Virus record (IMG/VR): IMGVR_UViG_3300032782_000024
Coordinates: 1-28,793 of that record
Direction: 5' to 3' (one strand)
From: a virus
Length of the DNA stretch: 28,793 nt
Each line of letters begins with the position of its first letter. Within the stretch, counting starts at the first letter, position 1. A program made the position numbers and the translations under genes. Shown piece after piece: positions 1-28,793 of this stretch. Under the pieces are notes generated by a model that searched no databases, had not been told where the DNA came from, and was given only the letters and a program-made list of their open reading frames with translations.

Positions 1-642
1 TCGCAGTTCAACATCAATGATTACCTGGGTGTCCAGATCGGCTCTGATATCTACTGGACGCGCGTTGCTGGGATCGGGAGCACGAGTGTGACGATTGCCT
101 CCCCGGGGCTTCCTTCCCCAGGCGCGCTCACCAATGCGTACGTATGGAACTACACCAACAAGGGGATCCGGCCATTGGTGATGGTGACCTGCATTCTGCG
201 GGACATCTATGCAAACGACACACCGTTGCGAATCTTTCGCACGGTGGAGGAGTACGAGTCGCTGCCCACGAAGACCGCCTCCACCAACATCGCCGACCCC
301 ACGGCGATCTTCTATGAGTCGCAGTTCAAGAATCAGCAGCCCAACGGCCAGCTGTATCTGGATGTGGGGGGTGCCCAGGACATCACCAAGCACCTGCACT
401 GTGTGTATTTGGCGCCCACGCAGGATTTCTTAAACCCGGGGGATGCGCCCGACTATCCCCAGGAGTGGTACCGCGCGCTCGTGCTGGGACACGGTCGGGA
501 TATCGCTGGCATGTTTGATTGTGCGTGGACCGATGACTTGGAGGCGAACTACAAGGACGCCCTTGCGATCGCCAAACAGGGGAATCCTGCTGAGTCGGCC
601 GTCTACTTCCAGGTCAACTCCGATGAGCCGTACGGGCCATGA
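1..642 (+). CDS. Neck/head-completion structural protein, 5' partial
   Basis: The reading frame is open from base 1, so the true start lies outside the window; 213 residues are visible. An N-terminal beta-rich stretch is followed by a helical C-terminus with a PQEWYRALVLG segment, then WTDDLEANYKDALAIA near the end. This C-terminal pattern is familiar from adaptor or head-tail joining proteins of P22-like and related podoviruses. It directly precedes the gp10-like gene, the place occupied by gp4 in P22, which supports a neck role, but I see no clear gp4 similarity. It overlaps the next gene by four bases (ATGA). The structural role is inferred mainly from context. Confidence 0.7.
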   Translation, partial: SQFNINDYLGVQIGSDIYWTRVAGIGSTSVTIASPGLPSPGALTNAYVWNYTNKGIRPLVMVTCILRDIYANDTPLRIFRTVEEYESLPTKTASTNIADPTAIFYESQFKNQQPNGQLYLDVGGAQDITKHLHCVYLAPTQDFLNPGDAPDYPQEWYRALVLGHGRDIAGMFDCAWTDDLEANYKDALAIAKQGNPAESAVYFQVNSDEPYGP

Positions 643-2147
643 CCGCACGCTTAAAACGAGTGCCGCTCTTTGGCGAGGGGGTGTACTCGAAATCCCCGAT
701 CGTCACCCGTCAGCGACGCTTGAACTGCTACCTCGAGGTGCGCAAAGACAACGATAAGTCATCGGTGGTGTGCTATGGCACGCCGGGGATGAAGTTTGCC
801 TACAACGCGGCAACCCCTGCGAATCAGCCCTTTCGCGGACTGATCGGTAACGACTCCGCGCTCTATGGCGTCAGTTCCAACCAGATCAAGCTCCTGTCCG
901 CCACTGGTGGCACCATCCGCTCAGGAGCGATCGGTTCCTCGGCCGGACTTACCGGCATGGCGCTAAATCCAACCCAGCTCATGGTTGTTGATGGGCGCTT
1001 TGGCTACGTGTTTGATCCGACAACCGGCAACGTGACAGTGGTGGGTGCGTCCTTCCCGAATGGGGCGCAGACGATCACCTACTGCAACGGATTTTTCATC
1101 GCGGAGCTGCCGGGCACGAACCAGTTCTTCGTCTCCGCACTGAACGATGGCACCGTATGGAATGGCCTGTCGTTTGCGGCTGCGGTGCAGGCGATCGATG
1201 GCATCAAAGCGGTCGATACCCTGGGCGGGCTCCTGATCATCTTCTCGAGCGGACACGTTGAGTTTTGGCAGAACGTGGGAACGACGCCTGAGCCCTTTCA
1301 GTACATCCAAAACTCAGCCTCGATGATGGGGCTTGCCGCGGTGAACGGCCGGGTGCACTGCGGAGAGTCCATCCTCTTTCTCGCCCGCACCAACGGCGGG
1401 AGCTTTCAGAATGCGGGCGGGGCGTTTCAGATCGCGAAGATCAAGGGCTACACGGTGTCAGTGGTCTCTACGACCGACATTGACAACATCCTGCAGCAGA
1501 TGGCGAAAACGACCGGCATCGGCGACTGCACGGCGTTCTCCTACCAGGTCGATGAGCACCTGTTCGCGCAGTTCAATTTCCCAGCGGCCAACCGCTCACT
1601 GCTCTTGGATACGGTTACCGGCTTCTGGAGTGAGGTGCAGTCCGGAGTATCCAACGGGTATGCCTCCCGCCATATCGGCGCGCTCGCAGCCGGCGCCTAC
1701 TCTCAGACATTCATTGCCGACTACCAAAACGGCAACATTTACACCCCTGACACGGAGACCTACACCGACAACGGCAATGTGATCGTGCGGGAGCTGGTGA
1801 CGCGCGCCGCGGTGGAGGACTTCAACACCTTCCGGATTGCCCAGATCTACCTCGATATGGAAACGGGCGTCGGTCTCTCAAGCCCGTCTGCCCAAGGGTA
1901 TAACCCCCTGGTGCAACTGTCGGTCGCGCGCGACGGGCGCGACTTCGGCAGCCCCCGGCTCATCCCCCTGGGCAAGCAGGGGCAGTACACGACGCGGGTC
2001 AATTCCCGTCGCTGGGGCCGGGTACGGACGGCTGCGAACCTGCGTATTCGGATGACCGATCCGGTCAAGTTCGTCATTACCTCCGGGGCCATGATGACCT
2101 CGAGCCGCGCGGGCCGACGCGCCGCACGCACCCGGGGAGCTGCCTGA
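639..2147 (+). CDS. P22 gp10-like packaged DNA stabilisation protein
   Basis: The 502-residue product resembles P22 gp10, the hub protein that closes the portal after packaging and holds the tail machine. The beta-propeller-like body has features shared with gp10: an early PGM segment (about residue 46), FFVSALNDGTVWNG near residue 165, the hydrophobic GGLLIIFSSGHVEFW near 195, a QNSASMMGLAAVNG segment near 225, and RRWGRVRTAANLRIRMTDPV near the C-terminus. Length is close to gp10 (about 470 aa), with an Arg-rich tail added. The ATG start overlaps the preceding stop. Assigned from remembered family features, not a search. Confidence 0.85.
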   Translation: MTARLKRVPLFGEGVYSKSPIVTRQRRLNCYLEVRKDNDKSSVVCYGTPGMKFAYNAATPANQPFRGLIGNDSALYGVSSNQIKLLSATGGTIRSGAIGSSAGLTGMALNPTQLMVVDGRFGYVFDPTTGNVTVVGASFPNGAQTITYCNGFFIAELPGTNQFFVSALNDGTVWNGLSFAAAVQAIDGIKAVDTLGGLLIIFSSGHVEFWQNVGTTPEPFQYIQNSASMMGLAAVNGRVHCGESILFLARTNGGSFQNAGGAFQIAKIKGYTVSVVSTTDIDNILQQMAKTTGIGDCTAFSYQVDEHLFAQFNFPAANRSLLLDTVTGFWSEVQSGVSNGYASRHIGALAAGAYSQTFIADYQNGNIYTPDTETYTDNGNVIVRELVTRAAVEDFNTFRIAQIYLDMETGVGLSSPSAQGYNPLVQLSVARDGRDFGSPRLIPLGKQGQYTTRVNSRRWGRVRTAANLRIRMTDPVKFVITSGAMMTSSRAGRRAARTRGAA

Positions 2148-2395
2148 TGCCTTCCCCGAAGCTAGGGGGCGTGCCTCGAGCACCCGGACGGGAGGATCCG
2201 GTGTGGGGGGGATGGGTTGATACCGTGCACGGTATAGCCCAGGACGTGAGCAATAGCGGCACGACTGCGCAGCGTCCGACCGCCAATCAGTACATCGGCA
2301 AGCCCTACTTCGACACCACGCTCGGAAAGCCCATTTGGCTCTCCGCCATGGGCAGCCCCCCGACCTGGGTGGATGCCACGGGAGCGGTGGTATGA
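2147..2395 (+). CDS. Small phage structural/fibre-associated protein
   Basis: This 82-residue protein has a C-terminal segment, GTTAQRPTANQYIGKPYFDT followed by TLGKPIWL and TWVDATG. The same motif recurs in phage tail-fibre and virion proteins, commonly near their ends. The N-terminal 35 residues are Pro/Gly-rich and unrecognised. The ATG shares one base with the stop of the gp10-like gene, and its own stop overlaps the start of the hydroxylase gene, so it is probably translationally coupled. It sits where P22 carries the tail needle gene but is far too short and lacks coiled coil, so it is not called gp26. Confidence 0.65.
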   Translation: MPSPKLGGVPRAPGREDPVWGGWVDTVHGIAQDVSNSGTTAQRPTANQYIGKPYFDTTLGKPIWLSAMGSPPTWVDATGAVV

Positions 2396-2988
2396 GGAAT
2401 TTCCTGCGCATCGGGGCGAACGTGAATGTCGTGCCGCTGGCTGTAGAGATCCTGCGCCAGGGGCACCTGTGGCGCGAAGACACGTATCTGCGTGATTACC
2501 CGCAAGGTCCCTTTGCAGACGTGGAGACGATCTTCTTGCGCTTCCCGCCCGCCTCCGTCACTGAGCTTGAGCGCTCCCAGCGCGACCCGCACGAGTGCGT
2601 GTGGATGGATGGCGCGCTACACCTGCCCGCCGCCCGTCCCCTGATCTTTGCCCTGATGAACCAGGTGCAAGGCGAGCGACTGGGACGGGTGATGATCAAC
2701 AAGATCCGCCCGGGCGGGCGCATCTACCCACACGCCGACACTCCTGAGCACGCGTTCTACTGGGATCGCTTCCATTACGTGATCGCCTCCGCCCCCGGGG
2801 TGACGTTTCGGTGTGGCGATGAACAGGTGTCGATGGCAACCGGTGAGGTGTGGTGGTTCCAGAACGCGCTCGAGCACGAAGTTGTGAACAACTCCGCGGC
2901 CGATCGGATGCACCTGATCATTGACATCCGGACCTCGCATGTCGCGTTCAAGGGCCTCTTGCCCACCACTGTCGAGGAGGCTGCGTGA
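2392..2988 (+). CDS. 2OG-Fe(II) oxygenase, aspartyl/asparaginyl beta-hydroxylase-like
   Basis: The 198-residue product carries a double-stranded beta-helix dioxygenase signature. H114-x-D116 (in GGRIYPHADTPEH) and H162 (in ALEHEVVNN) form the likely iron-binding triad, and R172 (in ADRMHLIIDIR) is the likely 2-oxoglutarate contact. The order and spacing match the aspartyl/asparaginyl beta-hydroxylase family, which hydroxylates protein side chains. The start at 2392 was chosen over an upstream in-frame TTG (2335) because its ATG overlaps the previous stop in the ATGA arrangement used throughout this operon. It lies between virion genes, so a virion or host protein may be the substrate; the substrate is unknown. 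Confidence 0.8.
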   Translation: MRNFLRIGANVNVVPLAVEILRQGHLWREDTYLRDYPQGPFADVETIFLRFPPASVTELERSQRDPHECVWMDGALHLPAARPLIFALMNQVQGERLGRVMINKIRPGGRIYPHADTPEHAFYWDRFHYVIASAPGVTFRCGDEQVSMATGEVWWFQNALEHEVVNNSAADRMHLIIDIRTSHVAFKGLLPTTVEEAA

Positions 2989-3470
2989 TCACGGCAGCCG
3001 TTGAGCGCCTGATCGATACGCTCGAGGAGCTGAAGCCGCTCTTTGTGCCTCATTTCCACGAGCTGGCTCTGGATCAGGATCGCGCGCCGCTGGATCCTCA
3101 GTACGAGGTGTATCTGGAGCGCGAAGCGCGCGGGGAAGTGCTGCTGGTGACCTTGCGCGATCGAGGAGCGATCGTGGCCTACTTTGTAGGCTTCGTGTGC
3201 CCGGGACTGCACTACCGCACGACACTCACCCTTACCGAGGACATTTTCTGGCTGTCACCTGATTACCGAGCAGAGGACTCTCTCTCGCAGATCGAGGCGG
3301 ACATGCTGGCTAAGCAGCTCTTCGATGCGGTGCTTGCGGAATCGGTGCGCCGAGGGGTGAAGCGCTGTTACTTCGGCAGCAAGTGGCACACGGATGCTTC
3401 GATACTCTTTGAGTACTACGGCGCGAAGCCTGCGGATCTGTACTACAGCATCTGGTTGGGAGGTGGATGA
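2985..3470 (+). CDS. GNAT-family N-acetyltransferase-like protein
   Basis: The 161-residue product has GNAT-like organisation: an N-terminal helix with FVPHFHELAL, a central strand pair (EVLLVTLRDRGAIVAYFVGF), PGLHYRTTLTLTEDIFWLSPDYR near residue 75, and a C-terminal helix plus strand (LFEYYGAKPADLYYSIWLG). Proteins of this type occur in podovirus virion modules and are usually annotated as acetyltransferases; the target is unknown. The canonical acetyl-CoA loop (Q/RxxGxG/A) is not obvious, so catalysis is uncertain. GTG start overlapping the hydroxylase stop (GTGA), so the two are probably co-translated. Confidence 0.65.
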   Translation: MITAAVERLIDTLEELKPLFVPHFHELALDQDRAPLDPQYEVYLEREARGEVLLVTLRDRGAIVAYFVGFVCPGLHYRTTLTLTEDIFWLSPDYRAEDSLSQIEADMLAKQLFDAVLAESVRRGVKRCYFGSKWHTDASILFEYYGAKPADLYYSIWLGGG

Positions 3471-4105
3471 TGGTTGCAGCTGCAGTCATTGGCGCTGCTG
3501 CAGTGGGGGCTGTCGGATCGGCCGTGGCAGGCTCGGAAGCAGCCGGGGCAACGCGCGATGCTTCCAATGCCGCTATCGCCCAACAACAGTCAGCGCTTGG
3601 GCAGCAGGCGACCCTCTCGCAGCCCTACCGGGACTTGGGCACCGCGGCGCTCCCCCAATACGAGGCGCTGCTCGGGATCGGTTCGCAGGGCTCGGCGGGG
3701 ATCCTGGATGCCTTGCAGAAGACCCCCGGGTATCAGTTCGCACTCTCCCAGGGTGAGACGGGGATCCTGAATCAGGCCTCACTCTCGGGCGGGGTTTCCG
3801 GCAACACGCTCGCAGCGCTCGATAAATTCAATACGGGACTTGCCGAAGGGACCTACCAGCAGCAGGTTGGAAATCTCCAGGGAGCGGTGGGTCTGGGCCA
3901 GGCAGCGGCAGCAGGGCAAGCATCCAACATCGGTACCGCGGCCGGGAACATCTCCTCCACCCTCGTCAATCAGGGCAACACTCAGGCCGGTATCGATGCG
4001 AACACCGCCGCTGGCATCACCAAAGCCATCGGGGGGGGGGTGGATAACTATCTCACGCTCTCGGCGCTCAACTCGCTCAACAACCAGGTTCCACCCGGAG
4101 GCTAG
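3467..4105 (+). CDS. P22 gp7-like DNA ejection protein
   Basis: The 212-residue Ala/Gly/Gln-rich protein has an N-terminal hydrophobic small-residue segment (AAAVIGAAAVGAVGSAVAG) and a middle with QPYRDLGTAALPQYEALLGI, then TPGYQFALSQGE, SGGVSGNTLAALDKF and GLAEGTYQQQ. These are hallmarks of the gp7-type ejection proteins, which leave the virion and help form the conduit for DNA through the cell envelope. It is followed by two larger proteins in the position of gp20 and gp16. A run of ten G (4031-4040) encodes Gly189-191 and the first base of Val192 and is a possible slippage site. Confidence 0.82.
   Translation: MMVAAAVIGAAAVGAVGSAVAGSEAAGATRDASNAAIAQQQSALGQQATLSQPYRDLGTAALPQYEALLGIGSQGSAGILDALQKTPGYQFALSQGETGILNQASLSGGVSGNTLAALDKFNTGLAEGTYQQQVGNLQGAVGLGQAAAAGQASNIGTAAGNISSTLVNQGNTQAGIDANTAAGITKAIGGGVDNYLTLSALNSLNNQVPPGG
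4031..4040 (+). repeat. Ten-base G homopolymer in coding sequence
   Basis: Ten consecutive G bases lie in frame within the gp7-like ejection gene, about 22 codons before its stop. Tracts of this length are prone to polymerase slippage and sequencing error; loss or gain of one G would change the C-terminus. Confidence 0.95.
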
Positions 4106-4107
4106 TC

Positions 4108-5610
4108 ATGGCGTTCGATCCGTCCGTCATTGCAAGCATCGGGGAGTCGGGTCCCGATCCGGTGAAAGCCCAGGAGCGCGCGTTCACCATCAAGGATCTG
4201 ATGGATCGGGAGCAGCTAAATCAGCTGGCACTCGGTGAGCAGAAGCGCGAGGCGAAGGAGACCTCCCAGGCCAATGAGATTCTGAAGGCCTCCGACTACA
4301 CCACGCCCCAGGGGCTGCACGAGACCGCAGCCAAGTTGAACAAGGTCTCCCCGCGCCTGGCGATGAACCTGCTGAAGGAAGGCCAGACGTACCAGAGCGG
4401 GGAGATCCAGCGGCAGTTGGACATGCTCACGCTCGCCGATCAGCGCCAGGGGCTCATCGTGTCGGCGATCGACCCGATTATCTCCCAGGCTCGGCAGATG
4501 AAGAATCAGGGCGCATCCGACCTCACCGTACGGGCCTTCATCACGCAGCAGATGCCCCAAGCGATCCAGAGCCTGCGCGGGATGAAGCTTGCCGATGGAG
4601 CCGCAGCGCTCCCGGATGATCAGCTGAAGATGGTGACCTCGGTCCCCGGGGGCTACACCCTCGCAACGCTCGAGGGGTGGGAGGCGCGCTCGAAGTCCGG
4701 ACAGGCAGCCATCCGGCAGCGCCTGGAGCAGTTCAAGGCCGACACTCAGAGCCGCAAGGAGGAGGAGACCGAGCGGCACAACCGCGAGACCGAGGCGCAC
4801 GCTCAGCGCCAGGAGGCGATCCAGGCGAGCAAGAGTCAGGGGTTTGATGATCGGCAGTCTGAGCTGCTCGCCTCATTGGCTGATCGCAACGTGTCTCTGC
4901 CGGCAGGGCTGCGCAGTCAGCAGCAGATCCGCTCAACGCTCGATGGGCTGCTTGCAAAGCACGCAGACCTCACGCCGGATCAGATCGCCGACGGCATCAA
5001 GAGCGGCAAGCTGAAACTGGCTGCCGAGACCAAGGGCGCCCAGACGGCAGGGACTCAGATCGGCAAGGTTGCGCTCGCTGCCAATGAGCTCGACACGTTC
5101 GGGGATCAGACCTTGGATGCCTCGAGCGCTGTGCCCCGGGGCAAATTCGTGCCCTGGAACACATTGCGCAACTACGCCGATACCAAAATTTCCGACCCCC
5201 AGCTGCTGCGCTTCAAGGCGAAAATGCAGGCGCTCGAGAACGCCTACAACCAGTTGGCGGCACGATCGGGTACCGATGTTGAGAAACGTGCCCACATCCA
5301 CGAGCTGTTCAACACCGCAAATTCCCCGCAGGCGGTCGCAACGCTCGTCAAGGCGCTGAAGGAAGAAGCGGTCGGTGCGCGTGAGGCAGCCGATCGGACG
5401 ATCGCCGAGGCGTCAGAAACTGCGATTCCTGGGGCAGGGCCTGCTGCCTCAACCCCCTCCCCCGGGGCGGGTGCGCGAGGGCCGGGGGCTCCCCCTCCCG
5501 GCACTCCCGCATCGGCTCCGGGTGGACCTGCTACGTCGGGCCAAACCCTCGCCCCTGGACAGACATACAGGCACTCCTCCGGCGCCACCGTCGAGATCCT
5601 GCCGGAGTGA
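4108..5610 (+). CDS. Ejection/internal virion protein (gp20 position)
   Basis: This 500-residue hydrophilic, mostly helical protein contains a charged coiled-coil-like stretch (about residues 205-250, rich in Q, E, K and R) and a low-complexity Pro/Ala/Gly tail (about residues 440-485) ending in YRHSSGATVEILPE. It follows the gp7-like gene by two bases and precedes a long ejection-type protein, the P22 order gp7-gp20-gp16, which suggests a DNA-injection role inside the virion. Sequence similarity to gp20 is not evident by eye, so the assignment rests on position and composition. The ATG at 4108 has a GGAGG upstream (4097-4101). Confidence 0.7.
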   Translation: MAFDPSVIASIGESGPDPVKAQERAFTIKDLMDREQLNQLALGEQKREAKETSQANEILKASDYTTPQGLHETAAKLNKVSPRLAMNLLKEGQTYQSGEIQRQLDMLTLADQRQGLIVSAIDPIISQARQMKNQGASDLTVRAFITQQMPQAIQSLRGMKLADGAAALPDDQLKMVTSVPGGYTLATLEGWEARSKSGQAAIRQRLEQFKADTQSRKEEETERHNRETEAHAQRQEAIQASKSQGFDDRQSELLASLADRNVSLPAGLRSQQQIRSTLDGLLAKHADLTPDQIADGIKSGKLKLAAETKGAQTAGTQIGKVALAANELDTFGDQTLDASSAVPRGKFVPWNTLRNYADTKISDPQLLRFKAKMQALENAYNQLAARSGTDVEKRAHIHELFNTANSPQAVATLVKALKEEAVGAREAADRTIAEASETAIPGAGPAASTPSPGAGARGPGAPPPGTPASAPGGPATSGQTLAPGQTYRHSSGATVEILPE

Positions 5611-5614
5611 GCCG

Positions 5615-7948
5615 ATGCCCAGTGCAATAGTCACACTGCCGGACGGTAAACGAGCCAAGGTCACTTTTGACACGCCCGATCAGCTGGATCAGACCGTCAA
5701 TGACCTGGTAGGCCAGCATCCATCAACCGAGCAGCGGATCGAGGCGACAGACCCCATCCGTCGCGCCCACAATCGCATTACCGAGGCGATCGGTGAGCCG
5801 GCCGTGCAGATGGCGACGGGAGCGGCGGGGGCGATTGCAGGGGGCTGGCGGGGCGCGTTTGACCTCTTGACCGGACAGGGCGCTGAGAAAGCAGCCCAGG
5901 ACGTGCGCTCGACCGAGGAAGCACTCACCTACCAGCCGCGCACGAAGACTGGACAGGCATCCAGTCGTATCGTCGGCAAGCCCTTTGAGCTGCTGGCCAA
6001 GGGTGCTGATGTCGCAGGCGGCAAGGTGGCCGAAGCGACCGGCTCACCGGCTCTGGGGGCTGCGGTGAATACGGCGATCCAGGCAGCCCCGGCCGTCCTG
6101 ATCCCCGGGGCTCGAGGCCTGACGCGGCTCGCCCGCTCCATGCGAAGACCTCCGACAGGTCCCATCGCCCCGGAAGGGATGACCGCCGAAGGCGCCCCCC
6201 GGACAGCCCCGGCTGCCGTAGGGGAGGCGCCCACGCCCCCCCAGGCCGCTACGCCCCCACCGGGCATGCAGGCCAGCGGGCCCCCGCGACAACCGCCCTC
6301 GACGGTGGGCGAGGTTCCACGTGGAACGCAAGCGCCTGCCGCCGAACCCCCCGTCGGACCTCACCAGGAGCGCGCCCAAGCGTATGCACGCCGCATTGGT
6401 CTTGATTGGGCTCGTCTGGGTGCTGGGACACGCAAGGCACTGGAGACGATCGCCCAGGACGCCACAGCCCTTGATCGTCTCAACCCGGAAGCCGTCAAGC
6501 GCCAGGCACACCTGGAATCCCTCCGAGTGCCCGTCCGAGCCACTCGGGGACAGCTGGAGCGCGACCCCGTACAGCTACGCCGAGAGGCGCTCGCGTCGAA
6601 TACGAGCGAAGGTCAGCCCATCCGGGATGTGGACATTGCAGCAAACCGAGACCTTCAAGCGAACCTGGAAGTTCTGCGCGGGCGGGTCGGCGGGCGACGC
6701 GGGACCGCCGAGGAGCCGATCACCGAGGGCGGAGAGGTAAACCCCGCTTCCATCCGGGGAGCTACGAAAACCCCCACTCAGGTCGGGGAAGCCGCGCAGC
6801 AAGCCGCGCGCGAGAAAGCAAAGTGGTCGAAGAAGGGCTACCAGGCGCTCTACAAGATCGCCCGCGAGACCGAGCCCGAAGTTCAGGTGCCGCTCACTCC
6901 TGTGACCGACCTCCTGACGAGCAACCCGGAGATTCAACACCTGGGCTGGGTGCAGTCCTGGTTGAGTAAGGCCGCTCGCGTAAAGGCCCCCGAGGGCGGG
7001 GAGCCGGTTGCGATGACCGATGCGAAGTTGGCCGAGCTTCACGACCTGCGCTCAACCGCCAATGACATTGCCCGCACCGGAGGCAAGGAAGGCTACTACG
7101 CAGGGCAGGTGGTCAAGGCGATTGATCAGGCCATGGAGGCAGCCCCGGAAGGGGCGGCTGCCTGGAAGCGTGCGAACGAGGCCTTCAGGAAGCACCAGCA
7201 GGAGTTCAAGGACCAGGGGGTTGTGGGCAAGCTCGTCAGCCAGAAAAAGGGCGGGGCAGATCGGTCGCTTGCGCTGGAGAAGACCTGGAAGACGGTCGCG
7301 ACCGGGCCCGTCGAGCAGATCCGCCAGGTCAAGAAGACCTTGTTGACTGGGGGCACCCCTGAGCTACGCGCACGAGGCCGCGCTGCTTGGCGCGACATCC
7401 GAGCCGAGACCGTGAACCGGATTCTGGAGGATGCGCGCAACGTGACCACAGCCGATGAGACCGAGCGGGCGGTGCTCACCGAGGCTGCCTTGCGCAAGTC
7501 GATCAATCGCATTCCACGCGAGAACCTGGAGGAGATCCTCGGCAAGGCGAACGTGCGCGAGCTGTATAACATCCTGCGCGCTCGTCGCATCACCACGCGC
7601 TCACCGGTGGGCGGGCGCACGACGCAATCCGGAACCGTGCCCAATGCACTGGTGCTGTTCGAGAAGGTGTTGAAACACCTGCCCGGGGGGAAGTATGTGG
7701 TCGGGGCCAAGAACGCCGTGCAGGAGCTTGGCGAGCGGGGAGCCGCGGCGCGCGCCGCCCAAGAAGCGGGTGTATCGCCCCTGGAGCAAGCCGCTCGCGA
7801 TGTGCAGAAAACACGCCCGAACTACGCAGCCGAACGACGGCGCGCTCAGTACGAGTCTCTGGAACAAAGTGGTCCAACACTACCGCAGAGTCCGTCACCC
7901 CAACCGCTACCGATCGGGGAAGCCCTGAAACGGCAGCCGCGCCCGTGA
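5615..7948 (+). CDS. Large ejection/internal virion protein (gp16 position)
   Basis: A 777-residue protein. I chose the ATG at 5615, four bases after the previous stop, over an open frame starting at 5375, because the extra N-terminus would be entirely inside the preceding gene. It begins MPSAIVTLPDGKRAKVTFDT. Small-residue hydrophobic segments (about residues 62-82 and 148-168) could insert in membrane. A Pro-rich linker (about 180-250) leads to a long helical, charged C-terminal body rich in Arg and Glu. Size, position and architecture suit the last ejection protein, which in P22 (gp16) moves DNA across the inner membrane. No catalytic motif such as a transglycosylase was recognised. Confidence 0.7.
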   Translation: MPSAIVTLPDGKRAKVTFDTPDQLDQTVNDLVGQHPSTEQRIEATDPIRRAHNRITEAIGEPAVQMATGAAGAIAGGWRGAFDLLTGQGAEKAAQDVRSTEEALTYQPRTKTGQASSRIVGKPFELLAKGADVAGGKVAEATGSPALGAAVNTAIQAAPAVLIPGARGLTRLARSMRRPPTGPIAPEGMTAEGAPRTAPAAVGEAPTPPQAATPPPGMQASGPPRQPPSTVGEVPRGTQAPAAEPPVGPHQERAQAYARRIGLDWARLGAGTRKALETIAQDATALDRLNPEAVKRQAHLESLRVPVRATRGQLERDPVQLRREALASNTSEGQPIRDVDIAANRDLQANLEVLRGRVGGRRGTAEEPITEGGEVNPASIRGATKTPTQVGEAAQQAAREKAKWSKKGYQALYKIARETEPEVQVPLTPVTDLLTSNPEIQHLGWVQSWLSKAARVKAPEGGEPVAMTDAKLAELHDLRSTANDIARTGGKEGYYAGQVVKAIDQAMEAAPEGAAAWKRANEAFRKHQQEFKDQGVVGKLVSQKKGGADRSLALEKTWKTVATGPVEQIRQVKKTLLTGGTPELRARGRAAWRDIRAETVNRILEDARNVTTADETERAVLTEAALRKSINRIPRENLEEILGKANVRELYNILRARRITTRSPVGGRTTQSGTVPNALVLFEKVLKHLPGGKYVVGAKNAVQELGERGAAARAAQEAGVSPLEQAARDVQKTRPNYAAERRRAQYESLEQSGPTLPQSPSPQPLPIGEALKRQPRP

Positions 7949-9267
7949 AACTGCTCATCGTGAATATGGACTCGGTCGGTGAGGGCCTGGCGTTTGCGCT
8001 GAAGTGCGCAAAGTTCGGCCACGATGTCCGTATTTGGTTCCACCGCGGCAATAACCCTGATGTGGGCGAGGGGTTCACCGAGATCACGCGCGTTGATCAA
8101 TGGCTGCCTTCTGCCCGTTGGGCGGATCTGATCGTGCCGACCGGCAATCACCTGTTTCTGCCTAAGTTCGATCAGCTGCGACGCGCTGGAATTAAGGTGT
8201 TCGGTCCGTCTGAGACCTCTGCGCGGCTTGAGATCAAACGCGCATTCGGCATGGAGTTTTTCAAAACCCATGGGATCGAGGTTCCCGAGTGGCAGCAGTT
8301 CAAAACCCTGGACCAGGCCGAGGCTCACGTGCGCAAGACGGAAGCGCGCTACGTGTTCAAGACCTTAGGGGATGAGGAAGACAAGAGCCTGTCGTATGTC
8401 GGGAAATCACCGGCTGACTTGATCGCTCGCATCCAGCGTTGGAAGAAGTTGGGGATGAACCCCAAGGGTCCTGTGATGCTCCAATCGGTGATCGAGGGGG
8501 TGGAGATCGGTGTCTCGCGGTGGATGGGCACGAAGGGCTTTGTCGGTCCCTACAACGAGAACTTCGAGCACAAGAAGCTCCTGTCGGGCAACTGCGGGCC
8601 CAACTGCGGAGAGGCCGGGACGGTACAGAAGTACGTCTCAACGAGCCCCCTGGGCGAGCAGGTGTTGGCGCCGCTCGAGGAGGCGCTCGTCAAGATGGGG
8701 CACCTGGGGGATATCGATGTCAACTGTATTGTCGATGAGTCCGGCAAGCCCTGGCCGTTGGAGTTCACCTGTCGCTTGGGCTGGCCTGCCTTCAATATCC
8801 AACTCGCCACGCATGCGGGGGATCCCGCCCAGTGGATGCTGGACGCGTGCAACGGCAAGGACACCTTGAAGACGGTCAACAAGGTGGCCTGCGGGGTCGT
8901 GCTCGCGCAGCCCGATTACCCCTACTCGCAGAAAACACGTGAGGAAGTCACCGACATCCCGATCTATGGCGTCACGCGCGCCAACCGTGAGTTCCTCTAT
9001 CCGCAGGCGGTCAAGCGCGAAAAGCTCCCCGACATGGAAGGTGAGAAGGTGACCGAGCGGGTGATCTGGGCCACGGCAGGGGATTACCTCATGGTCGTGA
9101 CCGGCACCGGTAAGACCGTGCGCCAGGCCTGCACGCGCGCGTATGACACGGTGTCCGAGCTTCAAGTCTCAGACCTGATCTACCGCGATGACATCGGGGA
9201 GAAGCTCGAGGAGGAGATCCCCAAGCTCCAGCTGCACGGACTCGCCACCGAGTTCCACTACGAATAA
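7945..9267 (+). CDS. ATP-grasp ligase, PurD (GAR synthetase)-like
   Basis: The 440-residue product aligns by motif with phosphoribosylamine-glycine ligase. Seen are FGPSETSARLEIKRA (86-100, cf. FGP..AA.LE.SK), HGIEVPEWQQF (109-119), a cis-lysine strand ARYVFKT (134-140), GPNCGEAGTV (218-227, cf. GPNTGGMG), DIDVNCIV (256-263) and LEFTCRLGWP (272-281, cf. LEFN.RFGDPE). The usual PurD N-terminal GGREHA loop is replaced by MDSVGEGLAF, and the Asp-Pro-Glu after the last motif is missing, so the acceptor is probably not the normal one. GTG start overlaps the previous stop. A ligase between ejection and fibre genes is unexpected; its substrate is unknown. Confidence 0.8.
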   Translation: MKLLIVNMDSVGEGLAFALKCAKFGHDVRIWFHRGNNPDVGEGFTEITRVDQWLPSARWADLIVPTGNHLFLPKFDQLRRAGIKVFGPSETSARLEIKRAFGMEFFKTHGIEVPEWQQFKTLDQAEAHVRKTEARYVFKTLGDEEDKSLSYVGKSPADLIARIQRWKKLGMNPKGPVMLQSVIEGVEIGVSRWMGTKGFVGPYNENFEHKKLLSGNCGPNCGEAGTVQKYVSTSPLGEQVLAPLEEALVKMGHLGDIDVNCIVDESGKPWPLEFTCRLGWPAFNIQLATHAGDPAQWMLDACNGKDTLKTVNKVACGVVLAQPDYPYSQKTREEVTDIPIYGVTRANREFLYPQAVKREKLPDMEGEKVTERVIWATAGDYLMVVTGTGKTVRQACTRAYDTVSELQVSDLIYRDDIGEKLEEEIPKLQLHGLATEFHYE

Positions 9268-9279
9268 GGATCTGAACCG

Positions 9280-10299
9280 ATGACTGTCCTGTACATGTCT
9301 GGCGCTTCACTGATCGTGCAGTACCTGACCAATTTGGGACTGCTCGCGCAGAGCGCAACATTGGTGACGTACCAGGGCGGCACGGTCTCAACTCCGCTCA
9401 CCACGTACACCGATTCCACCGGGCTTAACGTTAACCCGAACCCGATGACACTGTCCCAGGCCGGACGGCCCGCGACCGCCTCCGGGGCACCGGTCGCGTT
9501 CTGGCATCCAGGCGGGGTCTCCCTCACCCTGCAGGTGACCGATGCCGCTGGGAACCTCCTGGTCTATCTGCCGAACATCCCTGCCATCAACGATCCGTCC
9601 GGCTCCTCGGGTCTTCAGTCACTGCTCGCTAACCCTTCATATGGTGATGGCGCGGACCTGGTCGCGAACGCGGTGAAATCCTACGACGTGGTCGCAACCG
9701 TGCAGTCCCTCATCTCTCCGACCATCGCAGCCAGTCAAACGCTGGTCATTGCGATTCAAGGCGGTGTGACGGTCGGGGACGGACTGGGTGGTCTCTTCTA
9801 TTGGGCGCCAACCTCCACCGCCAGCGATGACGGTGGGATCACAACCATCATTCCGAACGGCGCTCCGGCTCAGGGACGGTATCTGCGTTTATTTGAGGCC
9901 TCGGTGGGGCAGTTCACCGCAACCCTCACCGGCATGACGGCGAGTACCCAAGGCACGGTGAAATTCATCCGCTGCGGGCGGCTCGTGCATCTGTGGATCG
10001 AGTCCTCCATCACCGGCACATCGAACGCTACGAATTTCGAGATGACCGGCTTGCCTGCCGAGTTGCGTCCGTCCTCGACGCGCACGGTGATGTGCTCGCA
10101 GTTGATCAATGACTCGGGCGTTCAGTACTTTGGCAACGCGCTCGTGGATGCGAGCGGCACCATCTCCTTCGCTCCGTTTCTCTTCATGGCGGATGCTTCG
10201 ACCCCTCCTAACATCTCCTACAACGCCTCCACTAACACCTGGACGGCAGCCGGCACGAAGGGACTGAATAACACCTGGTCGATCACCTACGGGCTGTGA
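9280..10299 (+). CDS. Tail fibre protein
   Basis: The 339-residue Thr/Ser/Gly-rich, beta-type protein has an N-terminal part (about residues 30-105) with TPLTTYTDSTG, NPNPMTLSQAGRPATASGAP and VAFWHPGGVSLTLQVTDAAGN. This is the pattern of virion-anchoring domains of phage fibres and tailspikes. The C-terminal half (about 200-339) resembles fibre-tip repeats, with a hydrophobic GRLVHLWIESS strand. It precedes the tailspike gene and probably works with it in host recognition. An AAGGA lies upstream of the ATG (9266-9270). No enzyme motif was seen. Confidence 0.78.
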   Translation: MTVLYMSGASLIVQYLTNLGLLAQSATLVTYQGGTVSTPLTTYTDSTGLNVNPNPMTLSQAGRPATASGAPVAFWHPGGVSLTLQVTDAAGNLLVYLPNIPAINDPSGSSGLQSLLANPSYGDGADLVANAVKSYDVVATVQSLISPTIAASQTLVIAIQGGVTVGDGLGGLFYWAPTSTASDDGGITTIIPNGAPAQGRYLRLFEASVGQFTATLTGMTASTQGTVKFIRCGRLVHLWIESSITGTSNATNFEMTGLPAELRPSSTRTVMCSQLINDSGVQYFGNALVDASGTISFAPFLFMADASTPPNISYNASTNTWTAAGTKGLNNTWSITYGL

Positions 10300-10305
10300 G
10301 CCATC

Positions 10306-12264
10306 ATGCTTCAGTACTTTGACAATCTGACCGACATCTCAGGCAACGCGCTCTTGGGGGCGACCGTCCAGGTCCTCACCTATCCGGGCGGGGTTCCCGC
10401 GCCGATCTACTCGACGAATTCGACCTCGAGCCCCATTGCCAATTCGACGGTTGTCGCCGATATCACCGGCCAGGTGCAGTTCTTTGCCCCCGACGGGGTG
10501 TATCAGCTGCAGTACTCCTATCAAGGTACGATCTATAAAACACGCGCACCGGTGACGATCGCTGACCTTGGAACCTCGAGTGCGAACGTCATTGCCTTTG
10601 GCGCAGACAACACCGGCGTCACGGACTCCACCGCCGCGATTGCAAATGCCTGTGCGTCCTTGGGAGCTCTGGGCGGCACGGTCTACTTCCCCCCCGGTCA
10701 ATATCTCATTGCCTCAAACCTGACCGTGCCCCCCTCGGTCACGCTGAAAGGACCGTTTGCGTACGTAGGCACCAACGGCACAAATGCCTCTTACAACTAT
10801 GCGTCGATGAGCGCACTGATCGTGTCGTCCTCTGTCACGATCACGCTCGATTCGGGCAGTGGCATTTTCGGCTGTCTCTTGTATCAGCAAGGGCTTACGT
10901 TCCCCCAGCTCGACCCGTCCTCGTTCGCAGGCACCTGTATCACCATCAATGGTGATGACACGTTCGTGTCTAACTGTCAGATCCTGGGATTCAACCAGGC
11001 GATCCTGTCCTCAGGCTTCCAGCGGCCACGCTTCACGTGGCTGTGGATGGACAACAACAACAACATTTCGGTCACGAACTGTCTGGACATCGCCTACATT
11101 TCCGACTGTCACTCCTGGCCCTTTGTGACCGTGGGAACCGCTCCGGGGGGACAGCCAACGCGCTCAGGCACCGCCTATTCGGCTTCAAACTCTGACTTCA
11201 TGATCTTTGAGCGCTGCTTCGCCTACGGCTACCAGAACGGCTTTGTCGCGCAGTCCTCCAACGTGCATTTCGTTGACTGCTCGGTGGACATGCCCAACAG
11301 CATTGTCACCACCAGTGTGGGCTTTGCGTTCTCCGGAAACGGCAACGATAACCAGATGGAGAATTGCATCTGCTCCTGGCAGGGCACGGGGATCACGGTT
11401 GACCTCACAGCCCCGGCTGCAAACAACCTGCGCATCATCAACTGCGACATCTTCAACCCCCAGAACGGTACGGCGATCGCTGTTACCTCAGGCCGCGTCA
11501 CCGCAAGCGGCGGCAACATCACCGATGCGACGGTCGGTATCGATGCCTCGGCCTCCCCGGACGGAATCACAGTCCTGGACATGTACTTCGATACCGTCAC
11601 GACCCCGATCAATGTCGCGGGCTCCGGACGGCAGAAAAGTCACATCGCCTACAACCGCTATGTGAACTGCACGGCGAGCGTTCCGGATGTGCGTTTCATT
11701 CAGAGTCAGCCCGCTTCCGAGGTGATCAGCACCTTTGGAACCACTGGCGCGCTGTCCATGCAGTTCTCCTACGCACGGGGGACCGCCGAGGCGCAAACAA
11801 CCGTTCTTTCCGGGGATCCGGTCTTTGCATCGCTAGGGCAGGCCTACAACGGCACGACCTACATCACCTGCGCGCAGATCCGCGGTCAGGTGCTCGGCAC
11901 CATCTCCGGCACGGCCATGCCCGGCCAAGTCATTGCTTCGGTGTGTCCTGCAGCTTCCAACGTCCTCACCGATATCACGGTCGTGGATGGCGTTGCACAC
12001 TACCCAGCCACCGACAACGCCTTCTCGAGCGGCAAGAGTGGCAACCGCTGGAGCGCGATGTACTCGGTTAACTTTGCATCCAATGCCACCGGGCTGGGCT
12101 TCTACGGCATCTCGGCGACTCCGATCGCGCAGCCCACAACCGGGGTGGGCGCGGCTGTGTTCGTAGCCGGGGCCGGAACTGCGGTCAATGACGCCTCAAC
12201 CTTCGATGGCTACACCTTGAAGCAGGTCGTGAAGGCGCTGCGGAACTTGGGACTTCTGGCGTGA
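10306..12264 (+). CDS. Tailspike with pectate-lyase-type beta-helix
   Basis: The 652-residue protein has an N-terminal beta domain (1-90, starting MLQYFDNLTDISGNALLGAT) of the type that anchors appendages. It is followed by NVIAFGADNTGVTDSTAAI and GGTVYFPPGQYLIASNLTVP (about residues 96-145), the classical opening of the pectate-lyase superfamily right-handed beta-helix. Asn-rich strand repeats continue to about residue 450; the C-terminal part likely drives trimerisation and ends LKQVVKALRNLGLLA. Family members bind or depolymerise surface polysaccharide; catalytic residues cannot be picked out by eye. It lies six bases after the fibre gene. Confidence 0.85.
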   Translation: MLQYFDNLTDISGNALLGATVQVLTYPGGVPAPIYSTNSTSSPIANSTVVADITGQVQFFAPDGVYQLQYSYQGTIYKTRAPVTIADLGTSSANVIAFGADNTGVTDSTAAIANACASLGALGGTVYFPPGQYLIASNLTVPPSVTLKGPFAYVGTNGTNASYNYASMSALIVSSSVTITLDSGSGIFGCLLYQQGLTFPQLDPSSFAGTCITINGDDTFVSNCQILGFNQAILSSGFQRPRFTWLWMDNNNNISVTNCLDIAYISDCHSWPFVTVGTAPGGQPTRSGTAYSASNSDFMIFERCFAYGYQNGFVAQSSNVHFVDCSVDMPNSIVTTSVGFAFSGNGNDNQMENCICSWQGTGITVDLTAPAANNLRIINCDIFNPQNGTAIAVTSGRVTASGGNITDATVGIDASASPDGITVLDMYFDTVTTPINVAGSGRQKSHIAYNRYVNCTASVPDVRFIQSQPASEVISTFGTTGALSMQFSYARGTAEAQTTVLSGDPVFASLGQAYNGTTYITCAQIRGQVLGTISGTAMPGQVIASVCPAASNVLTDITVVDGVAHYPATDNAFSSGKSGNRWSAMYSVNFASNATGLGFYGISATPIAQPTTGVGAAVFVAGAGTAVNDASTFDGYTLKQVVKALRNLGLLA

Positions 12265-12271
12265 GTGCAAC

Positions 12272-12631
12272 ATGGCAACCGATCCGTCTAGCGTGCGTAT
12301 CCCGGATGCGACTCTCCTTGAGGGCCTACTCGCCATGGTGAGCGCAGCATTTGGCTGGCTGTTGCGCCTGGAGCGCCGCTCGGGTCGCACCGCGCAGCGC
12401 ATGAGTGATCATGAACACTCCTGCGAGCGCCGGCAGGAGGATCTGAAAGATCACCTGACCAAAATCGAGCACATGCTCGAGCGGCAGGACGAGGAGACGC
12501 GCGAGCACCGGGAGCGCATCAACAACTCGATCCATGCCATCGGGCTTAAGGTTGCGGTCCTACAAACCCGTGCAGGACTTCCCCCCTCCGGGGATACCGG
12601 CACGCATCACAGGTTGAACGAGGGGGTCTGA
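12272..12631 (+). CDS. Membrane-anchored coiled-coil protein of the lysis cassette
   Basis: The 119-residue product has one hydrophobic segment (about residues 15-32, LLEGLLAMVSAAFGWLLRL) followed by a strongly charged helix rich in Glu, Arg, His and Lys (about 45-95) that looks coiled-coil. It lies immediately before the holin and endolysin. This layout resembles an inner-membrane spanin or an accessory holin or antiholin, but no lipoprotein partner gene was found, so the function stays open. Confidence 0.6.
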   Translation: MATDPSSVRIPDATLLEGLLAMVSAAFGWLLRLERRSGRTAQRMSDHEHSCERRQEDLKDHLTKIEHMLERQDEETREHRERINNSIHAIGLKVAVLQTRAGLPPSGDTGTHHRLNEGV

Positions 12632-13099
12632 ATGTTCTCGGCACTGGTGTCGTTTCTGGGCGGTTCGGTGTTTCGCATGCTCTGGGGCGAGGTGTCCTCC
12701 TGGATCACAGCTCGCCAGGAGCACGCCCAGGAGCTTGAGAAGATGCGCCTGCAGGAAACCCTCGATGCTGCGAGCCACGCCCGGCAGCTGGAGAGCCTGA
12801 AGCTCCAATCGGATCTGGGGATCAAAACCATTGCCGCCCAGGCGGAAGCGACTGCGAATGCGGCGGACTTGGACGCCTGGGTTCAGTCGGTGAAGGACAT
12901 CGGCAAGGCGACCGGCATCCGCTGGATCGATACCTGGAACGGCTCGATCCGACCGGCGCTTGCTTCGATGGCGATGGCCATTGTCGTGGCGGAATTCATC
13001 CGCAACGGCTTTCACCCCACCGCATGGGACTTAGAGCTGGTGGGCGCGGTGCTCGGGATGTACGTCGCCGATCGCTCCCTCGTGCACCGTGGAAAGTGA
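12632..13099 (+). CDS. Holin (3-TM, gene-transfer-agent type)
   Basis: The 155-residue product has an amphipathic N-terminal region (1-28), a charged helical spacer (30-85), a conserved core GIRWIDTWNGSIRPALASMA (about 111-130) running into the hydrophobic MAIVVAEF, and a last hydrophobic helix DLELVGAVLGMYVADRSL. This matches the holin family known from gene-transfer agents (3 TMs) as I remember it. It starts directly after the previous stop and overlaps the endolysin by 11 bases, a standard lysis arrangement. It would make the inner-membrane hole that releases the endolysin. Confidence 0.82.
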   Translation: MFSALVSFLGGSVFRMLWGEVSSWITARQEHAQELEKMRLQETLDAASHARQLESLKLQSDLGIKTIAAQAEATANAADLDAWVQSVKDIGKATGIRWIDTWNGSIRPALASMAMAIVVAEFIRNGFHPTAWDLELVGAVLGMYVADRSLVHRGK

Positions 13100-13541
13100 T
13101 CCGGTCACACTCGCTTTGAGCCTTGCTGTCCAGTTCGAGGGTATCTACCTCTCACCCTACCTGGACCCGACCGGTATCCCGACGATCGGCATCGGCTGCA
13201 CCCGGTACCCAAACGGGGTCGCGGTCACGCTCGCCGACCCACCCCTCACCCGGGAGCAGGCCATCGAGCTTGCTCGGTGGCAGCTGCGGCGCCAGGGGCT
13301 CGCCGGCGTCATGAGCCTGTGTCCCAAGGTGCCCGATGCGAGCAAGCTCGCAGCCCTCACCGACTTCGCATTCAACCTGGGAGTGGGCCGACTGCGCTCG
13401 AGCACGTTGCGCAAGCGCGTGAACGCCAACCAGTGGTCACAGGTGCCCGCCGAGCTTTTGAAGTGGAACCGGGCAGGCGGACGAGTCCTGCCCGGTCTTA
13501 CGCGTCGGCGGATCGCCGAGGGCGCCCTTACTCGCCTCTGA
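13089..13541 (+). CDS. Endolysin, GH24 (T4/P22-type) lysozyme
   Basis: The 150-residue product has the GH24 catalytic triad in T4-lysozyme spacing: E17 (VQFEG), D26 (PYLDPTG) and T32 (PTIGIG). The later segments ALTDFAFNLGVGRLRSSTL and AGGRVLPGLTRRRIAE are typical of phage muramidases of this fold. It would cleave the peptidoglycan glycan strand. There is no signal peptide, so export depends on the upstream holin. GTG start inside the holin gene. Its last 14 bases overlap the convergent J-domain gene. Confidence 0.92.
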   Translation: MESDPVTLALSLAVQFEGIYLSPYLDPTGIPTIGIGCTRYPNGVAVTLADPPLTREQAIELARWQLRRQGLAGVMSLCPKVPDASKLAALTDFAFNLGVGRLRSSTLRKRVNANQWSQVPAELLKWNRAGGRVLPGLTRRRIAEGALTRL

Positions 13542-14157
13542 GTAAGCTTTTGAAGGGCCCCTCCGGGACGTGCCCGGTGAGGACCTGGACGAGGGATACG
13601 GTGCTCAGGGGCGCATAGTGGTAGTCATCCAGGATCGCCTGCGCTCGTCGTAGCACGCGCTCGTCCGCGTCGAATATCGGCAAGCACGCTTCTCCCTTAG
13701 CTACTTCTGCAAGGATAGCGCCTTGCAGGAAGTTATCAGGCGGACCGCGCAGGCGAGCGGCGCGGGCCCGCAGGATCGAGAGATCTGTCAGGCACTGCGC
13801 GCGCTGTCGATTCAAATGTTGTAACTGCTCCTCCAGGTTCAAGCACAGAAAATCGAGGATATTGGCACCCGGATCAGCTGTGCGCAGCAGTGTTGCAAAC
13901 ACCCGCAAGATCACCGTGCGAGCTGTCTCGTCAATAGACGGTTGACGGTTGATGCCTAAGCCTGCATCAAACCGCTTGCGTTGCTCAGGATCCAAGAGGA
14001 TGTCCCGCGCCCGGTTGACCGCTGCGGCTTGCGTGTGATCCCCGCCGTGGGTGTCGGTGTGACACTCACTGATCTTGCGACGCCATGCCTGGCGGATCTG
14101 CTCATCCGTCGCGGTGCTCTCAATCCCGAGTACTGAGTAGGGGTTGAAGTCACTCAT
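13528..14157 (-). CDS. J-domain (DnaJ-like) protein with altered HPD motif
   Basis: The N-terminal 70 residues form a recognisable J domain: NPYSVLGIESTATDEQIRQA, then KISECHTDTHGGD, then VNRARDILLDPEQRKRFDAG. The HPD tripeptide needed to stimulate DnaK ATPase reads H33-T34-D35. The remaining 140 residues are helical and unrecognised. Phage J proteins can recruit host DnaK for replication or assembly, as known for other phages; the missing Pro makes normal stimulation doubtful. It is the last gene of the leftward operon, with its 3' end overlapping the endolysin gene tail to tail. The ATG start has only a weak ribosome-binding site. Confidence 0.82.
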   Translation of the reverse strand: MSDFNPYSVLGIESTATDEQIRQAWRRKISECHTDTHGGDHTQAAAVNRARDILLDPEQRKRFDAGLGINRQPSIDETARTVILRVFATLLRTADPGANILDFLCLNLEEQLQHLNRQRAQCLTDLSILRARAARLRGPPDNFLQGAILAEVAKGEACLPIFDADERVLRRAQAILDDYHYAPLSTVSLVQVLTGHVPEGPFKSLLRGE

Positions 14158-14172
14158 GAAGCGCGCCGTCGC

Positions 14173-14721
14173 TCATTGTTCCCCCGGCTGCTCGACCAAC
14201 TGGGCGAGCGCTGTGTGATGTGCGTTTTTCAACTCTGAGAAGGACATCCAGCCGCGTTCGGTGAAGTCCTTCGTATAAACCTCGCCCCGAGGCAGGATCG
14301 GTGACCAGGCCGGGTCACAGAACACCCGGTAGTGCCAAACATCCGCGCGCTTGCCTTCCGGTGAAAAGGGTGGCTCTGCCCACACATAGCGGCAGTCATC
14401 CCCGTAGAAGGCCTCGAGCCATTCATCCGTGAGACGCACGTCCTTGGGCGCATCCTCACCCGTTGCTGGATCGTGGAACGACACCGACAGGTGCCAGCAG
14501 CGCTCATAGTCGGGATTCTTCCACCATCCCCCCGAGTGCATGCCGGTATCTCGGGTAAAGATCAGAAGCGTACCGGTGGCTGCGTGCTTGGCGGTGCACG
14601 CGCTCATCAGGCGCCGATTCTCCGGGGTGGCAAGCCCGTTGTAAGAACGTGAGGTGCGCGCGACGCGTCGCATCTCGCGAGCAACAGACGCTTTCAACCA
14701 GTGCGTGTCAAATGTGCGCAT
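14173..14721 (-). CDS. Conserved-looking phage protein, unknown function
   Basis: I place the start at the ATG at 14721 (MRTFDTHWLKASVAREMRRV), giving 182 residues and a five-base gap after the upstream zinc-protein gene; an open frame extends to 14832 but would overlap that gene. The protein has many Trp, His and Tyr residues: GLATPENRRLMSACT (about residue 28), LLIFTRDTGMHSGGWWKNPDYERCWHLSVSF (around residues 55-80, written here only to locate the motif region) and GWMSFSELKNAHH near the end. It is soluble, with no membrane segment. I do not recognise a family. Confidence 0.68.
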   Translation of the reverse strand: MRTFDTHWLKASVAREMRRVARTSRSYNGLATPENRRLMSACTAKHAATGTLLIFTRDTGMHSGGWWKNPDYERCWHLSVSFHDPATGEDAPKDVRLTDEWLEAFYGDDCRYVWAEPPFSPEGKRADVWHYRVFCDPAWSPILPRGEVYTKDFTERGWMSFSELKNAHHTALAQLVEQPGEQ

Positions 14722-14726
14722 CCGCT

Positions 14727-14894
14727 TCAATCCCACTGTCCGCCCCAGAGGACCGGCTTTGGCGGATAGGCCAGTCCCCAGAGCTTGTTCAAAAGATCCT
14801 GCACCGGAATGGGCTTTTTGTGTGGACAGCACAGTTGTCCGCTGTCCACCTTGCCGCAGTTCTCACACGCCTGCGTTACACCCTGCGTCGTCAT
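14727..14894 (-). CDS. Small zinc-finger-like protein (55 aa)
   Basis: This short gene begins with ATG at 14894, overlapping the upstream gene's stop (ATGA), with a good GGTGGAG ribosome site. Residues 10-25 hold a Cys cluster, CENCGKVDSGQLCCPHKK, with C-x2-C, CC and His that could bind one zinc. The Trp/Pro-rich C-terminus is PVLWGGQWD. High GC3, a good ribosome site and tight spacing on both sides support a real gene despite its size. Function unknown; such mini zinc proteins are frequent in phage early regions. Confidence 0.65.
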   Translation of the reverse strand: MTTQGVTQACENCGKVDSGQLCCPHKKPIPVQDLLNKLWGLAYPPKPVLWGGQWD

Positions 14895-15124
14895 GATTTC
14901 TCCACCGGTTGCACGTCGTGAGCGGGCATCGTCACCAGATCCCCGAGACGCGCGAGTATCGCTGTGGTGGGGCGCTTGGTGACTCGAATCACGAGCTGCT
15001 CTGCGTAGTCACCAAGTTCCCGAGGAATCACCTGCTCGATGCGCCCCTCGAGTCCCTCCAGGAGACCGACGTACACGCGTACGTCGGTCCCGATCGCGTA
15101 TGCAGTGCTTCCCATGCCAGTCAT
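14891..15124 (-). CDS. Small KOW/SH3-like protein, unknown
   Basis: The 77-residue product is beta-rich, with GTDVRVYVGLLEGLEGRIEQ followed by LVIRV and LARLGDLVTMPAHDV. The alternation of strands and the glycine-containing turn recall KOW/SH3-type small domains, but the match is only by eye. A second in-frame ATG (15115, MGSTAYAIG) is equally possible as start. It is the next gene after csrA in the leftward operon and couples by an ATGA overlap to the zinc protein. Confidence 0.6.
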   Translation of the reverse strand: MTGMGSTAYAIGTDVRVYVGLLEGLEGRIEQVIPRELGDYAEQLVIRVTKRPTTAILARLGDLVTMPAHDVQPVEKS

Positions 15125-15147
15125 TCATTTAGTGCAACGGGAAGCGA

Positions 15148-15162
15148 CCGGCTTCAGGCCGG
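15148..15162 (-). other. Hairpin at the csrA stop codon
   Basis: CCGGC at 15148-15152 and GCCGG at 15158-15162 form a 5-bp stem with a 5-nt loop that includes the csrA stop codon (15154-15156) read on the minus strand. There is no T-tract, so it may protect mRNA rather than terminate. Confidence 0.4.
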
Positions 15163-15378
15163 CTGCGAATCCGCTTGAGCGGTTTTGGCGCGCGAGCGTT
15201 CCAGCGCATCTAGCTGCTCACGCCGAATCCGCTCATAGATTTCCTCCCGATGCACTGCGATCGATTTCGGCGCTGTGATCCCCACACGCACCTGGTTGCC
15301 TTTCACCCCCAGTACGGCTATCTGAACGTCCTCGCCGATCATCACGCTCTCCCCCACTCGACGCGTTAGTATCAACAT
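15154..15378 (-). CDS. csrA: CsrA/RsmA-like RNA-binding regulator
   Basis: The 74-residue protein is a full CsrA domain: it begins [15 protein letters not shown], with L4, R6 and R7 of the RNA-binding strand, continues [18 protein letters not shown] with the VHR motif (R44), and ends in the YERIRREQ helix. A 13-residue extension goes beyond the usual 61 aa. CsrA dimers bind GGA in mRNA leaders to repress or stabilise host messages, so the phage may use it to retune host or its own translation. I chose ATG 15378, with GGAG ten bases upstream, over a GTG five codons earlier. It overlaps the 3' part of the zinc-protein gene out of frame. Confidence 0.9.
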
Positions 15379-15577
15379 GACTGTCAACTCCACGCGCGCA
15401 CTGCGCGCAATATTGCTTGCCTTCCCTGATCACCATCGGGGCAAACCGGCGCCCGCCGGCCCCTCCAAAGCGACAGCGCCCGCGCGGATGGGGCGAGCTG
15501 CACTCCCCCTTACACTCGCAGGAATCACCCGCGCGGGCCCTGATGGCCTGATCGCTTAACTGTAGACCTGGTCCCAA
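15233..15577 (-). CDS. Small zinc-binding protein overlapping csrA
   Basis: The first 66 residues look genuine: [20 protein letters not shown] followed by RGRC, then [13 protein letters not shown]. This C-x-C-x3-C...C...C-x2-C pattern is like the small HNH-type zinc knuckles common in phages, though no HNH catalytic triad is visible. The start is a TTG with GGAGG ten bases upstream, inside the preceding gene. The last 48 codons run out of frame through csrA (146-base overlap) and are low-complexity, suggesting that either the protein gained a non-functional tail by overprinting or a frameshift truncated it. The gene is likely, its end uncertain. Confidence 0.5.
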
Positions 15578-15942
15578 AATCGCAGCGCCTCCATCCGAGT
15601 CAATTTGACATACGCGGTGACCAACTGAGTTTTATCGGTCGATGACAGATCCCAGCCGCGCCGGCTCCACTCCCGGAAGAAGCCCTGTGCGAAGCGCAGC
15701 GCGTGTTCTTTCGAGTTAGCGCGGGTGTCCACCGGCGAGAGAATCTCAAGCCCTGTGGGCAGGTGCGTCACGACCCAGATTTCAGGGTATTCACCCTCGG
15801 CCGCAGATCGCATATCGATTCCGAGCAGACCGTTCGTCCCGGGCACGAGGAAGCCTGAGACCTCAGGAACGGCGTTACTGCCGGGTGTCGGGACGATCCG
15901 GATCAGGATTGGCTCGAGGGGGACCTCAGAAGGGGATGTCAT
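15556..15942 (-). CDS. Hypothetical protein downstream of the SSB-like gene
   Basis: The 128-residue product is unrecognised. The N-terminal half is beta-like (EPILIRIVPTPGS, GFLVPGTNGLLGID, YPEIWVVTHLPTGLEILSPV) and the C-terminal half is helical (SKEHALRFAQGFFREWSRRG, then KTQLVTAYVKL). Its ATG lies 17 bases inside the end of the SSB-like gene and its 3' end overlaps the zinc protein, so it belongs to the same leftward transcript. A role in DNA metabolism is possible from position only. Confidence 0.7.
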   Translation of the reverse strand: MTSPSEVPLEPILIRIVPTPGSNAVPEVSGFLVPGTNGLLGIDMRSAAEGEYPEIWVVTHLPTGLEILSPVDTRANSKEHALRFAQGFFREWSRRGWDLSSTDKTQLVTAYVKLTRMEALRFWDQVYS

Positions 15943-16714
15943 CGTCGAAGTCCGGGTCAGTAGCCGGTCGAAACTCTCCCGTCACCCCATCAAAAGGCGC
16001 ATCGGCCGGAGGCGGTCCCTGACCGCTCCAGGCCATCTGTGCGCCAGGCTGCGGGGCCTGGTGGGCGTTACCCTGGGGGTAAGGGCCCGCCGCGTGTCCG
16101 GGCCATCCTGCGCCTGGCTGGGGCGCCTGCTGGGGCTGCATCGGCGCGGGACCAGGCTGCGGGGGGGCGCCTGCGCCGGCTGAAGGCTGGGCCGGGTTCA
16201 TGCCGGCGAACACGGGGCCCCCGGAGCCTTGCGGCTGAGCCCCGGTCGCCCCTGCATAGAATTCCTGCGCAACCTGTCCCATCGGTCGCTGAGCACTCTT
16301 GGCGACTCGCACCCGCACCCCGCCCACCATCTGCCCACCGAACTGCACCGAGTGATCCACATACACCTGACATTTCACTCCAACCCAGGTGTCGGAATTC
16401 GGGCCCAGCAGCTCGGCTAAGTACTTCAAGATGGTGTTGTTGAGCTTCAGCGGCTTTCGGATTTCCGAGAAGTACATCAGCCACTTCGGATCCTCGTTGT
16501 TACGTCCGGCAGGCTCCATGGCGACTCCGCGGATGTGAGCGATGACCGGCCCTGGGAGATCCTGCTTCCCCAGGTATTTCGAGGAGAGCATTTGATTGAC
16601 GTGCGGCATAACAAGTCGTCCCGTGTCAGGGTTTGCGCGATACCAGGCACTTCTGGCCTGGGCATTCATTCGACGGTTGTAGTCCTCGAGCGACTCACCC
16701 GGGTTCATTGGCAT
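15926..16714 (-). CDS. OB/SSB-like DNA-binding protein with DDDIPF tail
   Basis: The 262-residue protein has a folded N-terminal region (about 1-150) with SSKYLGKQDL, PGPVIAHIRGVAME, KPLKLNNTILKYLAEL, DTWVGVKCQVY and VGGVRVRV. These recall a phage family of ssDNA-binding or OB-like domains as I remember it. A long Pro/Gln/Gly/Ala-rich linker (about 155-240) ends in the acidic DPDFDDDIPF, essentially the C-terminal peptide by which bacterial SSB recruits replication partners. The likely role is to coat ssDNA during phage replication or recombination. I start at ATG 16714 (GAGAG just upstream); a second ATG two codons later is possible. Confidence 0.75.
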   Translation of the reverse strand: MPMNPGESLEDYNRRMNAQARSAWYRANPDTGRLVMPHVNQMLSSKYLGKQDLPGPVIAHIRGVAMEPAGRNNEDPKWLMYFSEIRKPLKLNNTILKYLAELLGPNSDTWVGVKCQVYVDHSVQFGGQMVGGVRVRVAKSAQRPMGQVAQEFYAGATGAQPQGSGGPVFAGMNPAQPSAGAGAPPQPGPAPMQPQQAPQPGAGWPGHAAGPYPQGNAHQAPQPGAQMAWSGQGPPPADAPFDGVTGEFRPATDPDFDDDIPF

Positions 16715-16925
16715 TGGGAGCACTCTCAGGCGGATCCAGTGTGAAGGGCTTTGCGACTCGATTGCGCGCGCCATGGATTGCCACGATCAACCGCTCGAGC
16801 GCAGGCGCACCCTGGGGAACCTTCGCGCGCACCTGTGCACGCTTCAACGCCTCGTGCGCTGCGTGCAACTCCCCGAGCAGCTCCGGGGTGCACTCAAAGC
16901 GCAGGAAGGGATTCTTTATCGGCAT
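16695..16925 (-). CDS. Small hypothetical protein
   Basis: This 76-residue protein (start ATG 16925, MPIKNPFLRFECTPELLGEL) is mostly helical: LHAAHEALKRAQVRAKVPQG and ALERLIVAIHGARNRVA. The Pro-rich tail overlaps the start of the SSB-like gene by 20 bases. No family recognised. The longer open frame to 17039 was rejected because it would lie within the upstream zinc-ribbon gene. Confidence 0.65.
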   Translation of the reverse strand: MPIKNPFLRFECTPELLGELHAAHEALKRAQVRAKVPQGAPALERLIVAIHGARNRVAKPFTLDPPESAPNANEPG

Positions 16926-17233
16926 GGATTCAACTCTCCAGGTAACAAAGTCAAGGTGACGTGCGCTGAGCCGCAGGCAACACATACCGGGTACTCGATC
17001 GCAGGCACCTGCGGTGAGCCAGCGTCGCAGCTCTTCCATTCGGGCTCAGGTCCCGACCACTCGCAACGCTCACAGACAAACCCCGTGACGGGTTCCACTT
17101 CCGGTTTGAGGTGTGCGGCGACTCTCAAGCGTTTGCCTAAGAAATCGACCTGCACCGTGAGTCCGTGGGCTTCACAGAAGTCTGCGACTTGGACCACGTT
17201 CCACCTGGGGTGGAAGATGATTTCGGCGCTCAT
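16916..17233 (-). CDS. Zinc-ribbon protein, unknown function
   Basis: The 105-residue product starts at ATG 17233 (MSAEIIFHPRWNVVQVADFC). An N-terminal alpha/beta part (1-55) is followed by a treble-clef or ribbon-like pair: CERCEWSGPEPEWKSC (about 62-77) and CVACGSAHVTLTLLPGE (about 87-103). The paired C-x2-C motifs suggest one structural zinc site. The open frame continues up to 17362 through the 62-bp repeat, but those extra residues are repeat-derived and there is no ribosome site. It overlaps the next gene by ten bases. Nucleic-acid binding is possible but unproven. Confidence 0.68.
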   Translation of the reverse strand: MSAEIIFHPRWNVVQVADFCEAHGLTVQVDFLGKRLRVAAHLKPEVEPVTGFVCERCEWSGPEPEWKSCDAGSPQVPAIEYPVCVACGSAHVTLTLLPGELNPCR

Positions 17234-17246
17234 GGTTGATCCGGTT

Positions 17247-17459
17247 TCATCCCGACATGAGGTAAGGAAGATGAGACTTCCGAGGGAATTTCCCTGCAGA
17301 AAGTGTGGAGCGCTTTCGGCACTCCTCGACTTCGCCGACGAGGCTCGCAACGTCGTGTGCAATGGCGATCGCGGCCATCTTCTGGATCACATCCGGCTTG
17401 CATGCATTGTCAGGTGTGGTGTACCGGGATCTGATTTCGTAGATGTCTAGCGAGAACAT
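17247..17459 (-). CDS. Small protein whose C-terminus is encoded by the 62-bp repeat
   Basis: A 70-residue frame starting MFSLDIYEIRSRYTTPDNAC and continuing VIQKMAAIAIAHDVASLVGE, a plausible helical protein. Its last 21 residues (RSTLSAGKFPRKSH and so on) are read from the 62-bp direct repeat shared with 21679-21740, where the same bases serve as ribosome site and N-terminus of a rightward gene. The tail is probably not ancestral, so this may be a gene truncated or fused by recombination. Weak ribosome site. Function unknown. Confidence 0.5.
   Translation of the reverse strand: MFSLDIYEIRSRYTTPDNACKPDVIQKMAAIAIAHDVASLVGEVEECRKRSTLSAGKFPRKSHLPYLMSG
17251..17312. repeat. 62-bp exact direct repeat, copy 1
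   Basis: Sixty-two bases identical to 21679-21740, beginning CCCGACATGAGG and ending GTGTGGAGCG. On the plus strand it holds a ribosome site, an ATG and 14 codons (MRLPREFPCRKCGA). Here the plus-strand frame has no credible continuation and the bases instead code on the minus strand. Confidence 0.95.
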
Positions 17460-17468
17460 GATAGTTGG

Positions 17469-17759
17469 TCAGCGAGTCTTGTAGTCGATCAGGTACTTCA
17501 TCGTCCGCACACCGAGGTCGCCCAGGGTCAACTTGTCCGTCTGTTCGCGCGGAAGGTGTACCAGCTCGGCGCGACCATAGCGCTTCACAAAGCAGCGGCC
17601 GTGCAGGTATTCATCGCGCAACACGGTTACCGCTCCATCAAGAGGCACCTTGCGGTGAATCATGGCGTCAGCATTGCCAAGACCCCCGCAGGAGCCGCAC
17701 GTACGCAGGGTGCGTACGTCCTTAACGGTATCCATCCGAATCGGGATTTCCTCTCTCAT
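17469..17759 (-). CDS. Small Cys-rich (zinc) protein
   Basis: This 96-residue protein begins MREEIPIRMDTVKDVRTLRT and has CGSCGGLGNADAM (about residues 21-33) and, later, LHGRCFVKRYG, giving C-x2-C...H-x2-C, a likely zinc site. The C-terminal part is charged (LPREQTDKLTLGDLGVRTM). No family recognised. It lies among other leftward small genes, nine bases upstream of the 70-aa gene. Confidence 0.62.
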   Translation of the reverse strand: MREEIPIRMDTVKDVRTLRTCGSCGGLGNADAMIHRKVPLDGAVTVLRDEYLHGRCFVKRYGRAELVHLPREQTDKLTLGDLGVRTMKYLIDYKTR

Positions 17760-17800
17760 GATTGACTCGCTTTTTGGTTGTCAGCGAACTGGATCAGCGA

Positions 17801-17992
17801 TCATGGCTGAGCCTCAATGAGTTGTGCTTCCATCGCCTCAATCTCGCACAGTCGGGTTTGCATGCGGGAAAACACGTGCAGAGCGTGTGAACCATCGCCC
17901 GTGCGTCGCAGCTTGTGGTAGACGATGCAATCGTCTGCCTGTGCGATGCGCTTTAGTCGCAATAGATCCAACAGTCTCGGCACGCGGATCAT
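17801..17992 (-). CDS. Small hypothetical protein
   Basis: The 63-residue product starts at ATG 17992 (MIRVPRLLDLLRLKRIAQAD), which overlaps the upstream stop (ATGA); the TTG seven codons earlier is less likely. It is Arg/Leu-rich and helical, ending CEIEAMEAQLIEAQP. Function unknown. Confidence 0.55.
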   Translation of the reverse strand: MIRVPRLLDLLRLKRIAQADDCIVYHKLRRTGDGSHALHVFSRMQTRLCEIEAMEAQLIEAQP

Positions 17993-18207
17993 CGTCCAGC
18001 TCTCGCAAGCCAACTTGATTCATTGACCATGTCGGCGACGGCTTTTGCGTCCTCGTCCGTGTAGGCGCGCCGATGGTCATCCAGGGGATACCGGACGTTT
18101 GAACCATAGGGAAACGCGGTTCCCTCGTGGGTCCCGTTGGTCTCGAAAATCTCACCGCACCCCGGTCGGTATACGCGGACGCAGATCCAAGTTTTGACCA
18201 CTGGCAT
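17989..18207 (-). CDS. Small hypothetical protein
   Basis: The 72-residue protein begins MPVVKTWICVRVYRPGCGEI and contains YPLDDHRRAYTDEDAKAVAD. The charged C-terminal part looks helical. ATGA overlap with the next gene. No family recognised. Confidence 0.58.
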   Translation of the reverse strand: MPVVKTWICVRVYRPGCGEIFETNGTHEGTAFPYGSNVRYPLDDHRRAYTDEDAKAVADMVNESSWLARAGR

Positions 18208-18212
18208 TGCTG

Positions 18213-18488
18213 TTACTCCGAGTCGTAACGCGCGGTGATGCAGGCAGCCCGCGAGACGATCGCGTAGTCACCGATCCATTCATCCACTTGCGCGTTCGGG
18301 CGGTACCAGTCCGGTGGAGCCGCACAGCCGGGCACATTGCTTCCGGCCGCGCGAGCCGTGGCGTACAGGTGAGCGGGCGTGCTCGGACCTGGATGGGCAG
18401 CCAGCTCCCGAGCTTCCTCCAGACTTTCAGCCACCCCGACGAATTCCTCGGAGCACCCTTCGGAGGCCTGAACGACTACATATTGCAT
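18213..18488 (-). CDS. First gene of the leftward operon, hypothetical
   Basis: The 91-residue product starts at ATG 18488 (MQYVVVQASEGCSEEFVGVA) with a strong GGAGGGTGG ribosome site. It combines a short beta strand, a helix SLEEARELAAH and a Pro-rich middle, ending GDYAIVSRAACITARYDSE. It is the gene nearest the divergent control region and so should be the first made from the leftward promoter. Early phage gene of unknown role. Confidence 0.65.
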   Translation of the reverse strand: MQYVVVQASEGCSEEFVGVAESLEEARELAAHPGPSTPAHLYATARAAGSNVPGCAAPPDWYRPNAQVDEWIGDYAIVSRAACITARYDSE

Positions 18489-18539
18489 GGTTCCACCCTC
18501 CTGATTTGCGCCGATGTCCAACCTGGGGAGCAGAGCCTA

Positions 18540-18579
18540 AATGTATCGGTTCATTTGCGCAAGTACTGAATGTATCGGT
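18540..18579. promoter_or_regulatory. Two 11-bp operator-like direct repeats
   Basis: AATGTATCGGT occurs at 18540-18550 and again at 18569-18579, 29 bases apart start to start, with the palindrome TTGCGCAA (18555-18562) between. Both lie in the divergent gap in front of the HTH regulator gene, where repressor operators are expected. Confidence 0.6.
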
Positions 18580-18584
18580 ATAGT
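18555..18584 (+). promoter_or_regulatory. Predicted rightward promoter of the HTH regulator
   Basis: TTGCGC (18555-18560) and TATAGT (18579-18584) are separated by 18 bases and fit a sigma70-type promoter. Transcription would begin at or near the regulator's ATG at 18592, which has no ribosome site, suggesting a leaderless message as for lambda cI from PRM. The downstream operator repeat abuts the -10. Confidence 0.5.
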
Positions 18585-18598
18585 CCGACGCATGTCAC
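18569..18598 (-). promoter_or_regulatory. Predicted leftward promoter
   Basis: On the minus strand GTGACA (18598-18593) and TACATT (18574-18569) are 18 bases apart, a moderate sigma70 match. The -10 lies inside one operator-like repeat, so the regulator could repress it; the transcript would lead into the gene at 18488. Confidence 0.35.
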
Positions 18599-18771
18599 AG
18601 ATCAGAAAGTTGCGCGAGAAGGCGGGCCTTACTCAGGCCGAGTTGGCGAAACGCACCAATGTGTCGGAGGTGACCGTGCGCAAATGGGAGGCCGGCACCC
18701 GTACTCCCCGGGTGAAGCGGCTGCGGCAGATCGCCAGGGTACTGCAGTGCATGCCTGCGGAGCTGCTATGA
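18592..18771 (+). CDS. Cro/CI-type HTH regulator
   Basis: The 59-residue product is almost entirely one HTH domain: MSQIRKLREKAGLTQAELAK, then NVSEVTVRKWEAGTRTP, then LRQIARVLQCMPAELL. Helix 2-turn-helix 3 (LTQAELAK...NVSEVTVRKWE) is typical of the lambda Cro/P22 c2 superfamily (HTH_3). It has no dimerisation or cleavage domain, so it is Cro-like in size. I start at ATG 18592 since the predicted promoter overlaps the upstream extension to 18541. It probably binds the AATGTATCGGT repeats and controls both directions; this is inference. Confidence 0.85.
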   Translation: MSQIRKLREKAGLTQAELAKRTNVSEVTVRKWEAGTRTPRVKRLRQIARVLQCMPAELL

Positions 18772-18905
18772 GCGTGCGGCTGTTCCGCTGTCGCTGGTAC
18801 TTCCACGTGCGCCCGCGCTTTTACCGGGAATGGGACTTTGGAGCGTGTCGAGGCCTATGCATCGACTGGCTCGGATTCACCTTTCAGTGGAAGAGGCCGG
18901 TATGA
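18768..18905 (+). CDS. 45-aa basic aromatic protein
   Basis: Starts MSVRLFRCRWYFHVRPRFYR; ATG overlaps the regulator stop and its own stop overlaps the next gene. Rich in Arg, Trp, Phe and Cys. It may be a membrane-associated or nucleic-acid-binding mini-protein; function unknown. Confidence 0.5.
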   Translation: MSVRLFRCRWYFHVRPRFYREWDFGACRGLCIDWLGFTFQWKRPV

Positions 18906-19045
18906 CCGAGCAGATCCGGCTGCGATTCTCGCTCCGTTGTTGGATTTTAGGCCACCGATGGACTATCCCAGGGGGCGCGCTTGCGTCCACTTTGAATTGT
19001 CGGTGCGTTCGCTGCGGTAAATACAGGACCGGTATCCATGAGTGA
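18902..19045 (+). CDS. DUF1660-like small zinc protein
   Basis: The 47-residue protein carries CWILGHRWTIPGG (residues 13-25) and NCRCVRCGKYR (about 32-42). The GH-x-W followed by CxxCG is the hallmark of the short DUF1660-type prophage proteins as I recall them. Its ATG overlaps the previous stop, and its own stop overlaps the next gene's start. Likely binds one zinc; role unknown. Confidence 0.6.
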   Translation: MTEQIRLRFSLRCWILGHRWTIPGGALASTLNCRCVRCGKYRTGIHE

Positions 19046-19259
19046 TTGTGAGCAGATGCGTCAGAGACACCCCTTTGAGGTGAAGTGTCGCTCCTGCGGC
19101 GCGCCCATCGTCTGGTTTCGCACGGCAAGCGGCAAGCGCATGCCGGTGGATGCTACAAGTTGCAAACCCACCGATGCCGCGCATCAGTTGGATCTGAAGC
19201 GACATGTCTCCCATTTCGCAACCTGTCCCTATGCAGAGCAGCACAGGAAGAGCAAATGA
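19038..19259 (+). CDS. Small zinc-ribbon phage protein
   Basis: The 73-residue protein has KCRSCGAPIVWFRTASGKRM followed by PVDAT and, near the end, HFATCPYAEQHRKSK. This CxxCGAPI...GKRMPVDA...HF..CP..xxHR pattern is a widespread phage mini-protein family of unknown function, with four plausible zinc ligands. It overlaps its neighbours on both sides by a few bases. Confidence 0.72.
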   Translation: MSDCEQMRQRHPFEVKCRSCGAPIVWFRTASGKRMPVDATSCKPTDAAHQLDLKRHVSHFATCPYAEQHRKSK

Positions 19260-19453
19260 CCAACACTGACCGGACATCGGAGGTTGTTGACGAAGGCCCG
19301 GACCTGATACCTCCAGAGGACGACGACAAATGTCCGGACTGCGGCTTTTGGGTGTGCGCTTGCTTCGATGAAGAGTGCGAGGAGTGCGGCCGCTATAACT
19401 GCGTCTGCGACCTAGACGGAGACGATGTCGAGGGAGGATTCATTCCGTGGTAG
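19256..19453 (+). CDS. Acidic Cys-rich small protein
   Basis: The 65-residue protein is strongly acidic (GPDLIPPEDDDKCPDCGFWV) with CPDCG, CAC, CEECG and CVC pairs between residues 27 and 51, a possible double zinc or knuckle. Starts with ATG overlapping the previous stop. Function unknown. Confidence 0.6.
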   Translation: MTNTDRTSEVVDEGPDLIPPEDDDKCPDCGFWVCACFDEECEECGRYNCVCDLDGDDVEGGFIPW

Positions 19454-19659
19454 AGCACAAGTCCGAGAATCTTAATGTCGGCCACGGGCACGTGTTTCCT
19501 CGGCCTGACGGCATGAAGGCGCGCTGCGGCGGTCCATCTCTGTGCTCGCAATGTGCCCGCGACTACGCGCGATATGCCCGCGAGAAAGACGCATGCGGGC
19601 GAAAGGAACAGGAAGCCCTCAATGACCATATCGCCAACACAACGGGGGCGAAGCCATGA
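19447..19659 (+). CDS. Small phage protein, HVFPRPDG family
   Basis: The 70-residue protein contains GHGHVFPRPDGMKARCGGPS followed by LCSQCARDYARYA. The R-P-D-G...RCGGP..C..C pattern recurs in proteobacterial phage early genes as far as I remember. GTG start inside the previous gene; the next gene starts by ATGA overlap. Possibly zinc-binding; function unknown. Confidence 0.65.
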   Translation: MVEHKSENLNVGHGHVFPRPDGMKARCGGPSLCSQCARDYARYAREKDACGRKEQEALNDHIANTTGAKP

Positions 19660-21281
19660 CCAAGGAACAGTGCCCCTTGATTGAGGGCGTTATTTACTGC
19701 CAGTGCGGCAACCCCTCGAGCCACTACGGCACCATGGGCTACCGTGGCGCGCGGGAGGTCCGCGAGTCCCCGCCGCCGGAGGTTCGGACCTCAAATGAGC
19801 AGTTATCTCGTCGCTGGGCCGTGACGCTCTGGCGCTCCCTAGATCGTCTATACCGAGCCGTAAAGGATTGCGCGCGCATCGGCTTCCAAGAAAGCTCACC
19901 AACCACCAATGCGCATCACGCTGACATATGGAACGCGTTGAACGAGGCGCAGAAAGATGCAGCGCTCAAACTGGATGTCTTTTCGAGAGGCCTGCCGGAC
20001 GAGACGCCGTCGGCTGCCTCAAACGCGCTCGCCGAGATGACGACTCAACGTGACCACTGGCTGGAGATAGCGCGGGAGAAAGACGGCGAGATCGAGCGGC
20101 TGCGGGTGGGACTCGAACGTCTCGTTGATGAACGGATCGCTTGCGGAAGCTGTGTTGCTATCGCTCGCGCAACGCTAGCTGGCTCATCATCCAAGGCGAC
20201 GGATGTGCGCGCCCTATTGCAGGAAGGCGTCACAAACATGGGAGCGTGGGAATACGATGATCTAATGAACTGGCGGGAACGGGCCGTGATAGCTCTAGGC
20301 TCATCGGTCGAAACGATAGCGGCTCCTATGCCGTTCGGCTGGGCTCGTGCGTTTACCTCGGCCGCCGGGCCCCACGAGCCGCCTGAGCACGATTGGGAAG
20401 CCTACGTAGGTGACGACCCTCCCACTGCAGATGCCGGCTGGATACCGTTCTATCGCGAGGCGCAAATTGGTCTGGCGAACGCCCAGGAGTGGCACCGGTT
20501 GTGTCAGGCAATCGCCACCATCCTCGAAGTTGATAGCAATGGCGGTCGCGATGAGATGGGCCGGGTAATCGCCGACGCCATTCAACGCTTGCGCGATCGA
20601 CCCGCTGTGGAACCGTCCCGTGAACTACGTCAATCGGGTGATGATGCTCGGCCGTTGCGACGCCCGACAGTTACGGAATTGGAGCAAGTCTTAGCTCCTG
20701 AGAAAGCTATGGAACCGACCGAGGTAACCGGCTGCGGAAATTGCGTAGAGGCTCATCACGTGCTTAGCGCTGCGGGCATTGCGGACGGTGATCTTGCCGA
20801 AAAGATTGATGACCTTGTTGCCGAGCGCGATGCCGCTTTAGAAGCGCTCGCAGGACAGTCAACGTGCCTAGAACAAGCCTGCGACTGGCTGAATCTGCAT
20901 CATCAAGGGCCGCTGTCTCAGACCGCTACGGAGCTGTTCAACCGCTGGATGAGTATCGCGGGGAACCGCGCCCGGTACGAGAGACTGACACGACTGGCCG
21001 CGGAGCTGAAAACGACCCAGGCGTGTGTGCACGACCTCGAGGCCCCGAACAAAACGCTCCGAGCGGTGATGGGAGAGGCGGAAAGCTCGACTCCGATCAC
21101 GCGCGCAATCGAGGAGCTGATAGCTGCGCAAGAGAAATTGGTGCTCGGGCCGATCGAAGACACCTTTCACTGCACCTGGGAAGTGGCCCGTCGGCTGGCT
21201 GAGTACCAACGCCTGATGATGCATCCAGCTTGCGACAGCCCAGGCAACGGTAGTAATAATGCGGCGCCCCGGACTCGGTGA
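19656..21281 (+). CDS. Large hypothetical early protein (541 aa)
   Basis: The N-terminus has a Cys pair (CPLIEGVIYCQCGNP, residues 6-20). Charged, coiled-coil-like stretches appear around residues 125-160 (RDHWLEIAREKDGEIERLRV) and 385-410. Another helical unit contains WHRLCQAIATILEVDSNGGR. The composition suggests several short modules strung together, like other mosaic phage early proteins. Its DNA looks lower in GC than the flanks (20221-20280 counts to about 52%), hinting at a separate origin. No enzyme motif was recognised. It ends inside a strong hairpin. Confidence 0.65.
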   Translation: MTKEQCPLIEGVIYCQCGNPSSHYGTMGYRGAREVRESPPPEVRTSNEQLSRRWAVTLWRSLDRLYRAVKDCARIGFQESSPTTNAHHADIWNALNEAQKDAALKLDVFSRGLPDETPSAASNALAEMTTQRDHWLEIAREKDGEIERLRVGLERLVDERIACGSCVAIARATLAGSSSKATDVRALLQEGVTNMGAWEYDDLMNWRERAVIALGSSVETIAAPMPFGWARAFTSAAGPHEPPEHDWEAYVGDDPPTADAGWIPFYREAQIGLANAQEWHRLCQAIATILEVDSNGGRDEMGRVIADAIQRLRDRPAVEPSRELRQSGDDARPLRRPTVTELEQVLAPEKAMEPTEVTGCGNCVEAHHVLSAAGIADGDLAEKIDDLVAERDAALEALAGQSTCLEQACDWLNLHHQGPLSQTATELFNRWMSIAGNRARYERLTRLAAELKTTQACVHDLEAPNKTLRAVMGEAESSTPITRAIEELIAAQEKLVLGPIEDTFHCTWEVARRLAEYQRLMMHPACDSPGNGSNNAAPRTR

Positions 21282-21299
21282 TCTAACCGGCCGGGGCGC
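21264..21299 (+). terminator. GC-rich hairpin at the end of the early operon
   Basis: GCGCCCCGG (21264-21272) and CCGGGGCGC (21291-21299) form a perfect 9-bp stem with an 18-nt loop containing the stop codon of the 541-aa gene. It lacks a following T run, so it could be a terminator needing other factors or an mRNA-end structure. Confidence 0.45.
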
Positions 21300-21475
21300 T
21301 CGCTGCATGGTCGGATGGCCGTCCTACATGCGGAGCGGTGACGACACCACCACTCGTGGGTGCATTATCCACAGAGTTATCCACAGTTCAAACGGTAACT
21401 GTGACGTTGCGTCTCCCCTCTGCTCGTACGTAGGCCCCGACCCCGCAGCCAGGCGCGCGGAACGGGTAAGCCACG
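21282..21475. other. Gene-poor region holding a candidate replication origin
   Basis: No convincing gene lies here. The stretch carries the downstream arm of the GC hairpin, two tandem DnaA boxes and a 7-bp inverted repeat immediately after them. An antisense frame (21388-21642) and a plus frame (21259-21693) are open but give low-complexity Arg/Pro-rich products with no recognisable family. Confidence 0.45.
21365..21403 (+). other. Tandem DnaA boxes plus inverted repeat
   Basis: TTATCCACA appears twice, at 21365-21373 and 21377-21385, 12 bases apart and each a perfect match to the DnaA box TTATNCACA. It is followed by CACAGTT (21382-21388) and its complement AACTGTG (21397-21403), an 8-nt-loop inverted repeat sharing bases with the second box. 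Such clusters mark DnaA-dependent origins or DnaA-controlled promoters. Confidence 0.6.
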
Positions 21476-21688
21476 GTGGCGCGCGTCCTGACTCCTTCCG
21501 ACCACGGGCCCGGCACCAGGAAGCGCGCAGCGTCGAACCTCTGGGAGCGCGTCAGCCGGCAGATCGCTTTGAGCGGTTTGAGCGAAGCGGGGGTGTATGC
21601 GGCTCCATACCGGCAGACCGCGACGGCGCGCAACCTGAGCATGTCTTGGGTTGGGCGAACCGTCGTCCCTGCCCACCACCCGACATGA
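21476..21688 (+). CDS. Possible small protein (low confidence)
   Basis: An open frame of 70 codons from GTG 21476, with GGGTAAG upstream, ends within the 62-bp repeat ten bases before the next gene's ATG. The product (MARVLTPSDHGPGTRKRAAS and on) shows no family and an antisense frame is equally open, so it may not be real. Confidence 0.3.
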   Translation: MARVLTPSDHGPGTRKRAASNLWERVSRQIALSGLSEAGVYAAPYRQTATARNLSMSWVGRTVVPAHHPT

Positions 21689-21740
21689 GGTAAGGAAGAT
21701 GAGACTTCCGAGGGAATTTCCCTGCAGAAAGTGTGGAGCG
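21679..21740. repeat. 62-bp exact direct repeat, copy 2
   Basis: Identical to 17251-17312. Here the plus strand provides the ribosome site (GGTAAGGAAG), the ATG at 21699 and the first 14 codons of a credible small gene, so this copy is probably the original. Confidence 0.95.
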
Positions 21741-22037
21741 GTGATTCGTCTAGAGAGAAGGCCTGGGTTCGTGGTCCGAGGCCAACCGCAGTACTTCACC
21801 GTGAATGCAGACGATGGCACCCCACACTGGAAGCGCTGCCGGCTCCGGCAGGAGATTCGAGCTCTGAAGTCCGAAAACTCTAAATCCGAACCGCAGGGGA
21901 GTCTCCGAAGGAGAAGCTCCGGCGACCCAGTACCCACAACCGCACAAGGGGAGCTTTTCCATGCCGCTGAAACTGACCCGTCGCACCATCTCCCTCGGGG
22001 GATCGATCAATCCGCGCACTCAAAAGCACGGAAATGA
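21699..22037 (+). CDS. Small zinc-type phage protein
   Basis: Starts MRLPREFPCRKCGAVIRLER with a C-x2-C pair, then DDGTPHWKRCRLRQEIRAL, a motif (DGTPHWKRC) I associate with small phage proteins carrying C...C...H...C ligands. The 112-residue frame runs 77 bases into the next gene out of frame, and its last 40 residues look low-complexity, so the functional part is probably the first 60. The N-terminus lies in the 62-bp repeat. Function unknown. Confidence 0.5.
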   Translation: MRLPREFPCRKCGAVIRLERRPGFVVRGQPQYFTVNADDGTPHWKRCRLRQEIRALKSENSKSEPQGSLRRRSSGDPVPTTAQGELFHAAETDPSHHLPRGIDQSAHSKARK

Positions 22038-22575
22038 GAACGTCACGGCGCTTGATGTTCCGCTTTTGAAAATCGCGCTCTCGTCCGAGGAACTCGGCGA
22101 GGTGATGCTGAACCCGAAGGCTCACAAGCTGCTGTTCTCAAAGAAGAAAGGCCGGCCCGATGAGCCGTCTTTCGGGAAAGTGGCCTCGATCATCCCCTTC
22201 AACCACAAGGTGATCGGGGTGTCCTGCCGGCTGTACCTCGGGCGACGGGTGCTTGCGGTCACCGACGCCACCCTCAATCGCTGTCGGATCGAGCTGCAGC
22301 CGGGGGTCATTTGGTGGCACGTGCAGCTGCAGTGTGTCCCGGACCTGGATGAGAACCATCCCCTGATGGAGGCGCTCATGTCACGCCTGGGCGAGCAGAT
22401 TGATGCCGAGATCGAATGCGAGCACTACGGCGCGCAGCCTGAACTGCCGCTCGAGGAGGACGAGGACGAGGAGGAAGGGGAGCAGACCGATATCGAGGAC
22501 GAGGAGGAGGACTCCGAGGAGTCCCCTCTGCCTGATTTCGGGGCCGGTCGTCGGGGCCGTCGCAATGCGTCCTGA
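21961..22575 (+). CDS. Conserved phage protein with acidic tail
   Basis: The 204-residue protein begins MPLKLTRRTISLGGSINPRT and has NENVTALDVPLLKIALSSEE, a beta-rich middle (SFGKVASIIPFNHKVIGVSC) and WWHVQLQCVPDLDENHPLM. It then ends in a run of Glu and Asp (about residues 158-190) and a basic tip. Similar proteins occur in proteobacterial phage replication and recombination regions as I recall, without known function; the acidic tail could contact DNA-binding partners. A good GGGGAG site precedes the ATG. It overlaps the next gene by 11 bases. Confidence 0.72.
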   Translation: MPLKLTRRTISLGGSINPRTQKHGNENVTALDVPLLKIALSSEELGEVMLNPKAHKLLFSKKKGRPDEPSFGKVASIIPFNHKVIGVSCRLYLGRRVLAVTDATLNRCRIELQPGVIWWHVQLQCVPDLDENHPLMEALMSRLGEQIDAEIECEHYGAQPELPLEEDEDEEEGEQTDIEDEEEDSEESPLPDFGAGRRGRRNAS

Positions 22576-22816
22576 GGAGCTGACCTTTCTCGGGTGCTGG
22601 GAAGCGTTCGCCAAGACCGCTATCCCGGAAGGGGCCCCTCGGGTGCAGTACGAGGCCATGCGGCAGGCTTTCCAGGCCGGGTGCGCAACGATTCTCGAAG
22701 TGGAGGAGGCGACGCGTAAGCTTCCCCGCCCGCACGCAGAGCGGTTGCTCGATCGACTGCGCGAGGAGACCCACCAGGACATCATCCGCACCGCTCAGAT
22801 CCAGGACGGGGACTGA
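22565..22816 (+). CDS. Small helical protein
   Basis: The 83-residue protein starts MRPEELTFLGCWEAFAKTAI and is predicted helical throughout (YEAMRQAFQAGCATILEVEE, LLDRLREETHQDII). It is coupled to both neighbours (11-base overlap upstream, TGATG downstream). No family recognised. Confidence 0.6.
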   Translation: MRPEELTFLGCWEAFAKTAIPEGAPRVQYEAMRQAFQAGCATILEVEEATRKLPRPHAERLLDRLREETHQDIIRTAQIQDGD

Positions 22817-23286
22817 TGAGCCGGCCAGGGTTGAGGCTGACAGCAGGAGCCTTCAGCAGCCGTGTGCGTCAAGACGACAAAGCGCACCGGCTGCTGTGTT
22901 TTCAGCTGCGTGCTGCGGGCCTACCGGACTTTGAGACTGAGTACCTCTTCGCGCGCGAGGCGATCGGTCGGGACTGGCGCTGGGACATCGCCTACGTCGC
23001 CCAAAAGCTTGCGATCGAAGTGGACGGCGGGATCTGGGTGCAGGGCGCGCATGCGCACCCGACGACCATCGTGCGCAACATGGAAAAGCGCAACTGGGGC
23101 GCGCGCCTGGGCTGGCGACTCCTCACGTTCTCGACTGACGAGGCGAAGGACGGACGAGCGCTTGCCTTCATCGAGGGTGTCTTACTCAACAAGCCATATG
23201 GAGAGACCAATGCGAAACAAGAAAAACGGGTTTCGGGGAGATCCGGTCGTGGTCGTCGGCGTGCGCCAGGCATTCCATCAGCCTGA
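22816..23286 (+). CDS. PD-(D/E)xK endonuclease-like protein
   Basis: The 156-residue protein shows a DUF559/Vsr-like nuclease core: F..EYLFA with E42, GRDWRWDIAYV with D57, LAIEVDGGIW with E68 and D70, then AHPTTIVRNMEKRNWGARLG and WRLLTFS. This layout (acidic residues at strand ends before an EvDGG segment) fits phage PD-(D/E)xK or Holliday-junction-type nucleases. It likely processes recombination or replication intermediates; the substrate is inferred. TGATG start; the basic tail after residue 132 overlaps the next gene for 77 bases. Confidence 0.75.
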   Translation: MSRPGLRLTAGAFSSRVRQDDKAHRLLCFQLRAAGLPDFETEYLFAREAIGRDWRWDIAYVAQKLAIEVDGGIWVQGAHAHPTTIVRNMEKRNWGARLGWRLLTFSTDEAKDGRALAFIEGVLLNKPYGETNAKQEKRVSGRSGRGRRRAPGIPSA

Positions 23287-23419
23287 GCGTGCGCGCTGGG
23301 GTACCGCGGTCGCAGCTCTCCTGCTCGTGGCCGCACTCGTTCAGTGCGTCATACTCGTGTGTCACGTGATCTGGTTGGGGGAGGTTGCCTTGTGGACATT
23401 TTTTCGGGGTGGATCATGA
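23210..23419 (+). CDS. Single-pass membrane protein
   Basis: The 69-residue product has a basic N-terminus (MRNKKNGFRGDP) and a long hydrophobic span (about residues 31-52, AVAALLLVAALVQCVILVCH) with positive-inside charge. A strong GGAGAG site precedes the ATG at 23210 although it lies within the nuclease gene, out of frame. Role unknown; small phage membrane proteins may act on superinfection or lysis timing. Confidence 0.6.
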   Translation: MRNKKNGFRGDPVVVVGVRQAFHQPERARWGTAVAALLLVAALVQCVILVCHVIWLGEVALWTFFRGGS

Positions 23420-24180
23420 GACGGCGAGCCAAAAAGGCAGCGGCTGCGAAGTGGATCTGTGCAGCCTGTAAGCAGGAGGGCCAAGGCAATGCGGATGACC
23501 ACGCCGCCGTGTGGCGCCGGAGCACCATCGCGAAGGCTCGAGCCGAGCGAGCGCCTCACAATCCGTTTCAGCAGGTAATTCTCGCGAGCGAGGCCTCCCA
23601 ACGATCTGCGACGCAACTGGTAACCGAGGCGGGCAGCAACGTACCCGCGCTCGTGAGTGCCGTCGGGGCGATCGCGCAGCGCTTTGAGCAGTTCGTCGCC
23701 AACATCCATGACCTCAACAAGGGCCTGGGTGAGTTTAAAAACGAGGTGATGGTGCCGTTTCGCGAGGAACTGAAGTACCTGCGCTACAACACCGGGGACC
23801 GGTTGAACCATGTCTCCGGGGACCTGGAGAAGTACGTCGCGAAGCTCGATCAGGTGCTCTGGGGAGCGCTGCGCGCGAACGGGATGAGCGATGAGGCGAT
23901 CCGCGCGTTTAGGACCGAACACGGCATGGAACCGGAGGCGCCTCGGGGGTACGAGCTTGAGGCGCACATGCGGGAAGTGGAGGAGCTGCGGGCGCAGAAC
24001 GCGGCACTCATTCGTCAGAATCAGCGCTTGCTCGCGCGCGTCAACGGACACTGGTTCTCGGGCGGCGAAGGAGAGTGGGTCTACAAGGAGGACTGTCCCT
24101 GCGGGGTGTGCCTGGATCATCGTAACCAACTGAAGGCCGCCCAAGTGGAAGCCGAACGCGCAAACGAGGTAACACCGTGA
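23416..24180 (+). CDS. Coiled-coil protein with two Cys clusters, unknown
   Basis: The 254-residue protein starts MRRRAKKAAAAKWICAACKQ (C-x2-C) and later contains LDHRN preceded by CPCGVC, making a possible zinc site at each end. Between them are helices (LVSAVGAIAQRFEQFVANIH) and a leucine-rich coiled coil (YELEAHMREVEELRAQNAAL, about residues 180-205). ATGA overlap with the membrane-protein gene. No family recognised; a DNA-associated or scaffolding role is possible. Confidence 0.65.
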   Translation: MRRRAKKAAAAKWICAACKQEGQGNADDHAAVWRRSTIAKARAERAPHNPFQQVILASEASQRSATQLVTEAGSNVPALVSAVGAIAQRFEQFVANIHDLNKGLGEFKNEVMVPFREELKYLRYNTGDRLNHVSGDLEKYVAKLDQVLWGALRANGMSDEAIRAFRTEHGMEPEAPRGYELEAHMREVEELRAQNAALIRQNQRLLARVNGHWFSGGEGEWVYKEDCPCGVCLDHRNQLKAAQVEAERANEVTP

Positions 24181-24404
24181 GTAAGACCACGTATCACGTG
24201 TACATCAGTCCGGTGCATGCCGTGCAGGTGAGCGCTGATGATCTGGAAGTGGTGCAGAACGTGCTGCAGTTCAAACGCGACGGCAAGGTGTGCGGTCAGT
24301 TCTCGCAGTACCTGGGTTGGCTCGAGATGCTCGAGGAGAAGAAAGAGCCGGGCACCCTGCTCTCGATCGTCCCCTCAACACCGCCCACGGGAGAAGCAGT
24401 ATGA
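24177..24404 (+). CDS. Small hypothetical protein
   Basis: The 75-residue product begins MSKTTYHVYISPVHAVQVSA, with a beta-type N-terminus and FKRDGKVCGQFSQYLGWLEM in the middle. GTG start overlapping the previous stop and an ATGA junction with gmhA. Function unknown. Confidence 0.6.
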   Translation: MSKTTYHVYISPVHAVQVSADDLEVVQNVLQFKRDGKVCGQFSQYLGWLEMLEEKKEPGTLLSIVPSTPPTGEAV

Positions 24405-24973
24405 GCGGCGAAGGAGTCTGTGAACACAAGCTGCCGCGCAAGTTCTGCACGGCGCTGCACTGTGAGTGCGACGGACCGAAGCTTCAGGCCGGCCCCAAGC
24501 ACCGGCTCAACTGTCCGCTCTATCGCCCCGGGGACAGCGCCGCGGCGATCTGCGTCGAGGCGTTAAAGAGCGGGCACAAGATCCTGATCTGCGGCAACGG
24601 CGGATCGGCTGCCGAGGCTTCCCATTTTGCCGCCGAACTTGTGGTGCGCTACGCCCGCAATCGGCGCGCTCTACCGTGCATCTCGCTGACCGCGGACCAG
24701 GCCGTCATTACAGCCTGCGCCAATGACTTCGGGTTCGAGAACGTGTTCGCCCGGCAGGTCGAGGCGTTCGGGGCCCCGGGCGATGTGCTTATTGCGCTCT
24801 CAACCTCAGGCAAGAGTCGCAACGTGAATCTGGCGATTGCGAGCGCGCACAAGCTGCATATGCGGGTGCTGGAGCCGGAGCGGCCGGAGCTGCAGACCAC
24901 CGGCGAACGGCAGGAGACACACCTGCACTGGCTGCACGGGCTTGCCGAGCGGATCGAGGAAGCGTTCCTGTGA
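24401..24973 (+). CDS. GmhA-like SIS protein (sedoheptulose-7-P isomerase type)
   Basis: The 190-residue protein has the SIS core of phosphoheptose isomerase: ILICGNGGSAAEASHFAAEL (61-80), LTADQAVITACANDFGFENV, VFARQ and GDVLIALSTSGKSRNV. All four GmhA metal ligands are present: H75, E79, Q171 and H179 (cf. H61, E65, Q172, H180 in E. coli). Two oddities stand out: a Cys-rich N-terminus (C7, C16, C21, C23, C38) replaces the usual first helices, and about 15 residues are missing before the final helix (MRVLEPERPELQTTGERQET). GmhA starts ADP-heptose synthesis; here it may feed a sugar-modification step or be altered in activity. It is not part of a heptose operon in this window. Confidence 0.82.
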   Translation: MSGEGVCEHKLPRKFCTALHCECDGPKLQAGPKHRLNCPLYRPGDSAAAICVEALKSGHKILICGNGGSAAEASHFAAELVVRYARNRRALPCISLTADQAVITACANDFGFENVFARQVEAFGAPGDVLIALSTSGKSRNVNLAIASAHKLHMRVLEPERPELQTTGERQETHLHWLHGLAERIEEAFL

Positions 24974-25368
24974 ACCTTCCACCGCAAGCCTGAGCTGGGG
25001 TACGCTCCGTCCATACCACAAGCGCAAGTAGGGGGCCGATGACGGTGATGACAGGTCTGACCACGGCGTGAGAGACCCGAAGGTGTAAGGCCCCCAACTG
25101 CTGGTGCAAGGGGGACCGCGCGAGGAACGCCACGCGGGACGACTGAAGTCCTGCGCAAGGCCGCGACCCGTCAGCAGGAGGCTGTACATGGGGTAGTGCC
25201 GCAAGGATCGTCCGTTGTAGACCAGCCGACTCTCACGAAAAACTCCCGGCACGTACTCAGATCGTGGATGTAGGGAACGAGCAGAAACCGGCATTCACCC
25301 GAGGCCCCCGAAACTGACCTCGAGCGGCGACAGGCCTCAGAAAGCACCCCCCCTGGAGGGGGGCACGC
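24974..25368 (+). ncRNA. Candidate large structured RNA
   Basis: About 395 bases with no convincing reading frame on either strand and repeated long-range complementarity. Clear pairings are CGTGAGAG (25067-25074) with CTCTCACG (25230-25237), eight bases; GGGGGCC (25031-25037) with GGCCCCC (25089-25095); TGACGG (25040-25045) with CCGTCA (25168-25173); GGCTG (25180-25184) with CAGCC (25223-25227); and GAGGCC (25301-25306) with GGCCTC (25333-25338). Local stems include CCGCG/CGCGG (25116-25120/25133-25137). The CCCCC at 25091-25095 can also pair with GGGGG at 25110-25114. A HEARO/omega-type RNA is one possibility, but no IscB or IsrB gene is present and the class is unverified. Confidence 0.5.
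25347..25363 (+). promoter_or_regulatory. C/G hairpin over the ribosome site of the next gene
   Basis: CCCCCCC (25347-25353), a TGGA loop and GGGGGG (25358-25363) form a very stable 6-bp stem six bases before the ATG at 25369, covering the only Shine-Dalgarno-like sequence (GGAGGGGGG). It could terminate the RNA or shut off translation of the gene behind it. Confidence 0.6.
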
Positions 25369-25605
25369 ATGACCAAAGACGAAATGCAGCGGCTGCATGG
25401 CCAGGGCGAGACGCACGACTGCTGCCCGGCAGCCTGGCGCGATGTGCCCAACCTGGTCGGTGATTACGACCTGGATGCGACCATCCTGCATCGACAGAAT
25501 CCAAACCTACCCAGGCGCCTGGCGCTCTACGTGAAGCGCGGGGAGCGTGCCTATGGCCCCTCTTCCGGCTACCGCGGTTATCGCAACTACGGTGGTGATT
25601 CCTGA
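25369..25605 (+). CDS. Small hypothetical protein after the RNA region
   Basis: The 78-residue product begins MTKDEMQRLHGQGETHDCCP and ends in a Gly/Tyr/Arg-rich tail (YGPSSGYRGYRNYGGDS). Charged, no domain recognised. It directly follows the candidate RNA, with its ribosome site inside the C/G hairpin. Confidence 0.6.
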   Translation: MTKDEMQRLHGQGETHDCCPAAWRDVPNLVGDYDLDATILHRQNPNLPRRLALYVKRGERAYGPSSGYRGYRNYGGDS

Positions 25606-25726
25606 TCCCGATCGGGAAGCCGACGACCCGGATGGCGATGATGATGAAGCGTGCCCGCCTGCCTTCTGCGAGCCCACTTCCTACGAACCAGAAGGTGATG
25701 GGGGAGACGACGATGGCGACGAGTGA
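25553..25726 (+). CDS. Acidic 57-aa protein
   Basis: Starts at ATG 25553 with GGGGAG upstream, inside the end of the previous gene in another frame. The product (MAPLPATAVIATTVVIPDPD) is about one third Asp or Glu in its second half, with two Cys. The strong negative charge is reminiscent of DNA-mimic proteins, but this is only composition. Too short to judge further. Confidence 0.5.
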   Translation: MAPLPATAVIATTVVIPDPDREADDPDGDDDEACPPAFCEPTSYEPEGDGGDDDGDE

Positions 25727-25808
25727 ATCGGCGATTGAGCAGGGTTACTACTCGACAGACCATGAGGGCTCGTACGCAGCACCGCCTCAGGGGGGCCCGC
25801 AATCATGA
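25713..25808 (+). CDS. 31-aa mini-protein (possible)
   Basis: ATG 25713 with GGGGGAG upstream; MATSESAIEQGYYSTDHEGS. It overlaps the acidic gene and its stop overlaps the next ATG. It fits the coupling pattern of the operon but is very short. Confidence 0.4.
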   Translation: MATSESAIEQGYYSTDHEGSYAAPPQGGPQS

Positions 25809-26104
25809 TCAAACCCACTATCGGCCGTGTTGTGTGGTTCTGGCCCGATCCGTCCATGCCGACACTTAGCGGCATCGAATCGGCAGCGCAGCCTTTCACA
25901 GCCTCGATCTGTTACGTGCACGACGATGACACCATTAGCGTCGGCGGCTTTCGGCATGACGGGCGGACCTTCGTCGCGACAATGATCCCGCTGTATCACG
26001 GTGAAGGGCCTCGGCCGCTGGTGCCTCACGCCGAATGGATGCCGTATCAGAAGGGCCAGGCAGCCAAGACGGAAGCGCTGGAAAAGAAGCTGGAGGGCGG
26101 GTGA
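25805..26104 (+). CDS. Conserved phage hypothetical protein
   Basis: The 99-residue protein begins MIKPTIGRVVWFWPDPSMPT and contains FTASICYVHDDDTISVGGF, then HAEWMPYQKGQAAKTEALEK. The GRVVWF...AxxCYV...EWMPYQKGQA arrangement is familiar from proteobacterial phages just upstream of the terminase; the function is unknown. The ATG overlaps the previous frame and the stop overlaps the next gene (TGATG). Confidence 0.72.
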   Translation: MIKPTIGRVVWFWPDPSMPTLSGIESAAQPFTASICYVHDDDTISVGGFRHDGRTFVATMIPLYHGEGPRPLVPHAEWMPYQKGQAAKTEALEKKLEGG

Positions 26105-26253
26105 TGCCATCGAAAACCCCCAAGCAGCGGCGCACGATGCGCGCGGCGGCTCACAACCCGGCATTCGCCCGCAAGGTGGGCATCCCGCAGGGTGTCGCAC
26201 GCGAATTCGAGGCCGCTGACAACGCCAAGGCTGACCGCAAGAAGAAACGGTGA
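26104..26253 (+). CDS. Small basic protein preceding the terminase
   Basis: The 49-residue protein MPSKTPKQRRTMRAAAHNPA continues KVGIPQGVAREFEAAD. This KTPKQRR.M.AAA..P..A...GIPQ.VA.EF pattern is a very common short phage protein found beside terminase genes; function unknown. GTGA overlap with the terminase small subunit gene. Confidence 0.72.
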   Translation: MPSKTPKQRRTMRAAAHNPAFARKVGIPQGVAREFEAADNAKADRKKKR

Positions 26254-26915
26254 GCGGGCCCCGCAGGGGCCGGGGCAGACCCTCCAGCTACGATCCGAAG
26301 CGCGTGCTGCCCGTAGTGCGCGCCATGGCCAAACTGGGTGCTACGGATGTGGAGGTGGCGGCAGCCCTCGGCGTCTCCCTCGGAACGGTCGAACTGTGGG
26401 CGCGCACACACCCGGATTTCTTGAGGGCCTTAAAACCCCCCAAACGCGTGGCCGACGATCGCGTCGAGCGATCGCTGTACTCCCGCGCCACCGGCTACAG
26501 CTACGACTCCGAGGAGCTGATCCCCTACGACCATATCGAGGTGAAGAAGGACGAGCACGGCAAGGAGACGATCATCGTCAAGGAGAAGCGCGTCCTGCGC
26601 GCCCCGATCGTCAAGCACGTCCCGCCGTCGGACACCGCGTGCATCTTCTGGCTGAAGAACCGCCGCAAGGATCGATGGCGCGACTTCAAGGCCACCGAGT
26701 TATCCACAGCCCCGGGACGGCCTCTTGAAGTCGCTCACAACGCCCCTGGGGAGGCCGAGCTTATCGGGGCCTACTATCAGCGCCTCTCGCGCCAGCAGGG
26801 CGAACCAGCGAACGGTGGCGCCCCTGGTGCCAATCCCAGTGCTGCTCCGGGAGTGGGTAAGGGAGGACAAGGGACTGACGGACCGGCTAGCGGTCCGAAG
26901 GCTGATCAAAGCTGA
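26250..26915 (+). CDS. Terminase small subunit
   Basis: The 221-residue protein has an N-terminal HTH region (about 15-55: VLPVVRAMAKLGATDVEVAA, LGVSLGTVELW), a middle RVERSLYSRATGYSYDSEEL and a conserved PPSDTACIFWLKNRRKDRWR segment (about 128-147), then a Gly/Ala-rich tail. This layout is typical of P22/HK97-like small terminases, which recognise the packaging site and start translocation. It is followed directly by the large terminase, whose reading frame starts inside it. GTG start overlapping the preceding stop. Confidence 0.85.
   Translation: MSGPRRGRGRPSSYDPKRVLPVVRAMAKLGATDVEVAAALGVSLGTVELWARTHPDFLRALKPPKRVADDRVERSLYSRATGYSYDSEELIPYDHIEVKKDEHGKETIIVKEKRVLRAPIVKHVPPSDTACIFWLKNRRKDRWRDFKATELSTAPGRPLEVAHNAPGEAELIGAYYQRLSRQQGEPANGGAPGANPSAAPGVGKGGQGTDGPASGPKADQS
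26700..26708 (+). other. Isolated DnaA box inside the small terminase gene
   Basis: One perfect TTATCCACA lies in coding sequence. A single copy this far (about 5.3 kb) from the tandem pair may be chance, but its exactness is recorded. Confidence 0.35.
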
Positions 26916-28386
26916 CCGGTTTTACTTGCTGGTGCGCATCCTGCGGCGCACCGACTGTCTGCACGATTGGGTGTACCAGCGCTGCCGGGAGGTGGAGGCG
27001 AACCCGGACGGCTATATCGATATCTGGGCCCGCGAGCACTACAAGTCCACCATCATCACTTTCGCCGGCATCGTGCAGGAGATCCTGCTCGATCCGGAGA
27101 TCACCATTGGACTCTTCAGCCATACCAAGGGGATCGCGGAGAAGTTCGTCGATCAGGTGAAGCAGGAACTCGAGACCAACGAGATCCTGAAATGGGCCTT
27201 CCCCGAGATCCTGTATAAAAATCCACCCTCCGAGAGTCCCCGCTGGTCGGTGCAGAAGGGACTCCTGGTGAAGCGCCACAGCAACGCCAAGGAGGGGACC
27301 CTCGAGGCCTGGGGCCTGGTGGATGGCTCCCCGATCGGCGCTCACTTCCGCTTGATGGTGCTCGATGACGTTGTCGTGCCCAGTTCAGTGACCACGCCCG
27401 ATCAGATCCTGAAGACCACAGAGGCCTGGTCACTCGCCGGCAACCTGTCCACGGAGGGCGGGCGGACCTGGATCATCGGCACGCGCTACCACTTCGCCGA
27501 CACCTACCAGACGATCATGGACCGCAAGGCCGCGATGCCGCGCATCCACCCGGCTACCGACAACGGGGCGAAGGACGGCCGGCCGGTGCTCTTCAGTCGG
27601 GAAGAGTGGGAGAAGCGCAAGCGCACGTCCCTGGACTCGACACTGGCTTGCCAGATGCTGTGCTCGCCGCTCGCCGGCAGCCAGCGCATGTTCGATGTTC
27701 GGGATCTGCAGGTGTACGAGGCCCGGCCGCGCACGCTCATGGGCTACCTGCTGTGCGACCCGGCCCGCTCGAAGAAGAAAAACTCAGCCGATACCGCGAT
27801 GGTCGTGGTCGGTATCGACATGGCAGGGAACAAGTACCTCCTGGATGGCGTCGCGCACCGGATGGACCTGATGGAGCGCTGGCGCTGGTTCCGCGACCTG
27901 CACAACAACTGGGTGGATGCGCCCGGCATGGTGGGCCTGGTGTGCGGCTATGAGACCTACGGCGCCCAGGCGGACCTGGACTACTTCCAGGAACGTCAAC
28001 GAGTTGAGGGCAACTACTTTGAGATCGTGGAGCTGGCCTGGCCGCGCGAGGGGGAGGAATCGAAGGTCGATCGCATCCAGCGCTTGGTGCCGGATGTGAA
28101 GGGGCATCGGTTCTACCTGCCCTATCCCACCGAAGAGGACCGTCTCACCCGACTCCAGCGCTCCATGATCGCAGCCGGTTATGACTACCGCGTGGCCCGC
28201 CCGATTAGACGCCTGGACGAGGATCAGCGCATTTACGACGTTGCCGAGCGGCTGCGGCTGCAGTTCGACTTCTTCCCCTTCGGCGGGAAGGTCGATTTGC
28301 TGGATGCTACGGCGCGGATCTACGATGCGGCTCCGGTCACGCCTGAGAATTACGATACCCGCAACATTGAGCCGGATGTCGTGTGA
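26815..28386 (+). CDS. Terminase large subunit
   Basis: The product has the ATPase and nuclease halves of a large terminase. P-loop-like WAREHYKSTIITFAG (using the GTG 26815 numbering, about residues 70-85) replaces the first Walker glycine by Glu/His, a variant seen in other phage terminases. Walker B is FRLMVLDDVVV (about 178-188); the coupling motif is IIGTRYHF. In the RNase H-like nuclease domain I see LLCDPARSKKKNSADTAMVV, CGYETYGAQ and VDLLDATARIYDAA with conserved Asp or Glu. The start is uncertain: open from TTG 26725, with GTG at 26815 and 26827 and no strong ribosome site before either. It packages DNA into procapsids. Confidence 0.88.
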   Translation: MAPLVPIPVLLREWVREDKGLTDRLAVRRLIKADRFYLLVRILRRTDCLHDWVYQRCREVEANPDGYIDIWAREHYKSTIITFAGIVQEILLDPEITIGLFSHTKGIAEKFVDQVKQELETNEILKWAFPEILYKNPPSESPRWSVQKGLLVKRHSNAKEGTLEAWGLVDGSPIGAHFRLMVLDDVVVPSSVTTPDQILKTTEAWSLAGNLSTEGGRTWIIGTRYHFADTYQTIMDRKAAMPRIHPATDNGAKDGRPVLFSREEWEKRKRTSLDSTLACQMLCSPLAGSQRMFDVRDLQVYEARPRTLMGYLLCDPARSKKKNSADTAMVVVGIDMAGNKYLLDGVAHRMDLMERWRWFRDLHNNWVDAPGMVGLVCGYETYGAQADLDYFQERQRVEGNYFEIVELAWPREGEESKVDRIQRLVPDVKGHRFYLPYPTEEDRLTRLQRSMIAAGYDYRVARPIRRLDEDQRIYDVAERLRLQFDFFPFGGKVDLLDATARIYDAAPVTPENYDTRNIEPDVV

Positions 28387-28538
28387 AACAGCTCACCGAG
28401 TACGAACTTGCGCAACTGCTCGCCGCTCAGAGCCTCCCGAACCGTCAACTGATGGCGCGGCTGCTCCAGGAGCTGCGCGAGCTGCGCGAGCAGGCCGGTG
28501 AGCGTGAGCGCATGGCAGCGGATGAGCAGGTGTTGTAA
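28383..28538 (+). CDS. Small helical protein after the terminase
   Basis: The 51-residue product MKQLTEYELAQLLAAQSLPN continues into an alternating Leu/Arg/Glu helix (LMARLLQELRELREQAGERE) that looks like a coiled coil. GTG start overlapping the terminase stop. Function unknown; small helical genes often sit between terminase and portal. Confidence 0.6.
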   Translation: MKQLTEYELAQLLAAQSLPNRQLMARLLQELRELREQAGERERMAADEQVL

Positions 28539-28562
28539 CGCCCCCCCATCAGGAGATCCTCG

Positions 28563-28793
28563 ATGCCACTTCCGCCGCTTAACCCCGCACTCGGACGCCA
28601 GGTCACCAGCCGCGACTTCAGCCTGCTCGAGATGGTTGAGCGGTCCTGGGGATCTGAATTCCGCGCGCCCGACCACGGCATCTATGAATTCTCCAACGGC
28701 CGGCGCTTTGACAGCACCGACATGGGCACGACCGGTATCTACCGTCCGGCAAGTCAAAACACCGGCGTCACCATCGACCAGTACGGACCGATT
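28563..28793 (+). CDS. Start of a virion-module gene, 3' partial
   Basis: 77 codons are visible to the window edge, starting MPLPPLNPALGRQVTSRDFS after a good AGGAG site. It contains MVERSWGSEFRAPDHGIYEF and DSTDMGTTGIYRPASQ. Its position next to the terminase points to the portal or another head gene, but the visible part does not identify a family. Confidence 0.6.
   Translation, partial: MPLPPLNPALGRQVTSRDFSLLEMVERSWGSEFRAPDHGIYEFSNGRRFDSTDMGTTGIYRPASQNTGVTIDQYGPI

Follow-up and report, generated by a model that had tools for sequence, protein, structure and literature searches.

A candidate structured RNA of patchy occurrence near the terminase genes of phages without cultured close relatives

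What lies in a 395-base gap between two genes of a phage genome when no convincing reading frame can be found in it? The window, by which we mean the whole stretch of DNA that was analyzed (28,793 nucleotides, IMGVR_UViG_3300032782_000024), contains such a gap at positions 24974–25368, from the stop of a gmhA-like gene to the ATG of a small gene encoding 78 amino acids. A first-pass annotation, made from the letters alone, had placed the gap between these two genes and described it as noncoding, and both points were borne out when we checked the positions and frames. The upstream gene (24401–24973, + strand) encodes a gmhA-like SIS-domain sugar isomerase. The downstream gene (25369–25605, + strand) is conserved in 54 viral loci, where the family lies upstream of terminase genes; its 78-aa product had no match in Pfam or PHROG, and no match to it was found in INPHARED phages. 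From the homology described below, the candidate RNA was assigned to 25000–25368 on the + strand and would read the same way as the neighbouring terminase genes; in the window the probable small terminase gene follows ~0.9 kb downstream of it. Its 3′ end is defined by a terminal hairpin and its 5′ boundary is approximate; three-way homology begins just past the upstream stop in both relatives, and the RNA probably starts near 25000 rather than at 24974.

Other genes of the window were also annotated. A 99-aa protein encoded at 25805–26104 (+) matched phrog_2293, whose function is unknown, and 155 stretches of IMG/VR are related to it. Encoded among the structural genes at 7945–9264 (+) is a PurD-like (phosphoribosylglycinamide synthetase) protein of 440 aa, with relatives in 76 viral loci, and the opposite strand encodes, at 13528–14157 (−), a protein of 209 aa whose N-terminal part is a DnaJ domain.

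Folding of the single sequence did not distinguish the gap from chance. The 395-nt stretch reached a minimum free energy of −146 kcal/mol versus a mean of −154.3 (sd 6.6) for dinucleotide shuffles (z = +1.25), and 88 of 100 shuffles folded as well or better, contrary to the first-pass claim of more pairing than expected; the minus strand gave a z of −0.22. The exact 8-base pair on which that claim had leaned is indeed present (CGTGAGAG at 25067–25074 and CTCTCACG at 25230–25237), and the GNAA-type loops it had listed are found between the two strands. However, an exact inverted 8-mer pair with a spacing of at least 100 nt arises in 49% of dinucleotide shuffles, and the pair alone is too little to establish structure. 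Single-sequence features were thus insufficient to argue for a structured RNA, although the core taken by itself (25066–25237) folded mildly better than chance (z = −1.56; 13/200). Judged by sequence comparison, what goes beyond chance is the conservation of the long-range pairing in two relatives, not its mere presence. Folding one sequence would have dismissed what appears to be a real RNA, and the 8-base pair alone would have misled us into belief.

The first of these relatives, IMGVR_UViG_3300032782_000018 (hereafter L082), came from the 54 viral loci with relatives of the 78-aa protein and has a matching RNA immediately ahead of its copy of the 78-aa gene. The second, IMGVR_UViG_3300047333_000060 (hereafter L170), was found by pattern scans of IMG/VR, which returned two true members and many chance matches (L136, L138–L140, L147–L169 and L171–L196); TTGTAGA formed part of one search pattern, and L170 was first found without it. 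The structural genes and PurD-like gene of the L170 phage are collinear with those of the window, and its RNA adjoins other genes: the 78-aa gene was not found in the ~400–500 nt left downstream or elsewhere in this probably partial record. The gene upstream of the RNA is a different one in each of the three members. Core indels have lengths that are not divisible by three, and no frame stays open across the members.

The elements and their order are common to all three members: a 5′ box, the 5′ strand of P1, the P3 hairpin, the P5 strands, TTGTAGA, the 3′ strand of P1 and a terminal GC hairpin, all of them on the + strand. The 5′ conserved element of the window, CCATACCACAAG (25011–25022), aligns with CCATTCCACACC in L082 and ACATTACCCAAG in L170, and the box of the members reads CCATACCACA, CCATTCCACA and ACATTACCCA. 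We considered this element as a phage promoter, which was not evident, the motif having no repeat in the window; additionally, the region upstream of the RNA gave no sigma-70 promoter match. The closing helix P1 joins CGUGAGAG (25067–25074) to CUCUCACG (25230–25237) and pairs in 3/3 members, with two-sided changes. It reads GGUGAGG/CCUCAUC in L170 and is extended in L082 by two insertions, GAUCAG and CUGAUC, one on each strand, that pair with each other. The P3 hairpin (GCCCCCAACUGCUGGUGCAAGGGGGAC, 25090–25116), with a stem at 25091–25095/25110–25114 and an inner stem at 25099–25101/25106–25108, is the most conserved element, and its motif CCCC(C)..ACTGCYGGTGCAA..GGGG is invariant in the three members.

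P5 (25167–25192) pairs CCCGU (25167–25171) with AUGGG (25188–25192) in the window, CCCGUC with GACGGG in L082 and CGCGUC with GACGUG in L170. The core fold of the window also includes a peripheral stem-loop, CGCGGGAC..GUCCUGCG (25133–25157), in place of which L082 has another stem-loop and L170 has none. A tetraloop hairpin, CC-GCAA-GG (25199–25206), becomes CC-GUAA-GG in L082, the sole change falling at the free position of the GNRA loop, and is absent from L170. Near P1, the UUGUAGA box (25215–25221) is identical in 3/3 members. The 3′-terminal hairpin CCCCCC-UGGA-GGGGGG (25348–25363) has no U tract on the + strand, and both relatives have a GC hairpin at the corresponding place; its similarity to L143 and L144 was judged to be that of a convergent GC hairpin.

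To evaluate the fold comparatively, we tested the helices alone and in alignment. The duplex energy of P1 gave null p values of 0.0145 (window), 0.004 (L082) and 0.0195 (L170), and P5 tested alone was weak. The core alignment of the three sequences was made by hand and fitted by eye to the helices, a procedure that favours structure. With this hand-made alignment, the + strand consensus energy was −28.7, compared with a column-shuffle mean of −15.2 (sd 3.4; z = −4.0; 0/500), and the SCI p value was 0.004; the − strand was weaker, with p values of 0.018 for consensus energy and 0.024 for SCI. Two-sided changes were seen in P1 (A-U to G-C), P3 (C-G to U-A) and P5 (one C-G to G-U), and several G-U changes, with G-U pairs in P1 and P5, fit the + strand only. 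An unguided alignment of the window and L082 alone recovered P1, P3 and P5 too. The conserved pairing in L082 and L170 thus lends support to the large structured phage RNA suggested by the first-pass annotation, and the covariation it had asked about appears as pairs kept through two-sided changes on the + strand, as far as three sequences in a hand-made alignment can tell. Taken alone, the proposition that the gap contains a conserved structured RNA is very probable.

The distribution of this candidate RNA is narrow. When 99 complete records from related phages were screened with R1, a covariance model built on the P3 block, strong matches outside the window were confined to two of them, the records of L082 and L170 (E = 3e-16 and 2e-15). 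Similarly, a profile of all three members, run over 2.8 Mb of loci, found these three only. A blastn search of INPHARED phages and PLSDB plasmids gave nothing beyond one chance-level match (E = 1), and one pattern scan across ~85,000 genomes of bacteria and archaea brought up only L198, a chance match that is apparently coding. TerL showed <30% identity to named phages among the matches listed, and the phage lineage, on the evidence of its sequence, is one without a cultured close relative. The PurD-like proteins of L201 and L202 are 80% and 72% identical to that of the window, compared with 64% for the L170 record, and L201 and L202 lack the RNA. In L118, L115, L002 and L124 the two genes that meet at this junction, the upstream gene and the 78-aa gene, overlap by 4 nt, and nearly all other phages with the 78-aa gene are devoid of the RNA. 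Because nearer relatives lack it and the junction is elsewhere a 4-nt overlap, the RNA appears to be an optional insert in a variable cargo site. Homology, conserved pairing on the + strand and patchy presence are what the sequences show.

Adjoining this site, one related locus (L132:1638–4953) carries an apparent full ADP-heptose pathway consisting of gmhA, an HldE kinase domain, an HldE adenylyltransferase domain and gmhB, each of which matches NCBIfam models below the equivalog cut-offs. Parts of the pathway occur in other relatives (L088, L129, L131, L133 and L134), and the window retains gmhA only. A limited literature search found no paper on such a pathway in phages. The gmhA-like gene is not constant among the members with the RNA; a link of the RNA to heptose synthesis was rejected, as L082 and L170 carry the RNA without an adjoining gmhA.

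Known RNA families offered no counterpart. A search of the three members with 4227 Rfam models gave no match that passed the gathering score, and at permissive thresholds (E up to 10) the matches were at chance level. Nor did Rfam support a group I intron, which we had also considered, and the likeness of GCCGGTGCAA to the cobalamin riboswitch was judged a chance word, since its order and context differ and Rfam gave no match. The nearest in kind are GOLLD and ROOL, large phage or prophage RNAs without known function (PMC12286853), which the candidate resembles in being noncoding, structured and phage-borne and in having no known function. However, neither Rfam model matches it, many GOLLD members are longer (>800 nt; PMC12286853), and tRNA islands are frequent neighbours of GOLLD and ROOL (PMC12286853), whereas no tRNAs were found in the window or in the related loci scanned.

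The chief rival to a separate RNA gene is a cis-regulatory leader of the 78-aa gene, riboswitch-like, in which the P1-closed domain would act as sensor and the terminal GC hairpin as switch. In the window this arrangement looks apt, as the hairpin covers the Shine-Dalgarno sequence GGAGG of the next gene (25355–25359), with 9 nt between it and the ATG at 25369. The L082 RNA likewise ends just ahead of the 78-aa gene, placing two of the three members directly upstream of it, but the likely Shine-Dalgarno sequence of L082 falls outside the hairpin. Moreover, the RNA in the probably partial L170 record is not upstream of the 78-aa gene, the RNA is missing from nearly all other phages that have this gene, and no riboswitch family matched. 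We therefore regard a cis-acting leader as unlikely, while treating it as the main alternative.

The proximity to the terminase genes raises a different alternative, a DNA element with inverted repeats that mimic an RNA, for example a site of packaging or recombination or a replication origin. This seems improbable: P1 and P5 contain G-U pairs, the loop change retains GNRA, the + strand signal exceeds that of the − strand, and most relatives with the same terminase lack the element, which therefore is not an essential packaging site. The packaging RNA (pRNA) of phi29 is an RNA encoded in the phage genome. The candidate resembles it in being phage-encoded and in lying near terminase genes, but it has no Rfam match and, because most same-terminase relatives do without it, would not be a required part of packaging.

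We give still less credence to decaying or spacer DNA that pairs by chance from its high G+C content. The single-sequence fold, no better than shuffles, is what such DNA would give. Nevertheless, long blocks of the window and L082 are near-identical (for example 20/21 bases of GGGGTAGTGCCGYAAGGATCG, which is absent from L170), whereas conserved proteins of the two phages differ at ~1 in 5 residues. Pairing also survives changes, and the stretch stands as an insertion where relatives show a 4-nt overlap.

HEARO RNAs are located in the 5′ UTR of HEARO/IscB nuclease genes (PMC9755519), and the 78-aa neighbour of the candidate has no family match. The TnpB/Cas12f zinc domain (PF07282) was absent from the three, possibly incomplete, records in a search whose control was positive (11 genomes); a search of the same records for the IscB RRXRR domain found no match, but its positive control gave none either. 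A guide RNA of the omega/HEARO type, serving in trans a nuclease whose gene lies elsewhere, is the class that the first-pass annotation had ventured. It shares with the candidate only its overall size (343 nt for a HEARO; PMC12286853), GNAA loops and a multi-branch shape of several stems, and is very improbable: RF02033 was not among the matches to the window or L170 up to E = 10, nor among those to L082 up to E = 5.

Collectively, we favour, with some reservation, an accessory, phage-borne structured noncoding RNA that acts in trans as a separate molecule and is gained and lost as cargo. In this model, an RNA of ~300–370 nt would be closed by P1, hold the P3 hairpin and UUGUAGA box inside, and finish in the GC hairpin. 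We infer a separate transcript, which may act in trans as its own molecule with a binding partner, for example a host or phage protein or RNA bound during infection. Phages would acquire and lose the RNA as a small cargo module in the neighbourhood of the terminase genes. More tentatively, it may represent an undescribed class of phage RNA gene, an accessory cargo that is passed around in an uncultivated phage group and acts in trans against or on a host function, such as a defence or translation factor.

If this is true, phages of an uncultivated group carry an optional RNA gene, so far in three related phages. Few phage RNA genes are known as optional cargo, and most of these have no known job. 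Its role would be testable by presence and absence, since the core is defined, three variants occur in nature, and there are close relatives both with and without the RNA.
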